From positions 186,001 to 250,000 of the forward strand of contig NZ_JAAATW010000004.1 in assembly GCF_009908315.1 (NCBI RefSeq): a stretch of 64,000 nucleotides of DNA, read 5' to 3'. Positions 1 through 64,000 of the stretch are shown piece by piece; position 1 is the first letter of the stretch, and the number at the start of each line of letters is the position of its first letter. A program made the position numbers and the translations under genes. A model generated the notes under the pieces. It made no database searches. It saw only the letters and a list, made by a program, of their open reading frames with translations, and was not told the DNA's origin. This stretch comes from Paragemmobacter ruber (lineage in GTDB: Bacteria > Pseudomonadota > Alphaproteobacteria > Rhodobacterales > Rhodobacteraceae).

Positions 1-2
1 CA

Positions 3-530
3 GGATGCGTGGCGGCGACGGACGGGGGGATCCGGTCTGTCACGCTGCTGGATGGGGCAGTGGTGGCGGCGGCGCCTGCGGGCTATTGCATCGCGCCGGG
101 CGCCGGGCAGCGGCAGGCCGACAGCGCGGTGGTGATCATGGGGCGGTGTTCCGCGACGGGCACGGCGGTGCCTGCGCTGGTGACGCTGACCGTCGGGCAG
201 GCCGGATCGGCCGGGGCGATGGCCGGGGGCGGGGCGGCGCTGGCGGGTTACTTCACCTCGCCCGCCGGGCGGGCGGCGTTGAGCCGTTCGGGCCGGGCGG
301 GGGATGTGGAGGTGGTGTCGGCCTCGGACGCGGGGGGGGCGTTTCTGTTGCGGGTGCGCGACCGCGTGGCAGGGGAGTACTGGCGCGGGATCGCGGGGTT
401 GCGCGGACGTCTGGTGACGGTGACCGCAGCGGGGCCGGAGGGGCAGGCGCTGGATCCGGCGCAGGGGCGGGCGTTGGTGGAGGCGGCGCTGGCGGCGCTG
501 CGGCGGGCCAATGCACAGGGTGCAACATAA
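3..530 (+). CDS. Probable lipoprotein, 5' end outside window
   Basis: The reading frame is already open at base 3 and runs to TAA at 528-530, so the true start lies upstream of the window. The first readable residues are Gly-Cys-Val-Ala-Ala-Thr, and a Gly-Cys pair so close to the likely N-terminus fits the end of a lipobox, which would put a lipidated cysteine at codon 6-8 of the window. The remaining 170 or so residues are alanine- and glycine-rich, with an amphipathic C-terminal helix ending LAALRRAN. I do not recognise a domain. The lipoprotein call is an inference from one partial motif. GTG at base 9 would be an internal start and is less likely. Confidence 0.5.
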   Translation, partial: GCVAATDGGIRSVTLLDGAVVAAAPAGYCIAPGAGQRQADSAVVIMGRCSATGTAVPALVTLTVGQAGSAGAMAGGGAALAGYFTSPAGRAALSRSGRAGDVEVVSASDAGGAFLLRVRDRVAGEYWRGIAGLRGRLVTVTAAGPEGQALDPAQGRALVEAALAALRRANAQGAT

Positions 531-680
531 GGCGACGCACGGGGCGCAGCGGCAGGCGGCGCTAACCAGACCGCGACCGGGGGCTGAACACTTCGCTTCT
601 TAGGTGAAAAGGCGGTGGCGCGGGGCAGCCTTTCCGGCAATAGATAGGAAGGTGCCTTGGGCGGTGTTTCGGGACTGGGA

Positions 681-1454
681 ATGGTGGGGAAGATCGAGGG
701 CGTTCTGGACCGGCTGCTGCAGAAGCGGGCCTTGCGGCGCTGGGAAGAGATTGCAGAGGCGGCGGCGACGGTAGATCCCGACACGTTGCGGGGCTGGCGC
801 AGCCGGGCGCGGGCGATGCGGCGGCAGTTGGACCGGGTGATCCATCAGGCGGAACACCGGCTGGCGCTGCCGGTGATCGGGTCGAACGCCATGCGCAAGC
901 CCTTGGGCACAGACTGGGCGTGGCGGCCCGATCTGTGGCGCGGGCCGATGCCGGTGCCCGGAGAGGCATCGGTGCCCAACCGGATGCCGTTCTGCGAGGG
1001 TGCCACCGTCTTTCATGACTGCCGGGTGAGCGAGCTGACCGTGCGGCAGATCCGCAACGAGCGGGAAAGCGACGTGGCGCCGTTCGGCTTTCGCATGGAT
1101 GTGTTCCGGTTTGACGGATCGTTCCTGTCACTGGTGATCGACCTGCCGGAGGAGGCGGCGCGGGGGTTGAAGCTGCGCCATCTGATCCGGCTGGATGTGA
1201 TCGTGGAGTTGGAAAAGCCCCTTGAGATCTTTGCCCGGCTGAACGTGAAGCATGGGCCGAATACGGAACAGATCGTTCTGGAACTGCCGCTGGGCGCGCA
1301 GGAGGTGATGGTGGAGTTCGACCTGACCTATTCCAAGATCAATGAAAAGCGGATCGAAAAGCTGTGGATCGACCTGATCTTCGAGGGGCCGGAGATGAAC
1401 CAGATCATCCTGCGCGACGTGACGGTGAGCCGCAGGCCGCGGGCCGAGATGTGA
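681..1454 (+). CDS. DUF6478 family protein
   Basis: A 257-residue conserved protein of unknown function that I recognise as the DUF6478 type found in Rhodobacteraceae. The N-terminal 60 residues are basic and helical (LLQKRALRRW). The C-terminal half is rich in beta-type segments with regularly spaced Asp and Arg residues. No signal peptide or membrane segment is visible, so it is probably cytoplasmic. The start is uncertain: ATG at 681 has only a weak ribosome site, whereas TTG at 657 lies 3 bases after AGGAAGG. It is followed after 11 bases by another conserved hypothetical on the same strand, so the two are probably co-transcribed. Function unknown. Confidence 0.7.
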   Translation: MVGKIEGVLDRLLQKRALRRWEEIAEAAATVDPDTLRGWRSRARAMRRQLDRVIHQAEHRLALPVIGSNAMRKPLGTDWAWRPDLWRGPMPVPGEASVPNRMPFCEGATVFHDCRVSELTVRQIRNERESDVAPFGFRMDVFRFDGSFLSLVIDLPEEAARGLKLRHLIRLDVIVELEKPLEIFARLNVKHGPNTEQIVLELPLGAQEVMVEFDLTYSKINEKRIEKLWIDLIFEGPEMNQIILRDVTVSRRPRAEM

Positions 1455-1465
1455 GGGGTGGGACG

Positions 1466-1837
1466 ATGGACGGGGTGAAGCTGACGAAGACGCGCATCCG
1501 GGCCGGGGTGTGGGAGGGCGTGCTGTCGGGGACCGAGCGTGCGGCGCTGGAGGTGCGGCATCTGGAGGCAGAGGTGACGGGCGTGACCGTGGCGCAGATC
1601 CCGGACCGGCCCGGCGAATGGGCGGTGCGGGTGCCGATCCCGGTGGCCGCGCTGAGCGAGGGGGTGCAGACCTTCCTGATCCGGCAGCGCGACACGGGCG
1701 AGACGCTGGCGCATTTCACCGTGATCACCGGGGTGCCGATGGAGGATGACCTGCGCGCGGAGGTGGATCTGCTGCGCGCGGAGTTGGACATGCTGAAGCG
1801 GGCCTTCCGGCGGCATTGCGTCGAGACGCTGGGATAG
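1466..1837 (+). CDS. Conserved hypothetical protein with C-terminal coiled coil
   Basis: A 123-residue protein starting at ATG 1466, after the G-rich site GAGGGGTGGGACG. Residues 1-80 look like a small beta-rich fold (WAVRVPIPVAALSEG, TLAHFTVITGVP). Residues 85-115 form a leucine-heptad helix (DDLRAEVDLLRAELDMLKR) that probably oligomerises. I cannot assign a function. It follows the DUF6478 gene by 11 bases, which suggests one operon and possibly a joint role. The frame stays open upstream to about 1364, but that extension overlaps the previous gene and is arginine/proline-rich, so it was rejected. Confidence 0.65.
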   Translation: MDGVKLTKTRIRAGVWEGVLSGTERAALEVRHLEAEVTGVTVAQIPDRPGEWAVRVPIPVAALSEGVQTFLIRQRDTGETLAHFTVITGVPMEDDLRAEVDLLRAELDMLKRAFRRHCVETLG

Positions 1838-1862
1838 AGGCGCGCGGGGTGGGGAGGGTGCA

Positions 1863-1926
1863 GGGGGCGTTCCGCCCCCTCGTCGCTGCGCGCCTCACCC
1901 CCTGAGGATATTTTGGCAACGGGGAA
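1863..1926 (+). repeat. Dispersed intergenic element, copy A
   Basis: A GC hairpin (GGGGGC, loop GTTCC, GCCCCC) is followed by TCGTCGCTGCGCGCCTCA, then CCCCCTGAGGATATTT and AACGGGGAA. The same order of blocks recurs on the minus strand at 58904-58969, and its second half recurs at 62659-62710. It lies between a conserved hypothetical gene and fadH. It is non-coding and its function is unknown. Confidence 0.7.
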
Positions 1927-2026
1927 TGGGCAGGTTGGTGGCCTGCGGGCTTTCCGCGCATGACGTTGCGTTGCCCGTGACAGGGGGCGGCGGGTGCGGC
2001 AGTGTCGCGGGCCGGAGGATCCTGCC

Positions 2027-4030
2027 ATGACCGAATATCCCACCCTGCTGTCGCCGCTTGATCTGGGGCATGTGGTTCTGCCGAACCGCGTGCTCATGGG
2101 GTCGATGCATACGGGGCTGGAGGAGCGGGGGGATTGGAACCGGGTGGCCGAGTTCTATGCTGCGCGGGCGCGGGGCGGTGTGGCGCTGATGGTGACGGGG
2201 GGGATGGCGCCGAACCCGGAGGGCGGCGTGTTTCCCGGCGCGGCGGGGCTGTATACGGGGCAGGACATCGCCAACCACCGGGTGGTGACGGACCGGGTGC
2301 ATGATGCGGGCGGGCGGATCGCGATGCAGATCCTGCATGCGGGGCGCTATGCCTATGGCAAGGATTGCGTGGCGCCGAGCGCGATCCGTTCGCCGATTTC
2401 GCCCTTTGCCCCGCGCGAGCTGGATGCGGCGGGGATCGAGAAGCAGATTGCTGATATCGTGACAGCGGCGGTGCGGGCGCGCGAGGCGGGCTATGACGGC
2501 GTGGAGGTGATGGGGAGCGAGGGGTATTTCCTGAACCAGTTCCTTGTCGCCCATACCAACCGCCGCACGGATGACTGGGGTGGCACCTATGAGAACCGGA
2601 TGCGCCTGCCGGTGGAGGTGGTGCGCCGGGTGCGGGCGGCTGTGGGGGCGGATTTCATCGTCGTCTACCGCATCAGCCTGATTGATCTGGTTCCCGATGG
2701 CAGCACATGGGATGAGGTGGTGCTGCTGGCGCGCGCGGTGGAGGCAGCGGGGGCGAGCCTTCTGAACACGGGCATCGGCTGGCACGAGGCGCGGGTGCCG
2801 ACGATCGCCACGAGCGTGCCGCGGGCGGCATTCGCGCATCTGACCGGGCGGCTGCGGGGGGAGGTGGGGATCCCCGTAATCACCTCGAACCGGATCAACG
2901 CGCCGGATGTGGCGGAGCGCGTGCTGGCCGAGGGGATGGCCGACATGGTGAGCATGGCGCGGCCCTTTCTGGCGGATGCCGATTTCGTGGCGAAGGCCGC
3001 GGCGGGGCGGGCCGAGGAGATCGCGCCCTGCATCGCCTGCAATCAGGCCTGTCTAGACCACACGTTCAGCGGCAAGCTGACGAGTTGCCTTGTGAACCCG
3101 CGCGCCTGCCATGAGGTGGAGCTGACTTATGACCCCGTGGCTGTGCCCAAGTCGGTGGCCGTGGTGGGCGCGGGGCCTGCGGGCCTGATGGCGGCGGCGG
3201 TGGCGGCGGAGCGGGGGCATCGGGTGGTGCTGTTCGATCGGGCGGACCGGATCGGGGGGCAGCTCAATCTGGCGAAGATGGTGCCGGGGAAGGAAGAGTT
3301 TCACGGGCTGGTGCGCTGGTTCGCGGCACGGATCGCGCGGGCGGATGTGGACCTGCGGCTGGGGACATCGGTCGGGGTGGATGACCTGCGCGGCTTTGAC
3401 GAGGTGATCGTGGCGACCGGCGTGACGCCGCGCGATCCGGCCATTCCGGGGCAGGCGGCGGCGCTGGGCTATATCGACGTCTTGAACGGGACGCCGGTGG
3501 GCAAGCGGGTGGCCATCGTGGGGGCGGGTGGCATCGGGTTCGATGTGGCGGAGTTTCTGGTGCATCGCGGGATGAGCCCGACGCTGGATGCGGCGCTGTG
3601 GCGTCGCGAATGGGGGGTGGGCGATCCGGCCGAGGTGCGCGGGGGGCTGGTGGAGCCTGCGCCGGAGGCGCCGGCGCGCGAGGTGTGGCTGTTGCAGCGC
3701 AAGGCGGAAAAGCCTGGGCGGGGTTTGGGCAAGACCACAGGCTGGATCCACCGCGCGGCGCTGGCGGCAAAAGGCGTGAAGATGATCGGCGGGGTGAGCT
3801 ATGAGCGCATCCTGCCTGAGGGGTTGGTGGTGCGGCGCGACGGGGGGGAGGAGTTGATTCCGGCCGATACCGTGGTGCTCTGCGCGGGGCAGGTGCCGGC
3901 GCGGGGGCTGGCGGATGCGCTGGCGGCAGCGGGGATCGCGGCCCATGTGATCGGGGGGGCGGATGTGGCCGCTGAACTGGATGCAAAACGCGCCATTGAC
4001 CAGGGCGCGCGGCTGGCGGCGCGGCTGTAG
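2027..4030 (+). CDS. fadH: 2,4-dienoyl-CoA reductase (NADPH), FadH type
   Basis: A 667-residue flavoenzyme with the size and domain order of E. coli FadH, which reduces 2,4-dienoyl-CoA during beta-oxidation of unsaturated fatty acids. Residues 1-330 form an Old Yellow Enzyme-like FMN barrel with the catalytic pair Tyr167 (in GSEGYFLNQF) and His253 (in GIGWHEARVP). A 4Fe-4S cluster is bound by Cys335, Cys338, Cys342 and Cys354. The C-terminal half has a dinucleotide fold (VVGAGPAGLMAAA, about 379) and a second nucleotide site (VAIVGAGGIGFD). ATG 2027 follows GGAGGATCCTGCC. It stands alone on the plus strand, with a LysR regulator downstream. Other NADH:flavin oxidoreductases share this layout, but the conserved active-site residues favour FadH. 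Confidence 0.9.
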   Translation: MTEYPTLLSPLDLGHVVLPNRVLMGSMHTGLEERGDWNRVAEFYAARARGGVALMVTGGMAPNPEGGVFPGAAGLYTGQDIANHRVVTDRVHDAGGRIAMQILHAGRYAYGKDCVAPSAIRSPISPFAPRELDAAGIEKQIADIVTAAVRAREAGYDGVEVMGSEGYFLNQFLVAHTNRRTDDWGGTYENRMRLPVEVVRRVRAAVGADFIVVYRISLIDLVPDGSTWDEVVLLARAVEAAGASLLNTGIGWHEARVPTIATSVPRAAFAHLTGRLRGEVGIPVITSNRINAPDVAERVLAEGMADMVSMARPFLADADFVAKAAAGRAEEIAPCIACNQACLDHTFSGKLTSCLVNPRACHEVELTYDPVAVPKSVAVVGAGPAGLMAAAVAAERGHRVVLFDRADRIGGQLNLAKMVPGKEEFHGLVRWFAARIARADVDLRLGTSVGVDDLRGFDEVIVATGVTPRDPAIPGQAAALGYIDVLNGTPVGKRVAIVGAGGIGFDVAEFLVHRGMSPTLDAALWRREWGVGDPAEVRGGLVEPAPEAPAREVWLLQRKAEKPGRGLGKTTGWIHRAALAAKGVKMIGGVSYERILPEGLVVRRDGGEELIPADTVVLCAGQVPARGLADALAAAGIAAHVIGGADVAAELDAKRAIDQGARLAARL

Positions 4031-4174
4031 CGGCGGGGTGCCGGTCGGCGGGCGTTTCCCTGCCTTCAACGATCCCAAGGAAAACCCCGGATCGGCCCCG
4101 CCTGCGCCCCGATCCTGCCTGAATTCGCGGTCAATCCTCGGTGTTACGACCTCATAGCTTGCCAGAGGGTAACA

Positions 4175-5080
4175 ATGGACCGACTGACGGAAATGGAAGC
4201 CTTTGCCATGGTTGTAGACCAGGGCGGCTTCACCGATGCGGCCAAGAAGATGGGAATTTCGAAGTCGGCGGTGTCAAAACATGTCTCGGCTCTGGAGGCG
4301 CGGTTGGGGGCCCGCCTGTTGAACCGGACGACCCGCCGCGTTTCGCCCACCGAGATTGGCCTTGCCTATTACGACCGGGCCCGCCGCGTGCTGAATGATG
4401 CAGGCGAGGCGGATGCGCTGGTCACATCCATGCAGTCGGCCCCGTCGGGCCTGTTGCGTATCAGTGTTGCCACCGATTTCGGGGTGAACCTTCTGTCGCC
4501 GATCCTTGGGGATTTCCTGCTGGAATACCCCGATATCACGGTGAACATGGTGCTGAACAACCGCTATGTGGAGTTGATCAGCGAAGGGTTCGACATGGCG
4601 ATCCGGGTGGGGGAGCTGGAGGATTCCAGCTTGCGCGCCCGCAAGCTGACCGAGACGACGAAGCGGATGATCGCGTCGCCGTCGTATTTCCAGAAGTTCG
4701 GGCGGCCGCTGAAGATCGACGATCTGAACGAGCACAAGCTGTTGCATTATTCGAATCAGGCCAATGGCAATGTGTGGAAGATCACCGCGCCGTCGGGCGA
4801 GAAGCGGCAGGTTCGGTCTGTTGGCTGGTTGACGGTGAATGACGGGCAGTCGTTGCTGAATGCAGCGATCTCGGGCCTTGGCATCGCCTATCTGCCGAGC
4901 TTCCTGTATGCCGACGCGATGCGGCAGGGGCTGGTGGAAGAGGCCATTCCCGGCCTGCCGACCGAGGTGCTGGGGATCTATGCCGTCTATCCGCCGGGGC
5001 GGTTCACGCAGCCCAAGGTGCGGGCCTTCATTGATTTTCTGGCACGGCAGTTGATCGACAAGGGACCGGACAACTGGTGA
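4175..5080 (+). CDS. LysR-family transcriptional regulator
   Basis: A 301-residue LysR-type regulator. Residues 1-60 form the winged helix-turn-helix (AFAMVVDQGGFTDAAKKMGI, then SKSAVSKHVSALEARLG). Residues 90-295 form the periplasmic-binding-protein-like effector domain, ending in the proline-rich strand YAVYPPGRFTQPKVRAFIDF, which is common in the DsdC/PecT-like branch. ATG 4175 follows AGAGGG with good spacing. The ligand is unknown. No divergent target gene lies next to it (fadH upstream runs the same way), so the regulon cannot be read from context, although fadH is a candidate. Confidence 0.9.
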   Translation: MDRLTEMEAFAMVVDQGGFTDAAKKMGISKSAVSKHVSALEARLGARLLNRTTRRVSPTEIGLAYYDRARRVLNDAGEADALVTSMQSAPSGLLRISVATDFGVNLLSPILGDFLLEYPDITVNMVLNNRYVELISEGFDMAIRVGELEDSSLRARKLTETTKRMIASPSYFQKFGRPLKIDDLNEHKLLHYSNQANGNVWKITAPSGEKRQVRSVGWLTVNDGQSLLNAAISGLGIAYLPSFLYADAMRQGLVEEAIPGLPTEVLGIYAVYPPGRFTQPKVRAFIDFLARQLIDKGPDNW

Positions 5081-5127
5081 TTTTCGCCGGTCCCCGGTGA
5101 CGGGGATCGCGCGCCTCCTGGGGGAGG

Positions 5128-6144
5128 TCAGAGGGTCGGGGTCGTGATGACCTCGACCCTTCGGTTTTGGGCGCGGCCTTCGGCGGTGTCGTTCGTGGCG
5201 ATGGGCGCGGCGGGGCCAGCGCCGCGGGTGGTGATGCGGGCCGGGTCGATGCCGAAGCGGGCGATGAGCGCGCTGCGCGCGGCCTCGGCCCGGGCGAGGG
5301 AGAGGGCGGTGTTGGCCTGCGCGTTGCCGGAGGCGTCGGTGTGGCCGACGAGTTCGATCTGCGCGGCGGGATTGGCGGCGAGCCATGCCGCCAGACTGGC
5401 CAGCGACGGATAGTCACCCGGCGCCAGTTCGGCCCGGCCTGAGGGGAAGACCAGATCGGACAGCGTGGCGGGTTGCCCGGCGGCCAGTGCGGCGGTGAGC
5501 GCGTCCTGTTGCGGCAGGGCTGCGGGTTCAGCGGTGGGTGGCACCGATGGCAGGCCGGGCGCGAGGGCGGATTTCGATGACAGGGTCATGTCGGGGGTGG
5601 CGACGGGTTCGGCGCCGATCCGCGTCATCTGGACAAAACCGGTATCGGCGGAGCGGCTGATGATCAGGGTGACCCAGTCGCTGCTGCCCGCGCCATCGCG
5701 CCGGGCGGCGAGGAAGCGGAAATCGCCAAGGTCCACGTGCATCTGCGGTTCCGGCAGGATGTCGGTGCCGTAGCGGAAGTCGAACCCGCCGCAGGCGGCG
5801 GTGGCACATTCGAAGACCGTGGTGAATCCCTGATCGGCAAGCTGGGCGCGCAGGGGTTGCAGGATCTGGAGCGTCGTCTGATCGGCGGCGGGGATTTTCC
5901 ACGCCGACTGGGAGAAGTTGCCTTCGGCCGTCGTCGTGGGGATGGTGCCTGCCTGCCAAGGGCCGGTCGGCACGTTGTAGGAGGTCAGCGCCTCATGCCG
6001 TTCGCCCGACGGGCTGGCCGTTGTGGGCAGGCGCAGATCAAGCGCCAGCGCGGGCGTGGCCAGTGTGAGGACGGCGAGGAGGGCAGCGGTCATGGCCGGA
6101 GAACGGCGGTGCCGGTGCGGGACGTGCGGGCGCGTGGCGATCAC
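5128..6144 (-). CDS. OmpA-domain (OmpA/MotB C-terminal) protein
   Basis: A 338-residue secreted protein. An N-terminal signal (RHRRSPAMTAALLAVLTLA, cleaved near ALA-LDL) directs export. Residues 35-190 are a divergent N-terminal domain containing a Cys pair (FECATAACGGF). Residues 225-338 are an OmpA-type peptidoglycan-binding domain with the hallmark ELVGHTDASGNAQANTALSLARA and the end RAQNRRVEV. GTG 6144 is preferred because AGAAGG lies 7 bases upstream; ATG 6093 would give a shorter signal. It is the last gene of a minus-strand operon and starts 3 bases after the GNAT gene stop. It probably tethers to the cell wall in the periplasm. The exact role is unknown. Confidence 0.85.
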   Translation of the reverse strand: MIATRPHVPHRHRRSPAMTAALLAVLTLATPALALDLRLPTTASPSGERHEALTSYNVPTGPWQAGTIPTTTAEGNFSQSAWKIPAADQTTLQILQPLRAQLADQGFTTVFECATAACGGFDFRYGTDILPEPQMHVDLGDFRFLAARRDGAGSSDWVTLIISRSADTGFVQMTRIGAEPVATPDMTLSSKSALAPGLPSVPPTAEPAALPQQDALTAALAAGQPATLSDLVFPSGRAELAPGDYPSLASLAAWLAANPAAQIELVGHTDASGNAQANTALSLARAEAARSALIARFGIDPARITTRGAGPAAPIATNDTAEGRAQNRRVEVITTPTL

Positions 6145-6147
6145 TGC

Positions 6148-6888
6148 TCAGCCTTCTGCGGGGGCCTGTTTGCGATAGTGATACTGTCCCACAACCTGCA
6201 TGTTCAGGGAAGCGTAGAGCGCGCGGGCGGCGGCGTTCCGCTCAGTCACCAGAAGGGTGAGCGTATGCGCCCCGTGATCGCGTGCCCAGAGGGCGGCGGC
6301 ACGCAATATGTTGTGGGCGCAGCCTTTTCTGCGCTGGTCGGGGGCCACCTCGAGCGCGTGAAGCATTGCAATGTTTTCGTGGATCGCCGTGAAGGCGATG
6401 CCGGCGGCGCGGTCGCCGCTGCGCCCCAGGATGGCGGTCTTTGCGCCTTGGGCGCGATCCATCACGGCCTGCCGGGCCGGGCCGATGCCGCCCTGATCCC
6501 AGAGCTGGCGCGCGACGGCGAGGGGGGGCCAGTGCGGGAAGGTGGTGAGGAAGGGCGGCGCGGTCGCGGCCAGATCGGCCACCGGGGCGGCGTAGGCGAC
6601 GACGGGATCATGATGCTGATAGCCGCGGTCGGCCAGCGCGCGATCCAGCGCCGCATCGCCGGGGTAGAGCACGAAGAGCGGCGGCTGGCCCAGGGCGCGC
6701 ATCGCGGCTTCGGCGGCGGGGATGTCATCCACCGTCCAGTCGCCCGCGGCAGAAGCGGCCGAGACGCGCTGCCCGCCGCCCCGGCCTTCGCGGATCAGCC
6801 AAGGCCCCTGCGGCAGGGTGCGGGCGGGGGGCCATGTCGCCTCGGTCACCTGCGCGAGCAGGTCGGGGGTCATTCGGGTGGGCGTCAT
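6148..6888 (-). CDS. GNAT-family N-acetyltransferase
   Basis: A 246-residue protein whose C-terminal half is a GNAT acetyl-CoA fold: motif A reads LHALEVAPDQRRKGCAHNIL (the pyrophosphate loop, with a slightly variant Q-R-R-K-G-C) and motif B reads TLLVTERNAAARALYASLNM. The N-terminal 100 residues are a divergent GNAT-like half, so the protein may be a degenerate tandem of two GNAT folds. The substrate cannot be predicted. It overlaps the upstream CinA-type gene by 4 bases (ATGA) and precedes the OmpA-domain gene, so translation is probably coupled within one operon. Confidence 0.85.
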   Translation of the reverse strand: MTPTRMTPDLLAQVTEATWPPARTLPQGPWLIREGRGGGQRVSAASAAGDWTVDDIPAAEAAMRALGQPPLFVLYPGDAALDRALADRGYQHHDPVVAYAAPVADLAATAPPFLTTFPHWPPLAVARQLWDQGGIGPARQAVMDRAQGAKTAILGRSGDRAAGIAFTAIHENIAMLHALEVAPDQRRKGCAHNILRAAALWARDHGAHTLTLLVTERNAAARALYASLNMQVVGQYHYRKQAPAEG

Positions 6889-7604
6889 CCAAACAGGGCC
6901 GCGAGCCGGGTCATCGCCGCGTCGATGCGCGCGGGATCGGTGCCGCGGATCACGAGGTTCGTGCCATGGGCGCCGTTTACGTTGAAGGGATAGCTGCCCA
7001 TCGACAAATCGGGGAAATCGGCGGCAAGGGCGCCGAAATCGGCGGCGATCTCGCCTTCGCCCCGGTTGACGCGGAGCGATTGCGACAGAAGCGGCGCGCC
7101 GCCAGTGAGGGTGGGGATGAGGCCGGCGAGCATGGCTTCGAAGATCGAGGGGACGCCCGCCATGACATGGACATTGCCAAGGCTGAAGCCGGGGGCGGTG
7201 CTGATCGGGTTGTCGATCAGCACCGCGCCATCGGGGATGCGGGCCATGCGCTGGCGCGCGTCGTTGAAGGGCTGGCCGGCGCGGTCATAATGCGCCTGCA
7301 GGAGCGCCATGGCATCGGCGCGGTGGGTGATGGCCACGCCGAAGGCGGCGGCGATGGCATCGGCGGTGATGTCGTCATGGGTGGGGCCGATGCCACCGCT
7401 GGTGAAGAGGTGATCGTGCCGGGCGCGCAGGGTGTTGACGGCATCCACGATTGCCGCGTGATCATCGGCCACCACGCGCGCCTCCATCAGGCGGATGCCG
7501 TGATCCGTCAGCCGCTTGGCCAGATGGTGCATGTTCGAATCGCGGGTGCGGCCCGACAGGATTTCATCGCCGATCACCAGCATGGCGGCGGTAGGATTGG
7601 GCAT
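6885..7604 (-). CDS. CinA N-terminal/MoaB-like molybdopterin-binding protein
   Basis: A 239-residue protein of the competence/damage-inducible protein A family that carries only the molybdopterin-binding (MoCF) domain. Visible hallmarks are the N-terminal LVIGDEILSGRTRDSN and the central TSGGIGPTHDDIT, plus NPISTAPGFSLGNVHVMAGVP. The C-terminal nicotinamide-nucleotide amidase domain of long CinA proteins is absent. Single-domain forms of this kind are common in alphaproteobacteria and are thought to act on ADP-ribose or related nucleotides, but the substrate here is unproven. It leads the minus-strand operon and is divergent from map. Confidence 0.88.
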   Translation of the reverse strand: MPNPTAAMLVIGDEILSGRTRDSNMHHLAKRLTDHGIRLMEARVVADDHAAIVDAVNTLRARHDHLFTSGGIGPTHDDITADAIAAAFGVAITHRADAMALLQAHYDRAGQPFNDARQRMARIPDGAVLIDNPISTAPGFSLGNVHVMAGVPSIFEAMLAGLIPTLTGGAPLLSQSLRVNRGEGEIAADFGALAADFPDLSMGSYPFNVNGAHGTNLVIRGTDPARIDAAMTRLAALFG

Positions 7605-7672
7605 GGCGCTACTCCGTTCGTCTTGGCTGCGAAGGGTATAGGTCGCGGGGCGGGGGTTTCAAAGGGGCTGCG

Positions 7673-8569
7673 ATGGGCGCGGGTCTGGCCTTTGGGGAAG
7701 GCATTGACTATCTAGGCGCTGTTGCAATGGGAAATCGGCCAGTGGACGAGACGCGCGGGCGCATCACGAAGGACGGGATTCGCATCCATGAGGATGCGGA
7801 TTTTGCGGGCATGGCAGCCGCGGGGCGCGTGGCGGCAGAGATCCTGGATATGGTGGGGCCGCTGGTCGTGCCGGGGGCGACGACGGGCGATATCGACGCC
7901 TTCATCACCGAAGAGGTGGCGCGGCGGGGCGTGACCTCGGCCACCATCGGCTACAAGGGCTATCGCCATGCGTCCTGCATCAGTGTGAACCATGTGGTCT
8001 GTCACGGGATCCCGGGGGCCAAGATCCCGGGGCGCAGCAGCGATGTGCTGCAGGCGCAGGATATCCTGAATGTGGATGTCACGGTGATCGTGGATGGCTG
8101 GTTCGGGGATTCGAGCCGGATGTATGTGGCGGGGACAGCAAAGCCCTTTGCGCAGCGCCTGATCAACGTGACGCATGAGGCCCTGATGCGTGGCATCGCG
8201 GCGGTGAAGCCGGGCAATACGTTCGGCGATATCGGCCATGCGATCCAGAGCTATGTCGAAGCCCAGCGGATGAGCGTGGTGCGCGATTTCTGCGGCCACG
8301 GTCTGGGCCGCGTGTTCCATTCGCCGCCCAATGTGCTGCATTACGGCCGACCTGGCAGCGGGCCGGTGCTGGAGGAAGGCATGTTCTTCACCATCGAGCC
8401 GATGGTGAATCTGGGGCGGCCAGAGACGAAGGTGCTGGCCGATGACTGGACCGCGATCACGCGGGACAAGTCGCTGAGCGCTCAGTTCGAACATTCCGTG
8501 GGGGTGACGGCGACGGGGTGCCAGATCTTCACCGCCTCGCCCGCGGGGCTTTTTCATCCGACGCAGTAG
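7673..8569 (+). CDS. map: Methionine aminopeptidase, type I
   Basis: Removes the initiator Met from nascent proteins. All five metal ligands of the pita-bread fold are present: Asp135 (NVDVTV), Asp146 (GWFGDSSRM), His in GHGLGRVFH, Glu in FFTIEPMV and Glu in QFEHSVGVT. The substrate-site His is in NHVVCHGIPG. Numbers assume ATG 7673, which has AAAGGGG 5 bases upstream. ATG 7727 would remove 18 residues and match the usual family N-terminus better, but has no clear ribosome site. It is divergent from the CinA-like gene. A palindrome array begins 2 bases after its stop codon. Confidence 0.95.
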   Translation: MGAGLAFGEGIDYLGAVAMGNRPVDETRGRITKDGIRIHEDADFAGMAAAGRVAAEILDMVGPLVVPGATTGDIDAFITEEVARRGVTSATIGYKGYRHASCISVNHVVCHGIPGAKIPGRSSDVLQAQDILNVDVTVIVDGWFGDSSRMYVAGTAKPFAQRLINVTHEALMRGIAAVKPGNTFGDIGHAIQSYVEAQRMSVVRDFCGHGLGRVFHSPPNVLHYGRPGSGPVLEEGMFFTIEPMVNLGRPETKVLADDWTAITRDKSLSAQFEHSVGVTATGCQIFTASPAGLFHPTQ

Positions 8570-8570
8570 G

Positions 8571-8676
8571 GCAGTTTGTGACGCACAAACTGCGCCGGAA
8601 TTTGACGCAAATTCCGGGGTCTGACCTTGGGCAGGATTTCTGCGTCAGACTTCGCCTTGGACGGTTGCATCCGTCC
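8571..8676. repeat. Array of four tandem palindromes, first three 24 bp apart
   Basis: Unit 1 (8571-8593) is GCAGTTTGTG-ACG-CACAAACTGC, a perfect 10-bp stem. Unit 2 (8595-8617) is CCGGAATTTG-ACG-CAAATTCCGG, also perfect with the same ACG loop. Unit 3 (8619-8650) has outer arms GTCTGAC/GTCAGAC around an inner GCAG/CTGC stem. Unit 4 (8659-8676) is GGACGG-TTGCAT-CCGTCC. Unit starts at 8571, 8595 and 8619 are exactly 24 bp apart. It sits between the map stop codon and the fghA ribosome site. Confidence 0.9.
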
Positions 8677-8717
8677 CGGTGGCATGAAAGCCTTGCCGCA
8701 ACAATGCGAGGTGAGCG

Positions 8718-9548
8718 ATGAAGACCGTATCGGAAAGTCGGGCCTTTGGCGGGGTGCAGGGGGTGTATACGCATCCGTCGGGGACCTGCGATTGCGACAT
8801 GACCTTCGGGCTGTTCCTGCCCGAACAGGCCGAGGACGGGCCGGTTCCGCTGTTGTGGTTCCTGTCTGGGCTGACCTGCACGCATGAGAATGCGATGGTG
8901 AAATCGGGGGCGCAGCGCTGGGCCGCCGAGGCAGGCATCGCGCTGGTGTTTCCCGATACCTCGCCGCGCGGGGAGGCTGTGCCGAATGATCCGGCCTATG
9001 ATCTGGGGCAGGGGGCGGGGTTCTATGTGAACGCGTCGCAGGAGCCTTGGGCGCAGCATTTCCAGATGTGGGATTACATCACGGATGAATTGCCGAATGT
9101 GCTGTTTTCGGCCTTTCCCTTGGCCGAGGCCGCGCAGGCGATCACGGGCCATTCGATGGGCGGGCATGGTGCCTTGACCATCGCGATGAGCTTTCCGGGG
9201 CGGTTCCGGTCGGTGTCGGCCTTTGCGCCGATTGCCAATCCGGTGGCGAGCGATTGGGGGCGCAAGCAGTTCACCGCCTATCTGGGGGCGGATGAGGCGG
9301 CCTGGGCAGGCTATGACGCCACGCTGATGATGCGGCGCTACGGCTTTGACGGGCCGATGCTGGTGGATCAGGGAACGAAGGACCAGTTCCTGGACCTTCT
9401 GAAGCCCGAGGCGCTGGCCGAGGCGATGGCGGCGCGGCGGCAGGGCGGCGCGTTCCGCATGCAGAAGGGCTATGACCACAGCTATTTCTTCGTCTCCACC
9501 TTCATGGAGGAACATGTGGCCTTTCACGCGCAGGCGCTGCAGGGCTGA
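8718..9548 (+). CDS. fghA: S-formylglutathione hydrolase
   Basis: A 276-residue cytoplasmic esterase that hydrolyses S-formylglutathione to formate and glutathione, the second step of GSH-dependent formaldehyde oxidation. The alpha/beta-hydrolase triad is intact: Ser146 in GHSMGGHGA, Asp222 in QGTKDQF and His254 in GYDHSYFF. The conserved [15 protein letters not shown] block, which forms the oxyanion region, is present. ATG 8718 follows GAGGTGAGCG. The partner dehydrogenase frmA lies about 33 kb away at 42451-43587 rather than next to it. A YaiI-type gene follows after 2 bases. Confidence 0.95.
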
Positions 9549-9550
9549 GG

Positions 9551-10006
9551 ATGGCGCGGCTGTTCGTGGATGCCGATGCCTGCCCCGTGAAGGAGGAATG
9601 CGAGCGCGTGGCAGTGCGGCATCGGGTGCGGATGATCGTGGTGTCGAATGGCGGGATCCGGCCCAGTGCCAATCCGTTGGTGGAGAGCGTGTTCGTGGCA
9701 TCGGGGCCGGATGAGGCGGACAAGTGGATTGCCGAACAGGCCGGGCCGGGCGATGTGGTGGTGACGGGGGATATCCCCTTGGCCGCGAAGGTGATCGCGG
9801 GGGGCGCGGTGGTGGTGAAGTACAATGGCGAGGTGTTGACCGACCGCAACATCGGCAATGTGCTGGCCACGCGCGACCTGATGGCGGACCTTCGCAGCGC
9901 GGACCCGTTCCGTCAGGGGGGCGGGCGGCCCTTTTCCAAGGCGGATCGGTCGCGCTTCCTTGAGGCGTTGGAGCGGGTGATGCGGGGCGCGGCGGCGGGC
10001 GGGTGA
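9551..10006 (+). CDS. YaiI/UPF0178 (DUF188) family protein
   Basis: A 151-residue member of the UPF0178 family related to PIN-like folds. Hallmarks are the N-terminal [24 protein letters not shown], the acidic run [24 protein letters not shown] and the C-terminal [20 protein letters not shown]. The clustered aspartates resemble a nuclease metal site, but no activity is established for the family. It starts 2 bases after the fghA stop and is followed by a DMT transporter, in a plus-strand run of five genes. Confidence 0.9.
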
Positions 10007-10072
10007 TCTGCGCCATGCGATGTCGCGGGGGGGACAGATTTCGCCTTCGCCCGGGCGTTTGCTGACCCCATC

Positions 10073-11041
10073 ATGACCGAGATTTCGACCCGGGCCACGC
10101 TGACCGGTATTCTTCTGGCGATCGGTGGCAGCGCGATGCTGTCGATCAATGACGTGGCGATCAAGTTCCTGTCGGGGGATTATGCCCTGCATCAGGTGAT
10201 CCTGATCCGGGCGGGGATCGGGATGATCTTCCTGTTGGGATTGATGCAGGTATCGGGGACAGGGTTCCGCCAGATCCTGACGCGGCGGGGGTGGGATCAT
10301 CTGATCCGGGTCGGGTTCGTGATGATTTCGAACGTGTGCTATTTCCTCGGGCTGGCGGCGCTGCCCTTGGCGGATGCGGTGGCGATTGCCTTCATCTCGC
10401 CCCTGCTGGTGACGCTGCTTTCGGTGGTGGTGCTGGGCGAGGCGGTGGGGCCGCGGCGCTGGGCGGCGGTGGCGGTGGGGATGCTGGGCGTGGTGGTGAT
10501 GCTGCGCCCGGGTGACGGGGTGATCCAGCCGGCGGCGATCCTCGTGCTGATATCGGCCTTTTGCTATGCGTCGAGCCACATGATGACGCGGCGGATGCGG
10601 GCCACGGAAAGCGCGATGACGCTGTCCTTCTATGTGCAATGCGGGTTCATCGTGGTGTCCACGACCATGGGGCTGGTGGTGGGGGATGGGCATATGGCCG
10701 GATCGGGGGATGCGTCGCTGGCCTTTCTGTTCCGGCCTTGGGTCTGGCCGCCAGTGGCGGATTGGCCCTGGTTCCTGGCCACCGGGCTGTCGGTGGCGAT
10801 CGGGGGATTGATGGTGAGCCAGGCCTATCGCACGCTGGAGGCGGCGCTGGTCGCGCCGTTCGAATATACGGCGATGCCGCTGGCGATCCTCTGGGGGGCG
10901 GTGATCTTTGGCACGCTGCCGGACCTGACGGCAGGCATCGGCATTGCGCTGATCTGCGGGGCGGGGCTTTACACGCTGTGGCGCGAGACGGTGCGCCGGA
11001 AGAAGGATGTGACGGGTGATCCCAGAGGCAGTGGTCTTTGA
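10073..11041 (+). CDS. DMT-superfamily (EamA) inner-membrane transporter
   Basis: A 322-residue protein with about ten hydrophobic helices arranged as two EamA repeats (residues 10-145 and 160-300). It shows the usual EamA features: a small-residue first helix (LLAIGGSAMLSINDVAIKFL), LPLADAVAIAFISPLLVTLL and, in the second repeat, APFEYTAMPLAILWG. Such proteins export or exchange small metabolites; the substrate is unknown. The C-terminus is basic and cytoplasmic (VRRKKDVTGDPRG). The downstream HAD gene starts inside its last 26 bases, implying translational coupling. Confidence 0.9.
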   Translation: MTEISTRATLTGILLAIGGSAMLSINDVAIKFLSGDYALHQVILIRAGIGMIFLLGLMQVSGTGFRQILTRRGWDHLIRVGFVMISNVCYFLGLAALPLADAVAIAFISPLLVTLLSVVVLGEAVGPRRWAAVAVGMLGVVVMLRPGDGVIQPAAILVLISAFCYASSHMMTRRMRATESAMTLSFYVQCGFIVVSTTMGLVVGDGHMAGSGDASLAFLFRPWVWPPVADWPWFLATGLSVAIGGLMVSQAYRTLEAALVAPFEYTAMPLAILWGAVIFGTLPDLTAGIGIALICGAGLYTLWRETVRRKKDVTGDPRGSGL

Positions 11042-11639
11042 CATCGGAAATGTGCTGCTGGAATGGCAGCCCGAGCGGTTCTATGACCGCGAGATCGGCG
11101 CCGCGCGGCGGGCGCGGCTGTTTGCCGAGGTCGATCTGGTGGGGATGAACGAGGGTGTCGATCTGGGTGCGCCCTTTGCCGCATCGGTGGAGGCGCTGGC
11201 CGTGGCGCATCCTGACTGGGCGCCCGAGATCCGCATGTGGCGCGAGCGTTGGTTCGAGATCGCGCATCCGCCGATCGAGGGGTCGATCCGGTTGCTGCGT
11301 GCCTTGCGGGCCAAGGGGGTGCCGGTGCTGGCGCTGACGAATTTCGGGGTGGAGACCTTTGATGCGGCGGTGGCGCGGCTGCCCTTTCTGGCCGAGTTCG
11401 ACCGCGCTTGGGTTTCGGGCCGGATGGGGGTGATGAAGCCCGATCCCGCGATCTATGCCGCGCTGGAGGCCGAAAGTGGTGTTGCGCCCGGGCGGCTGAT
11501 CTTTACCGATGACCGGGCCGAGAACATCGCGGCAGCGGCGGCGCGGGGCTGGCAGACCCATCTGTTCGAGGGATGGGAAGGCTGGGCAGCGCGTCTGGTT
11601 GCGGTGGGGCTGTTGGACAAGGGGGAGGCGGGGCTGTGA
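11016..11639 (+). CDS. HAD-superfamily phosphatase (YihX-like)
   Basis: A 207-residue haloacid-dehalogenase hydrolase. Motif I reads AVVFDIGNVLLEW, with Gly where most HADs have the second Asp; the sugar-phosphatase YihX branch has the same DxGN form. Motif II is LALTNFG, motif III is the Lys of MGVMKPDPAIY, and motif IV is FTDDRAENI. It probably dephosphorylates a small cytoplasmic metabolite. The start is GTG 11016, inside the DMT transporter gene; it ends in a 4-base GTGA overlap with the next gene. Confidence 0.88.
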   Translation: MIPEAVVFDIGNVLLEWQPERFYDREIGAARRARLFAEVDLVGMNEGVDLGAPFAASVEALAVAHPDWAPEIRMWRERWFEIAHPPIEGSIRLLRALRAKGVPVLALTNFGVETFDAAVARLPFLAEFDRAWVSGRMGVMKPDPAIYAALEAESGVAPGRLIFTDDRAENIAAAAARGWQTHLFEGWEGWAARLVAVGLLDKGEAGL

Positions 11640-12535
11640 GCGTGGATTTCGTGCCCTTCGAGGCAGAGCGGTTCTTGGATTGGAAGGGGCTTTTGGCGGC
11701 CTTTGCGGCGGGGCATCGCCGACCCAAGCCCGACATCAAGGATCTGTTCGTATATCGCGGAGGGGATACGATCCTTGACCGGGCGACATGGATTGATGGC
11801 TTGGGCGCGCTGGTAAAGGTGGCGACGGTGGTGCCGGGCAATGTGGCGCGGGGCAAGCCCACGGTGAACGGGGCCGTGACGCTGTTTGATGATGTGACGG
11901 GCGAGTTGACGGGGTTGGTGGATTTCCACCTTGTCACCAAGTGGAAGACGGCGGGCGACAGCCTGTATGCCGCATCGCGGCTGGTGCGGCCGGGGGCGCG
12001 GCGCTTTCTGCTGGTGGGGGCGGGGAAGGTGGCGCAATCCATGGTCGAGGCCTATGGGGCGCTGTTCCCGGAGGCGGAATTCACCGTCTGGAGCCGGTCG
12101 CGCGACAGCGCGGCGGCGATGGGCCTGCCGGTGGCAGATGATCTGGAGGCGGCGGTGCGGGCGGCGGATGTGATCTGCACCGCGACGATGGCGACGGCGC
12201 CGCTGATCAAGGGGGAATGGCTGCAACCGGGGCAGCATCTGGATCTGATTGGCGCCTACAAGCCGGGGATGCGCGAGGTGGATGATGCGGCGATGGCGCG
12301 GGCGCGGATCTTTGTCGATGCGCGGGCGACGACGATCCATCACATCGGCGAATTGATCGACCCGCTCGCATCCGGCGCGATCCGCGAGGCGGATATCGTG
12401 GCGGATTACTATGATGATCCGGCGCTGTTTGCGCGCCGGTCGGAGGCGGAAATCACCATCGCCAAGAATGGCGGTGGGGCGCATCTCGACCTGATGACGG
12501 CGCTTTACATCCAGAAGGCGTGGGCGGGGCGCTAG
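11636..12535 (+). CDS. Ornithine cyclodeaminase/mu-crystallin family protein
   Basis: A 299-residue NAD(P)-dependent enzyme of the OCD/mu-crystallin family. Visible features are the substrate-side KVATVVPGNVARGKPTVNG, the lysine of DFHLVTKWKTAGDSLYA, the nucleotide-binding FLLVGAGKVAQSMVEAY and the conserved HLDLIGAYKPGMREVDD. Family members act as ornithine cyclodeaminase, alanine or ketimine dehydrogenases, so the substrate is not fixed. The start is GTG 11636, which overlaps the HAD stop (GTGA) and follows a GGGGGAGG ribosome site. It is the last gene of the plus-strand run. Confidence 0.88.
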   Translation: MSVDFVPFEAERFLDWKGLLAAFAAGHRRPKPDIKDLFVYRGGDTILDRATWIDGLGALVKVATVVPGNVARGKPTVNGAVTLFDDVTGELTGLVDFHLVTKWKTAGDSLYAASRLVRPGARRFLLVGAGKVAQSMVEAYGALFPEAEFTVWSRSRDSAAAMGLPVADDLEAAVRAADVICTATMATAPLIKGEWLQPGQHLDLIGAYKPGMREVDDAAMARARIFVDARATTIHHIGELIDPLASGAIREADIVADYYDDPALFARRSEAEITIAKNGGGAHLDLMTALYIQKAWAGR

Positions 12536-12577
12536 GGGGGTGCAGGGGGGGCCGTTGCCCCCCCGCCCGTTGCCGGA

Positions 12578-15169
12578 TCAGGGCAGCGGCTGGAAGGATA
12601 GCGCGGCGCCGCCCAGATCGCGGAAGACGCGCTGGCGGCAGGACAGGACGATGATCTGCTGATCCCGCGCTTCGGCGTGCAGCGCATCGAAGATGCGTTC
12701 GATCCGGTCGTCATCGGTATAGACCAGCGCATCGTCGAAGATCACCGGGGCGTGCTGGCCGCCCCGCGCAAGAAGCCGCGCAAAGGCAAGGCGGACGAGC
12801 AGCGCCACCTGCTCCTGCGTGCCGCCGGACAGGGTGGAGAGGTCTTCTTCCTGCCCGTCGCGGATCAGGGCGCTGGGCAGCAGGCTTTCGCCATCGAAGC
12901 GCAGTTCCGCATCTGGCCAGAGCACGCGCAGAAGCGGGTGCAACTCCGCAAGGACGGGGGCGAAATAGCGATCGCGCGCCTCGTTCCGGGCGGTTTCCAG
13001 CGCCTGCATCAAGTCTTGCAGGGTGGCCACCTCGAATTGCAGAAGCGCCACCCTGTCCTGCGCGGCTTGCAAGCGGGCGGTGGTGTCGGCCAGTTCCTCC
13101 ATCACGCCTTCGCCCGCGCGCAGGGCAATTTCGGCATCCAGCCCTGCGCGTTCGGTTTCCAGCGCCTGCATGTCCCGGCGGGCCTGTTCGACGATGGATT
13201 GCGCGCGGGCCAGCGCGGCGGCGGCGGCCGAAAGGTCGGGGGCGGCCTCGGTCAGGCGGGCCAGCGTGGCGGCGTGGGCGTCGCGGGCGGTGCGGGCGGC
13301 GGCGAGGGCGGCGGTCAGGTCCGCTTCGGATGTGGCGAGCGCGGCGAGCGCGGTGGTCGCCTGCATCAGGGCGGTCTCGGCGCTTTCGGCCTTTGTGACG
13401 GCGCGGATGTCGGCTTCGCGCAGGGCGGTGGCCTGCTGCTGCGCGGCGGCAAGGGCCGCCTCTGCCCGGCTCTGGGCCAGCGCGGCCGCTTCGGCGGTGG
13501 CCTGCGCGTCGGCCAGACTGGGCAGATCGGGGTGGTCGGCGGGCGGCGCGGGCAAGGTTTCAAGATCGGCCTGCAGGGCGGCGAGGCCCTGCGGGGCAAG
13601 GCTTGCCAGCGCGCGGTCAAGGTCGGCCAGCGCCGTGGCGGCCTCGGCCCGGGCTGCGGCTGCCGCGCGGGCCTGGCCCGGATCGGGCTGGCCCAGCCGC
13701 GCGAGGGCGGCGGTCAGCGCGGCCTCGGCCCGGTCGAGCGCGCTGTGGTCCGCGCCTGCGCCGGGGGTCACGGTCAGCGCGCCGAAACCGGGCAGGGTGA
13801 AGCGGGTTTCGCCGTGGATGGGGCGGGGGCCATCGGGGATGGGGGTGCCGTCCTGCAGGGCGCGGGCCGGGCCATCGGGGTGAAAGGTCAGGTGTGGGGC
13901 GCTGCGGTCGCGCAGGGCGCGCTGGACCTGCACCTCTTGCGACAGGGTGTCGAGGGTGGCGATGTCGGGCGCGGTGGGGCCGGTTGCGGCCGCGCGGGCA
14001 AGGGCGGTGCGCTGGTCGGTCAGGTTGCGTGCCTCGGTCAGGCGGCGGGTCAGATCGGCGCGGCGGGCGGCGGCGGCGCGGGCGGCTTCGGCCCGCAGGG
14101 CCGCGGTGTGGCGCAGATCGGCCGCGTGGCGTGCGGCCTGTGCCGTAGCGCAGGCCGCGCGCAGGGGTGCAAGCCCGGCCTCGGCCTGCGCGGCGGCGGC
14201 GCGGGCGGCGGTGGCCTGCGCCTGCGCCCCGGCCTGCGCGGCCTGCGCGCTGTCGCGTGCGGCGCGGGCGCGGTGCAGGGCGGCCAGGCGGTCGGTCAGG
14301 GTGGCAATTTGCAGATCGGCGGCCTGCAGGGCGGCGGTCGCGGCGGCAAGGCTGTCGGCATGGCGGCGTGCGGCGTCATGCCTTTGGGTGGCCTCGGCCA
14401 GCCGCGACTGGCGGGTGGCTGCGGCATCGGGCGCGGCAAGATCGGACAGGAGGCGCCGAACCTCGCGCCGCCTTGCGAGGGCGCGGTCAAGCTGGGCGGT
14501 GGTGGCCTGAAGGGTGGCCTGCCGGGTGGCCAGCGCGTCAAGTTCGGCCAGCGCGGTGGCGAGGGGGCCGCCCTTGGCGGGTTTGCCCGTGGCGGCGGTG
14601 ACATAGTGGCCGAGGTCTTCGCGCGTGCGGGCGATGGCGTGATCCATGCGGCGACCGCCGGTCAGCGCCTCTACCTCGCCGGTGACGGAGGTGAGCAGGC
14701 TGCGGCGGGCCTCCCTTGCCATGTCGCGTTCGCGGCCATTGTCGCCGTCCAGCCGGGTGAGGCCTTGGCGCACCCAGAGCAGGCCCGCCGGGCCGCTGTC
14801 CTGCCCGGACTGGACAAGGCGGGCGAGGAAGGCCTCTGCCTCGTCGGCCTGCGCGATCAGGCGGCCGTCGCGATGGATGCTGGCGGCGGGTTTCGACAGC
14901 CAGCGCTTTTCGATGCGATGGCGGCCGTCGGGCAGGTCGATCTCGACCGCGACCATCGGGCTGCCGCCGACATGGGGGCGGAGCGAAATCACCTCTTTGC
15001 CCTTGGAGCGGTGGGGCTGGAAGAACAGCGCCTGCAGCGCATCGAAGAGGGTGGATTTGCCGCTTTCGTTCGGGGCGGAGAGGACGTTGAGGCCGGGGCC
15101 GATGGGGGCGATGCGGACCGGCGCGGTGAAGCGGCGGATGTCGGAGAGTTCGATGGAGACGAGCCTCAT
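12578..15169 (-). CDS. YhaN-like SMC/AAA ATPase, partner of a Mre11-type nuclease
   Basis: An 863-residue Rad50/SbcC-like ATPase. The N-terminal ATP-binding lobe carries Walker A (NVLSAPNESGKSTLFDALQA, about 28-47). Residues 200-700 are long alanine-rich coiled coil. The C-terminal lobe has the ABC signature LSGGTQEQVALLVRLAFARL and Walker B PVIFDDALVY. No CxxC zinc hook is present in the coil, which separates it from true SbcC/Rad50 and points to the YhaN type. It overlaps the nuclease gene by 4 bases, so the two probably form a stoichiometric DNA-processing complex, as known for SbcCD. Confidence 0.88.
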   Translation of the reverse strand: MRLVSIELSDIRRFTAPVRIAPIGPGLNVLSAPNESGKSTLFDALQALFFQPHRSKGKEVISLRPHVGGSPMVAVEIDLPDGRHRIEKRWLSKPAASIHRDGRLIAQADEAEAFLARLVQSGQDSGPAGLLWVRQGLTRLDGDNGRERDMAREARRSLLTSVTGEVEALTGGRRMDHAIARTREDLGHYVTAATGKPAKGGPLATALAELDALATRQATLQATTAQLDRALARRREVRRLLSDLAAPDAAATRQSRLAEATQRHDAARRHADSLAAATAALQAADLQIATLTDRLAALHRARAARDSAQAAQAGAQAQATAARAAAAQAEAGLAPLRAACATAQAARHAADLRHTAALRAEAARAAAARRADLTRRLTEARNLTDQRTALARAAATGPTAPDIATLDTLSQEVQVQRALRDRSAPHLTFHPDGPARALQDGTPIPDGPRPIHGETRFTLPGFGALTVTPGAGADHSALDRAEAALTAALARLGQPDPGQARAAAAARAEAATALADLDRALASLAPQGLAALQADLETLPAPPADHPDLPSLADAQATAEAAALAQSRAEAALAAAQQQATALREADIRAVTKAESAETALMQATTALAALATSEADLTAALAAARTARDAHAATLARLTEAAPDLSAAAAALARAQSIVEQARRDMQALETERAGLDAEIALRAGEGVMEELADTTARLQAAQDRVALLQFEVATLQDLMQALETARNEARDRYFAPVLAELHPLLRVLWPDAELRFDGESLLPSALIRDGQEEDLSTLSGGTQEQVALLVRLAFARLLARGGQHAPVIFDDALVYTDDDRIERIFDALHAEARDQQIIVLSCRQRVFRDLGGAALSFQPLP

Positions 15170-16338
15170 GTCCGGGCCTCGGACAGGTAGGCGTAAAGCC
15201 GGTTCAGCGCGGCGGCGGCCGTGCGCCGGGCGTCGGGCGGCAGGGCGGCATCCGTGGCGCGGGCGTGCAGGCGTTCGGCGGCAAGGCGCAGGGCGCCGGC
15301 CTGATCAATGTGGTCGAGATCGGCGGCCTCCACCTCGGTCGCCAGAGCGGCGAGATCGAGCGCGAGGAAGGCGAAGTCGGCCTGCGCTGCCTGTGCGGCC
15401 TGTTCCAGCGCGGCGCGGGCGGCAAGGGTGGCGCGGCCTGTGGCCCGCAGGCGGATGAGGTGGTCGCGCCGGGCGGCGCGGTCGGGCGGCAAGAGGCGGG
15501 CCAGCGCGGCGGCGGCATCCTCGCCCGGGATCAGGGGAAGCGGCAGGTCGGACCAGTGGAAGCGCCCGGTCGGGATCAGCTGCACCTCGGGCGGTGCGCC
15601 CGGGGCGGGCAGCGTCACGGCGAGGCAGGACCCGCGCCCGTCATGGGTGAAGGCATCCCGTTCCGGCGTGCCGGCGTACCAGGTGCGGTCGCCCACCCGC
15701 AGATGGCCGTGCCAATCCCCCAGCGCAAGGTAATCAAGCCGCGCCGTCGCGGCGCGGTCGGGCGGGATGATGGCATCGGCATTGTGGGCGTCCTCGCTGA
15801 AGGATTGGATCGCGCCATGGGCCAGCCCGATGCGGAAGGCCTGTGGATCGGTGGGTGTGCTGGACATGGCGGTGGTGAGGTCGCGCCCGGGATAGCGGCG
15901 GGGCAGGGGTGCGGGCAGCAGGACAGCACCCGGCGCGATCTCGACCGGGGCGGGATCGGTCAGCGGGTGGACGTTCGGCGGGGCCTGTTCGCAGAGCCGG
16001 GACCAGAGCGCCTCGGCCGCCAGACTGTCGTGGTTGCCGGGCAGGAGCCACCAGTGCAGCGCGGGATCGGCGCCCATGGCGAGAAGCGCCTGCCGCCAGA
16101 CCGGATCGGTCGGGGTTTCGCTGTCGAATGTGTCGCCCGCCAGCAGGATGTGATGCGCGCCGGTCCTGCGGGCGGCATCGGCAAGGCGGTGCAGGCTGTC
16201 ATGACGCGCCTCAATCAGGCGCCCGCGCAGGTCTTCCGGCAGGGTGCCGAAGCGGCGGCCCAGATGCAGATCGGCGGAATGGATGAAGCGGAAGGATGAC
16301 ACGGGATAAAGGGATGGTCCGAAAAGCGCGGGTCGCAC
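15166..16338 (-). CDS. YhaO/SbcD-like DNA repair metallophosphoesterase
   Basis: A Mre11-type nuclease subunit of up to 390 residues. Phosphoesterase motifs occur in order: FIHSADLHLGRRF, LLAGDTFDSE, LLPGNHDSLAAE, GLAHG and YLALGDWHGH. The C-terminal 120 residues are helical and probably cap or dock onto the ATPase. GTG 16338 gives the longest form. GTG 16302 would start the protein at SSFRFIHSADLHLG, closer to family N-termini; neither has a clear ribosome site. Genes for nuclease and ATPase overlap by 4 bases in the order nuclease then ATPase. dctB is divergent. Confidence 0.88.
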   Translation of the reverse strand: MRPALFGPSLYPVSSFRFIHSADLHLGRRFGTLPEDLRGRLIEARHDSLHRLADAARRTGAHHILLAGDTFDSETPTDPVWRQALLAMGADPALHWWLLPGNHDSLAAEALWSRLCEQAPPNVHPLTDPAPVEIAPGAVLLPAPLPRRYPGRDLTTAMSSTPTDPQAFRIGLAHGAIQSFSEDAHNADAIIPPDRAATARLDYLALGDWHGHLRVGDRTWYAGTPERDAFTHDGRGSCLAVTLPAPGAPPEVQLIPTGRFHWSDLPLPLIPGEDAAAALARLLPPDRAARRDHLIRLRATGRATLAARAALEQAAQAAQADFAFLALDLAALATEVEAADLDHIDQAGALRLAAERLHARATDAALPPDARRTAAAALNRLYAYLSEART

Positions 16339-16448
16339 CAGCCTAGCAGACTTCGCGCGGCAGGAAAGGGGCGCGGGGGGAGGGTGCAGGGACGGCTATA
16401 CAGACCGCGCCCTTGGTTTATGATCGGCCTGAGGGGAGCGGGGGTGGC

Positions 16449-18284
16449 ATGAGCCAGCGGGGAAGACGGTTCTTTTGGGCGGTGCTGGTCGGGCTGGTCT
16501 GTCTTGGCCTGACGCTGGCTGTCGCGCGGGTGGCGACGCGGGGCTATCTGTCCGAGGCGCAGGCCCGGGCGGAAAGCACGCTGCGGCAGACGGCGAACGC
16601 GCTGGAAGGGCATCTGCGCCGCTTCGAGGCGCTGCCCGAATTGCTGGCCGATGCGCCCGAGATGCGGGATCTGGTCACGCAGCCGGAGGATCCGGCGCGG
16701 CGGATGGCGATGAACCGCTGGCTGAAGGCCAAGAACGGGGTGGTGCAGTCGTCGGACCTGTATGTGATGGATTTGGCGGGCGATACGCTGGCGGCGTCGA
16801 ATTATGACCGGGCTGACAGCTTCGTCGGCCAGAACTTTGCCTATCGGCCCTATTTCCTCGATGCGGCGGCGGGCGGGAAGGGGCGGTTCTTCGCGCTGGG
16901 GACGACATCGGGGGTGCGGGGCTATTACTTTGGCGCGCCCATCCGCGACGCGCAGGGGCAGGTGGCCGGGGTGGTGGCGCTGAAGATCGGGATCGACGAT
17001 ATCGAGGCCAGTTGGCGGACGTGGGAATACCGCATCATCGTGAGCGACCCCGAAGGGATCATCTTCATGTCCACCGATCCCGGATGGCGGTATCGCGGTC
17101 TGTTGCCGCTGACCGAGGCGCGGTTGGCGCGGACCGAAGCCTCGCGCCGCTATGCCGAGGTGCGTCTGGAGGAGTTGGAGGTGCAGCGCGGCAACGAGGC
17201 GGGGTTTGACCTGATGCGCCTTGTCGCCGAGGACGGGCGCGAGCATGAGTATCTGGCCACGGCGCAGGATATGCCGGGGGCAGGCTGGACCGTGCATGTG
17301 CTGCTGGATACGGCATCGCTGCGGGCGCAGGCGCGGCTGGCGGTGGCGGCTTTCGTGCTGCTGTTGGCGGTGGCGCTGTCGCTGGCGGTGGTGGTGGTGC
17401 AGCGTCGGGCGCGGCTGGCGGAACGGATCGCGATGCAGGCGGCGGCGCAGGTGGAACTGGAGCGGCAGGTGCAGGAGCGGACCGCCGATCTGATGCGGGT
17501 GAACCGGCAGATCGAGATGGAGGTGGCCGAGCGGCGGTTGACAGAGCAGGAGTTGCGCCAGACGCAGGCCGATCTGGTGCAGGCGGGCAAGCTGGCGGCG
17601 CTGGGGCAGATGTCGGCGGCGCTGAGCCATGAGATCAACCAGCCGCTCGCGGCGGCGCGCAACTATGCCGACAGCGCGGCCTTGCTGATCGAGCGTGGGG
17701 ATGGGGCGCGGGCGCGCGACAATATCGGGCAGATCCTTGCGCTGATCGACCGGATGGCCGCCATTGCCCGGCACCTGCGCCATGTGGCGCGCAAGCCGGA
17801 CGAGGTGCTGAAGGTGCTGTCGCTGCCTGCCGTGCTGGACGAGGCGATGGTGGTGGCAGGCGCGCGGCTTGAGGCGGCGGGGGTGGAGGTGGTGGCCGAT
17901 CTGCCCGCCAGCCTGCCGCCCGTGAAGGGCGGGCCGGTGCGGTTGCAGCAGGTGCTGGTCAATGTGCTGTCGAATGCGGCGGATGCGATGGAAGGGGCGG
18001 CGCTGCGGCGCATCGAGGTTTCCGCGCGCGAGGATGGGGGCCGTGTGATCCTGTCGGTGCGCGATCACGGGCCGGGGGTGCCGCCCGCGATTGCCGACCG
18101 GATCTTCGATCCCTTCTTCACCACCAAGACGGTGGGCGCCGGGCTGGGGCTGGGGCTTTCGATCAGCTATAATATCATGAAGGATTTCAGCGGCGATCTG
18201 CGTGTCGCCAATCATCCCGAGGGTGGCGCGGTGTTCGACATCGTGCTGCAGGCCGCGACCGCGGGGCAACTGGCGGCGGAATGA
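16449..18284 (+). CDS. dctB: C4-dicarboxylate-type sensor histidine kinase
   Basis: A 611-residue membrane sensor kinase of the DctB type. Helix 1 spans about 10-28, a double-PDC periplasmic sensor domain 30-297, helix 2 298-317, and a cytoplasmic coiled coil 320-380. The phospho-accepting His394 is in ALSHEINQPLAAARNYAD, the N box in QVLVNVLSNAADAM, and the G box in GAGLGLGLSISYNIMKD. The ligand is presumably a carboxylate. The next genes encode its regulator (4-base ATGA overlap) and a tripartite tricarboxylate transporter. That context suggests the sensed molecule is the TctCBA substrate and not necessarily a C4-dicarboxylate. ATG 16449 follows a G-rich ribosome site. Confidence 0.9.
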   Translation: MSQRGRRFFWAVLVGLVCLGLTLAVARVATRGYLSEAQARAESTLRQTANALEGHLRRFEALPELLADAPEMRDLVTQPEDPARRMAMNRWLKAKNGVVQSSDLYVMDLAGDTLAASNYDRADSFVGQNFAYRPYFLDAAAGGKGRFFALGTTSGVRGYYFGAPIRDAQGQVAGVVALKIGIDDIEASWRTWEYRIIVSDPEGIIFMSTDPGWRYRGLLPLTEARLARTEASRRYAEVRLEELEVQRGNEAGFDLMRLVAEDGREHEYLATAQDMPGAGWTVHVLLDTASLRAQARLAVAAFVLLLAVALSLAVVVVQRRARLAERIAMQAAAQVELERQVQERTADLMRVNRQIEMEVAERRLTEQELRQTQADLVQAGKLAALGQMSAALSHEINQPLAAARNYADSAALLIERGDGARARDNIGQILALIDRMAAIARHLRHVARKPDEVLKVLSLPAVLDEAMVVAGARLEAAGVEVVADLPASLPPVKGGPVRLQQVLVNVLSNAADAMEGAALRRIEVSAREDGGRVILSVRDHGPGVPPAIADRIFDPFFTTKTVGAGLGLGLSISYNIMKDFSGDLRVANHPEGGAVFDIVLQAATAGQLAAE

Positions 18285-19612
18285 TGCAGCAGGTTCTTCT
18301 GATCGACGATGACGAGCCGATGCGCCGGTCTACCGAGCAGGCGCTGGATCTGGCCGGGATGGGTGTGGTGTCGGTGGCATCGGCGGAAGAGGCGCTGACG
18401 CTGGCGGGGCCGGGCTTTGGCGGGGTGGTCTTGTCGGATATCCGCATGCCGGGGATGGATGGCATGACGCTGCTGCAGCGGCTGGGCGAGATGGACCGCG
18501 ATCTGCCCGTGATCCTTGTGACCGGCCATGCCGAGGTGTCGCTGGCGGTCGAAGCGATGCGGCGGGGGGCCTATGATTTCATCGAAAAGCCTTTTGCGAC
18601 GCAGGATCTGCTGATGGTGCTGCGCCGCGCGCTGGAGCATCGGGCGCTGGTAATGGAGAACCGCCGCCTGCGGGCGGTGGCAGGGCAGCGCGACGATGTG
18701 GAGGCGCGGCTGCCCGGGCGCAGCGCGGCGATGATCGACCTGCGCCGCCTGATCCGCACCATCGGGCCGAGCGAGGCCGATGTCCTGATCACCGGGCCGA
18801 CCGGGGCGGGCAAGGAGGTGGTGGCGCGCGCGCTGCATGACCTTTCGCCGCGTGCGGGCAAGCCCTTCATCGCCATCAATTGCGCGGCGCTGCCCGAGGC
18901 CCTGATCGAAAGCGAGTTGTTCGGGCATGAGGCGGGGGCCTTTCCCGGCGCGCTGCGGCCACGCTACGGGCGGTTCGAACATGCGCGGGGCGGCACGATC
19001 CTTCTGGATGAGATCGGGTCGATGCCGCTGGATCTGCAGGCCAAGCTTTTGCGGGTGTTGCAGGAGCGGGTGATCACGCGGCTGGGATCGAACGATCCAG
19101 TGGCGCTGGACGTGCGTTTCATGGCGACGAGCAAGGTCGATCTGGCGGGCGAGGTGGCGGCGGGGCGTTTCCGCGAGGATCTGTTCTACCGCCTCTCGGT
19201 CGCCTTGTGCCGGGTGCCGCCCCTTGCGGTGCGGCGCGAGGATGTGCCGGTCCTGTTCCTGCAGCTGGCGCGCGAGGCGGCGGCGCGGCAGGGGGTGGAG
19301 GATCGCCAGCCGCCGCCCGATCTTCTGGCCGCGCTGGCGGCACGGGACTGGCCCGGCAATGTGCGCGAATTGCGCAACGCGGCGGATCGCTGGGTGCTGG
19401 GGCTGGAGGGGGATGCGGGCGGCGGCGAAGGCACGCGGCTGGCCGACCGCGTGGCGGGGTTCGAACGCAGCGTGATCGCGGCGGCGATCACGGCGCATGG
19501 CGGGCATCTGCGGCGGGTCTATGAATCGCTGGGGATCAGCCGCAAGACGCTGTATGAAAAGATGCTCAAGCACGGGCTGGACCGGCGGCTGATCGTCGAT
19601 GGAGATGAGTGA
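18281..19612 (+). CDS. dctD: NtrC-type sigma-54 response regulator
   Basis: A 443-residue regulator. The receiver domain (1-120) has the acceptor Asp53 ([12 protein letters not shown]) and Lys103 (IEKPF). The AAA+ domain has Walker A GPTGAGKE (172-179) and the sensor block [19 protein letters not shown]. The C-terminal Fis-type helix-turn-helix is near [20 protein letters not shown]. Residues 219-224, the sigma-54 contact loop, read GAFPGA and not the consensus GAFTGA. The protein should bind upstream sites and activate a sigma-54 promoter, most simply that of tctC, 205 bases downstream. Confidence 0.9.
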
Positions 19613-19621
19613 CGCCGCGTG

Positions 19622-19641
19622 ATGGGTGGATTTCCACCCAT
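19622..19641. promoter_or_regulatory. Candidate DctD-type activator site 1
   Basis: ATGGGTGGATTTCCACCCAT is an inverted repeat with perfect 9-bp arms around TT, 177 bases before the tctC start. Its right half plus flank, TTTCCACCCATGCC (19631-19644), recurs exactly at 19664-19677, 33 bp or about three helical turns away. That arrangement fits an upstream activator sequence for an NtrC-type regulator. Binding by the adjacent DctD is an inference. Confidence 0.5.
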
Positions 19642-19663
19642 GCCCGGCGCGGCCTTGTCACCC

Positions 19664-19677
19664 TTTCCACCCATGCC
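19664..19677. promoter_or_regulatory. Candidate DctD-type activator half-site 2
   Basis: TTTCCACCCATGCC repeats 14 bases of site 1, spaced 33 bp centre to centre on the same helical face. It runs into a 7-bp inverted repeat, ATGCCGC-GCT-GCGGCAT (19673-19689). It is probably the second, weaker site of the same regulator. Confidence 0.45.
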
Positions 19678-19713
19678 GCGCTGCGGCATCACCGTTTTGT
19701 GGCGGCGATGTGA

Positions 19714-19729
19714 AGGCGGCATTTGCGCA
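19714..19729 (+). promoter_or_regulatory. Candidate sigma-54 promoter of tctC
   Basis: AGGCGGCATTTGCGCA keeps the invariant GG (19715-19716), 10-base spacer and GC (19727-19728) of -24/-12 promoters, but matches the full TGGCACG-N4-TTGC consensus only partly. Transcription would start near 19740, with the candidate activator sites about 110 and 70 bases upstream. The call is supported mainly by the neighbouring NtrC-type regulator gene. Confidence 0.4.
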
Positions 19730-19817
19730 CCGGGGTGCGGGACGCTCTTCCTAGGTGCTGACCGCGCCCCGCAGAGGAGCGGGCGGCGCGGGCCATAAGC
19801 CACGTTGGGAGGACACC

Positions 19818-20795
19818 ATGGCATTGACCAAGACGGTCGCCGGCATCGCCGCCGGCACCCTGCTGACTGCATCCACCGCCTTCGCGCAGACCTATCCCGA
19901 ACGGCAGATCACCATGGTGGTTCCGTTCTCGGCGGGCGGTCCGACCGATACGGTGGGCCGCCTGATCGCCGAGAAGATGTCGGCCGATCTGGGCCAGCAG
20001 ATCATCGTGGAAAACGTGGGCGGCGCGGGCGGCACGCTGGGCGCGGGCAACGTCGCGGCGGCGGAAGCCGACGGCTATACCATCCTGCTGCACCATATCG
20101 GCATGGCGACCAGCGCCACGCTGTACCGCAACCTTGCCTACAATCCGCTGGAGGCCTTTGACTATGTCGGTCTGGTGACCGAGGTGCCGATGACCATCGT
20201 GGCGCGCAAGGATCTGGAGCCTGCGGATTTCGCCTCGCTGGTGACCTATGTGAAGGAAAACGCGGACACGATCACCATGGCCAATGCCGGGATCGGTGCG
20301 GCGTCGCATCTGTGCGGGATGCTGTTCATGCAGGCGCTGGAGGCCCCCATCGTGACCGTGCCCTACAAGGGGACAGGTCCGGCGATGACGGAACTTCTGG
20401 GCGGGCAGATCGACATCATGTGCGACCAGACCACCAACACGACCGAACAGATCAAGGGCGGCACGATCAAGGCCTATGCCGTGACCTCGCCCGCGCGTCT
20501 GGACATTTTCCCCGACCTGCCGACCGTGTCGGAAGGGGGCTTCCCGGGGCTGGAAGTGTCAGTCTGGCATGGCCTTTACGCGCCGAAGGGCACCCCGGCC
20601 GAGGTGACGGCGCGGCTGTCGCAATCGCTGCAGACGGCGCTGGCCGATCCGGAAATCGCGGCCAAGCTGGGTGAACTTGGCACCGCGCCGTCGCCCGCTG
20701 CCGATGCGACGCCGGATGCGCTGAAGGCCAAGCTGGAGGCCGAGATCGCGCGCTGGAAGCCGATCATCGAAACCGCTGGCGTCTACGCGGACTGA
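19818..20795 (+). CDS. tctC: Tripartite tricarboxylate transporter substrate-binding protein (TctC/Bug family)
   Basis: A 325-residue periplasmic solute-binding protein. The signal peptide (1-23) ends TASTAFA-QTYPERQ. Family hallmarks are ITMVVPFSAGGPTDTVGRLI near the mature N-terminus, VENVGGAGGTLGAGNVA, VPYKGTGPAMTELLGGQID and the C-terminal APKGTPAEV. It captures a carboxylate and delivers it to the TctAB membrane complex. ATG 19818 has the strong site TTGGGAGGACACC. It is the first gene of tctCBA, with a terminator-like hairpin after it that should favour excess binding protein. The ligand is unknown. Confidence 0.95.
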   Translation: MALTKTVAGIAAGTLLTASTAFAQTYPERQITMVVPFSAGGPTDTVGRLIAEKMSADLGQQIIVENVGGAGGTLGAGNVAAAEADGYTILLHHIGMATSATLYRNLAYNPLEAFDYVGLVTEVPMTIVARKDLEPADFASLVTYVKENADTITMANAGIGAASHLCGMLFMQALEAPIVTVPYKGTGPAMTELLGGQIDIMCDQTTNTTEQIKGGTIKAYAVTSPARLDIFPDLPTVSEGGFPGLEVSVWHGLYAPKGTPAEVTARLSQSLQTALADPEIAAKLGELGTAPSPAADATPDALKAKLEAEIARWKPIIETAGVYAD

Positions 20796-20806
20796 TCCGC
20801 GGGATG

Positions 20807-20837
20807 GGGCCGCGCGGGTGACCGCGCGGCCCTTTTT
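20807..20837 (+). terminator. Intra-operon terminator/attenuator between tctC and tctB
   Basis: GGGCCGCGCGG, loop GTGA, CCGCGCGGCCC and then TTTTT form an 11-bp perfect stem with a T run, 29 bases before the tctB start. Partial termination here would lower TctBA relative to TctC. Confidence 0.8.
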
Positions 20838-20865
20838 CCATGCGATCCTTGGGAGGGGGTGCAGA

Positions 20866-21333
20866 ATGAAATCCTACAACATCGACCGGACGGATGCGGC
20901 GGCGGGTGGCATGTTCATCCTGTTCGGCCTGTTCTTCGGGGTGCAGGCGCTGGGTCTGGAACTGGGGACAGCGTTCCGCATGGGGCCGGGCTTTTTCCCG
21001 CTGGTTCTGGCGGTGGTGCTGATCCTGTTCGGCGCGCTGATCGTGTTCAATGCCGTGAAGGCGGCGCCGGGGGCCGAGGCGCCGGGGGCCATTGCGTGGC
21101 GCGGGCTGATGTTCATCCTGCCGGCGCCCATCTTCTTTGGCCTGACGGTGCGGGGGCTGGGGTTCATTCCTTCGATCTTTCTGACCACGCTGATTGCGGG
21201 GCTGGCCTCGCTCAAGATGCGGCCGCTGCATGCGGTCGGGCTGGCGGTGGCGGTCACGATCTTTTCCACGCTGGTGTTTTCCTATGCGCTGGGTCTGCCG
21301 TTCCGGCGGATCGGGCCCTGGCTTTCGTTCTGA
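20866..21333 (+). CDS. tctB: Tripartite tricarboxylate transporter small membrane subunit
   Basis: A 155-residue inner-membrane protein with four hydrophobic helices: GGMFILFGLFFGVQALGLEL, FFPLVLAVVLILFGALIVF, GLMFILPAPIFFGLTV and LAVAVTIFSTLVFSYALGL. The motif RMGPGFFPL between helices 1 and 2 is typical of TctB. It works with TctA as the permease for the solute bound by TctC. ATG 20866 follows GGGAGGGGGTGCAGA. It is followed after 12 bases by tctA. Confidence 0.92.
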   Translation: MKSYNIDRTDAAAGGMFILFGLFFGVQALGLELGTAFRMGPGFFPLVLAVVLILFGALIVFNAVKAAPGAEAPGAIAWRGLMFILPAPIFFGLTVRGLGFIPSIFLTTLIAGLASLKMRPLHAVGLAVAVTIFSTLVFSYALGLPFRRIGPWLSF

Positions 21334-21345
21334 GGGGCGGCTGAG

Positions 21346-22851
21346 ATGGATCTGCTTTCCAACCTCGCGCTTGGCTTTGCCACGGCGGCATCGCCCGAGA
21401 ACCTGCTGTTTTGCCTGATCGGCGTGATCCTTGGCACGCTGATCGGCGTGCTGCCCGGGATCGGGGCGACGGCGACCATCGCCATGCTTTTGCCGATCAC
21501 GTTCCAGCTGGAACCCGTGTCATCGCTGATCATGCTGGCGGGCATCTATTACGGCGCGCAATATGGCGGGTCGACGACGGCGATCCTGATCAACATGCCG
21601 GGCGAAAGCTCTAGCGCCGTGACGGCGATTGACGGCTATCAGATGGCGCGCAAGGGGCGGGCGGGCACCGCGTTGGCGGTGGCGGCGCTGGGGTCGTTCT
21701 TTGCCGGGACGGTGGCCACGCTGCTGGTGGCGATCTTTGCCCCGCCGCTGACGGCGGTGGCGCTGCAGTTTGGCGCGGCGGAGTATTTCAGCCTGATGGT
21801 GCTGGGCCTCGTGTCCGCCATCGCGCTGGCGCATGGGTCGATCCTGAAGGCGCTGGCGATGGTGGTGCTGGGCCTTTTGTTGGGCATGGTGGGGACGGAT
21901 ATCTATTCCGGCACGCCGCGTTTCACGATGGGGATCACCGAATATGCGGATGGCCTGAACTTCGTGGCGCTGGCCGTGGGGGTGTTCGGGATCGCCGAGA
22001 TCCTGCGCAACCTTGAGGGCGAGCAGGACCGCACGGTTCTGGGGGCGAAGCTTGCCGGTCTGTTCCCGTCGCGCGAGGAGTTCCGCCGCATGGTGGGGCC
22101 GGTTCTGCGCGGCACGGGGATCGGGTCGGTGCTGGGCATACTGCCCGGGGGTGGCGCGGTGCTGGCGGCCTTTGCCAGCTATACGGTCGAAAAGCGCGTG
22201 TCGAAAACGCCCGAAGAGTTCGGCCATGGCGCGATCGAGGGCGTGGCGGGGCCGGAATCGGCCAACAATGCCGGGGCGCAGACATCGTTCATCCCGCTTT
22301 TGACGCTGGGCATCCCCGCGAACCCGGTGATGGCGCTGATGGTGGGGGCGATGATCATCCAAGGTATCGTGCCGGGGCCGAACGTGGCCACCGAACAGCC
22401 GGCCCTGTTCTGGGGCGTGATCGCCAGCATGTGGATTGGTAACCTTATGCTGGTGGTCTTGAACCTGCCGCTGATCGGGCTGTGGGTGCGGCTGCTGAAG
22501 GTGCCGTATCATGTGCTGTTCCCGATCATCATGGCCTTCTGTTCGATCGGGGTCTACAGCGTGAACTCGAATGTCTATGACCTCTATGCCGTCGCGTTTT
22601 TCGGGCTGATGGGCTATGTGCTGATCAAGCTGAAATGCGAGCCTGCGCCGCTGCTTCTGGGCTTTGTCCTGGGGCCGATGCTGGAGGAGAACTTGCGGCG
22701 GGCGATGATCCTGGGCCGGGGGGATCCGTCGGTCTTTGTCACGCGCCCGATCAGCGCCGCGCTCCTGGTGCTGACGGTGCTGGTGCTGGTGGTGGTGCTG
22801 TTGCCGTCGATCCGCAAGAAGCGCGACGAGGTGTTCGTCGAGGCGGATTGA
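21346..22851 (+). CDS. tctA: Tripartite tricarboxylate transporter large permease
   Basis: A 501-residue permease with about twelve transmembrane helices. The TctA signature GVLPGIGATATIAMLLPITF lies near residues 33-52, followed by YYGAQYGGSTTAILINMPGE, where the GGSTTAI block is highly conserved. A second half-repeat has GILPGGGAVLAAFASY. It is the main translocation subunit, driven by ion gradients in characterised members. It ends the operon; the tRNA-Pro gene lies 112 bases downstream on the other strand. Confidence 0.95.
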   Translation: MDLLSNLALGFATAASPENLLFCLIGVILGTLIGVLPGIGATATIAMLLPITFQLEPVSSLIMLAGIYYGAQYGGSTTAILINMPGESSSAVTAIDGYQMARKGRAGTALAVAALGSFFAGTVATLLVAIFAPPLTAVALQFGAAEYFSLMVLGLVSAIALAHGSILKALAMVVLGLLLGMVGTDIYSGTPRFTMGITEYADGLNFVALAVGVFGIAEILRNLEGEQDRTVLGAKLAGLFPSREEFRRMVGPVLRGTGIGSVLGILPGGGAVLAAFASYTVEKRVSKTPEEFGHGAIEGVAGPESANNAGAQTSFIPLLTLGIPANPVMALMVGAMIIQGIVPGPNVATEQPALFWGVIASMWIGNLMLVVLNLPLIGLWVRLLKVPYHVLFPIIMAFCSIGVYSVNSNVYDLYAVAFFGLMGYVLIKLKCEPAPLLLGFVLGPMLEENLRRAMILGRGDPSVFVTRPISAALLVLTVLVLVVVLLPSIRKKRDEVFVEAD

Positions 22852-22962
22852 GCGGCGCGCATGGCGCTGAACCGGGGCGGCGGGGCGACCTGCCGCCCTG
22901 CTGCATTTGTGCAGGTGCAGGCGTGCGGCTGTCGCTGCGGGGGGTTGAGTTGTTCGGGATAT

Positions 22963-23039
22963 TGGTCGGAGCGAGAGGATTCGAACCTCCGACCCCCTGC
23001 TCCCGAAGCAGGTGCGCTACCAGACTGCGCTACGCTCCG
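22963..23039 (-). tRNA. tRNA-Pro (anticodon CGG), CCA encoded
   Basis: The minus strand folds as a standard cloverleaf: acceptor CGGAGCG pairs with CGCTCCG, then discriminator A and encoded CCA (22963-22965). The D arm contains TAGCGCAGTCTGGTAGCGCA. The anticodon arm is CCTGC-TTCGGGA-GCAGG, which places CGG at positions 34-36 and decodes CCG. The T arm is GTCGGAGGTTCGAATCC. CCG is a common proline codon in this GC-rich genome. Confidence 0.97.
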
Positions 23040-23109
23040 ACCATTGCGGGGTGGGTTACAGCCCTGCGGCGGCATTTGCAAGGGGGATGGGTGGGGAAAA
23101 GGCGGGGGG

Positions 23110-24081
23110 TCAGTCCTGCCGTTCGGGAATCCCCAAGCGCCGCATCATCACGCTGATCCGGGGCATGGTGCCGGTTTCGGGGCGGCTGCGGGTGGACAGG
23201 ACGGGGCGGTTCTCTGATACGCTGGGCGTGCCTTCGCGCAGCACGATGTAGATGCCGGATGCGATGATGATGGCGCTGCCGAGGGCGGTGTAGAGATCGA
23301 CGGTTTCGTTGAAGAGAAGTGATCCGTAGAGCGCGGCCCAGAGGATCTGGGAATACTGCATGGGGGCCACGATCACGGCGGGGGCGGTGCGGTAGGCCTT
23401 GATCACCAGAAGACCCGCGACAAAGCCGAACAGGGCGATGATCCCCATCATGCCCAGATGCGCCACCGGCATGGGGACATAGACGAAGGGCAGGACCGCG
23501 CCCATCGCCAGCACGTTGCCGAGCATCGGGAAGAGCATCAGCACGGCTGAGCGTTCATCGGCCCCGATCTTTCGCACGATGACCGAGGTGAGCGCGCCGG
23601 TGATGGCGGCCGACAGCGCGGCGAGATGGCCCAGACCCAGATCCGCCTCGCCCGGGCGCAGGACGACAAGCACGCCGATCAGGCCCACGACGACGGCAAT
23701 GCCCCGGCGCAGCCCCACCTTTTCGCCCAGCATCGGGATCGCCATCAGCGTGATCAAGAGCGGCATGGCAAAGAAGATGGCATAGGCCTGCGCCATGGGC
23801 AGTTGCGAGAAGGCGAAGAAACCCGCCACCCCGGTCAGCACCGCCGAGATGGCGCGGGCGAGGCTCCACCACGGATGGCGGGGGACGAGGTTTTCATCCC
23901 GCTTGTCGCCCAAGAGCATGACGGTGACGAGGGGGAAGGACAGAAGGCCCGAGAAGAAGATGATCTGCACGGCGGAATAGTCGCTGCCCAGATACTTCAC
24001 CACCACGTCATGGGTAGCATAAATGGCAAAGGCAGCCAGCGACAGCACGGCGCCCTTGAGGTTGGATTGCGATGAGGTCAT
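23110..24081 (-). CDS. DMT-superfamily (EamA) inner-membrane transporter
   Basis: A 323-residue protein with ten predicted helices in two EamA repeats, similar in plan to the one at 10073-11041 but clearly a different paralogue. Notable segments are SLAAFAIYATHDVVVKYLGS at the N-terminus, LPMAQAYAIFFAMPLLITLM in repeat 1 and APMQYSQILWAALYGSLLF in repeat 2. The C-terminal 35 residues are hydrophilic and basic. The substrate is unknown. It stands alone between tRNA-Pro and leuB, both on the same strand. Confidence 0.9.
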   Translation of the reverse strand: MTSSQSNLKGAVLSLAAFAIYATHDVVVKYLGSDYSAVQIIFFSGLLSFPLVTVMLLGDKRDENLVPRHPWWSLARAISAVLTGVAGFFAFSQLPMAQAYAIFFAMPLLITLMAIPMLGEKVGLRRGIAVVVGLIGVLVVLRPGEADLGLGHLAALSAAITGALTSVIVRKIGADERSAVLMLFPMLGNVLAMGAVLPFVYVPMPVAHLGMMGIIALFGFVAGLLVIKAYRTAPAVIVAPMQYSQILWAALYGSLLFNETVDLYTALGSAIIIASGIYIVLREGTPSVSENRPVLSTRSRPETGTMPRISVMMRRLGIPERQD

Positions 24082-24173
24082 GGGGGGCCTTCGGTCCGGC
24101 GCGGGCTGGGAGCGATACCGTAATGGACCGGGACGGGGGCGGGTGCAAGGTGCGGTTGTGCCGACCTGCGGGG

Positions 24174-24238
24174 GGATGGGCCGGATGGCCCATCCTACGC
24201 GGTTGCGCGGGGTAGGATGGGCCGTTGGCCCATCCTAC
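24174..24238. repeat. GTAGGATGGGC palindromic repeat, two copies
   Basis: Copy 1 (24174-24195) is GGATGGGC-CGGATG-GCCCATCC. Copy 2 (24212-24238) is GTAGGATGGGCC-GTT-GGCCCATCCTAC, a perfect 12-bp stem. The same stem recurs at 33230-33257 and twice at 50422-50495. It lies 3 bases beyond the leuB stop codon, and the family as a whole resembles REP elements. Confidence 0.85.
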
Positions 24239-24241
24239 GCG

Positions 24242-25348
24242 TCAGAGCGAGGCGTCGAGCGCAGCGAGGATCGCGTCGCCCATCTGGGCGGTGGAGACGG
24301 GGGTGCCACCTTCGGGGCCCATCAGATCGGCGGTGCGGACGCCGTCCGCCAGCACCTTTTCCACCGCCTTCTCGACCCGCGTCGCCTCATCGCCCATGTC
24401 GAAGCTGTAGCGCAGCGCCATCGCGAAGGAGAGGATGCAGGCGATGGGGTTTGCCTTGCCCTGACCCGCGATGTCGGGGGCCGAGCCGTGGACGGGTTCA
24501 TACAGCGCCTTGGGCCGGCCATTGGCCATCGGCGCGCCGAGGCTGGCCGAGGGCAGCATGCCCAGCGAGCCGGTCAGCATGGCGGCGGCATCCGACAGCA
24601 GGTCGCCGAAGAGGTTGTCGGTCACGATGACGTCGAACTGTTTGGGCCAGCGGCAAAGCTGCATGGCGCCGGCATCGGCATACATGTGCGAAAGCGCCAC
24701 GTCGGGATATTCCTTGTCATGGATTTCCTGCACGACCTGACGCCACAGGATGCCCGATTCCATCACATTGGCCTTCTCCATCGAGCAGACCTTGTTGTTG
24801 CGGCGGCGGGCCAGTTCGAAGGCCGACCGCGCCACGCGGGCAATCTCGCTTTCCGTATAGCGCTGGGTGTTGATGCCCACGCGTTCGTTGCCTTCGGTGA
24901 AGATCCCGCGCGGTTCGCCGAAATAGACGCCGGAGGTCAGTTCGCGGACAATGACGATATCAAGGCCTGCGACGACCTCTTTCTTCAGCGAGGAGAAGTC
25001 GGCCAGCGCGTCAAAGCACTGGGCGGGGCGGAGGTTGGAGTAGAGATCCATCTCCTTGCGCAGGCGCAGGAGGCCGCGTTCAGGTTTCACCGAGAAGTCG
25101 AGGTTGTCATATTGCGGCCCGCCGACGGCGCCGAGGAGGACGGCATCCACCGCCTGCGCCTTGGCCATCGTGTCATCATGCAGGGGGGTGCCGTGTTTGT
25201 CATAGGCGCAGCCACCGACGAGGTCTTCGGTGACGTCGAAGGTCACGCCGCGGCGGGTGCCGAACCAGGCGATGATCTTCTTCACTTCGGCCATGACTTC
25301 GGGGCCGATGCCATCGCCGGCAAGGATGAGAAGGGATGGATTGGCCAC
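24242..25348 (-). CDS. leuB: 3-isopropylmalate dehydrogenase
   Basis: A 368-residue NAD-dependent dehydrogenase that oxidises and decarboxylates 3-isopropylmalate in leucine synthesis. Hallmarks are [16 protein letters not shown] at the N-terminus, the substrate-binding [14 protein letters not shown] (135-148), the metal and cofactor motif [16 protein letters not shown] (242-257) and [18 protein letters not shown]. It has the full family length. It is separated from leuD and leuC by about 4.4 kb of unrelated genes, although all lie on the minus strand. Palindromic repeats lie just past its stop codon. Confidence 0.97.
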
Positions 25349-25595
25349 GGGGACGCTCCTGCAGGGCTGGGGAAACTTAGCGCGATGGCCTATCGGCTTG
25401 GCCAGCGCTGGTCAAGGCGGGATGGCCTTGAGCCGGTCGCCGGTGGGCAGACCGAAAGAGTATCAAATCTAGACTATACCATAGGATAGTTGTCAGACCC
25501 GAGAAATGAACTTTTCTTGGACATGGGGATAGGGCGCGCGTTATCTTGGGTGACGGCTGAGGTGCGGGTGTCAGTGGTCAATTTGAGTGTTTGGA

Positions 25596-26693
25596 ATGCC
25601 GATTTCGACGGAGACGCCCGCACGTGACGGGCGCATCTACAGGCGCGAAAGCGGGCCGCAGCTTGAATTGCGGTTGCTGAGCGAACGATTGATCTTTCAC
25701 GACATAAATGAATTTCGCAAAGCAATGCGCCACAGGTATGTTCTTGCCGCCTGTGCAGGGCTTTCGGTCCCGGCGATTGTTCTGCTTTTTGCGTTGGATC
25801 GCAGCCAAATTCCCATTGATCTTTATGTGCCCTGTATTGTGGTCGGGCTGGTCACCGCACAAATTCTTTTGATGCTTTATGTCAGGGTGAGCGCGTGGTC
25901 GCTCCGACGACTGTTTCCCACAGCGCGCATCCTGACCGTGTGGTTGACGCCGGGGCTGGCGCTGGCCGCGGCGGGGATGCTCGGGGTCGTCGATCTGGTG
26001 CATCCGATCATCTTTGCCGGAGCGCACTGGATCACGCTGAATTCCCATGTCCTGCCCTTTGTCAGCGTGCTGTTTCTGGAGGTGGCGGCGACGCTTGTCT
26101 TTCGTGGGTCGATGCGTCGCGCCCTTTCGAAACTTCGCAACGGCCAACCGATCCCGGTGGTAGCGGAGGCCGTCGAAAACCCTGCGGTGGTGGCCGAGCA
26201 GGGCATCCTGCCCCCGGAGGGCGGCCAACCAGTGGCGGGGCGCGAGATGGTGCACAGGTCGCACGACAATGCGCAGGGCCGACTCTTGCGGCAGGCCGGG
26301 ATGAAGGGAATCCCCGTCGAGGATGTGCTTCGCCTTGAGGCCAGCGGAAACTATGTGACCGTCGTCACGGTGCGCGGGCGACAGCTTGTTCCGGGGCCTT
26401 TCGCGGCGGTGATGGCGCAAATGCCCGTGGACAAGGGGCGGCAGGTGCAGCGATCGCATTGGGTATCGCGCGCAGCGGTTGTGGCGGTGCATCGCAAGGG
26501 GCGTGACATCTGGTTGCAAGTGACATGCGGCGCGCAGGTGCCGGTATCTGCGGCCCTGCGGAGCGAAGTTCTGGCGTGGCTCGGACCGCTGGTGGCAACG
26601 GCGCCTGCACGCCACGGCCGGGAGCATCGCACGGCCGCGCCACTTGCTGGCAACGGCCGACTGATCCGTGATCTGCAAGGGACCGGTCGTTGA
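25596..26693 (+). CDS. Membrane-anchored LytTR DNA-binding regulator (first of a tandem pair)
   Basis: A 365-residue protein with four hydrophobic helices in the N-terminal half (about residues 48-66, 75-100, 112-135 and 150-172) and a C-terminal LytTR domain. The LytTR part reads GIPVEDVLRLEASGNYVTVV, then QVQRSHWVSRAAVVAVHRKG. The domain binds DNA in AgrA/AlgR-type regulators. Here it is fused to membrane helices and has no receiver domain, so it probably signals from the membrane. ATG 25596 is chosen; GTG 25587 is possible. The 5' part and the upstream region (25440-25740) are less GC-rich than the surroundings. A paralogue starts 1 base after its stop. Confidence 0.85.
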   Translation: MPISTETPARDGRIYRRESGPQLELRLLSERLIFHDINEFRKAMRHRYVLAACAGLSVPAIVLLFALDRSQIPIDLYVPCIVVGLVTAQILLMLYVRVSAWSLRRLFPTARILTVWLTPGLALAAAGMLGVVDLVHPIIFAGAHWITLNSHVLPFVSVLFLEVAATLVFRGSMRRALSKLRNGQPIPVVAEAVENPAVVAEQGILPPEGGQPVAGREMVHRSHDNAQGRLLRQAGMKGIPVEDVLRLEASGNYVTVVTVRGRQLVPGPFAAVMAQMPVDKGRQVQRSHWVSRAAVVAVHRKGRDIWLQVTCGAQVPVSAALRSEVLAWLGPLVATAPARHGREHRTAAPLAGNGRLIRDLQGTGR

Positions 26694-26694
26694 C

Positions 26695-27579
26695 ATGATG
26701 CGCCTGCCTCCGCCCGCCGACCCGCGCGTCGAGGTGATCCTTTTTTCCGGCGACAGCCTCGTCTTGGGGCCGTTCGAAGTGTTTCGGTCCCTGCTGCATC
26801 GGTACATGCTGATGCATTACTTTCTGGTGGGCTTCTTTCTGACGCTATTGGATACGCGCGTCGGTCTGCCGCGCAGCGGCTTTAACGATCGGGCGGTGAT
26901 TGTCGCCCTGTCGATCATCGGGGCGCTTGTGTTGCTGCTGGCGGTGACGGTCGCGCTTGACCTGATCGCCCGATATCGCGGCCGCGTCCTGCGCGTTCTG
27001 GCGTCGCCAGTGCTGGCGGCCATTTCGCTGTTCGGGGTGGCGGTCGGGGATCTGGCGGAGTTCCTGATCCTTGGCTATCGCACCAGTCTGGCCCGATCGG
27101 CGGTTCTGTTCGTTTTCTATTACATGCTGGTCGAGATGCTGGCGCATATCGTTATGCTTGTCATGATGCCGCGCATCCTGCGTGACCTGCGGTCGGACGG
27201 GACAACGCACGCATCCGAGCCCATGCTGCCCTTGCCGACCGCCGTTCCCGACGTTGTCGAGATCGGCGGGCAGTCCTTCCCGACACGGGATCTTGTGCGG
27301 ATCACGGCAGAGGGAAATTACCTGCGGGTGCAGACGGTGCGCGAACGGCTTTTTCTGCCAGGGCCGTTCGGGCGGGTGGTGGATCGGCTGCCGGAACGGC
27401 TGGGGGTGCGGGTGTCGCGGTCGGACTGGGTGGCCTTGCGGGACGTGCAGACCCTGCGTCGCCAAGGGGGCGAGACGTTTCTCGAACTCAAGGATGGGGT
27501 ATTGGTCAAGGTGGCGAATACGCGGCAGAAGATGGTGCTGTCGCTTGTGGATGCAGCCAGAGCGACAGCCGAAGACTAG
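26695..27579 (+). CDS. Membrane-anchored LytTR DNA-binding regulator (second of the pair)
   Basis: A 294-residue paralogue of the preceding gene with the same architecture: four N-terminal helices (for example LHRYMLMHYFLVGFFLTLL, VALSIIGALVLLLAVTVALD and YYMLVEMLAHIVMLVMM) and a C-terminal LytTR domain (TRDLVRITAEGNYLRVQTVR, then GVRVSRSDWVALRDVQTLRR). ATG 26695 lies 1 base after the previous stop; GTG 26668 is an alternative. The pair could form a heterodimer. The stop codon shares a CTAG with the convergent EEP-family gene. Confidence 0.83.
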   Translation: MMRLPPPADPRVEVILFSGDSLVLGPFEVFRSLLHRYMLMHYFLVGFFLTLLDTRVGLPRSGFNDRAVIVALSIIGALVLLLAVTVALDLIARYRGRVLRVLASPVLAAISLFGVAVGDLAEFLILGYRTSLARSAVLFVFYYMLVEMLAHIVMLVMMPRILRDLRSDGTTHASEPMLPLPTAVPDVVEIGGQSFPTRDLVRITAEGNYLRVQTVRERLFLPGPFGRVVDRLPERLGVRVSRSDWVALRDVQTLRRQGGETFLELKDGVLVKVANTRQKMVLSLVDAARATAED

Positions 27580-28658
27580 TCAGGAACATCCACGTCAAGC
27601 CAGACGGGATAATGCCGCGACGCCGCCTGCAGCGTGGCGGTCAGCGGATCGGTGGCCGGTGGCCAGAGGACGCCGCTGCCGCTGATGCGGAGATCGCGCG
27701 AGGGCAGGACGTATTCCAGCCGCAGGCCGCCTGTTTGCGGGAAAAGGGCGGTGTCCTGTGCCGGATCGCCCCGATGGCCGGGCTCTTGCCGTGCATGGGT
27801 GCCGCGCGGTGCCGGATCGGCCAGCGCGGGGTGATGGAGCAGGGCCTGCAGCGCCTCGGGGCGGCCATCGCCATCCACGGGATCGAGGTTGGCGCTGCCC
27901 ATCAGGAGGAAGGGCGGTTCTGGGGGCGGAAGGGGAAGGCGGCCATCCAGAAGGTGGCGCCAGAACGCGGCTTCGTCGGCGTTGCGGCGGCCGTTGCGGT
28001 CATCCGCCCCGTCAAAGACCGGCGGGCTGGCGTGCCAGAGCATCAGCGAGAGGGGCCTGTCCCCGGGCAACCGCACGGGAAGGATGACGTGGCTGTGCGA
28101 TGGCAGGCGCTGGATCGCGGCAAGCCCCGGATCCATGCCGGGGGGGAGGTTCGCCTGTGGCAGATCCGCCCAGAGAAAGCCGGTAAAATCCTGCGCCGCC
28201 CCGGCCTGCAAGGGCAGGCGCGACAGGACGGCCATGCCGCCCTGACCGGGAAAGCGGCCCCAGCTTTGCGCATCCCCGGCCCCGTGCGCCTGCTCGTCGC
28301 CATCGACATCAAAGCCGGTGGGCTGGCCGCTGTTGGGGCGGGGGGCGTAGAGATGCCGATAAGGGTGGCCCGCCTGTCGCAGGCGGTCTTCCAGCGCAGA
28401 GAGGGCGTGCAGAGCGGGATCGTGGTCAAGGTTGGTGAGCACCACGATATCGGCATCCAGCCGGGCGAGCACCGCCACGATGGCGGCGACCTGCGGATCA
28501 TCGCCACGGGCGATGTCGCGCAGCAGGAGGCCGGGGCCGCTGCGCTGCAATTCGACATTCCACAGCACGAGGCGCAGCGTTTCTGCGCCGAGTTGCTGCG
28601 CGCTGAGGAGGATGGCGATGAGCGCGGCGAAAAGGGGCGCGAGAGGGGCCGCGATCAG
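27576..28658 (-). CDS. Secreted endonuclease/exonuclease/phosphatase-like protein
   Basis: About 360 residues. After a signal peptide (IAAPLAPLFAALIAILLSAQ, cleaved near LGA-ETL) comes an EEP-like fold: LRLVLWNVELQRSGP, LDADIVVLTNLDHDPALHAL, GMAVLSRLPL and FLLMGSANLDPVDGDGRPEA. The usual catalytic His of EEP nucleases is not obvious (LMLWHASPPVFDG may supply it), so activity is uncertain. No ATG, GTG or TTG lies between the previous gene stop and the signal peptide. I placed the start at CTG 28658, which overlaps the upstream TGA and has GGAAGG 12 bases before it. ATG 28778 would add 40 Arg-rich residues inside the previous gene. Confidence 0.65.
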   Translation of the reverse strand: MIAAPLAPLFAALIAILLSAQQLGAETLRLVLWNVELQRSGPGLLLRDIARGDDPQVAAIVAVLARLDADIVVLTNLDHDPALHALSALEDRLRQAGHPYRHLYAPRPNSGQPTGFDVDGDEQAHGAGDAQSWGRFPGQGGMAVLSRLPLQAGAAQDFTGFLWADLPQANLPPGMDPGLAAIQRLPSHSHVILPVRLPGDRPLSLMLWHASPPVFDGADDRNGRRNADEAAFWRHLLDGRLPLPPPEPPFLLMGSANLDPVDGDGRPEALQALLHHPALADPAPRGTHARQEPGHRGDPAQDTALFPQTGGLRLEYVLPSRDLRISGSGVLWPPATDPLTATLQAASRHYPVWLDVDVPD

Positions 28659-29491
28659 GCGGCGAGCATGCCTTCCGGCGTGTCGGGTGCGTTTTCGCGC
28701 CGCTTGTCGCGGATCATGCGGGCGACGCGCTGCATCGCGATCCCGCGCATGAAGAGGCTGGCTGGTAGGAAGGCCCATGCTGTCATCGTCCAGATCAGGC
28801 TGTGCGCGCTGCCAAGCCCGGCGGGATCAATCCCGCCCAGGACAAGGCGCACCACGACCGGGGCGAAGAATGGCAGCAGGAACCCTAACGCAATGTTAAC
28901 GCGGGCATCGCGTTCCAGCCGGGCGACGATGTCGGGGCCGCTGGTCGGATCGAAGGTCGGCAGGTTGATCCAGACGTTGAAGACCTGTCCCGGACGCGGC
29001 CAGGTGCCCATGCGCATGTTGAAGGAGAACAGGATCAGCACCAGAAGCGAGGTGAGATAGGCGGTGCCGGCTGCGGTGCGGACGATGGCGATGTCTGCCT
29101 CGGTCGCGCCGGGGGTCAGGGCTTGCGTGGCAAGCCGCACGGGGCTGTAGGGGAAATCCATGGCCATGCCGATCAGGGCGCCCACAGCCTCGACCAGTTG
29201 GGTGAGGGTGGAGGGATCGCTGCGCCCCCGTTCGATCAGCGACAGCGCGAGCAGGGTCAGCGCAAGAAGCGTGACGCGGATGCGATTGAAGGGCGGGGCG
29301 TCGCGGAATTCGATCAGGCCGGGCGCTTCGGCCTTGTATTCCACGAAGGTGAACAGACCGGCAAAGAGGGCGACCAGGGCGACGGTTTGTTGCGCATCGG
29401 AGGAGAGGCCCGGAACGAGCATGGATGGCGCAAGCACAAGCGCCACCATCAGAATTGCGCGCAAAAGCGCCCCGGCAAGCCGCGAACTCAC
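28655..29491 (-). CDS. Conserved inner-membrane protein of unknown function
   Basis: A 278-residue protein with about seven hydrophobic segments (for example AILMVALVLAPSMLVPGL, TVALVALFAGLFTFVEYKAE, IRVTLLALTLLALSL and TSLLVLILFSFNMRMG). I do not recognise a characterised family. The start is GTG 29491 because AAAGGAAG lies 7 bases upstream; the longer frame to 29686 crosses non-coding-looking sequence. The last codons overlap the proposed start of the EEP-like gene, so the two are probably one operon and may share a cell-envelope role. Confidence 0.75.
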   Translation of the reverse strand: MSSRLAGALLRAILMVALVLAPSMLVPGLSSDAQQTVALVALFAGLFTFVEYKAEAPGLIEFRDAPPFNRIRVTLLALTLLALSLIERGRSDPSTLTQLVEAVGALIGMAMDFPYSPVRLATQALTPGATEADIAIVRTAAGTAYLTSLLVLILFSFNMRMGTWPRPGQVFNVWINLPTFDPTSGPDIVARLERDARVNIALGFLLPFFAPVVVRLVLGGIDPAGLGSAHSLIWTMTAWAFLPASLFMRGIAMQRVARMIRDKRRENAPDTPEGMLAA

Positions 29492-29703
29492 TGCCCTGCT
29501 TCCTTTCCGCTGCGCGGCCCGAAGTTTGCCTTCGGTGCCGGTATCAGCGAACTCCCGCACATTATGGCGGATTGCCTCAATCTTGCCCAATTTGTGCCTT
29601 CTTTCGCCAATCGTTACAACAGACTTTCGGATGTATGCAGGGCTTTGCGGCCATTTCGGGGACAAGGTGTCGCCGGATTGCATCAAGATTCCGGCAATGA
29701 AAT

Positions 29704-29723
29704 GGCCGCCCCGAGGGGCGGCC
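29704..29723 (-). terminator. Probable leuD terminator hairpin
   Basis: GGCCGCCCC, loop of 2, GGGGCGGCC is a 9-bp perfect stem. On the minus strand it is followed by ATTTCATT, a poor but U-rich tail, 55 bases past the leuD stop. The surrounding 286-bp spacer (29492-29777) also holds the promoter side of the membrane-protein gene; nothing else is evident in it. Confidence 0.5.
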
Positions 29724-29777
29724 CAAGATCTTGTGTTTGTTAAATTTTTGTTAACTAAGCGCTGATCCGACGGGGGA

Positions 29778-30383
29778 TCAGGCCCAGGGACGCAGGGTTG
29801 CGACTTTTTTCTCGAAGCTGTCGATCGCTGCCGCTTTTTCGAGCGTCAGGCCGATGTCATCGAGCCCGTTGAGCAGGCAGTGCTTGCGGAACGGGTCCAC
29901 TTCGAAGCGGAAGGACTGGCCATCCGAGGTGGTGACGGTCTGCGCTTCCAGATCGACGGTGATGCGGGCATTGGCGCCCTTCTTCGCGTCGGCCATCAGC
30001 ACATCCACCTGATCCTGCGGCAGGACGATGGGCAGGATGCCGTTCTTGAAGCAGTTGTTGAAGAAGATGTCGGCAAAGCTGGTGGAGATCACACAGCGGA
30101 TGCCGAAATCCAGAAGCGCCCAAGGGGCATGTTCGCGCGAGGAGCCGCAACCGAAATTGTCGCCCGCGACAAGGATCTGGGCGTTGCGATAGGCAGGCTG
30201 GTTCAGCACGAAATCGGGGATTTCCTGCCCGTCCTGCGTGTAGCGCATCTCGTCAAACAGGTTCTTGCCGAGACCCGAACGCTGGATCGTCTTCAGGAAC
30301 TGCTTGGGGATGATCATATCGGTGTCGATATTGACCAGCGGCATGGGGGCCGCGATGCCGGTCAGGGTGGTGAATTTGTCCAT
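29778..30383 (-). CDS. leuD: 3-isopropylmalate dehydratase small subunit
   Basis: A 201-residue swivelling domain subunit that pairs with LeuC to isomerise 2-isopropylmalate to 3-isopropylmalate. Recognisable blocks are [19 protein letters not shown] near the N-terminus, the conserved [17 protein letters not shown] (about 74-90) and [18 protein letters not shown]. It has the full family length. It starts 11 bases after leuC, so the two are translated from one message in the order leuC-leuD, matching their 1:1 complex. Confidence 0.97.
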
Positions 30384-30394
30384 TGGTCCTGTCC

Positions 30395-31810
30395 TTACAC
30401 CTTCTCAGCCATCAGTTCGCGCACGTCGGTCAGGTGACCCGTGATCGCCGCCGCCGCCGCCATGGCAGGCGAGAGCAGGTGCGTGCGGCCGCCGCGGCCC
30501 TGGCGGCCTTCGAAGTTGCGGTTCGATGTGGCGGCGCAGCGTTCGCCGGGGGCGAGTTGATCGGGGTTCATGGCAAGGCACATGGAGCAGCCCGCAAGGC
30601 GCCATTCAAACCCTGCGTCGATGAAGATCTGGGCCAGACCTTCCTCTTCCGCCTGGGCGCGGACGAGGCCCGATCCGGGGACGACCATCGCGCGTTTGAC
30701 CTTGATCTTCTTGCCCTTCAGGATCGCCGCCGCGGCGCGGAGGTCTTCGATCCGGCCATTGGTGCAGGAGCCGATGAAGACCGTGTCGATCGCGATATCC
30801 GTCAGCTTCATGCCGGGGGTCAGGCCCATGTAATCGAGCGACCGCTTCGCCGCGTCGCCCTTGCCGCCGGAGAAATCGTCGGGCGAGGGGACCACGCCGG
30901 TGATGGGCAGCACGTCTTCGGGCGAGGTGCCCCAGGTGACGACGGGGGCGATGTCTTCGCCGCGGATCGTGACCACCTTGTCGAAATGCGCGCCTTCATC
31001 GGTGAAGAGGGTTTTCCAGTACGCCAGCGCGGCCTCCCATTTCGCACCTTTCGGGGCGTGGGGGCGACCCTGCACATAGGCGAAGGTCTTTTCATCCGGC
31101 GCAATGAGGCCCGCGCGGGCGCCGCCTTCGATGGCCATGTTGCAGACGGTCATGCGGCCTTCCATCGAAAGTTCGCGGATGGCCTGGCCGCAATATTCGA
31201 TGACATAGCCGGTGCCGCCCGCCGTGCCCGTCGCGCCGATCACCGAGAGGGTGATGTCCTTGGCGGTGACGCCGGGGCGGAGGGAGCCGGTGATTTCCAC
31301 CTTCATGTTCTTGGACTTCTTCTGGATCAGCGTCTGGGTCGCCAGAACGTGTTCCACTTCGGAGGTGCCGATGCCATGCGCCAGCGCCCCGAAGGCGCCG
31401 TGGGTGGCGGTGTGGCTGTCACCGCAGACGACGGTCATTCCCGGCAGCGTCCAGCCCTGTTCGGGGCCGACGATGTGGACGATGCCCTGACGGATGTCGG
31501 AGACGGGATAGTAGTTGATCCCGAAATCCTTGGCGTTCTTGTCGAGTGCTTCGACCTGGATACGGCTTTCTTCGTTATCAATGTGCTTGTCACGGCCTGC
31601 GGTCGTGGGGACGTTGTGATCCGGCACGGCGATGGTCTTTTCGGGCGCGCGGACCTTGCGGCCCGTCATGCGGAGCCCTTCGAAGGCCTGCGGCGAGGTC
31701 ACCTCATGCACGAGGTGGCGGTCGATATACAGCAGGCAGGTGCCGTCTTCGGCCTGATGGACGACGTGATCATCCCAGATCTTGTCATAGAGGGTGCGCG
31801 GAGCGGTCAT
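30395..31810 (-). CDS. leuC: 3-isopropylmalate dehydratase large subunit
   Basis: A 471-residue aconitase-family subunit. The 4Fe-4S ligands are Cys of FIGSCTNGR (about 349) and Cys408 and Cys411 of GCSMCLAMN. Other hallmarks are [39 protein letters not shown] and the Arg-rich [16 protein letters not shown]. With LeuD it catalyses the second step of leucine synthesis in the cytoplasm. It is probably the first long gene of the leuCD unit; a short possible ORF lies 65 bases upstream. Confidence 0.97.
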
Positions 31811-31875
31811 GGCTCATCTCTTTCGGATATGGCTGTGAAGGAGGCGTCAAGGCGCCGGACGACGGGGAAGCGGCG

Positions 31876-32007
31876 TCAGATAAGTCGTGCGAGGACGGAC
31901 CGGCTTTCGCGGGTGAAGCGCCAGGGCAGGCGGGCGTGATCGGCCATGTCGAAGAAGCGGGTCATGCGCGGGTAGATACGCGCGAATCCCCTGTGTGGCA
32001 AGTGCAT
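31876..32007 (-). CDS. Possible small protein upstream of leuC (43 aa)
   Basis: A minus-strand frame from ATG 32007 to TGA 31876 encodes 43 residues, basic and aromatic-rich (ARIYPRMTRFFDMADHA, LPWRFTRESRSVLARLI). From the ninth codon nearly every third base is G or C, as in real genes here, and it fills most of an otherwise unexplained 220-bp gap before leuC. There is no clear ribosome site before ATG 32007 or the internal ATG 31965. It is not leucine-rich, so it does not look like a classical leader peptide. No function can be assigned. Confidence 0.4.
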   Translation of the reverse strand: MHLPHRGFARIYPRMTRFFDMADHARLPWRFTRESRSVLARLI

Positions 32008-32030
32008 GGCAAGCGGCGCGGGTGGGCGGG

Positions 32031-32495
32031 TCAGAGATCCTGCCAGCGGGGCAGGCGGGCGCGGGCGGCCTGGGCGCGGATGATGGCGGCGAAGGCGGCA
32101 CCGATGCCGAGCGAGAGCGCGGCGACGCCGGGCCAGCCCAGCGTGACGAGGCCGCGGATAGGGCCAGCCGGGACAGAGGACAGAAGGCCCGAGGTGAAGA
32201 GCCAGAGCGTGCCGCCGAAGATGGCAAGGCCGAGGCAGACGCCGGAGGCGAAGAGAGAGGCGGTGGATTTGAAATGCAGGGGGCGGACGGGAAGCCCCAA
32301 GCGCGCCAGCGCGCGCATGGCGGGCGGGAAGCAGGCGTTCCGGCCGATGCCTGCCGCGCTGGCGGCGGCGAGGGCGCGGTTGAGCCGGTCGCGATAGTGG
32401 CGGGCTGGTGGGTGTGGTGCCTTAGTGGGGGCGGTCTGTCCGCGTTCTGATTGGCGCAGGCGGGCGAGGCGGGCCTCGAAATCCGGGTTTGGCAT
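32031..32495 (-). CDS. Small membrane protein of unknown function
   Basis: A 154-residue protein starting MPNPDFEARLARLRQ. The N-terminal 70 residues are hydrophilic and basic. Two hydrophobic helices follow (ASLFASGVCLGLAIFGGTLW and PGVAALSLGIGAAFAAIIRA), so it is probably an inner-membrane protein with a cytoplasmic N-terminus. No family is recognised. GTG 32519 would add eight residues. It lies upstream of leuC on the same strand and divergent from the SOUL-type gene. Confidence 0.6.
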   Translation of the reverse strand: MPNPDFEARLARLRQSERGQTAPTKAPHPPARHYRDRLNRALAAASAAGIGRNACFPPAMRALARLGLPVRPLHFKSTASLFASGVCLGLAIFGGTLWLFTSGLLSSVPAGPIRGLVTLGWPGVAALSLGIGAAFAAIIRAQAARARLPRWQDL

Positions 32496-32645
32496 GACGG
32501 GGGCCTTTGAGGATTGCACATGGATGAGGGTAATGGGGCTTTCCGGCCGAAATCGGCCAGTGGCGGGGAAATCCTGCGGCGTGGGGAGGCAGCCTGCGGT
32601 ATGGCGGTGGGGGCGGTAAGGGCGGGCAAAGGACGGGAGTGGCGG

Positions 32646-33233
32646 ATGCGGGCGATCGGATTGGGTCTGGTTCTGGCGGGGCTGCTGGCAGGGATGGCGG
32701 GGGCAGAGGGGATGATGCGCAAGGGATATGAGATGCCGCCCTTCGTGGTGGTGGATAGAGAGGGCGCGCGGGACCTGCGCGACTATGGGCCGCGCATGGT
32801 GGCCGAGGTCACGGTGCGGGGGGATCGGCGGGCGGCGGTGAATACCGGGTTCCGGTTGCTGGCGGGGTATATCTTCGGGGCCAATGATGCAGGCGGCAAG
32901 ATCGCCATGACCGTGCCGGTGGAGCAGGCGGAGCAGGGCGAGGGGCTTTGGGTGGTGCGCTTCACCATGCCCGCGGCGGCCGTGGCGGCGGGCCTGCCCG
33001 CCCCCGCCGACGGGCGGATCGTGCTGCGTGAGGTGCCTGCGACGCGGATGGTGGTGGAGGGGTTTTCAGGCCTGCCGGACGGCGATGACATGGCCGCCCG
33101 GGCGGCAGCGCTGCGGACATGGGCCGAGGGGCGGGGACTGCGCGTTGTGGGCGGGCCGGTCTATGCCTTCTACGATGCGCCCTGGACGCCTGCGGGGGCG
33201 CGGTTGAACGAGGTGGGGTGGGAGGTCCGGTAG
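32646..33233 (+). CDS. SOUL-type heme-binding family protein, secreted
   Basis: A 195-residue protein with a signal peptide (MRAIGLGLVLAGLLAGMAGA, cleaved before EGMMRKGYE). The mature part follows the SOUL/HBP fold: DLRDYGPRMVAEVTVRGD, the conserved GFRLLAGYIFGANDAGGKIA, MTVPVEQ, and a C-terminal VYAFYDAPWTPAGARLNEV. Characterised SOUL proteins bind heme or tetrapyrroles; whether this one does is not shown by the sequence. ATG 32646 has GGGAG upstream. Its TAG stop codon falls inside a GTAGGATGGGC palindromic repeat. Confidence 0.88.
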   Translation: MRAIGLGLVLAGLLAGMAGAEGMMRKGYEMPPFVVVDREGARDLRDYGPRMVAEVTVRGDRRAAVNTGFRLLAGYIFGANDAGGKIAMTVPVEQAEQGEGLWVVRFTMPAAAVAAGLPAPADGRIVLREVPATRMVVEGFSGLPDGDDMAARAAALRTWAEGRGLRVVGGPVYAFYDAPWTPAGARLNEVGWEVR

Positions 33234-33257
33234 GATGGGCACTGCTGCCCATCCTAC
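33230..33257. repeat. GTAGGATGGGC palindromic repeat, single copy
   Basis: GTAGGATGGGCA-CTGC-TGCCCATCCTAC is a perfect 12-bp stem with a 4-base loop. The first bases supply the stop codon of the SOUL-type gene, so the element inserted at, or was recruited as, the gene end. Confidence 0.88.
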
Positions 33258-33458
33258 GGGCTGGGGCGATTGCCCTTGCACCTTTGTTCGGTTGACTGTA
33301 TCGCGCGCGCTTCGCGTGCCGTTGAGATACGGACAGCGCGGTGGTAGGCTTGCGCCATCCCGGCGCCGGGGCGATGCGGCGTGCAACTTCTGGAGGACGA
33401 TGTCCTGTCTCATTCTGACCCAGCGACCGGGCTTCCGGTCGGGCCGAGGGCGCCGCGC

Positions 33459-33833
33459 ATGAGCGATGCAGCCACGGCGAACGCGCCCACATACACGTCC
33501 GAAGAGATTCTGGCCGCCGTCCTGAAATCCGTCGATGACGACAAGGCCGAGGATATCGTGCAGATCGACCTGCGCGGACGGTCGGATGTGGCGGATTACA
33601 TGGTCATCTGCTCGGGGCGGTCGTCGCGGCAGGTGGCGGCGATTTCGGAAAAGCTGGTGGACCGGCTGAAGCAGGATTTCCGTGTGTCGTCCAAGATGGA
33701 AGGCAAGGAAACCGGCGACTGGGTGTTGATTGATACGGGGGATGTGATCGTGCATGTCTTCCGGCCCGAGGTGCGCGAGTTCTATCAGCTTGAAAAGATG
33801 TGGCTTCCTGGCAGCGCGCATCGCGGGGCGTGA
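33459..33833 (+). CDS. rsfS: Ribosomal silencing factor RsfS
   Basis: A 124-residue member of the RsfS/YbeB/Iojap family, which binds uL14 on the 50S subunit and blocks 30S joining when nutrients are scarce. Hallmarks are DDKAEDIVQIDLRGRSDVAD, YMVICSGRSSRQVAAISEKL, the tryptophan of GDWVLIDTGDVIVHVF and REFYQLEKMW. ATG 33459 follows GAGGGCGCCGCGC; GTG 33381 would add 26 residues with no clear ribosome site. It is followed after 3 bases by rlmH, the usual neighbour. Confidence 0.95.
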   Translation: MSDAATANAPTYTSEEILAAVLKSVDDDKAEDIVQIDLRGRSDVADYMVICSGRSSRQVAAISEKLVDRLKQDFRVSSKMEGKETGDWVLIDTGDVIVHVFRPEVREFYQLEKMWLPGSAHRGA

Positions 33834-33836
33834 GGC

Positions 33837-34307
33837 TTGCGGGTGCATCTTTGCGCCGTGGGCCGGATGCGGGCGGGGCCGGAGCGGGCGCTGGTCGATG
33901 ATTATGTGACGCGGTTCGATCGGACGGGGCGGGCGCTGGGGCTTGGCCCCGTGACCGAGCACGAGGTCGAGGATCGCAAGGGCGGCGGGATGGAGGCGGA
34001 GGCGGAGCTGCTGGCCCGCGCCATCCCGGCGGGGGCCTTCGTGGTGACGCTGGACGAGCGGGGCAAGACCCTGACATCGCCCGAATTTTCCGCCGAGCTG
34101 GCGCGGTGGCGCGATGGCGGGCGGCAGGATGTGGCCATTGTCATCGGGGGCGCGGACGGGATCGCGCCGGGCCTGCGGGCGCGGGCGGATTTTTCGATCA
34201 GTTTCGGGCGAATGGTCTGGCCGCATATGCTGGTGCGGGTGATGCTGGCCGAGCAGCTGTATCGGGCGGCGACGATTCTGGCGGGCGGGCCTTATCACCG
34301 GGCTTAG
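33837..34307 (+). CDS. rlmH: 23S rRNA pseudouridine-1915 N3-methyltransferase RlmH
   Basis: A 156-residue SPOUT methyltransferase that methylates pseudouridine 1915 of 23S rRNA. The C-terminal knot is clear: FVVTLDERGKTLTSPEFSAE, VAIVIGGADGIAPGLRARAD and SFGRMVWPHMLVRVMLAEQL, ending in the invariant YHR. The start is TTG 33837 (Leu-Arg-Val-His), 3 bases after rsfS; there is no nearby ATG. It ends at the border of a 0.9-kb gene-free tract. Confidence 0.95.
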   Translation: MRVHLCAVGRMRAGPERALVDDYVTRFDRTGRALGLGPVTEHEVEDRKGGGMEAEAELLARAIPAGAFVVTLDERGKTLTSPEFSAELARWRDGGRQDVAIVIGGADGIAPGLRARADFSISFGRMVWPHMLVRVMLAEQLYRAATILAGGPYHRA

Positions 34308-34534
34308 GATCACCGGGTTCAGGATCGCCGGGCGCTTTATCATCGGCGCAGCGGTCCGGGGCGCCGGGTTAACAATATCAATATGGTATTTCTGGGCCGT
34401 GCCGGAACTGGTGCAGGAACGTGTGCAGACGGGCGTGCATACGCACGGTGCCTTTCTGAGCTGTTAAGGTTAACGCTGTGTGAAGCGGTGGCAGCTGTTT
34501 GCGGGCGGTGGCCGGGAGGGCAGGGTGCGTGAAC

Positions 34535-34640
34535 GGGGTGCCTTAACGGGGCGCGTGACTGGGGTGCGGACTGGCGCGCGTGACTGGGGGGTAACCGGGG
34601 CGAATAACTGGCGCGCGACAGGGGGTGACCGGGGGCCGTG
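34535..34640. repeat. Degenerate 12-13-bp G-rich tandem array
   Basis: About eight units each start with GGGG or GGCG and most end near GAC, AAC or ACT: GGGGTGCCTTAAC, GGGGCGCGTGACT, GGGGTGCGGACT, GGCGCGCGTGACT, GGGGGGTAACC, GGGGCGAATAACT, GGCGCGCGACAG, GGGGTGACC. The regularly spaced G runs could form G-quadruplexes on the plus strand. Confidence 0.6.
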
Positions 34641-34690
34641 GTGGGGTGAAGCGATGATGGGCGGTGACCTTGGGGGCGATCAGGGGAAGA

Positions 34691-34733
34691 GGCAGGGGTG
34701 AAGTCGGCAGGGGCGAAGTCGGCAGTGGCGGGG
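34691..34733. repeat. 15-bp tandem repeat, two full units plus a partial
   Basis: GGCAGGGGTGAAGTC (34691-34705) is followed directly by GGCAGGGGCGAAGTC (34706-34720) and a decayed third unit starting GGCAGTGGCGGGG. It is part of the same G-rich spacer. Confidence 0.75.
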
Positions 34734-35099
34734 CGCGTGGCCGGGTGCGATGGCGCGGCGGCCGGTTGAAGGGCGCGCCGTAGCGGTGGGCCGACGCTGT
34801 GTGACGTGAGGGCGGCCGCGGGCGGGGGCGCGGTGACGGGTCGGGCAGTAGCGGGGACGGCGGTGGCGGTGTTCCCGGCGCTGTGACGGACGGGGGCATT
34901 GCTGGGCCTTTTCGGGAGGGGGCGCGGGCGGATCGGACAGCCGGGGCGCCCGTGTCGCGCCTATGCGGCAGTGGATTGGGCGGATGGGACGCCGCCGCTG
35001 GACGTTGCGAGGGTTTGATCGGAGGGGAGAGGCGCCGGGGGCTGCGGCCCCACTGTGCTGGCGGAAGGTGGGTGCTGGTCGTTGATGTGGAACGGCGCC

Positions 35100-35127
35100 G
35101 CAGGCAGGGCGGCGCAGGCAGGGCGGC
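35100..35127. repeat. 14-bp perfect tandem duplication
   Basis: GCAGGCAGGGCGGC occurs twice in direct succession, about 90 bases before the gpmI start. It is the last of the short repeats in the G-rich spacer. Confidence 0.8.
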
Positions 35128-35217
35128 GGAAAACTTTGGCCGACAGGGGTGCCGCGCGTTGCCCGGCGGGGCCGGGGGCGGTATGGGAGGGGCAAGACCA
35201 CGAAAGGGTAGCCTGCC

Positions 35218-36735
35218 ATGACCGTTCCGAAGCCTGTCGTCCTGTGCATCCTTGACGGCTGGGGGCTTTCGGACAGGCGCGAGGGCAATGCGCCCGCGCA
35301 GGCGGATGTGCCGCATTTCAACCGGCTGTGGGCGACCTGCCCCCGGGCCACGCTGACGACGCATGGCCCGGATGTCGGGCTGCCGCGCGGGCAGATGGGC
35401 AATTCCGAGGTGGGGCATACCAATATCGGTGCAGGCCGCGTGGTGGCGATGGACCTTGGCGCCATCGACCTTGCGGTGGAGGACGGGTCTTTCGCCGCGA
35501 ACCCCGCGCTGGTGGCCTTTGCCGACAAGGTGAAGGCGGCGGGCGGGGCGGCGCATCTGATGGGTGTGGTGTCGGATGGCGGGGTGCATGGGCATATCGT
35601 GCATATGCTGGCCGCCGCTCGGGCGATCACCGCGCTGGGGGTGCCGGTCTGGCTGCACGCGATCACCGATGGGCGGGATGTGGCGCCTTCGTCGGCGCAA
35701 GGCTTCGTGGCCGATCTGGTGGCCAAGCTGCCCGAAGGCGCCCGGGTGGCGACCGTGATCGGGCGCTATTGGGCGATGGACCGCGACAACCGGTGGGAGC
35801 GCGTGGGCCGCGCCTATGCGGCGATGGTGCAGGGCGCGGGCGAGACGGCGCCGGATGCGGTGGCGGCGGTGGCAGCATCCTATGCCAAGGGCGAGACGGA
35901 TGAATTCCTCGCCCCCACGGTGATCGGCGATTACACGGGCGCGCGGGATGGGGATGGGCTGTTCTGCCTGAACTTCCGGGCGGACCGGGCGCGGGAGATT
36001 CTGGCCGCGATCGGGCAGCCGGGGTTTGATGCCTTCGACGTGGGCGCGCGACCGGCGTGGTCGGCCCTGCTGGGGATGGTGGAATATTCGGACGCGCATA
36101 ACGGATACATGGCGACGGCCTTTCCGAAGCGGGTGATCGTGAACACGCTGGGCGAATGGGTGGCCAAGCAGGGGCGGACGCAGTTCCGGCTGGCGGAGAC
36201 GGAGAAATATCCGCATGTGACCTTTTTCCTGAATGGCGGGCGGGAAGAGCCTTTTGCGGGCGAGGATCGGCAGATGCCGAAATCGCCCAAGGTGGCGACC
36301 TATGACCTGCAGCCCGAGATGAGCGCGCCCGAGGTGGGGGCGGCGCTGGTGGGGGCGATCCGCAAGGGCTATGATCTGATTGTGGTGAATTTCGCCAACC
36401 CGGATATGGTGGGGCATACCGGCGATCTGGGGGCGGCGATCCGGGCCTGCGAGGCGGTGGATGCCTGTCTAGGCGCAGCGGTGGCGGAACTGGAGGCCCG
36501 GGGCGGGGCGATGATCGTGACGGCGGATCACGGCAATTGCGAGATGATGATCGACCCGGGGACGGGTGGGCCGCATACGGCGCATACGACGAACCCGGTG
36601 CCGGTGATCCTGATGGGCGGCCCTGAGGGCGCCGTGCTGCGCGCGGGGCGGCTGGCCGATCTGGCGCCCACGGTGCTGCATCTGATGGGCCTGCCGCAGC
36701 CGCCCGAGATGACGGGGACGAGTCTGATCGCATGA
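35218..36735 (+). CDS. gpmI: 2,3-bisphosphoglycerate-independent phosphoglycerate mutase
   Basis: A 505-residue dimanganese enzyme interconverting 3- and 2-phosphoglycerate. It has the alkaline-phosphatase-like metal site (LCILDGWGLSDRREGNA; C-terminal VTADHGNCEMM and FANPDMVGHTGD). The catalytic Ser63 is in RGQMGNSEVGHTNIG, and the inserted phosphotransferase domain contains SDGGVHGHIVHM, HAITDGRDVAP and NFRADRAREI. It has the full family length. It starts a plus-strand cluster gpmI-envC-ctpA-rppH and overlaps envC by 4 bases. Confidence 0.97.
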   Translation: MTVPKPVVLCILDGWGLSDRREGNAPAQADVPHFNRLWATCPRATLTTHGPDVGLPRGQMGNSEVGHTNIGAGRVVAMDLGAIDLAVEDGSFAANPALVAFADKVKAAGGAAHLMGVVSDGGVHGHIVHMLAAARAITALGVPVWLHAITDGRDVAPSSAQGFVADLVAKLPEGARVATVIGRYWAMDRDNRWERVGRAYAAMVQGAGETAPDAVAAVAASYAKGETDEFLAPTVIGDYTGARDGDGLFCLNFRADRAREILAAIGQPGFDAFDVGARPAWSALLGMVEYSDAHNGYMATAFPKRVIVNTLGEWVAKQGRTQFRLAETEKYPHVTFFLNGGREEPFAGEDRQMPKSPKVATYDLQPEMSAPEVGAALVGAIRKGYDLIVVNFANPDMVGHTGDLGAAIRACEAVDACLGAAVAELEARGGAMIVTADHGNCEMMIDPGTGGPHTAHTTNPVPVILMGGPEGAVLRAGRLADLAPTVLHLMGLPQPPEMTGTSLIA

Positions 36736-37862
36736 GGCGGCACCTGTCCCTTGCCCGGAAGGCGATGCTGGTCGCGCTGCTGGGGCTGGCCCTGCCTGCC
36801 ACGGCGCAGACCGTGGCCGAACAGGCGGGGCAGGCGGCGGCCGATCTGCAGGCGGCGGTGGCGGCGATGGAAGAGGCCGAGGGCGCGCGTGATCGGGTGG
36901 CCGCGCTGACCCAGACGATCCGCGCCTATGAGGATGGTCTGGCCGCATTGCGCGAGGCCTTGCGGCAGGCATCCCTGCGCGAGACGGCGCTGAACCTGCA
37001 GTTCAATGCAGAGCGCGAGCGGATTTCGCAGCTGGTGGGGGTGCTGGGGCAACTGGAGGCGGAGCCGGGGCCTTTGCTGCTTTTGCATCCGACGGGGCCG
37101 CTTGGAACGGTGCGGTCGGGCATGATGCTGGCCGATGTGACGCCCGCCCTGCAGGCCGAGGCGGCACGGCTGCGGAGCGAGTTGCAGGAGTTGCGCGATC
37201 TGCGCGCCTTGCAGGTGGCGGCGGGCGAGACGCTGGCGCGGGGCCTGAGCACGGCGCAGGCGGCGCGGACGGCGCTGAGCCAGGCGATCAGTGACCGGAC
37301 GGAACTGCCGCGCCGGTTCACCGAGGATCCCGATGTGCTGCGCGGGCTTTTGGAGAGTGCCGATACGCTGGAGGCCTTTGCCGCGGGCCTTGCGCCGATG
37401 GGCGGGGATGTAGAGGATTTCGCCAGCGCCAAGGGGCGGCTGCCGCGCCCGGTGCTGGGATCGGTGTTGCGCCGCCCGGGCGAGGCGGATGCGGCGGGCG
37501 TGCGGCGGCCGGGGCTGACGATCGCCACGCGGCCGCGCGCCCTGGTCACCGCGCCGTGGCCGGCGACGATCCGCTATCGGGGGCCGCTTCTGGACTACGG
37601 AAATGTGATGATCCTCGAACCGGGAGACGGCTATCTTTTGATCCTCGCGGGGCTTGGTTCCGTCTATGGTGAGGTGGGCGAGGTGGTGGCGCAGGGGGCG
37701 CCCCTTGGCCTGATGGGCGGGGCCGAGCCGGAACTTGCAGACATGCTTGCGGCGTCGGAAGATGGTGGTGGCGCGCGCGAGACGGAAACGCTTTACTTGG
37801 AACTGCGGCAGGGTGCCGAACCGGTGGACCCCGAACCCTGGTTCACCGAAGGAAGGGAATGA
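36732..37862 (+). CDS. envC: EnvC-type murein hydrolase activator
   Basis: A 376-residue periplasmic protein. A signal peptide (AMLVALLGLALPATAQ) precedes two long coiled-coil segments (30-115 and 140-200) and a C-terminal LytM/M23 domain (from about 265: TAPWPATIRYRGPLLDYGNV, DGYLLILAGLGSVYGEVGE). Zinc-binding His residues of active M23 peptidases are missing, as in EnvC, which activates amidases at the septum rather than cutting peptidoglycan itself. It overlaps gpmI by ATGA. The cluster with ctpA suggests a shared cell-wall maturation role. Confidence 0.9.
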   Translation: MRRHLSLARKAMLVALLGLALPATAQTVAEQAGQAAADLQAAVAAMEEAEGARDRVAALTQTIRAYEDGLAALREALRQASLRETALNLQFNAERERISQLVGVLGQLEAEPGPLLLLHPTGPLGTVRSGMMLADVTPALQAEAARLRSELQELRDLRALQVAAGETLARGLSTAQAARTALSQAISDRTELPRRFTEDPDVLRGLLESADTLEAFAAGLAPMGGDVEDFASAKGRLPRPVLGSVLRRPGEADAAGVRRPGLTIATRPRALVTAPWPATIRYRGPLLDYGNVMILEPGDGYLLILAGLGSVYGEVGEVVAQGAPLGLMGGAEPELADMLAASEDGGGARETETLYLELRQGAEPVDPEPWFTEGRE

Positions 37863-37869
37863 GACCGAG

Positions 37870-39219
37870 ATGAAGAAGTTCGTGATGGCCGCGCTGGGCG
37901 GCACGGTGGCCGGGGCTTTACTGACGACGCAGGTGGCCGGGCCGCTGATCGCGCAGGAGGCGGAGCGGAACGAGAATGTGTACCAGCAGCTGGATCTGTT
38001 CGGTGACATCTTCGAACGCATCCGGTCGCAATATGTGGAAGAGACGGATAGCCAGCAGCTGATCGAGGCGGCGATCAACGGGATGCTGACGTCGCTCGAC
38101 CCGCATTCCAGCTATCTGCCGCCCGAGGATTTCGACGACATGCAGGTGCAGACCCGGGGTGAGTTCGGGGGGTTGGGCATCGAGGTCACGCAGGAAGAGG
38201 GTTTCGTGAAGGTCGTCTCGCCCATGGATGACACGCCGGCAGCGGCGGCGGGGATCGAGGCGGGCGATTTCATCACCCATGTGAACGGCGAAAGCGTGAT
38301 GGGCCTGACGCTGGATGACGCGGTGGAGATGATGCGCGGGCCGGTGGGATCGGAGATCATCATCACCGTGGTGCGCGAAGGCGTGGACGAGCCGTTTGAC
38401 GTGTCGATCATCCGCGACACGATCAAGGTGACGGCGGTGCGTAGCCGCGTGGTGGGCAAGACCGTGGTGCTGCGGATCACCACCTTCAACGACCAGACGA
38501 CTCCGGGGCTGGAAGAGCAGATGGCGAAATCGGTCGAGGAACTGGGCGGGATGGAGAATGTGGACGGCTTCGTCATCGACCTGCGGAACAATCCGGGCGG
38601 GTTGCTGACCGAGGCGATTTCGGTATCGGACGCGTTCCTTGAGAAGGGCGAGATCGTTTCCACCCGCGGCCGCGATCCGGCGGATGGCGAGCGGTTCAAC
38701 GCGACACCGGGCGATCTGACGGAAGGCAAGCCGATCGTCCTGCTGATCAATGGCGGGTCGGCCTCGGCCTCGGAGATCGTGGCGGGGGCGTTGCAGGATC
38801 ACCGGCGGGCGATCGTGGTGGGGACGAAGAGCTTTGGCAAAGGGTCGGTGCAGACGGTGGTGCCGCTGCGCGGAGATGGTGCGATGCGGCTGACGACGGC
38901 GCGGTATTACACGCCGTCGGGCCGGTCGATCCAGGCGCTTGGGGTGATGCCGGATATCGTGGTGAACCAGCCGGTGGCCGAGCCGCCCGCAGAGGGCGAG
39001 GAGGAGACTTCGGCCGCAACGGCGCCGTCGTCCGAGGCCGATCTGCGGGGGATCATCTCGAACGATTCGATGACCGAGGATGAGCGCAAGCTGCTGGAGG
39101 AAGAGCGCGCCCAGATCGAGGACGCCGCCAAGTTGCGCGACGAGGATTACCAACTGGCCTATGCGGTGGATATCCTGCGCGGTCTGAACGCCGTCGCCCC
39201 GGCGGCCAGCCAGAACTGA
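37870..39219 (+). CDS. ctpA: C-terminal processing peptidase (S41 family)
   Basis: A 449-residue exported serine protease. After a signal or anchor segment (1-28) comes a helical region, then a PDZ domain (about 95-180, [37 protein letters not shown]) and the S41 core. The catalytic Ser299 lies in [15 protein letters not shown] and Lys324 in [13 protein letters not shown]. Members trim C-termini of periplasmic substrates and often act on cell-wall enzymes. ATG 37870 lies 7 bases after the envC stop. The acidic C-terminal tail (about 375-425) is low-complexity. Confidence 0.95.
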
Positions 39220-39259
39220 GCAAAGGGGGCGGGGCCGCGCAGGCGGCCCCGGCAAGAGC

Positions 39260-39742
39260 ATGGTGGATGCCGACAGCCTGCCCTATCGCCCCTGCGTGGG
39301 CGTGGTGCTGATCAACGCCCAAGGCGCGATCTTCGCCGGGCAGCGGCTCGATTCCCCGCATCCGGCCTGGCAGATGCCACAGGGCGGGATCGATGACGGG
39401 GAAAAGCCCCGCACGGCCGCGCTGCGCGAGCTGTGGGAAGAGACAGGGGTGACCGCGGATCTGGTGGAATTCGTGGCCAAGACGCCCGATTGGGTGACCT
39501 ATGACCTGCCGCCTGAGCTTTTGGGCAAGGTCTGGGGCGGCAAGTATCGCGGGCAGCGGCAGAAGTGGTTCCTGTTTCGCTTTCTCGGCACAGATGATCA
39601 GATCCGGATCGAGACGGAGCATCCGGAATTCAGCCAGTGGCGATGGATCGGGGCGGGGGAGATGATCGCGTCGATCGTGCCGTTCAAGCGCAAAGTCTAT
39701 GAAGAGGTCGTAGCGGCCTTCCGGCCGCATCTTGCGCCGTGA
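39260..39742 (+). CDS. rppH: RNA pyrophosphohydrolase (Nudix)
   Basis: A 160-residue Nudix hydrolase that removes pyrophosphate from mRNA 5' ends and so triggers decay. The Nudix box runs from residue 42 to 64 ([20 protein letters not shown] followed by TGV), preceded by AWQMPQ, a hallmark of RppH as against other Nudix families. The [17 protein letters not shown] block is also typical. It is the last gene of the cluster, followed by a palindromic bidirectional terminator. Confidence 0.93.
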
Positions 39743-39744
39743 AC

Positions 39745-39764
39745 GGGCGGGGTTAACCCCGCCC
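39745..39764. terminator. Bidirectional terminator-like palindrome
   Basis: GGGCGGGGTTAACCCCGCCC is a perfect 20-bp palindrome between the convergent rppH and LLM flavoprotein genes, 2 and 10 bases from their stop codons. It has no T run, so it may work as a strong hairpin for either transcript. Confidence 0.6.
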
Positions 39765-39774
39765 TAGAGGCAGG

Positions 39775-40818
39775 TCATTGTGCCGCGACCTTGACCCCGG
39801 AGACCATGTCCTTGACCAGCGGGATGACCTGTTCGCCATAGAGGCGGATGCTGTCCATCAGCTGTTCGTGCGCCATGGGGCCGGTGGCGTATTTCATGTC
39901 GAAGCGCTGGATACCCAGCGCCGTGACCGTGCCTGCGATCTTGCGTGCCACGGTTTCGGGGCTGCCCACATAGAGCGATCCGTGCCGGATCTCCGCGAGG
40001 AAACGGTCTGGCGTGACGGGCGGCCAGCCGCGTTCGGCCCCGATCTGATCGAACATTGCCCTGTAATTCGGCCAGAGCTGTTCGGCCGCCAGTTCGTCGG
40101 TCGCGGCGATATGGCCGGGGGAATGGACGCCCACGGGTTTGGCGCTGCGCCCCATCTGGGCGGCCGCGCGGTGATAGAGATCGACATAGGGCTTGAAGCG
40201 GCGCGGGTCGCCGCCAATGATGGCCAGCATCAGCTGCAGGTCGTGACGCAGGACGCGGAGCACGGAGTCCGGACTGCCGCCCACCCCCACCCAGACCTGC
40301 AGGCCGGGGCCGAGCGTGGGATAGACGCGCTGATCCCGCAGCGGCGCGCGGGTCGTGCCAGACCATGTGACAGCCTCATCGCGGATCAGATGCGCGAAGA
40401 GGTCGAGCTTTTCTTCGAACAGGCGTTCGTAATCTTCGAGATCATATCCGAAGAGCGGAAAGCTTTCGGTGAAGGAGCCCCGCCCGAGGATCACCTCGGC
40501 CCGGCCGCCGGAGATGGCGTTGAGCGTGGAGAACCGCTGGAACACGCGGATCGGATCATCCGAGGACAGCACCGTGACAGCAGAGCCAAGGCGGATGCGG
40601 GAGGTGCGGGCGGCGATGGCGGATAGCACGATCTCGGGCGCGGAGATGGCGAAATCGGCACGGTGATGTTCGCCAAGCCCAAGGAAGTGCACGCCGACCG
40701 CATCGGCCAGAACACCCTGTTCCACCACATCGCGCAGCACGGCGTCATGGGGCCTGGGCTGCCCGTCCGGGCCGTGGGTGGTGTCACCGAAGCTGTCCAG
40801 TCCGAGGTCAATCTGCAT
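39775..40818 (-). CDS. LLM-class flavin-dependent oxidoreductase
   Basis: A 347-residue bacterial luciferase-like monooxygenase. The N-terminal IDLGLDSFGDTT and FLGLGEHHRADFAISAPEIV, with SRIRLGSAVTVLSSDDPIRV, mark the FMN-binding barrel; RAEVILGRGSFTESFPLFGY is a conserved family block. The substrate is not predictable. ATG 40818 follows AGGAGAAGACCC, so the Pro/Arg-rich upstream extension of the frame across the palindrome array is not coding. The upstream region is the palindrome array at 40874-41026. Confidence 0.9.
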   Translation of the reverse strand: MQIDLGLDSFGDTTHGPDGQPRPHDAVLRDVVEQGVLADAVGVHFLGLGEHHRADFAISAPEIVLSAIAARTSRIRLGSAVTVLSSDDPIRVFQRFSTLNAISGGRAEVILGRGSFTESFPLFGYDLEDYERLFEEKLDLFAHLIRDEAVTWSGTTRAPLRDQRVYPTLGPGLQVWVGVGGSPDSVLRVLRHDLQLMLAIIGGDPRRFKPYVDLYHRAAAQMGRSAKPVGVHSPGHIAATDELAAEQLWPNYRAMFDQIGAERGWPPVTPDRFLAEIRHGSLYVGSPETVARKIAGTVTALGIQRFDMKYATGPMAHEQLMDSIRLYGEQVIPLVKDMVSGVKVAAQ

Positions 40819-40873
40819 GGGTCTTCTCCTGCTGCACGGCGAAGATAGACAAAGGGGGGCGGAATTTACACTG

Positions 40874-41026
40874 CGGCCTGATGCAGGCCGTCGGTGCGGG
40901 CACGCACCGACTGGCGCAACGGTCGCCCAAAACTTTTCCTGAAAAGTTTTGGGCGGCGGGTGCTGAAAATCTTGGTCCAAGATTTTCAGCGGGCGACGGC
41001 CAAAATCCTTCGGGAAGGATTTTGGC
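40874..41026. repeat. Array of five tandem palindromes, three with 36-37 bp period
   Basis: Stems in order are CGGCCTG/CAGGCCG (40874-40890), GTCGGTGCG/CGCACCGAC (40890-40911), CGCCCAAAACTTTTC/GAAAAGTTTTGGGCG (40924-40955, loop CT), GCTGAAAATCTTG/CAAGATTTTCAGC (40962-40990, loop GTC) and GCCAAAATCCTTC/GAAGGATTTTGGC (40999-41026, loop GG). All arms are perfect. The last three share a half-site close to CYRAAAATCYTTS. The array fills the gap between the NYN gene stop and the LLM gene start. Confidence 0.92.
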
Positions 41027-41036
41027 GTCTTGGGGA

Positions 41037-41789
41037 TCAGGCGACGTCGCGCATCTGCAACTGGCCGCCGGGGCCGGGGCGCACCTCGAAGCGGCTGATC
41101 TTTCGGACAAGGTCCGAAAGCTTGGCGCTGCCATAGGTGCGGGTGTCGAAGTCCGGATTGCCTTGGGTGATGAACTGGCCGACCTGACCCAGCGAATACC
41201 ATTCGGCATCGGGGTCGATCGCGCGCATGGCGGCGATGATGAAGGGGATGGCCTTTGCGGGCGCCTCTTTCGTGCCGGATTTCGGCGTGTCGGGCTGTTC
41301 GGCGCGCGGTGCGCCGCGCGCGGGGGCGGGTTCGGGGTGATCTTCGGCCGCGCCAAGGTTTTCGACATAGATGAAGCGCTTGCAGGCCATGCGGAAGGCT
41401 TCGGGCGTCTTCTTTTCGCCGATGCCGTAGACATCGAGGCCTTGCTCGCGGATGCGCGCGGCGAGGCGGGTGAAGTCGCTGTCCGACGAGACGAGGACGA
41501 AGCCGTCGAAGAGGCCGGAATGGAGGAAATCCATCGCGGCGATGACAAGCCCGATGTCAGAGGCGTTCTTGCCCTTTGTGTTGGAGAATTGCTGATCTGC
41601 AACGAGGCCGAGGGCCGCCACCTGCTTGGCCCATCCAGCCAGGCGCTGGGCGGACCAGTCGCCGTAGATGCGGCGGACCGAAGCTTCGCCAAGGGAGGCT
41701 ATTTCCTCGAAGATTGCTTCGGCATAGCTGGAGGGCACGTTGTCGGCGTCGATCAGCACGCAGAGGCGGGGGGCGCGGGGGTCGGGCAT
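41037..41789 (-). CDS. NYN-domain ribonuclease-like protein with C-terminal OST-HTH/LOTUS domain
   Basis: A 250-residue protein. The N-terminal PIN-like NYN domain (1-150) carries its acidic residues in CVLIDADNVPSSYAE (Asp14, Asp16), KGKNASDIGLVIAAMD and FVLVSSDSDFTRLAARIRE. A Pro/Ala linker leads to a C-terminal OST-HTH/LOTUS module (about 170-245: AIPFIIAAMRAIDPDAEWYS, FDTRTYGSAKLSDLVRKI). Such proteins are thought to act on RNA; the target is unknown. The palindrome array begins 10 bases beyond its stop codon. Confidence 0.9.
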   Translation of the reverse strand: MPDPRAPRLCVLIDADNVPSSYAEAIFEEIASLGEASVRRIYGDWSAQRLAGWAKQVAALGLVADQQFSNTKGKNASDIGLVIAAMDFLHSGLFDGFVLVSSDSDFTRLAARIREQGLDVYGIGEKKTPEAFRMACKRFIYVENLGAAEDHPEPAPARGAPRAEQPDTPKSGTKEAPAKAIPFIIAAMRAIDPDAEWYSLGQVGQFITQGNPDFDTRTYGSAKLSDLVRKISRFEVRPGPGGQLQMRDVA

Positions 41790-41847
41790 GGGATTGTCCT
41801 TTTTCCCCTAGGGTGCGCCTTTGCGCGGCGGAGGGAAAGGGAAAAGG

Positions 41848-42318
41848 TCAGGCGATCAGGGCGGCGGCGGTGGCCGGGATGGCCGCAAGCGCATCCTGTG
41901 GCGCGATGCCGAGGAGGAGGCCGCGCTGGCCAGCGTTGATCCAGACCTTGGTGGCGGTGGTGGCGGTGGCTTCGATCGCCGTAGGCGCGGGGCGGCGGGG
42001 GCCGAAGGGGGAGATGCCGCCGACCTTGTAGCCCGTCAGTTTCTCGGCCTTGGCCGGGGGCATCATGGTGGCGGATTTGGCCCCGAAGGCCGCGGCGACC
42101 TTTTTCATCGACAGATGGCGGTCGGAGGGGATGACGCAGCAGGCGGGTTTGCCGTCCACTTCCACCATCAGGGTTTTCAGGGTGAGGGCGGGCTTGAGGC
42201 CGAGGGCCTGCGCGGCGGCGAGGCCCACGGCATCGGCGCGGGGGTCGTAGTCATAGGGGTGGAGGGTGAAGGGGATGCCCTTGGCCTTGAGGAGCAGGGT
42301 TCCGGAGGTTTCGGGCAT
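41848..42318 (-). CDS. ybaK: Cys-tRNA(Pro)/aminoacyl-tRNA deacylase, YbaK type
   Basis: A 156-residue YbaK/EbsC-family editing enzyme, which hydrolyses mis-charged tRNA such as Cys-tRNA(Pro). Hallmarks are the N-terminal KGIPFTLHPYDYD, the catalytic-loop lysine in LTLKTLMVEVDG, VIPSDRHLSMKKVAAAFGAK and the C-terminal YKVGGISPFG. It has the full family length. It sits alone between the NYN and frmA genes on the minus strand. Related ProX-type enzymes differ mainly in substrate. Confidence 0.92.
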   Translation of the reverse strand: MPETSGTLLLKAKGIPFTLHPYDYDPRADAVGLAAAQALGLKPALTLKTLMVEVDGKPACCVIPSDRHLSMKKVAAAFGAKSATMMPPAKAEKLTGYKVGGISPFGPRRPAPTAIEATATTATKVWINAGQRGLLLGIAPQDALAAIPATAAALIA

Positions 42319-42426
42319 GATCCTGCTTTCCTGCGCGCTGGAACCAGCTGTTTCCCTGATCCTGCCCCGCGCCCCGGGTCAGGCCCGTGACGGGGCCGCT
42401 TGGCCTTTTCCTGTCATCCGGGGCTG

Positions 42427-42444
42427 GGCGGGGTTCACCCCGCC
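42427..42444. terminator. Hairpin after frmA
   Basis: GGCGGGGT-TC-ACCCCGCC is an 8-bp perfect stem 7 bases beyond the frmA stop codon on the minus strand. No T run follows, so termination is plausible but not certain. Confidence 0.45.
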
Positions 42445-42450
42445 GCGCCG

Positions 42451-43587
<1,137 letters not shown>

Positions 43588-43761
43588 CGGATCCTCCCAA
43601 ACTTGCGATTTGGGCGCAGGCTGGGCGAAAGTGGCGGGAAATGCAACGCGGGAAACGGCGGGTGTTTGCCGGTTCGCGGCGCGGGGGTTGCCTTGCGGCG
43701 GGGCGGGGGAAAAGCTGCGGGGCGGATGCAATGGTCATCCGGGCCCTTTGGGAGACTGACG

Positions 43762-44055
43762 ATGCATGTTCTGGCAAAGACGATGGCGGGGCTTGGCCTT
43801 GCGCTGGCGGTGACGGCCTGTGTGCCGGTGGAGGCCCCCGATCCTGGCCCGGCGCCCGGCCCGGTGAACCAGTGCGGGGCGCTGGATCTGCAATATCTGG
43901 TGGGGGCGCCGGCGGCGCAGCTGGATACGATCCGGTTCAATAAGCCGGTGAGGGTGATCTATCCCGACACGGCGGTGACGATGGATTACAATCCGGACCG
44001 GCTGAATTTCCAGATCGACCGGACGGGGCTGATCGCCCGCGTGACCTGCGGCTGA
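43762..44055 (+). CDS. I78-family peptidase inhibitor-like lipoprotein
   Basis: A 97-residue exported protein. The N-terminal segment GLALAVTACVPVEAP ends in a lipobox-like Thr-Ala-Cys, so Cys20 is probably lipidated. The mature part matches the I78 inhibitor pattern: CGALDLQYLVGAPAAQLD, RVIYPDTAVTMDYNPDRLNF and the end GLIARVTCG, with two cysteines that probably pair. It may guard the periplasm against serine proteases. ATG 43762 follows GGGAGACTGACG. Confidence 0.85.
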   Translation: MHVLAKTMAGLGLALAVTACVPVEAPDPGPAPGPVNQCGALDLQYLVGAPAAQLDTIRFNKPVRVIYPDTAVTMDYNPDRLNFQIDRTGLIARVTCG

Positions 44056-44063
44056 TGCGAAAA

Positions 44064-44088
44064 GGCCCCCGCCGATGGGGCGGGGGCC
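44064..44088. terminator. Bidirectional Rho-independent terminator
   Basis: GGCCCCCGCC-GATGG-GGCGGGGGCC is a 10-bp perfect stem between the convergent I78-type and cytochrome c' genes. It is followed by TGTTT on the plus strand and by TTTTC on the minus strand. Confidence 0.75.
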
Positions 44089-44116
44089 TGTTTGCGGCGG
44101 GCGTGCCGGGCGCGGA

Positions 44117-44554
44117 TCAGCTGGGCGTGCGATAGGTGCTGTGGCAATCGCGGCAGGTGCCGCCGATGGCGCCCATGCCGGCCTGCACGCCTTCGAGCGT
44201 GGTGGCATCGACGGCCTCGGCCGCGGTTTTGAGCGCGTTCGCCTTGGCGAGGTAATCTTCCCAGTTCGTCCAGATTTCGGGCTTCGAGGTGGATTTCGGA
44301 TCGGTCGCCTGCGGTTCGAACTTGGCCGGAATTTCGGTGGCGGCGGCGACGAGGGCGGCTTTCGCGGCCTCGGCTGCGGCGGCGTCGAAGGGGGTTTCGC
44401 CCCCGGCCATCTTGCCAAGGATGCCGGTGTTCATCCCGATCGTATCCATCAGGACCTGACGTTCCCGCACGGTGGGATCGGTGGCTTCGGCGGCGATGGC
44501 GGCCCCGGCGACAAGGGCAAAGCCCAGCACGAGGGTCTTGGCGGCAAGCTTCAT
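44117..44554 (-). CDS. cycP: Cytochrome c' (c-prime)
   Basis: A 145-residue periplasmic four-helix heme protein. A signal peptide (LVLGFALVAGAAIAAEA) precedes helices typical of the family (RERQVLMDTIGMNTGILGKM, EIWTNWEDYLAKANALKTAA). The heme site is CRDCH at 134-138 near the C-terminus, as in all cytochromes c'. Members bind NO and help resist nitrosative stress. ATG 44554 follows AGGGAG. It is divergent from SOS-controlled imuB, from which it is separated by 175 bases. Confidence 0.93.
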   Translation of the reverse strand: MKLAAKTLVLGFALVAGAAIAAEATDPTVRERQVLMDTIGMNTGILGKMAGGETPFDAAAAEAAKAALVAAATEIPAKFEPQATDPKSTSKPEIWTNWEDYLAKANALKTAAEAVDATTLEGVQAGMGAIGGTCRDCHSTYRTPS

Positions 44555-44710
44555 TCTTCGACTCCCTGATGGCAATGGTGCGTCACTCGAACGTGCAGAG
44601 TGCCTTGGCTGCGTCACGTTGTCACCGGGGCATCCGGCATTCTCACGGAAAGTTTTCAGGCGCTTGATCGCGGGGGTGGCTGGACTTTTCGGGGCGATGG
44701 GGGAAGATCG

Positions 44711-44725
44711 GAACAAAACTGGAAC
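44711..44725 (+). promoter_or_regulatory. SOS (LexA) box before imuB
   Basis: GAACAAAACTGGAAC fits the alphaproteobacterial LexA operator GAAC-N7-GAAC exactly. It ends 4 bases before the imuB ATG, so a bound repressor would block initiation. This supports DNA-damage induction of imuB. Confidence 0.8.
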
Positions 44726-44729
44726 ATCC

Positions 44730-46466
44730 ATGGACCCGAGTCGCCGTCGCATCCTTTCGCTGTGGTTCCCGCGGCTTGCCGCCGAGCGGGCCTTGCGCCT
44801 TGCCCGGGGGGGGGCGGCGGGGCTGGCGGGGCCTTTGGCGGTGGTGGGCGACCAGAACGGGGCGCAGGTGATCGTGTCGCTGGCGGCCGAGGCCGAGGCG
44901 GCGGGGCTGACGCCGGGGCAGCCGTTGCGCGATGCCACGGCGATGTGCCCGGCGCTGGTGACGGTGCCTGCCGATCCGGCCGGAGAGGCGGCTTTCCTGA
45001 CGGGGCTGCGCCGCTGGGCGGGCAAGTTCAGCCCTTGGGTTGCGGAAGAGCCGCCTGCGGGGCTGGTGGTGGATCTGACGGGCTGTGCGCATCTGTTCGG
45101 CGGGGAGGCGGCGCTGCTGGCGCAGGTGGAGGCGGATTGCGCCGCGCTGGGGTTGAGCCTGCGGGCGGCGATTGCCGATACGCCGGGGGCGGCATGGGCG
45201 CTGTCGCGCCATGCGGGGCAGGGGGTGCCGGTGGCGCGCAGCGGCGATGCCATCCAGCAGGAGGCCCATGCCACCCGGTCGCGCGCGGCCAAGCGGCGCG
45301 GGTGGGAGAAGGGCGGGGTGCTGCCGGTTGCGGGGGCGGTGGCAGAGGCGGGCCCGCGCGGGGTGATCGCACCGCCGGGCAAGATGCGGCAGGCGCTGGG
45401 GCCTTTGCCGGTGGCGGCGCTGCGGCTGCCGCCCGAGGCGGTGGAGGGGCTGGTGCGGCTGGGCCTGCGGCAGGTGGAGGATATCGCCGTGCTGCCGCGT
45501 GCCGCGCTGGCGCGGCGGTTCGGGGCGATGGTGCTGCGGCGGCTGGATCAGGCGCTGGGGCTGGAGCCCGAGCCGGTGACACCGGCGGGGGCGCCCCTGC
45601 ATTTCGCGGCGCGGATCAGCCTGCCCGATCCCATCGGGCTGTTGTCCGATGTAGAGGCGGCGGTGGACCGGCTGCTGCCGGTGCTGTGCGCGCGGCTGGT
45701 GCGGCATGGGCGGGGCGCGCGGCGGGTGCGGCTGCAGGCCTTTCGCGCCGATGGGCAGGTGGAGGTGGCCGAGGTGGGGCTGGCGCGCGCATCGGACCGG
45801 GTGGATCGCATCCGGCCGCTGCTGTGGATGAAGCTGGGCGATCTGGATGCGGGCTTCGGGATCGACATGCTGCGGCTGGAGGCGGTGCTGACCGAGCCGC
45901 TATCACCGGTGCAGCATCGGGCGCCGAGCGCCGGGGGCGCAGGGGATGCGCTGCCGCGCGGGGGCGCGGGGGATGCGCTGCCGCGCGGGGGGGCGAGTGC
46001 CGCGCTGCCGCGTGAGGCGGCAGGGGATGCGGCGCTGGACGATCTGATCGGCAAGCTGGGGGTGCGGCTGGGGACCGAGGCGGTGACCCGGTTCCATCCG
46101 GGCGAGAGCCATCTGCCCGAGAAGGGCGCGCAGGTGCTGGCGGCGGCGTGGTCGCGGCCTTTTGCCGGGCCGTGGCCGCGGCGGGCGGCGCGGCCCCTGA
46201 TGATGTTCCGCCCCGAGCCGCTGGGCGCGCCGGAGGGTGATCCGACGCCGCCCGCGCGGTTCCGCTGGCGGCGGCGCGAGAGGGTGACGCGGGTGGCCGT
46301 GGGGCCTGAGCGGATCGCGCCGGAATGGTGGCTGGACGATCCCGACTGGCGGTCAGGGCCGCGCGATTACTGGTGGGTGGAGACGGAAGAGGGCGAACGG
46401 CTGTGGCTGTTCTATGCCCATGGCGGGGAGGTGTCGGGGGGGTGGTTCTGCCATGGAGGGGATTGA
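44730..46466 (+). CDS. imuB: ImuB-type Y-family polymerase-like mutasome protein
   Basis: A 578-residue DinB-related protein. The N-terminal RRILSLWFPRLAAERALR replaces the acidic catalytic DFDxF block of true Y-family polymerases, as in ImuB, which recruits the ImuA/DnaE2 translesion machinery and the beta clamp. Later blocks include PWVAEEPPAGLVVDLTGCAH and the C-terminal PERIAPEWWLDDPDWRSGPR and DYWWVETEEGERLWLFY. ATG 44730 lies 4 bases after an SOS box. A 27-bp repeat interrupts the linker. Neither imuA nor dnaE2, the usual cassette partners, is next to it. Confidence 0.88.
   Translation: MDPSRRRILSLWFPRLAAERALRLARGGAAGLAGPLAVVGDQNGAQVIVSLAAEAEAAGLTPGQPLRDATAMCPALVTVPADPAGEAAFLTGLRRWAGKFSPWVAEEPPAGLVVDLTGCAHLFGGEAALLAQVEADCAALGLSLRAAIADTPGAAWALSRHAGQGVPVARSGDAIQQEAHATRSRAAKRRGWEKGGVLPVAGAVAEAGPRGVIAPPGKMRQALGPLPVAALRLPPEAVEGLVRLGLRQVEDIAVLPRAALARRFGAMVLRRLDQALGLEPEPVTPAGAPLHFAARISLPDPIGLLSDVEAAVDRLLPVLCARLVRHGRGARRVRLQAFRADGQVEVAEVGLARASDRVDRIRPLLWMKLGDLDAGFGIDMLRLEAVLTEPLSPVQHRAPSAGGAGDALPRGGAGDALPRGGASAALPREAAGDAALDDLIGKLGVRLGTEAVTRFHPGESHLPEKGAQVLAAAWSRPFAGPWPRRAARPLMMFRPEPLGAPEGDPTPPARFRWRRRERVTRVAVGPERIAPEWWLDDPDWRSGPRDYWWVETEEGERLWLFYAHGGEVSGGWFCHGGD
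45933..46013 (+). repeat. In-frame 27-bp tandem repeat inside imuB
   Basis: Three 27-base units encode GGAGDALPR, GGAGDALPR and GGASAALPR. The first two differ by one base and the third is decayed. The repeat lies in a flexible segment between the polymerase-like core and the C-terminal domain. Confidence 0.85.
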
Positions 46467-46513
46467 GGGGGGGCGGGGTGAGCCCCCCCTTCACTGCGAC
46501 GTCAAGGCCGGGG

Positions 46514-47272
46514 TCAGAGGTCGTACATCACGTTGATGCGGGCCACGTATTTCGGAACGTCGCCTGTCAGCCTCTCGCCCGCGTGGAGGACGGTGTCGCG
46601 GTTCGATCCGTGGCGGAAGAACAGCGCGCGGCCGGTTTTCGGGGTGATGGCGGCGCGGCATTCGCCCTGATCGTAAAGCGTGGTGGCGCCGCCTTGCAGG
46701 CCGTCTTCGGCCCCGTTGAGGTAGAGAAGCATGGTCAGCATGGAGTGGGTGCCTGCCCATTGCACCATGCGCGCGCCATCGGGTGACAGGCCGAAGCCCG
46801 GCCAATCCCCGTCGATATGCAGGTTGAATTCATCCCCCCGGTCGTAGCGGTAGGTGTTGATGCGGTGGCTGAGGACGGGGGACAGGCGGCGGCCGTCCAG
46901 TTCCTGCGGCAGGAGGGGGGCGATGCGGCGGAACATCTCGGCCATGGCATCGCGGGGGGCAATCCAGTGGACGGTCTTGTTGCGGCGCATTCCGGGCGGC
47001 GTGTTGATGCCGGGGGCGGCGTCGCGGAAGCCCAGCGTTTCGGTCACCTCGATCAGGCGGGCAGATTCGGCGCGGGTCAGCACGTCCTCGATCACGAAGG
47101 CGAGCTTGCCGCCGAGGTCGATTTCGGCCCGTTGCGGGGTGGGGGCGTCCTCTGTGCGCAGAAGGTCTGGCATGTCGAGGGCGTAGATCGGCGTGCCGTC
47201 TTCATACCCGCCATCGGGCAGGGTGCCGGTGAGGCGGGCGATGACGCGGGATCTGGAAAGAACGGACGGCAT
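46514..47272 (-). CDS. 2-oxoglutarate/Fe(II)-dependent oxygenase
   Basis: A 252-residue double-stranded beta-helix dioxygenase of the prolyl-4-hydroxylase-like group. The iron facial triad is His152 and Asp154 (EFNLHIDGDWPG) and His230 (DTVLHAGERL). The 2-oxoglutarate-binding residue is probably Lys241 or Arg245 (PKYVARINVMYDL). The substrate is unknown. ATG 47272 directly abuts a hairpin and has no good ribosome site, suggesting translational control. It lies downstream of a peroxiredoxin gene on the same strand. Confidence 0.85.
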   Translation of the reverse strand: MPSVLSRSRVIARLTGTLPDGGYEDGTPIYALDMPDLLRTEDAPTPQRAEIDLGGKLAFVIEDVLTRAESARLIEVTETLGFRDAAPGINTPPGMRRNKTVHWIAPRDAMAEMFRRIAPLLPQELDGRRLSPVLSHRINTYRYDRGDEFNLHIDGDWPGFGLSPDGARMVQWAGTHSMLTMLLYLNGAEDGLQGGATTLYDQGECRAAITPKTGRALFFRHGSNRDTVLHAGERLTGDVPKYVARINVMYDL

Positions 47273-47297
47273 GCAGCACCCATGTATGATGTGCTGC
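47273..47297 (-). promoter_or_regulatory. Hairpin sequestering the oxygenase start codon
   Basis: On the minus strand GCAGCAC pairs with GTGCTGC across an 11-base loop, and the next base is the A of the ATG. The only G-rich ribosome-site candidate (TGGG) is inside this hairpin. Melting or ligand binding could switch translation. Confidence 0.4.
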
Positions 47298-47312
47298 CTG
47301 TTTGCATGATAA

Positions 47313-47347
47313 CCGGAAATTGGCAAGGTAAACTTACCAATTTCCGG
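47313..47347. promoter_or_regulatory. 11-bp inverted repeat upstream of the oxygenase gene
   Basis: CCGGAAATTGG and CCAATTTCCGG flank 13 bases that contain the competing small hairpin GGTAA-AC-TTACC. It lies between the peroxiredoxin stop and the oxygenase start. It could be a terminator without a T run, an operator, or part of a leader switch. Confidence 0.45.
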
Positions 47348-47366
47348 CTGTGGCCGACGGTATGCG

Positions 47367-47855
47367 TCAGATCGCCTTGAGCAGCGCCTCGCCGCCCGAG
47401 ATTTCGCAGGCGCCGGGGCTTTCCTCCAGATGCAGCGCCTTGACGACGCCGTCCTCGGCATAGAGCGCGTAGCGTTTGGAGCGGGCGAGCAGGCCCACGG
47501 GGGGCGCGTCAAAGGCAAGGCCCATCGCCTTGGTGAAGCTGGAATCGGCATCGGCCAGCAGGGTGAGGCCGGCGGCGGTGGCGCCGGTGGCTTCGCCCCA
47601 GGCCTTCATCACGAAGGGATCGTTGACCGAGACGCAGATGATTTCATCCACGCCCTTGGCGGCGAAGCCGTCCTTGGTGCGGATGAAGCTGGGGACATGG
47701 GCGGAGTGGCAGGTGGGGGTGAAGGCGCCGGGAACGGCGAAGATCACCACCTTGCGACCCTTGGCCTTGTCATGGAGCGACACGGCCTCGGCCCCGGTTT
47801 CGCCCATGCGGATCAGCGTGGCTTCGGGCAGCGGCTGGCCTACGGAAATCGTCAT
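47367..47855 (-). CDS. Peroxiredoxin, Prx5/AhpE-like
   Basis: A 162-residue thioredoxin-fold peroxidase. The peroxidatic Cys49 lies in VPGAFTPTCHSAHVPSF, the Prx5 signature with the conserved Pro-Thr-x-Cys. Other family blocks are EIICVSVNDPFVMKAWGEAT and LADADSSFTKAMGLAFD. Like Prx5 members it probably reduces hydroperoxides using glutathione or glutaredoxin. Only one further Cys is seen (GACEISGG), which could be resolving. It is divergent from the ferredoxin-reductase-like gene. Confidence 0.92.
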   Translation of the reverse strand: MTISVGQPLPEATLIRMGETGAEAVSLHDKAKGRKVVIFAVPGAFTPTCHSAHVPSFIRTKDGFAAKGVDEIICVSVNDPFVMKAWGEATGATAAGLTLLADADSSFTKAMGLAFDAPPVGLLARSKRYALYAEDGVVKALHLEESPGACEISGGEALLKAI

Positions 47856-47942
47856 TCTTGTCCCTCGTGTCGTTGCGTTTCACTTGCGGAGGGATATAGG
47901 GTCCGGCCCGGGCTTCGGCCAGATGAAAACGGGGGACGGGCG

Positions 47943-49151
47943 ATGGCGCATGTGGTAATCGTGGGGGCAGGGCAGGCGGGGGCGGCCTGTGCGGCAAAGC
48001 TGCGGGCGCTGGGTTTTGCGGGCGAGGTCACGATCATCGGCGAGGAGCCCGCGCCGCCCTATCAGCGGCCGCCTCTGTCGAAGGCCTATCTTCTGGGCGA
48101 GATGGAGGAGGAGCGGCTGTGGCTGCGGTCGGCGGAGTTCTATGCCGAACAGGGGATTGCGCTGCGGCTGGGCGCGCGGGTGGAGGCGATCGACACGGCC
48201 GCGCGGGTGGTGACGGTGGGCGGCGACGCGGTGGGATATGATGAACTGGTGCTGACCACGGGATCGGTGCCGCGGCGGCTGCCTGCGGCGATCGGTGGCG
48301 ATCTGGCGGGCGTGTTCACGGTGCGGACGCTGGCCGATGTGGATGCGATGCGGGCCGAGTTCGTGGCCGGGCGGCGGCTGGTGATCGTGGGGGGCGGCTA
48401 TATCGGGCTGGAAGCGGCGGCGGTGGGGGCCAAGCTGGGGCTGGCGGTGACGGTGCTGGAGATGGCGCCGCGCATCTTGGCACGCGTCGCGGCGCCGGAG
48501 ACATCGGATTACTTCCGCGCGCTGCATGGCGCGCGGGGGGTGACGATCCTGGAATCGACGGGGCTGGAGCGGTTGCTCGGCGAAGGGCGGGTCACGGGGG
48601 TGCGCCTGTCGGACGGGCGGGAACTGCCTGCGGATTTCGTGATCGCGGGGGTGGGGATCGTGCCTGCCACGGCGCTGGCCGAGGCGGCGGGGATCGCGGT
48701 GGAGAACGGGATCGCCTGTGACGCGATGGGGCGGACATCGGCTCCCCATGTCTGGGCGGCGGGCGATTGCGCGTCTTTCCCCTGGAAGGGCGGGCGGCTG
48801 CGGCTGGAATCGGTGGGCAACGCCATCGACATGGCGGAAGCCGTGGCCGAGAACATCTGCGGGGCGGCCAAGCCCTATGAGGCGCTGCCCTGGTTCTGGT
48901 CGGATCAGTATGACACCAAGTTGCAGATCGCGGGGCTGAACACAGGCTATGACCAGATCGCCACGCGGGCCGGGGCGGAGGGGGCGGTGTCCTTCTGGTA
49001 CTATCGCGGGGCGGAGCTGCTGGCGGTGGATGCGATGAATGACAGCCGCGCCTATATGGTGGGCAAGCGGTTGATCGAGATGGGAAAATCCCCTGATGCG
49101 GCGCTGGTCGCGGATGTCGCGGTTGATCTGAAGACGCTGCTGAAGGCATGA
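47943..49151 (+). CDS. FAD-dependent ferredoxin/rubredoxin reductase-like oxidoreductase
   Basis: A 402-residue two-dinucleotide-fold flavoprotein. The FAD site is HVVIVGAGQAGAACAAKLRA at the N-terminus, with PYQRPPLSKAYL typical of rhodocoxin/putidaredoxin-reductase relatives. The NAD site is RLVIVGGGYIGLEAAAVGAK, and the FAD ribityl motif is VWAAGDCASFPW. The C-terminal domain contains PWFWSDQYDTKLQIAGLN, conserved in this reductase group. It probably passes electrons from NADH to a ferredoxin; no ferredoxin or P450 gene is adjacent. It overlaps rsmD by 4 bases. Confidence 0.9.
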   Translation: MAHVVIVGAGQAGAACAAKLRALGFAGEVTIIGEEPAPPYQRPPLSKAYLLGEMEEERLWLRSAEFYAEQGIALRLGARVEAIDTAARVVTVGGDAVGYDELVLTTGSVPRRLPAAIGGDLAGVFTVRTLADVDAMRAEFVAGRRLVIVGGGYIGLEAAAVGAKLGLAVTVLEMAPRILARVAAPETSDYFRALHGARGVTILESTGLERLLGEGRVTGVRLSDGRELPADFVIAGVGIVPATALAEAAGIAVENGIACDAMGRTSAPHVWAAGDCASFPWKGGRLRLESVGNAIDMAEAVAENICGAAKPYEALPWFWSDQYDTKLQIAGLNTGYDQIATRAGAEGAVSFWYYRGAELLAVDAMNDSRAYMVGKRLIEMGKSPDAALVADVAVDLKTLLKA

Positions 49152-49711
49152 GGATCATCGGCGGCCAGTTCCGGGGGCTGCATCTTGCGCCCGTGGGCGA
49201 GGGGGATGCGAAGGCGCATCTGAGGCCCACGTCGGACCGGGTGCGGGAAGCGATCTTCAATCTGCTCATCAATGGGGGTTACGGAGACCCGATCACGGGG
49301 GCGCGTGTTCTGGACCTGTTTGCCGGGACCGGGGCGCTGGGGTTGGAGGCCATCTCGCGCGGGGCGGCGCGGGCGGCGTTCGTGGATGACGGGGCGGCGG
49401 CGCGGGCGCTTTTGCGGCGGAACATCGAACTGACGCGGACGATGGGCGTGACGGATGTCTGGCGCCGGGATGCCACGCGGATGGGGCCGAACCGGGGGCC
49501 AGGCTACGGGCTGGTGTTTCTGGACCCGCCCTATGGCAAGGGGTTGGGCGAAAAGGCGCTGGCGTCCTGTGTCGAGGGGGGATGGATCGCGCCCGAGGCG
49601 ATGATCCTGTGGGAAGAGGGGATGGCGCCGGTGATCCCGCAGGGTTTCGAGCGGCTGGATCAGCGCGCCTATGGCGATACGGTGGTCACCATCCTGAGGG
49701 CCGGGGCATGA
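49148..49711 (+). CDS. rsmD: 16S rRNA (guanine-966-N2)-methyltransferase
   Basis: A 187-residue SAM-dependent methyltransferase acting on G966 of 16S rRNA during 30S assembly. The N-terminal MRIIGGQFRG and RPTSDRVREAIFNLL are family-specific. The SAM site is DLFAGTGALG (56-65) and the catalytic N-methylation motif is DPPYGK (126-131). It has the full length. It is coupled by ATGA overlaps to the reductase before it and the HAD gene after it. Confidence 0.95.
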   Translation: MRIIGGQFRGLHLAPVGEGDAKAHLRPTSDRVREAIFNLLINGGYGDPITGARVLDLFAGTGALGLEAISRGAARAAFVDDGAAARALLRRNIELTRTMGVTDVWRRDATRMGPNRGPGYGLVFLDPPYGKGLGEKALASCVEGGWIAPEAMILWEEGMAPVIPQGFERLDQRAYGDTVVTILRAGA

Positions 49712-50358
49712 GACCCGCCGCCGTGATCTTTGATTGCGACGGTGTGGTTGTGGACAGCGAGCATCCGACGCTGATCATGATACGCGACGATCTGGAACGC
49801 CATGGCCTGCGCCTGACGCTGGAAGAGCTTGAGACGGGCTATATGGGCGGGACGGTGGAGACGGTGGCGGCCAAGGCGCGCGCCAACGGGGCGCGGCTGC
49901 CCGAGGGCTGGGTCAGCGATTTCTACGCACGGATGTATGCGATGCTGCGGGCCTCCGTGCCGCTGATCCCGGGTGTGGTGGGGGTGCTGGACGCGCTGGA
50001 TGCGGCAGGGATCCCCTTTGCGATGGGATCGAACGGGACGCCCGAGAAGATGGCCATCACGCTGGGACAGCATGGGTTGGTGGAACGGTTTCGGGGGCAT
50101 CTCTATTCGGGGCAGGCGATGGGCCGGCCCAAGCCTGCGCCGGATCTGTACCTGCACGCGGCAGGGCGGTTGGGGGTCGATCCGGGGGCTTGCGTCGTGG
50201 TCGAGGACAGCGCGGCGGGGGCGCGGGCGGCGCGGTTGGCGGGGATGCGGTGTTTCGGCTATGCGCCGAAGGGCGTGCATTCGGGATTGGTGGCCGAGGG
50301 GGCGGTGCTCTTTGGCGATATGGCGGAGTTGCCCGCGCTGCTGGGGGTTCGGCCGTGA
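49708..50358 (+). CDS. HAD-superfamily hydrolase, beta-phosphoglucomutase/phosphatase-like
   Basis: A 216-residue HAD enzyme. Motif I VIFDCDGVVVDSEHP contains both aspartates; motif II is AMGSNGTPEK, motif III the Lys of GRPKPAPDLYLH, and motif IV VVVEDSAAGARAA. A helical cap (20-80) makes it subclass I, close to the GPH-like or beta-phosphoglucomutase branch. The substrate is unknown. It is the last gene of the operon with rsmD; two GTAGGATGGGC repeats follow. Confidence 0.9.
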   Translation: MRPAAVIFDCDGVVVDSEHPTLIMIRDDLERHGLRLTLEELETGYMGGTVETVAAKARANGARLPEGWVSDFYARMYAMLRASVPLIPGVVGVLDALDAAGIPFAMGSNGTPEKMAITLGQHGLVERFRGHLYSGQAMGRPKPAPDLYLHAAGRLGVDPGACVVVEDSAAGARAARLAGMRCFGYAPKGVHSGLVAEGAVLFGDMAELPALLGVRP

Positions 50359-50421
50359 TGGGCTGTGCCGGTGCGCGGGCGCTATCCTGAGCGTGCAGGT
50401 CGCGGGTGGGGTGCGGGCTGG

Positions 50422-50495
50422 GTAGGATGGGCAGGATTGCCCATCCTACGGGATGAAGGGGCGCTGGGTAGGATGGGCAGAACTGCCCATCCTAC
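50422..50495. repeat. GTAGGATGGGC palindromic repeat, two copies
   Basis: Copies at 50422-50449 (loop GGAT) and 50468-50495 (loop GAAC) both have perfect arms GTAGGATGGGCA/TGCCCATCCTAC. They are 46 bp apart, between the convergent HAD and mbfA genes. Loops differ while arms are identical, which suggests selection or recent spread of the arms. Confidence 0.9.
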
Positions 50496-50539
50496 GGGGT
50501 GAACGGCGCAAGTCCTGCGTCACGACCTGCGTCCGGCGA

Positions 50540-51517
50540 TCAGCCCCCGCCGATCAGCGCGCCGGCCGCAAAGACCAGCGCACCGCCGACGACGACCTGC
50601 AGGGCCGCGCGGAGGAAAGGGGTTTCCATGAAGCGGTTCTGGATCCATGCGATGGCCCAGAGTTCCACGAAGACCACCACCATCGCGATGATCGTGGCGG
50701 TCCAGAAATCTGGGATGAGGTAGGGCAGGGCATGGCCCATGCCGCCGACCGTCGTCATCACACCGGAGGCGAGGCCGCGTTTCAGGGGTGAGCCGCGCCC
50801 GGACAGGACGCCGTCATCATGCGCGGCCTCGGTAAAGCCCATGCTGATCCCGGCGCCGACCGATGCCGCGGTGCCGACGAGGAAGGTGGTCCAGGTGTCC
50901 TGTGTCGCGAAGGCGGTGGCGAAGATCGGCGCGAGGGTGGAGACGGAGCCATCCATCAGCCCGGCAAGCCCCGGCTGCACCCAGGTCAGGATGAACTGGC
51001 GGCGGGCGGTGCGGTCTTCGTCGCTGCGCGCGTCGTCGGTTAGGTGGCGCTCGGCCAGGTCGGTGGCTTTGCGTTCATGGCCAGCCTCGGCTGCGGCGAG
51101 ATCGCCCAGCAGCTTGCGGGTGGCGGCGTCGGTCGTGCCTTGGGCGGCGCGGGCGTAGAAGCGCTGCGCCTCTTGTTCCATGGCCGCCGCCTCGCCCCGG
51201 ATCGTGTCGAGCGGCAGGTTCCGGGCCAGCCAGACGGGTTTGCGGGCATAGTGGCCCGCCACGTGTTCGCGGCGGATGAGGGGGATCACCTCGCCAAAGC
51301 GGGTGCGGTGCAGGTCGATCAGGCGCTGTCTGTGCTGGTCTTCCTCGGCCGCCATGCCATCGAAGAGGGCGGCGGTGGCAGCAAATTCGCCGCGCAAGCG
51401 TTCGGCGTAGCTGCGGTAGATGCGGGCATCGTCTTCTTCCGACGAGATGGCGAGGGCGAGGATTTCCTGTTCCGACAGATCGGCAAAGCGGCGGCGGGTG
51501 GTCAGGCCGGGGATCAT
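50540..51517 (-). CDS. mbfA: MbfA-type membrane ferritin-like iron exporter
   Basis: A 325-residue fusion of an N-terminal rubrerythrin/erythrin-like di-iron domain (1-165) and a C-terminal VIT1/CCC1-like membrane domain (175-325). Iron-ligand motifs are ISSEEDDARIYRSYAERL and AAEEDQHRQRL (Glu59, His62) in the first helix pair, and AMEQEAQRFYARA and AAAEAGHERKA in the second. The membrane part has GLMDGSVSTLAPIFATAFAT and five helices. In rhizobia and Agrobacterium MbfA exports iron and protects against peroxide. An Irr-like inverted repeat lies 15 bases upstream of its ATG. Confidence 0.93.
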   Translation of the reverse strand: MIPGLTTRRRFADLSEQEILALAISSEEDDARIYRSYAERLRGEFAATAALFDGMAAEEDQHRQRLIDLHRTRFGEVIPLIRREHVAGHYARKPVWLARNLPLDTIRGEAAAMEQEAQRFYARAAQGTTDAATRKLLGDLAAAEAGHERKATDLAERHLTDDARSDEDRTARRQFILTWVQPGLAGLMDGSVSTLAPIFATAFATQDTWTTFLVGTAASVGAGISMGFTEAAHDDGVLSGRGSPLKRGLASGVMTTVGGMGHALPYLIPDFWTATIIAMVVVFVELWAIAWIQNRFMETPFLRAALQVVVGGALVFAAGALIGGG

Positions 51518-51531
51518 GAGCGACTCACTGG

Positions 51532-51550
51532 AATTAGAATAGTTCTAATT
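51532..51550. promoter_or_regulatory. Irr-type iron control element before mbfA
   Basis: AATTAGAA-TAG-TTCTAATT is a perfect 8-bp inverted repeat resembling the iron control element bound by Irr (TTTAGAA-N3-TTCTAAA in rhizobia). It lies between mbfA and the divergent peptide gene and probably gives repression of mbfA under low iron. Confidence 0.7.
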
Positions 51551-51584
51551 TAGAGGGCCATGCAGATTGGGCAAGGTGAAAAAT

Positions 51585-51600
51585 TGAACCGATCTGTTCA
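51585..51600. promoter_or_regulatory. TGAAC-N6-GTTCA operator 1
   Basis: TGAACCGATCTGTTCA lies about 10 bases upstream of the -35 element of the peptide promoter. Its centre is 33 bp from operator 2. Confidence 0.7.
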
Positions 51601-51608
51601 CTATTGCC

Positions 51609-51637
51609 TTGAAAAGGTGAACCGATCGGTTCATATT
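51609..51637 (+). promoter_or_regulatory. Candidate promoter of the small secreted peptide gene
   Basis: TTGAAA (51609-51614) and CATATT (51632-51637) are spaced by 17 bases, giving a start near 51644. Operator 2 occupies the spacer and operator 3 the start region. Confidence 0.55.
51618..51633. promoter_or_regulatory. TGAAC-N6-GTTCA operator 2 (perfect)
   Basis: TGAACCGATCGGTTCA is a perfect 16-bp palindrome placed between the -35 and -10 elements, where a bound TetR-type dimer would exclude RNA polymerase. The regulator gene is not in this window. Confidence 0.8.
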
Positions 51638-51643
51638 CTTGAG

Positions 51644-51659
51644 TGAACGAAACAGTTCA
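51644..51659. promoter_or_regulatory. TGAAC-N6-GTTCA operator 3
   Basis: TGAACGAAACAGTTCA keeps both TGAAC arms with a degenerate centre, covers the predicted transcription start and ends 17 bases before the ATG. Confidence 0.7.
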
Positions 51660-51676
51660 TTTCAGGAGAGAGAACG

Positions 51677-51835
51677 ATGAAGCGTCTTGCCCCCCTTGCC
51701 CTGATCCTTTCTGTCCTTGCCGGGCCGAGCCTTGCGGGAAGTTTTGGGTTTGATCTGCCGACCTTGACCTGGCCCAGCGATGGCGGGGCCGCGCCGGATG
51801 GCACCACGGTGATGGGCACGAAATCGGGCCGCTGA
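51677..51835 (+). CDS. Small secreted peptide (52 aa)
   Basis: A 52-residue protein with a textbook signal peptide (MKRLAPLALILSVLAGPSLA) and a mature part of about 32 residues beginning GSFGFDLPTLTWPSDGG. The ribosome site AGGAGAGAGAACG before ATG 51677 is the strongest in the area, and codon use is normal, so I consider it a real gene. No cysteines and no known family are seen. The upstream promoter carries three copies of one operator, implying tight repression. It could be a periplasmic stress peptide, a signal peptide product or a lost-partner protein; none is supported further. Confidence 0.75.
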   Translation: MKRLAPLALILSVLAGPSLAGSFGFDLPTLTWPSDGGAAPDGTTVMGTKSGR

Positions 51836-51843
51836 GGCGGGCG

Positions 51844-52191
51844 TCAGTCGATCGGGCGGATGAGCTTGCGTTCCAGCACGCGCAGGACGGCCGACAGGTC
51901 GTGGCCGCGGCGCAGGATCTGGCCGTCCATCCCGACGACGGCATACATCCCCTGCCGCGCGCGCAGCTTGGGGTGTTTTTCGATGCGGTAGAGCGGGTTT
52001 TCCGCCGTGCGGCGGAAGATGGCGAAGACGGCATATTCGCGCAACGTGGAGATGCCGTAATCGCGCCATTCCCCGAGCGCGACCATGCGCCCGTAGAGGG
52101 TGAGGATCAGCGACAATTCGCGCCGGTCGAAGCTGACCTGTTCGGTCAGGCGCAGGGAATTGGGGAACGGGGTCGGGGGCTGGACCGTCAT
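51844..52191 (-). CDS. DUF2794 family protein
   Basis: A 115-residue conserved alphaproteobacterial protein of unknown function, recognised as DUF2794. The core reads FDRRELSLILTLYGRMVALG and EWRDYGISTLREYAVFAIFR, then RTAENPLYRIEKHPKLRARQ. It is probably cytoplasmic. It ends 8 bases from the convergent secreted-peptide gene. Upstream lies a 234-base spacer with a candidate small RNA on the other strand, so its 5' leader would be antisense to that RNA if transcribed from far upstream. Confidence 0.88.
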   Translation of the reverse strand: MTVQPPTPFPNSLRLTEQVSFDRRELSLILTLYGRMVALGEWRDYGISTLREYAVFAIFRRTAENPLYRIEKHPKLRARQGMYAVVGMDGQILRRGHDLSAVLRVLERKLIRPID

Positions 52192-52307
52192 TGGGCAAGC
52201 TTACGCGCTTGGGCGGGCAAATCAAGCCTTGGACCTGCCGCGAAGAGTCCGCCGAAATACCCTGATCTGATCTGATTTCCGCCCTGATCGGGGGGCATAC
52301 ACGGTTG

Positions 52308-52413
52308 CAGACGACAGGCCGGGGTCGATTTCAAAGCCCCCACCAAGCGTCGGCCTCGGCCGGTCTGTCGTAACAGGGGGCCCCCGTCAAGCGCGACGGG
52401 GGCCTTTCCTTTT
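52308..52413 (+). ncRNA. Candidate structured small RNA with its own terminator
   Basis: The plus strand between DUF2794 and the asparaginase gene holds a closed stem ACGACAGGCCGG (52311-52322) with CCGGTCTGTCGT (52360-52371), 12 bp with one G-U pair, enclosing 37 bases. A canonical Rho-independent terminator follows directly. CATACA at 52296 is a possible -10; no good -35 is seen. No reading frame explains the region. It does not match the 6S, 4.5S or tmRNA features I know. The start point is approximate. Confidence 0.5.
52379..52413 (+). terminator. Rho-independent terminator of the candidate small RNA
   Basis: GGCCCCCGTC-AAGCGC-GACGGGGGCC forms a perfect 10-bp stem followed by TTTCCTTTT. 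No plus-strand protein gene ends within 500 bases except the small peptide gene at 51835, so it most simply terminates a non-coding transcript. Confidence 0.8.
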
Positions 52414-52425
52414 GTGGCGTGGCGA

Positions 52426-53433
52426 TCACGGGAAGGCCGGGGCGCGGCGGATGATGCCGGTTTCCATGCCGCGCCAGTTCTTTTGCACGGCGTCGAGGCG
52501 TTTCAACGCGGCCGGATGCGCGGGGTCGAGGACGCCGAGTTTCACCAGCAGGGCGGCGATGGCCCCTTCGGCGCCGCGGGTGCCGCCGTCGGTGATCTTG
52601 AGCGCGATGCCCATTTTCCGTTCGGGCACGATGGCGATGAAGACGGCCTCGGCCCCGGTCTTGATGGCGACGCGGCCGTCCATCGCGCGCATGAGTTCGG
52701 TGCAGGCGCGGCCTTCGCCGGCGACCATTTCGGGGTGCTGGCCCATGGCGCGGGTCAGGCGGTGCATGGCGCGGTCGCGCGCATCGCCCGTGCCGGTGGC
52801 GGCGGCGAAGCGGGCCATGGCGCGGGCGAGGCCGTGGACAGAGGTGGCGAAGTTGGGGGCGGAGCAGCCGTCGATGCCGTAGCCGGGGGAGGATTCGCCC
52901 GTCACCTCTTCATGCGCCTGTTTCGCGGCGCGTTGGACGGGGTGATCCACCGCGACATATTCCGCATCGCCCTTGAGGTGGCGGTTGAGGGTGAGGAAGC
53001 CTGCATGTTTGCCGGAGCAGTTGTTGTGGCACTGGCAGGGTTTGGCATCGGCCTTGATGAGGCGGTTCCGCTCTGCCGTGTCATAGGGTTCATGCGCGCC
53101 GCAGCGCAGGTCGTCATCGCTGAGGCCAAGGTCGGAGAGCCAGCGGGTGACGGCCTCGGTGTGGATCGCCGCGCCCTGATGGCTGGCGCAGGCCAGCGCC
53201 ACCTGACGGTCGGTCAGGCCATGCGCATCCGCCGCGCCGGATTCCAAGAGCGGCAGGGCCTGGATCATCTTGCAGGACGAGCGGGGGAAGATCACGGCGG
53301 CGGGATCGCCCCAGCTTTCGACGATATCCCCGGAGGCGTCGCAGATCACGGCATGGCCGAGATGGGTGCTTTCCAGCATCCCGCCGCGCCAGAGTTCGAT
53401 CATGGGGGCGGGCAGGGGGCGGGTGGCGGGCAT
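52426..53433 (-). CDS. L-asparaginase II family protein
   Basis: A 335-residue protein of the thermolabile asparaginase II family (Pfam Asparaginase_II type, not the E. coli AnsA/B fold), which hydrolyses asparagine to aspartate and ammonia. Recognisable blocks are IELWRGGMLESTHLGHAVI, FPRSSCKMIQALPLLESGAA, ALACASHQGAAIHTEAV, CHNNCSGKHAGFL (with the conserved Ser-Gly-Lys-His) and GYGIDGCSAPNFATSVHGLA. ATG 53433 follows GGAGGACCCC. It is divergent from the IalB-like gene. Confidence 0.9.
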   Translation of the reverse strand: MPATRPLPAPMIELWRGGMLESTHLGHAVICDASGDIVESWGDPAAVIFPRSSCKMIQALPLLESGAADAHGLTDRQVALACASHQGAAIHTEAVTRWLSDLGLSDDDLRCGAHEPYDTAERNRLIKADAKPCQCHNNCSGKHAGFLTLNRHLKGDAEYVAVDHPVQRAAKQAHEEVTGESSPGYGIDGCSAPNFATSVHGLARAMARFAAATGTGDARDRAMHRLTRAMGQHPEMVAGEGRACTELMRAMDGRVAIKTGAEAVFIAIVPERKMGIALKITDGGTRGAEGAIAALLVKLGVLDPAHPAALKRLDAVQKNWRGMETGIIRRAPAFP

Positions 53434-53621
53434 GGGGTCCTCCGTCAGCGTCACAGATGCGCGATTTTCTGCCCAAGGGGCTTTCGCGGATTGGTCTTTC
53501 TCGATTAAAAGGGAGTATCGAGTTGGCAAGTCCTGCGCCACAGGAAAAGGTTTGCGCGGCCCCGGAAGGGGCGGCGACAGGGCCGTGGGCGGACAAGAGG
53601 CAAAGTGCGGAGGCCTACCCC

Positions 53622-54146
53622 ATGACCACCCTGTTCGGCCGCGTCCTTGGCGCTGCTCTGTTTGCGGCAAGCCTGACCGGCGGCGCGGCGTTTGCGCAGG
53701 AATCCGATAACCGTGTGGCGGTGACGTCGGACTGGAACGTGTTCACCGAAGAAGAGCCGAAAGAATGCTGGGGCGTGACCGTCCCGCGCGAGACGGTGAA
53801 CACCCGCGACGGCCAGCCGGTGCAGGCGCGGCGGGGGGATATCCTGCTGTTCGTGACCTTCCGGCCGGGGCGGCCGGGCGAGATTTCCTTTACCGGGGGC
53901 TATCCTTTCGCCAATGGCTCGACCGTGGCGATGAATGTGGATGGCACGAGTTTCGAGCTGTTCACCGATGGTGAATGGGCGTGGCCTGCCTCGCCCGAGC
54001 AGGATGCGCAGCTGCTGGCGGCGATGAAGGCGGGGACGTCGGCGGTTTTGACCGCACGGTCGGAACGCGGGACGCAGACGCAGGACACGTTCAGCCTGCG
54101 CGGGTTCACCGCGGCGATGACGGAAGCGGAATCGCGCTGCCAGTAA
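53622..54146 (+). CDS. Invasion-associated locus B (IalB)-like secreted protein
   Basis: A 174-residue periplasmic protein. A signal peptide (VLGAALFAASLTGGAAFAQ) precedes the IalB-type domain: VAVTSDWNVFTEEEPKECWG, DILLFVTFRPG, EISFTGGYPFANGSTVAMNV and the C-terminal SLRGFTAAMTEAESRCQ. The two cysteines (ECWG and SRCQ) probably form a disulfide. The family name derives from Bartonella, but most members are in free-living alphaproteobacteria with unknown function. ATG 53622 follows GGAGGCCTACCCC. A strong terminator follows. Confidence 0.85.
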   Translation: MTTLFGRVLGAALFAASLTGGAAFAQESDNRVAVTSDWNVFTEEEPKECWGVTVPRETVNTRDGQPVQARRGDILLFVTFRPGRPGEISFTGGYPFANGSTVAMNVDGTSFELFTDGEWAWPASPEQDAQLLAAMKAGTSAVLTARSERGTQTQDTFSLRGFTAAMTEAESRCQ

Positions 54147-54170
54147 GGGCGGCGGGGATTGCATGGATTT

Positions 54171-54198
54171 GGCCCCCGGTTCGGGGGCCTTTTCGTTT
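54171..54198 (+). terminator. Rho-independent terminator after the IalB-like gene
   Basis: GGCCCCCG-GTT-CGGGGGCC is an 8-bp perfect stem followed by TTTTCGTTT, 25 bases past the stop codon. Confidence 0.85.
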
Positions 54199-54548
54199 CA
54201 GTCGGGGGCGAGCAGGCGGGCGAGGATGCGGGCGTCATGGTCCTGCCCGCCGAAGAAGATGGCGAGGAGGCGGATCACCTGCCGGTCTTCGATTAGATCA
54301 TAGTAGAAGATGGCGCGATCCTTCGTGACGCGGCGGGTATTCTGGCCGAGTTCGGGGCAGCGGGTGCCTTGGTACGGCGCGTGGGTCAGGGCGGCGGCGG
54401 CGGCCATGATTTCTTCAAGACGCCTGTCGGCCATCGCGATGGCGCGGCTTGGTGGTTCCCCTTTGGCGATTGCGCTTTGCCTTATGAAGCGGGCGATTGA
54501 GATCAGGTCCCGTCGAATGCCGGGGACGGCGTCAAGCGTCCAGCCCAA
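54198..54548 (-). CDS. parE: RelE/ParE-family toxin
   Basis: A 116-residue small basic protein of the RelE/ParE toxin fold. The N-terminal LDAVPGIRRDLISIARFIRQ helix pair and the C-terminal TRRVTKDRAIFYYDLIEDRQ and VIRLLAIFFGGQDHDARIL strands match ParE-type toxins, which poison DNA gyrase in known cases. It overlaps the antitoxin gene by 17 bases, typical of type II toxin-antitoxin pairs. Whether it is active cannot be seen from sequence. Confidence 0.85.
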   Translation of the reverse strand: MGWTLDAVPGIRRDLISIARFIRQSAIAKGEPPSRAIAMADRRLEEIMAAAAALTHAPYQGTRCPELGQNTRRVTKDRAIFYYDLIEDRQVIRLLAIFFGGQDHDARILARLLAPD

Positions 54549-54795
54549 GATCGCCCCGATCCTTGGCGAGATCGTCTTTCACAAGACGCTCCAACTCCTC
54601 GAAGGACAACGAAGGTTCTTTCCGCCGCTGTTCCAGAAGCGCGCGCAGGGCATCGCTGGCTTCGAAATCGCGGCGGAGGAGTTCTAGGCCCTGCTGGATC
54701 ACCGCGCTGAGGCTGCTGTAGCGGCCCTCGGCGACGAGGCGGCGGGCGAAGGCATCCTGCTGGTCGGTCAGGGAGATGGAGGACTTGACGGTCAT
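54532..54795 (-). CDS. parD: ParD-like ribbon-helix-helix antitoxin
   Basis: An 87-residue antitoxin. The N-terminal VKSSISLTDQQDAFARRLVA is the ribbon-helix-helix DNA-binding part, followed by EGRYSSLSAVIQQGLELLRR, conserved in ParD. The acidic C-terminal tail (SFEELERLVKDDLAKD) would wrap the toxin. ATG 54795 has AGGG 8 bases upstream; the longer frame to 54855 lacks one. It precedes the toxin gene and should autorepress the pair. Confidence 0.85.
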   Translation of the reverse strand: MTVKSSISLTDQQDAFARRLVAEGRYSSLSAVIQQGLELLRRDFEASDALRALLEQRRKEPSLSFEELERLVKDDLAKDRGDLGLDA

Positions 54796-54937
54796 CTTGA
54801 GGCCCTTGGTCGGTGCTACTGGGTAGTATGTGCGGCGGGTGGGGGGGGTGGTCAAGGCGCGGGCGCGGGGGTGGCTTTCGTTTTTCGGGCGAATCCCCTA
54901 TATCAACGCCTTCCCGGCCTTTCAGGACAGATGACCC

Positions 54938-56122
54938 ATGACCGCTACAGCGCCCATCACGCAGGACGTGCTGACCATCCCGCGCAAGCTGCCGGAGGGG
55001 GGGCGGACCAATATCATCGGCCTGACGCGGGATCAGCTGCGCGCGGCGCTGATCGCGGCGGGGACGCCGGAGCGGCAGGCCAAGATGCGGCTGGGGCAGA
55101 TCTGGCAATGGGTCTATCACTTCGGCATCCGCGATTTCGCGGCGATGACGAACCTTGCCAAGGAGTATCGCGCGCTGCTGGCCGAGCATTTCGTGATCGA
55201 GGTGCCGGAGGTGGTGTCGCGGCAGGTGTCGGCGGATGGCACGCGCAAGTATCTGGTGCGGATCGCGGGCGGGCATGAGGTGGAGACGGTCTATATCCCG
55301 GAGGAAAACCGGGGGACCTTGTGCATCTCTTCCCAGGTGGGCTGCACGCTGACCTGCTCCTTCTGCCATACGGGGACGCAGAAGCTGGTGCGGAACCTGA
55401 CGGCTGGGGAGATTGTCGGGCAGGTGATGCTGGCGCGGGACGATCTGGGGGAATGGCCTGTGCCGGGGGAACCCAAGGACGAGACGCGGCTGGTGTCCAA
55501 TGTCGTGCTGATGGGCATGGGTGAGCCGCTCTACAACTTCGACAACGTGCGGGATGCGATGCGCGTGGTGATGGATGGCGAGGGGCTGAGCCTGTCGCGC
55601 CGCCGGATTACCCTGTCCACCAGCGGCATCGTGCCCGAGATCGCGCGGACGGCGGAAGAGATCGGCTGCCTTCTGGCGGTATCCTTTCACGCGACGACCG
55701 ACGAGGTGCGCGACAGGCTGGTGCCGGTGAACAAGAAGTGGAACATCGCCACGCTGCTGGACGCGCTGCGCGACTATCCGCGCCTGTCGAATTCGGAGCG
55801 GATCACGTTTGAATATGTGATGCTGAAGGGCGTGAATGACAGCGATGCCGATGCGCGGCGGCTGGTGAAGCTGATTGCGGGGATTCCTGCGAAGATCAAC
55901 CTGATCCCGTTCAACGAATGGCCCGGCGCGCCCTATGAGCGGTCGGACTGGGAGCGGATCGAGGCCTTTGCCGACATCATCTACAAGGCGGGCTATGCGA
56001 GCCCCATCCGCACCCCGCGCGGCGAGGATATCATGGCGGCCTGCGGGCAGTTGAAATCGGCCACTGAGCGGGCGCGGAAATCGGCGCGCGAGATCGCGGC
56101 GGAGGCCGGGCTGGGCGGCTGA
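54938..56122 (+). CDS. rlmN: Dual-specificity 23S rRNA/tRNA adenine-C2 methyltransferase RlmN
   Basis: A 394-residue radical-SAM enzyme that methylates C2 of A2503 in 23S rRNA and A37 of some tRNAs. The 4Fe-4S cluster ligands are Cys136, Cys140 and Cys143 ([12 protein letters not shown]). Catalytic cysteines are probably Cys129 (GTLCISSQ) and Cys369 (MAACGQLKS). The family blocks [20 protein letters not shown] and [16 protein letters not shown] are intact. It is monocistronic. Confidence 0.97.
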
Positions 56123-56161
56123 TCCGGCCGGGTCTTTTGGGATTGGCCACCCCCTCCCCGA

Positions 56162-56184
56162 CCCTCCCCCGTGCCGGGGGAGGG
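56162..56184. terminator. Hairpin between convergent rlmN and antiporter genes
   Basis: CCCTCCCCCG-TGC-CGGGGGAGGG is a perfect 10-bp stem, 40 bases past the rlmN stop and 14 bases past the antiporter stop. There is no T run on either side. Confidence 0.5.
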
Positions 56185-56197
56185 AGGGTGCTTCGCC

Positions 56198-57451
56198 TCA
56201 GGCCGGGGTATCGGTGGGGGGCGGTGGGGCGTGGCGCGCGGTCCAGCGGTCGAGCCAGGCAAAGAGCAGCGGGTTGGCGAGGATCGACAGGAGCGCGCCC
56301 GCGACGACGAGATCCTTCGCCTCGGGCGGGACGATGGCGAGTTTCACGCCCATCACGATCAGGATGAAGGAAAACTCGCCGATCTGGGCGAGGCTGGTGG
56401 CGATGGTCAGCGCGGTGCCCTTGTCATGGCCGAAGGCGCGCACGATGCCGTAGGCGGCCGCGGATTTCACGGCGAGGATGATGGACACCGTGGCCAGCAG
56501 GGCAAGCGGCGCCTCGATGATGATGGCCGGATTGAAGAGCATGCCCACCGAGACGAAGAACAGGACGGCAAAGGCGTCGCGCAGCGGCAGGGTTTCGCGC
56601 ATGGCCTGCTGGCTGAGCGTGGAGCCTGCCATGACCATGCCGGCGAAGAAGGCCCCCAGCGCGAAGGAGACGCCGAAGATCTGTGACGAGCCATAGGCCA
56701 CGCCGAGCGCGATGGAGAGGACCGCAAGGCGGAAAAGCTCGCGGCTGCGGGTATGGGCGACGTAGTGCAGGATCCACGGGATCACCTTGCGCCCGACCAG
56801 CAGCATGATCGCGACGAAGGCCGCGAATTTCACCAGCGTGACCGACAGCGTGGCGGTGACGGGGCCGAAGCCGAGGCGCAGGACTTCCTGCGCGGCCTCG
56901 CCCTCTACGGGCTGGGCGGTGCCGCCGAGGAGCCCCGCGAGCGGCGGGATGAGGACGAGGGCGAGGACCATGACCACATCCTCGACGATGAGCCAGCCCA
57001 CCGCGATGCGGCCCCGGCCCGTAGCGACAAGGTCGCGGTCCTGCAGGGCGCGCAGCAGGACGACGGTGGAGGCGACCGAAAGCGACAGGCCGAAGATCAG
57101 CCCTGCGCCGAGGCCCCATCCCATGAGGAGCGCGAGGGCAACCCCGGCCGCCGTGGCCACCGCGATCTGGCCGATGGCGCCGGGGATGGCGATGCGGCGC
57201 ACGGAGAGCAGGTCCTTGAGCGAGAAGTGCAGCCCCACCCCGAACATCAGCAGGATCACGCCCAGTTCGGCCAGTTCGGTGGCAAGGTCCTGATCGGCGA
57301 CATAGCCCGGCGTGAAGGGGCCGATGATGAAGCCCGCCAGCAGGTAGCCCGCAAGCACGGGCAGGCGCAGGCGCTGGGCCAGAAGGCCCATCACGCAGGC
57401 TAGAGACAGACCGATGACGATGGTGGCGATGAGCGGTGTATCGTGGGGCAT
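56198..57451 (-). CDS. CPA2-family cation:proton antiporter lacking an RCK domain
   Basis: A 417-residue membrane protein matching the transmembrane half of YbaL/KefB-type antiporters. It has about twelve helices, including VLAGYLLAGFIIGPFTPGYV, ELGVILLMFGVGLHFSLKDL, GWLIVEDVVMVLALVLIP and ALGAFFAGMVMAGSTLSQQA. The C-terminal TrkA-N/RCK nucleotide-binding domain of full-length YbaL is absent; the protein ends a few residues after the last helix. The start MPHDTPLIATIVIGL at ATG 57451 matches family N-termini; ATG 57523 would add 24 residues. It is convergent with rlmN. Confidence 0.85.
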   Translation of the reverse strand: MPHDTPLIATIVIGLSLACVMGLLAQRLRLPVLAGYLLAGFIIGPFTPGYVADQDLATELAELGVILLMFGVGLHFSLKDLLSVRRIAIPGAIGQIAVATAAGVALALLMGWGLGAGLIFGLSLSVASTVVLLRALQDRDLVATGRGRIAVGWLIVEDVVMVLALVLIPPLAGLLGGTAQPVEGEAAQEVLRLGFGPVTATLSVTLVKFAAFVAIMLLVGRKVIPWILHYVAHTRSRELFRLAVLSIALGVAYGSSQIFGVSFALGAFFAGMVMAGSTLSQQAMRETLPLRDAFAVLFFVSVGMLFNPAIIIEAPLALLATVSIILAVKSAAAYGIVRAFGHDKGTALTIATSLAQIGEFSFILIVMGVKLAIVPPEAKDLVVAGALLSILANPLLFAWLDRWTARHAPPPPTDTPA

Positions 57452-57687
57452 GTACCGTACGGCTTGAACAGAAGGATGGTCTGGCACCGCCGCCGACCGA
57501 ACGGGCCGGGCAGGGCGATCCATGGCGAAGGGCTGATGAATGAATGAAGAATAGGCGGTTGCTGGGGCGATGCAATCGCGCTGCGGCCTGTTGTGATCAC
57601 GTTTTTCGGGCGGATTTTTCAGAATGTTGCAAGGCGGGAAGGGCTGGGGGCTTGGCCAGTGCGGGGGCGGGCTGTTACGGCTGTGGG

Positions 57688-58893
57688 ATGAGCGTTCCCC
57701 TGATCCCGAATGACCGCGCGCGGCGGCTGTTTCTGGCGCGTCACGCGCTGGCCGAACCGCCGGTGGGGGCGGCGGGTGGTGCGGCGCTGGCGGGGCTGGT
57801 CGCGCGGATAGGCTTTGTTCAGGTGGACAGCATCAACACCGTGGCGCGGGCGCATGACATGATCCTGTGGTCGCGTCGCCCGGCGTTCCGCCCGCCCGCG
57901 CTGGCGCGGCTGGTGGAGCGGGAGCGCGCGCTGTGGGAGCATTGGACGCATGACGCCGCGATCCTGCCGGTGGGGCTGTGGCCCTATTGGCGGCACCGTT
58001 TCGCCCGCGATGCGGCGCGACTGGAGGGCAACTGGCGCCGCTGGTTCCGCGATGGCTATGAGGCGCAATTCGACACGATCCTTGATCGGATCTCCCGTGA
58101 CGGCCCGGTGACGAGCGCCGAGGTGGGCGCGGGCGAGGTGCGGGGGCGGGGCGGGTGGTGGGACTGGCACCCGTCGAAGACGGCGCTGGAATGGCTGTGG
58201 CGGACGGGGCAGCTGGCGATCACGCGGCGCGAGGGGTTTCGCAAGGTCTATGATCTGGCGGAGCGGGTGATCCCTGAGGCGCAGCGCCGGGTGGAGGTGG
58301 ACGAGGCGGCGCTGGTCGAATGGGCCTGCCTGTCGGCGCTGGAGCGGCTGGGCTTCGGGACGGCGGGCGAGGTGGCGGCCTATTGGGATGCGATCCGGCC
58401 GGAGGAGGCGAAGGCCTGGCTGGCGGGCGCCCTGCGCGCGGGCCGTGTTGAAGAGGTGGCCGTGGAAGGCGCAGAGGGCGCGCGGCGGCGTGTTTTCGCG
58501 CTGCCGGGGCTGGCGGGGGCCGAGGTGCCGGAGCCACCTGCGCGGCTGCGGGTGCTGTCGCCCTTTGACCCCGCGCTGCGGGATCGGGCGCGGGCAGAGT
58601 TCCTGTTCGGCTTCCGCTACCGGATCGAGGTTTTCGTGCCAGAGCCGAAACGGGTGTTCGGTTACTATGTCTTTCCGCTGCTGGAAGGGGCGCGGCTGGT
58701 GGGGCGGATGGATGTGAAGCGCGCGGGCGATGTGCTGGCCCTACGCGCGGTCTGGCCCGAGCCGGGGGTGGGTTTCGGCAAGGGGCGGCTGGCGAAGCTT
58801 GAGGCGGAACTGGACCGGCTGGCGGCCTTTGCGGGCTGCGGGCGGGTGGAATGGGCGGAGGGCTGGCTGCGCGCGCCCAAACGGCAACCTTGA
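57688..58893 (+). CDS. YcaQ-type winged-helix DNA glycosylase
   Basis: A 401-residue protein of the YcaQ/AlkX crosslink-repair glycosylase family (HTH_42). The core reads FLARHALAEPPVGAAG, then LVARIGFVQVDSINTVARAH, HDMILWSRRP and LWEHWTHDAAILPVGLWPYW. The C-terminal block is RLRVLSPFDPALRDRARAEF and FVPEPKRVFGYYVFPLL. YcaQ unhooks interstrand crosslinks; activity here is inferred from family. ATG 57688 is chosen over upstream frame starts inside the intergenic region. Confidence 0.85.
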   Translation: MSVPLIPNDRARRLFLARHALAEPPVGAAGGAALAGLVARIGFVQVDSINTVARAHDMILWSRRPAFRPPALARLVERERALWEHWTHDAAILPVGLWPYWRHRFARDAARLEGNWRRWFRDGYEAQFDTILDRISRDGPVTSAEVGAGEVRGRGGWWDWHPSKTALEWLWRTGQLAITRREGFRKVYDLAERVIPEAQRRVEVDEAALVEWACLSALERLGFGTAGEVAAYWDAIRPEEAKAWLAGALRAGRVEEVAVEGAEGARRRVFALPGLAGAEVPEPPARLRVLSPFDPALRDRARAEFLFGFRYRIEVFVPEPKRVFGYYVFPLLEGARLVGRMDVKRAGDVLALRAVWPEPGVGFGKGRLAKLEAELDRLAAFAGCGRVEWAEGWLRAPKRQP

Positions 58894-58903
58894 GTCTGCC
58901 TGC

Positions 58904-58969
58904 TTCCCCGTTGGTCAAATATCCTCGGGGGGTGAGGAGCGTAGCGACGAGGGGGGCAGACGGCCCCCC
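58904..58969 (-). repeat. Dispersed intergenic element, copy B
   Basis: Read on the minus strand it has a GC hairpin (GGGGGGC, 5-base loop, GCCCCCC), CTCGTCGCTACGCTCCTCA, then CCCCCGAGGATATTTGAC and AACGGGGAA. It is nearly colinear with copy A at 1863-1926. It lies between the convergent ycaQ-like and transglycosylase genes. Confidence 0.75.
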
Positions 58970-58982
58970 TGCCAGGCTGCCA

Positions 58983-60230
58983 TCAACGCAGCCGCATCAG
59001 GAGAGAGGGCGAGGCATAGCCATCAGGCACCATGCCGATGGATAGCTGGAAGGCGCGCACGGCGGCGAGGGTCTTGGGGCCGATCCTGCCATCCACGCCG
59101 CCGGTATCGAACCCTGCGGCGGTGAGCCGGGCCTGCAATTCGCGCCGTTCGTCGCCCGTCAGGGCGCGATCCTGCCGGGGCCATGCCGCGCGGATGGGCG
59201 GGCCGCCGGTCAGCCGGTCGGAGAGGTGGCCGATCGCGATGACATAGGCATCGGCGGTGTTGTAGCGCTCGATCGCGCGGAAATTGGGCGTGATGAGGAA
59301 GGCCGCCCCCTGCGCGCCTGCGGGCAGCAGAAGCTCGGCCGGGCCGATGTCGGGCAGGGCGCCGCCGTCTGCGCTGCGTAGGCCAAGCGCGGCCCAGTCG
59401 GCGATGGGTTTGGCCTGACCGTTGCCGGCCAGCATGTAGTCGATCCCGTTGGGCAGCGTCACCTCGATCCCCCATGGCACCCCGGTCTGCCAGCCGGATT
59501 TCGCCAGATAGGCCGCGGTGGAGGCCAACGCGTCGGTGGGATCGTCCGACCAGATGTCGCGCCGCCCGTCGCCATCGAAATCCACGGCAAAGCTGTGAAA
59601 GCTGGAGGGGATGAACTGGGTATGCCCCATCGCCCCGGCCCAGCTGCCGGTGAAATTCTCCAGCCGCGCGTCGCCGCTTTGCAGGATGCGCAGCGCGTCG
59701 ATCAACTGGCCTTCGAAGAAGGCGCCGCGGCGGCCGTCATAGGCGAGTGTGGCCAGTGCCTCGATCACGGGGATATCGCCGCGATTGGCGCCGAAGCTCG
59801 ATTCCAGCCCCCAGACGGCGACAACCACTTCCCGGGGGACGCCATAGGTGGCTTCCAGCCGGTCAAGCAGGGCGAGGTTGTCGCGGATCGCGGCGCGGCC
59901 GTTTTCCACCCGCAGGTCGGACACCGCGCGGTCGAGGTAATCCCAGATGGTGCGGGTGAACTCGGCCTGGTTGCGGTCTTTTTCGATGACGTCGGGGTTA
60001 TAGCGGAGGCCCGCGAGGGCGCGGTCGAGGATTGCGGGGGAGATGCCTGCGGCCAGCGCCCGGGGGCGGAAACCTTCGGCCCATTGCGCGAGGCCCGACT
60101 GGGTGCCGATCTGGATCACGATGCCGTCTCCGGGGGCGATGTGCTGTGGCGTGGCAAGGTGCGGCAAGGCGGCGGGGTCTGCAAGGGCGGGTAGCGGAAG
60201 GAGGGAGAGGGAAAGGATCGCTGCACGCAT
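58983..60230 (-). CDS. Lytic murein transglycosylase (MltB-like) with C-terminal peptidoglycan-binding domain
   Basis: A 415-residue periplasmic enzyme that cleaves glycan strands to 1,6-anhydro products. A signal peptide (AAILSLSLLPLPALADPA) precedes the MltB domain with catalytic Glu143 in VAVWGLESSFGANRG, MGHTQFIPSSF, and VDFDGDGRRDIWSDDPTDAL. The final 60 residues are a PG_binding_1 module (DERRELQARLTAAGFDTGGV, DGRIGPKTLAAVRAFQ). ATG 60230 is preferred to the upstream ATG 60299 because of the signal peptide. Confidence 0.93.
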   Translation of the reverse strand: MRAAILSLSLLPLPALADPAALPHLATPQHIAPGDGIVIQIGTQSGLAQWAEGFRPRALAAGISPAILDRALAGLRYNPDVIEKDRNQAEFTRTIWDYLDRAVSDLRVENGRAAIRDNLALLDRLEATYGVPREVVVAVWGLESSFGANRGDIPVIEALATLAYDGRRGAFFEGQLIDALRILQSGDARLENFTGSWAGAMGHTQFIPSSFHSFAVDFDGDGRRDIWSDDPTDALASTAAYLAKSGWQTGVPWGIEVTLPNGIDYMLAGNGQAKPIADWAALGLRSADGGALPDIGPAELLLPAGAQGAAFLITPNFRAIERYNTADAYVIAIGHLSDRLTGGPPIRAAWPRQDRALTGDERRELQARLTAAGFDTGGVDGRIGPKTLAAVRAFQLSIGMVPDGYASPSLLMRLR

Positions 60231-60334
60231 CACGTCACCTGCCTGTCGGATCATTCTTGTGGTTTGGGCAGAAGATAAGGCAGCGCCGCCCCGGCACAAA
60301 GATGCCGGGCGCGCGTGCGGGCGGAGAGTTGCCG

Positions 60335-62593
60335 TCAGCGCCGTTTGCGGATGACCTTGCGTTTGAGTTTCGCATCGCGGGCGGCGGCGGCGCCGGGTTT
60401 GCGGGGCGAGAACCGGCCCTTCTTGCCGGCGCGCGGGCTGCGCGGCAGGGGGGCGCCGTCGAGCGAGATCAGTTCCAGCGTGAGGCCACCGGTGACGGGG
60501 ATCGCCTCCGAGAGCCGCACGGTGACCTTTTGCCCGATGCCAAGCGTCAGGCCTGTATCGGCGCCCATCAGCGTTTGCGTCTGGTCATCATAATGGAAGA
60601 ATTCGCGCCCCACCTCGCGGATCGGGATCAGGCCGTCGGCTCCGGTTTCATCCAGCTTCACGAAGAGGCCAAAGCGTTGCACGCCCGAGATGCGGCCGGT
60701 GAATTCGCTGCCCACGCGGTCGGACAGGTAGGCGGCGAGGTAGCGGTCGTTGGTGTCGCGTTCGGCGGTCATCGACCGGCGTTCGGCATCGGAGATCAGC
60801 TTGGCGGTCTCATCCAGGGTTTCGATGTCCTGCGGGGACAGACCGTCGCGGCCCCAGTCGTGGCCTGCGATCAGGGCGCGGTGGACGATCAGATCGGCAT
60901 AGCGGCGGATGGGCGAGGTGAAATGGGCGTAGCTACGCAGCGACAGGCCGAAATGGCCGAAATTCTGCGGGTGGTAATAGGCCTGCGTCATGGAGCGCAG
61001 GGTGGTGATGTTCATCAGCTCGTCAAACTCCGTCCCCTGCGCCTGTGCGAGCAGGCGGTTGAGGTGGGCGGTTTTCAGGACCTGCCCCTTGGCCAGGGTG
61101 AAGCCCGACGCCTCGGCCACTTCGCGGAGCGCGTCGAGTTTCTCTGGGCTGGGTTCTTCGTGGACGCGGAAGAGGAGGGGGCGTTTCAGGCGGGTCAGTT
61201 CCTCGGCCGCGGCGACATTGGCGAGGATCATGAACTCCTCGATCAGGCGGTGGGCGTCAAAGCGTTCGCGGAAGGCGACGGAGAGGACCTTGCCTTCGTC
61301 GGACAGCACGATCTTGCGTTCGGGCAGGTCGAGATCGAGCGGCTGGCGCAGGTGGCGGGCCTTGGTCGCGGCGGCATAGGCGGCGTAGAGGGGGGTGATG
61401 ACCCGCTCCATCAGGGTGGCGGTGCGTGGGGTGGGGTGGCCGTCCTGCGCCTGCTGCACCTCTTCATAGGTCAGGGACGCGGCAGAGCGCATCATGCCCC
61501 GGACGAAACGGTGGGAGATCTTGTTGCCCTCGGCATCCAGTTTCAGGCGGACGGCGAGGCAGGGCCTGTCCACGCCTTCGTGCAGTGAACACAGGTCGCC
61601 CGACAGGACATCGGGCAGCATGGGAACCACGCGGTCGGGGAAATAGGTGGAATTGCCGCGTTTGCGCGCCTCGCGGTCAAGGGCAGAACCGGGGCGGACG
61701 TAATGGGCGACATCGGCGATGGCGACCCAGGCGATATGGCCGCCGGGATTTGCGGCGTCTTGGTCTGCCTCGGCGAAGACGGCATCGTCATGGTCGCGGG
61801 CATCCGACGGGTCGATGGTCACGAGGGGCAGGTCGCGCAGGTCTTCGCGCCCGTCGAGGGGAGCGGGCTTTGCAGCCTCGGCCTCGGCGATGACCGGATC
61901 GGGGAAGTGGTCGGGGATGCCGTGCTGGTGGATGGCGATGAGCGAGACGGCCTTGGGCCCCATCGGATCGCCCAAGCGGGCCACGATGCGGGCGCGGGGC
62001 AGGCCCATGCGTTTGGGGCCGTGCTGTTCGGCCTCGACCAACTCCCCGTCGCGGGCGCCTGCCGTGTCGTCGCGGCCGACGAGCCAGTCCTTGTCGGTCC
62101 CCTTGTCGATGGGGATGATGCGGCCGCCTTCGGCGGATTTGCGGAAGATGCCGAGCAGCTTGACGGGGTTCGATCCGAGGCGGCGGATGAGGCGGGCCTC
62201 ATACTGGTAGTCATCGAGATCGACCTTGGACAGGCGGGCCAGCACCCGGTCGCCTGCACCGAGGGCCGGATCGCCCTTTTTGGGGATGAAGAGGATGCGG
62301 GGGGCGTCTTCGGCTGCGCCCTGCCATTCCATGGGGCGCAGGAAGATGTCGCCCTGCGCATCGGGCGGCAGGGCGGTCAGCAGGGTGACGGGGGGCAGCG
62401 TGTCGGGATCGCGGTAGCTGCGGGCCTTTTTGGTGACCGCGCCTTCGTCTTCCAGTTCGCGCAGGATGCGCTTGAGGTCGATCCGTGCGGCGCCCTTGAT
62501 GTTGAAGGCCTTGGCAATGTCGCGTTTGGCCGAGAGGCCGGGATTATCGGCGATCCACTGGAGTATCTGGGCTTTGGTGGGGATGTCCTGCAT
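60335..62593 (-). CDS. rnr: Ribonuclease R
   Basis: A 752-residue 3'-5' exoribonuclease of the RNB family that degrades structured RNA. An N-terminal winged-helix region (about 1-60) and cold-shock domains precede the RNB catalytic core with the metal-binding aspartates in DPSDARDHDDAV (261-272) and YFPDRVVPMLPDVLSGDLCS. A C-terminal S1 domain (about 640-720) ends in a Lys/Arg-rich tail (KLKRKVIRKRR). It is cytoplasmic. A leader spacer with a dispersed repeat lies upstream. Confidence 0.96.
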   Translation of the reverse strand: MQDIPTKAQILQWIADNPGLSAKRDIAKAFNIKGAARIDLKRILRELEDEGAVTKKARSYRDPDTLPPVTLLTALPPDAQGDIFLRPMEWQGAAEDAPRILFIPKKGDPALGAGDRVLARLSKVDLDDYQYEARLIRRLGSNPVKLLGIFRKSAEGGRIIPIDKGTDKDWLVGRDDTAGARDGELVEAEQHGPKRMGLPRARIVARLGDPMGPKAVSLIAIHQHGIPDHFPDPVIAEAEAAKPAPLDGREDLRDLPLVTIDPSDARDHDDAVFAEADQDAANPGGHIAWVAIADVAHYVRPGSALDREARKRGNSTYFPDRVVPMLPDVLSGDLCSLHEGVDRPCLAVRLKLDAEGNKISHRFVRGMMRSAASLTYEEVQQAQDGHPTPRTATLMERVITPLYAAYAAATKARHLRQPLDLDLPERKIVLSDEGKVLSVAFRERFDAHRLIEEFMILANVAAAEELTRLKRPLLFRVHEEPSPEKLDALREVAEASGFTLAKGQVLKTAHLNRLLAQAQGTEFDELMNITTLRSMTQAYYHPQNFGHFGLSLRSYAHFTSPIRRYADLIVHRALIAGHDWGRDGLSPQDIETLDETAKLISDAERRSMTAERDTNDRYLAAYLSDRVGSEFTGRISGVQRFGLFVKLDETGADGLIPIREVGREFFHYDDQTQTLMGADTGLTLGIGQKVTVRLSEAIPVTGGLTLELISLDGAPLPRSPRAGKKGRFSPRKPGAAAARDAKLKRKVIRKRR

Positions 62594-62658
62594 GGACCTG
62601 CCCTAGCACGGGTTGCAGGGAAAGGCCATTCCTTCGGACGGGGGGCCCGGACGCGCCG

Positions 62659-62710
62659 CCCGGGGGTGCTTCGCCCCCCGGACCCCCAGAGGATATTTGC
62701 GCAACGGGGA
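62659..62710 (+). repeat. Dispersed intergenic element, copy C
   Basis: A hairpin of CCGGGGG and CCCCCGG is followed by ACCCCCAGAGGATATTTGCG and CAACGGGGAA. The second half matches copies A and B; the TCGTCGCT block is missing. It lies in the 196-bp spacer between rnr and the GNAT gene. Confidence 0.7.
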
Positions 62711-62789
62711 AGGGGGCAGGGGGAGGGGGCGCTTGCGGCCGGAGGGGCGCGGGTGGCGAACCTTGCCTTCGGGCAGTCGCCCCGCCGCG

Positions 62790-63209
62790 TTACAGGGGGA
62801 GGGTCATGTCGCGGTGGGGGATGCCTGCGTCCATGTATTCTGGGCCGGCGGGGGTGAAGCCCAGGCGTTCGTAGAAGCCGATGGCATGGGTCTGGCTGCC
62901 GAGTTTGGCGATGGTCATGCCCTGGGCGCGCAGTTCCACCAGCGCGGCGCGGATGAGGGCCGCGCCGAGGCCGGTGCCGCGGTGGCTGGGCAGGACGCAG
63001 ACGCGGCCGATCTTGCCGGTTTGGCCAAGGAGGAGGAGGCGGGCAGAGCCGACGGGCCGGCCCGCATCGGTGGCGAGGAGGTGGATCGCCGCATCGTCCT
63101 TGTCGTCGATCTCATCCGCCTCGGGGACGCCCTGTTCTTCGATGAAGACCACGCGGCGGAGGTGGCGGCAGGTGGCGATGTCGCGGGTGGGGGTGATCTG
63201 GATCGTCAT
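62790..63209 (-). CDS. GNAT-family N-acetyltransferase, ElaA-like
   Basis: A 139-residue acetyltransferase. Its N-terminal block RHLRRVVFIEEQGVPEADEI is characteristic of the ElaA-like group. Motif A reads RVCVLPSHRGTGLGAALIRA (pyrophosphate loop), and motif B reads KLGSQTHAIGFYERLGFTPA. The substrate is unknown. It starts 2 bases after the dapE stop, so it is probably translated from the dapE message. Confidence 0.9.
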   Translation of the reverse strand: MTIQITPTRDIATCRHLRRVVFIEEQGVPEADEIDDKDDAAIHLLATDAGRPVGSARLLLLGQTGKIGRVCVLPSHRGTGLGAALIRAALVELRAQGMTIAKLGSQTHAIGFYERLGFTPAGPEYMDAGIPHRDMTLPL

Positions 63210-63211
63210 GG

Positions 63212-64000
63212 TCAGGATGCCGCGAAGTAATCCCGCAGGATGCGGGTGTAGATGGATTTGAGCTGGTGGATCTGTGCGACCTCTACCCGTTCATCGACCT
63301 GGTGCATGGTTCGGCCCACGAGGCCGAATTCCACCACGGGGCAGTGATCCTTGACAAAGCGGGCGTCGGAGGTGCCGCCGGTGGTGGAAAGTTCCGGCGT
63401 TACGCCCGTTTCGGCCTGCACGGCGCGGGAGACGAGGGCCGACAGATCGCCCGGGGGCGTGAGGAAGCTTTCGCCGGAAATCTGGATGCGGGTGGCGATG
63501 GTGACGCCGGTTTCCTGTTCCACCTTGGCCGCTTCGCTGCGGAGCCATGTGGCGACGGCCTCGCCCGTATGGGCATCGTTGAAGCGGATATTGATGGTGG
63601 CGCTGCCGCGGGCGGGGATGACGTTGTTCGCGGGGTTGCCGCAGTCGATCGTGGTGATCTGGAGGGTGGAGGGATCGAAGTGATCGGTTCCCTGATCCAG
63701 TTGATCGGGCAGGCGGGAGAGGAGCGTGGTCAGCGCGCGCATGGGGTTCCTAGCGCGGTGGGGATAGGCGGAGTGGCCCTGCACCCCGGTGGCGGTGAAC
63801 CAGGCGGTGAGCGAGCCGCGGCGGCCGATCTTCATCATCTGGCCCATGTGATCGGGGCAGGTGGGTTCGCCTACGATGCAGTGGGTCATGCCTTCGCCGT
63901 TCTGTGCCATCCAGTCGAGCAGGGCGACCGTGCCATCGGTGGCGTCGCCTTCCTCATCCCCGGTGATGGCGAGGATTACGGCCCCGTCGGGGGGCGTGTC
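63212..64000 (-). CDS. dapE: Succinyl-diaminopimelate desuccinylase, N-terminus outside window
   Basis: The C-terminal 262 residues of an M20-family zinc deacylase in the lysine/diaminopimelate pathway. The frame is still open at base 64000, so the start lies beyond the window. Visible motifs are [20 protein letters not shown] (catalytic Glu-Glu), [23 protein letters not shown] in the lid/dimer domain and [20 protein letters not shown]. The end [20 protein letters not shown] with [11 protein letters not shown] supplies the last zinc ligand. The GNAT gene follows in the same direction. Confidence 0.95.

Follow-up and report, generated by a model that had tools for sequence, protein, structure and literature searches.

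A cluster of three palindromes of the form TGAAC-N6-GTTCA around a single candidate promoter of Paragemmobacter ruber raises the question of which regulator binds them, and why a gene for a 52-residue peptide should be placed under its control. The cluster is located in a stretch of 64,000 nucleotides that was analysed in its entirety (named "the window"). The original prediction had attributed to it a very tight repression by a TetR-like dimer, with the peptide as the only product and with no regulator gene nearby. The features required to follow the argument are:

50540–51517, minus strand: mbfA, encoding a rubrerythrin/VIT-domain iron exporter (NCBIfam NF045676, 560.9 bits for a cut-off of 450; Pfam)
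51534–51552, minus strand: TTAGAATAGTTCTAATTTA, a sequence before mbfA which we take to resemble an Irr box
51585–51600, no strand assigned: operator 1, TGAACCGATCTGTTCA, exact TGAAC-N6-GTTCA match, 8 bp 5' of the -35 element
51609–51637, plus strand: candidate peptide promoter, TTGAAA-N17-CATATT, proposed from sequence and geometry, with an expected start only
51618–51633, no strand assigned: operator 2, TGAACCGATCGGTTCA, exact match and perfect 16-bp palindrome in the spacer between -35 and -10
51644–51659, no strand assigned: operator 3, TGAACGAAACAGTTCA, exact match spanning the expected transcription start
51664–51668, plus strand: AGGAG, probable ribosome-binding site, from sequence
51677–51835, plus strand: gene for a 52-residue peptide with an N-terminus that, by eye, resembles a signal peptide, and with the motif FDLPxLTWP
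51844–52191, minus strand: gene for a DUF2794 protein (PF10984, 135.9 bits), converging on the peptide gene

Organization of the locus

The -35 element (TTGAAA, 51609–51614) and the -10 element (CATATT, 51632–51637) are separated by a spacer of 17 bp. Operator 2 occupies this spacer and runs two bases into the -10 element, operator 3 begins 6 bp past the -10 element, and the spacing from operator 1 to operator 2 is 33 bp. Promoter-like elements, as judged by eye, are located at the equivalent position in relatives. The presence of three exact operators, the perfect palindromy of the middle one and their placement around one promoter (5' of the -35, within the spacer and over the expected start) were therefore all borne out as originally described.

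When one mismatch is allowed, the 64-kb window contains just these three sites, while shuffled windows contained 0.60 sites on average and reached three in 2 of 100 cases, in a count that took sites anywhere in the 64 kb without requiring them to cluster within 75 bp. The three palindromes are also the sole exact copies of TGAAC-N6-GTTCA in the genome of 3,955,066 bases, throughout which the same pattern read backwards, serving as a control, had 0 matches. A weight matrix, trained on sites from relatives (RND loci among them) with the window's own sites included, retrieved no further site of comparable score from the window, the next best scoring 9.9 against 23.6–27.4 for the operators.

The divergent neighbour of the peptide gene is mbfA. 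On the other side, the segment 52290–52420 is strongly structured, with a terminator-like hairpin at its end (fold of -66 kcal/mol, z -2.85), and is possibly a small RNA; Rfam returned no family for this segment, and over the whole window it identified one tRNA and nothing else. Two overlapping small open reading frames on the minus strand (54198–54855) resemble, by eye, a ParD and RelE/ParE toxin-antitoxin pair.

The peptide and the conservation of its operators

Peptide matches were obtained in 13 of 61 genomes (the own genome included), 12 of which are among the 19 genomes of the genus. Considering these matches within the genus together with dN/dS values of 0.14–0.59 over 21 pairs from seven of its genomes, the open reading frame at 51677–51835, as originally called, looks real. 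The motif of the window peptide reads FDLPTLTWP. A peptide family of 34 members was assembled from the window peptide and 33 peptides encoded at the 34 motif-found tetR loci described below (excluding L114, a locus of Cereibacter ovatus, which seems to possess the module); P28, L30 and P33 (window numbering) are common to all members, and the family consensus is LPxLTFP, then TQGC...C, the window peptide being without cysteine. None of the 34 members has a Pfam match at E ≤ 0.01, and the window peptide has none in Pfam, NCBIfam or PADLOC. Its AlphaFold model is uninformative (mean pLDDT of 64.8, with a single helix at residues 6–14). From its N-terminal sequence, the peptide is probably exported.

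Operator conservation was assessed in 40 peptide promoters, comprising 13 from the 61-genome peptide search and 27 among the best 30 loci of a family-wide search, in which sites were counted at a matrix score of at least 11. All 40, the window's included, contain at least one site (three in 21, two in 17 and one in 2), and at least two sites are thus present in 38. The triple coverage that had suggested very tight repression is lacking in the 17 promoters with two sites and in the 2 with one. The first spacing is 32–33 bp in 19 of the 21 three-site promoters and the second is 22–29 bp; counterparts of both operator 1 and operator 3, counted from the spacings, are found in 32 of the 40. With one half-site mismatch allowed, either two or three sites were retrieved at each of the 13 peptide loci of the 61-genome search, own included. 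The inner bases are biased as well in a matrix of 106 distinct exact sites, 7 of which are fully palindromic there. A site that was not conserved before orthologous peptide genes had been named as an argument against the prediction; as it is retained in 40 of 40 promoters, that argument falls away.

A TetR-family regulator accompanies the peptide gene

Among 79 peptide matches, 53 could be judged for linkage, namely those for which a TetR position was among the matches listed, and in 39 of these tetR is located 61–197 bp 3' of the peptide gene on the same strand. The remaining 14 of the 53 are without an adjoining tetR, several being signal-peptide-only matches in longer frames and others, the own genome for instance, genuine but unlinked; the 26 matches left unjudged include the four genomes without a TetR match. 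Within the genus, the linked arrangement occurs in G015 and G016 (L073 and L074), tetR is present in 12 of 12 genomes with a peptide, and 5 genomes without tetR show no peptide. Two further genomes, G003 and G007, have kept tetR, apparently beside mbfA, and have neither a peptide match nor sites there. At L086 (G018) the tetR frame changes after about residue 150, the match covering residues 6–151, and the peptide promoter keeps three sites.

The own genome encodes a single orthologue of this TetR, at C4:180602-181216 on the same contig as the window, 4.8 kb to the left of the window edge and 56.4 kb from operator 1. The statement that no regulator gene is near consequently holds within the window but not for the contig. 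The protein belongs to the TetR family and is AefR-like, with Pfam domains TetR_N (53.7 bits, cut-off 24) and TetR_C_7 (126.9 bits, cut-off 22), both of which are likewise above the gathering score in two orthologues. No operator site is present upstream of the own tetR, hence there is no sign of autoregulation in this genome and, with the gene also being unlinked, the pairing of TetR with the operators rests on orthology.

Across 394 genomes of the family, exact operator pairs were found in 30 (the own genome included; 0 in the backward control), and in many of these loci, which were read individually, a TetR gene is seen behind the peptide gene. The TetR profile matches 274 of the 394 genomes at E ≤ 1e-60 and all 30 of those with an operator pair (P = 1.1e-5, a value that ignores kinship in a set with approximately one genome per genus); no exact operator pair is present among the 120 genomes without TetR at this threshold. 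Conversely, 70 of the 74 family genomes having a peptide match also have a TetR match. The four others at 1e-60 are G210, G211, G316 and G433, two of which match the signal peptide alone, while G211 is the most credible exception.

Operators at tetR and RND adaptor genes of relatives

The weight matrix was used to score 80 named tetR loci, being the best 80 of 572 and taken from titled contigs. Of the 80 loci, 62 contain a site with a score of at least 14 in the 700 bp preceding tetR and 18 contain none (unrounded scores); two or more sites are present in 41 (rounded scores), and in 25 a site is no further than 150 bp from tetR. Outside the 700-bp upstream stretches, 0 sites were found in 431,169 bases of these loci, and the reversed control also gave 0. 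Seventy-seven of the loci share no upstream 40-mer with the training loci, and 60 of these 77 contain a site. With a looser motif, 34 of the 80 loci were found to encode the peptide, and sites are present at every one of these 34. The tetR-proximal sites often read TGAAC-N6-GTTTA and are located approximately 44 bp before tetR, a position which suggests that tetR is autoregulated in those relatives that have a proximal site. A regulator gene that carries the site, as originally expected, is thus seen in relatives but not in the own genome.

Outside the family, an upstream site (score of at least 14) was retrieved at 10 of 14 loci of more distant TetR homologues, with none of that score at L212, L214, L215 and L217. 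Two overlapping palindromes (e.g. TGAACTGAACGGTTCAGTTCA), having the same half-site in another layout, are located upstream in L204, L205, L206, L208 and L210, all from other families.

Five of the operator-pair loci precede a gene whose product was read as the membrane-fusion protein of an RND pump. The corresponding adaptor profile matches 295 of the 394 family genomes at E ≤ 1e-80, the own genome not being among them, and the best 30 loci from these 295 genomes, ranked by similarity to the site-bearing seeds, were inspected. A site (score of at least 11) lies upstream of the adaptor gene in 25 of the 30, or in 21 of 26 when the four loci already found through their operators are excluded, as compared with 5 sites elsewhere within 128,528 bases of these loci. 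In one genome (G320), sites are present at the peptide-tetR locus and also before the adaptor gene, which is followed by a long RND-like frame.

No adaptor orthologue was found in any of the 19 genomes of the window's genus at E ≤ 1e-50, an absence which is meaningful since the same profile matches 295 of the 394 family genomes; the own genome may nevertheless encode a more diverged RND pump. No operator was found at an RND pump operon of the own genome, which has no further exact site and in which no adaptor orthologue was found; TGAAC-N6-GTTTA and TAAAC-N6-GTTCA are also absent from the one-mismatch matches listed for it, and its TetR is therefore not classified here as an efflux repressor. 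The peptide stands as the only product when the own genome is judged by its sites, but not for the family, in which the operator also precedes tetR and the RND adaptor gene, and this makes the peptide a less odd target.

Comparison with known systems

The model of the TetR orthologue from L091 was compared with solved structures, of which MexL (Z 19.9), 3bhq, a protein of M. loti (Z 19.8), FrrA (Z 19.3) and NalC (Z 18.7) scored highly, with QacR (Z 17.5) not far below NalC; sequence comparison also groups TetR with MexL, 3bhq, FrrA and NalC. MexL acts at a Mex pump. The TetR described here resembles MexL, FrrA and AefR in sequence and fold, has the AefR-like TetR_C_7 domain, and has its operator at the RND adaptor gene of relatives. 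It differs from them in that the recognisable target in the own genome is a secreted-looking peptide, in that the genus is without the adaptor orthologue of the family, and in that tetR is unlinked and without a site of its own. AefR is reported to repress MexEF-OprN (PMC11915855), and FrrA adjoins FreCAB, which it may control with genistein (PMC4070704); both regulators have been linked to RND pumps and flavonoids (PMC11915855, PMC4070704).

NalC of Pseudomonas aeruginosa, which is related to the own TetR (8ke8, E 3.8e-20), controls the 53-residue ArmR, a peptide connected with an RND pump (PMC6018408). Here too a TetR regulator would control a peptide of about 50 residues, as sites and linkage read from sequence suggest. 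ArmR binds the repressor MexR, whereas the peptide in question has a signal-peptide-like N-terminus, which disfavours an antirepressor role on a MarR-type target; the likeness is meant as an analogy between the two pairs and implies no common descent of the peptides. TipR, an alphaproteobacterial repressor from Caulobacter crescentus, controls its own gene as well as an RND pump and has a small additional regulon (djlA), and TGAAC forms the end of its inverted-repeat arm TGAGAATGAAC; the TipR arm is longer than the half-site here, and no peptide is mentioned in the account consulted (PMC10754441). In the open-access literature, searched by title and start of abstract, no description of a peptide-tetR module was found, which is a weak negative.

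Alternative explanations

We consider it very probable that a single TetR repressor (TetR_N plus an AefR-like domain, gene C4:180602-181216) recognises all three palindromes as its operators and thereby controls the peptide promoter. It is highly improbable that another palindrome-binding regulator, for instance of the LexA, CRP/FNR or MarR type, occupies the sites with TetR as a mere neighbour: the half-site and the N6 spacing alone do not specify a family, tetR is unlinked in the own genome and G211 has a peptide match without TetR, yet the sites occur at tetR-linked peptide genes, at tetR itself, at the RND adaptor gene and at distant TetR homologues, and exact pairs are missing from every one of the 120 family genomes without TetR. 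The sites might instead mainly control the divergent mbfA, or both genes in an iron/peroxide defence, leaving the peptide as a bystander, and we regard this as improbable. Operator 1 is indeed just upstream of a possible opposite-strand mbfA promoter, and an mbfA motif occurs in the DNA of 53 of the 80 tetR loci, but operators 2 and 3 are placed over the promoter of the peptide gene, L011 and L012 retain peptide, sites and tetR with an apparently different upstream neighbour, and G003 and G007, without peptide or sites, still show (by eye) an Irr-like box and the mbfA start upstream of tetR. In R. sphaeroides, moreover, mbfA already belongs to the targets of Irr, which binds there (PMC3413700).

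That the palindromes work as hairpins of a leader RNA and not as DNA operators is hardly conceivable, since the leader containing operator 3, while folding at -10.3 kcal/mol, folds no better than its shuffles (z -0.87), operators 1 and 2 are upstream of the expected start, and other genes are likewise preceded by these sites. Of the original interpretation, it is the repression by a TetR-type dimer that cross-genome comparison of sequences strongly supports; the interpretation as a whole is supported in part.

Several individual binders were also considered. The alphaproteobacterial LexA site is a direct repeat, GTTC-N7-GTTC, and LexA was set aside because the sites here are palindromes with N6. 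The boxes of Irr and RirA do not fit the sites either.

Proposed mechanism and biological meaning

Under control by TetR, the geometry suggests that repressor dimers over the spacer and the start site would block RNA polymerase from the promoter, while operator 1, approximately three helical turns 5' of operator 2, probably raises occupancy and may also contact the divergent mbfA promoter. A small-molecule inducer, in analogy to flavonoids for FrrA and chlorinated phenols for NalC, would free the repressor and the peptide would be switched on. An older regulon may have comprised tetR, the peptide and the RND adaptor and pump; in the genus the pump orthologue would then have been lost and tetR relocated, the peptide promoter being left as the sole recognisable target. 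A tentative, rather unlikely proposal is that the exported peptide is the working arm of an efflux or envelope response, being made when ligand is present and either acting periplasmically or extracellularly, where it could modulate the pump or bind the toxicant, or signalling back to TetR, and that in the genus it would be the sole output after loss of the pump.

In the current work, an orphan operator was matched to its probable repressor purely by comparison, and a putative regulon that extends across many genera of one bacterial family was thereby brought to light. Its members include small and probably secreted peptides that form a family of their own, without a match to the described families searched, and that appear to be linked to an efflux-type repressor; as the module is present in relatives of laboratory species, the role of the peptide is directly testable.
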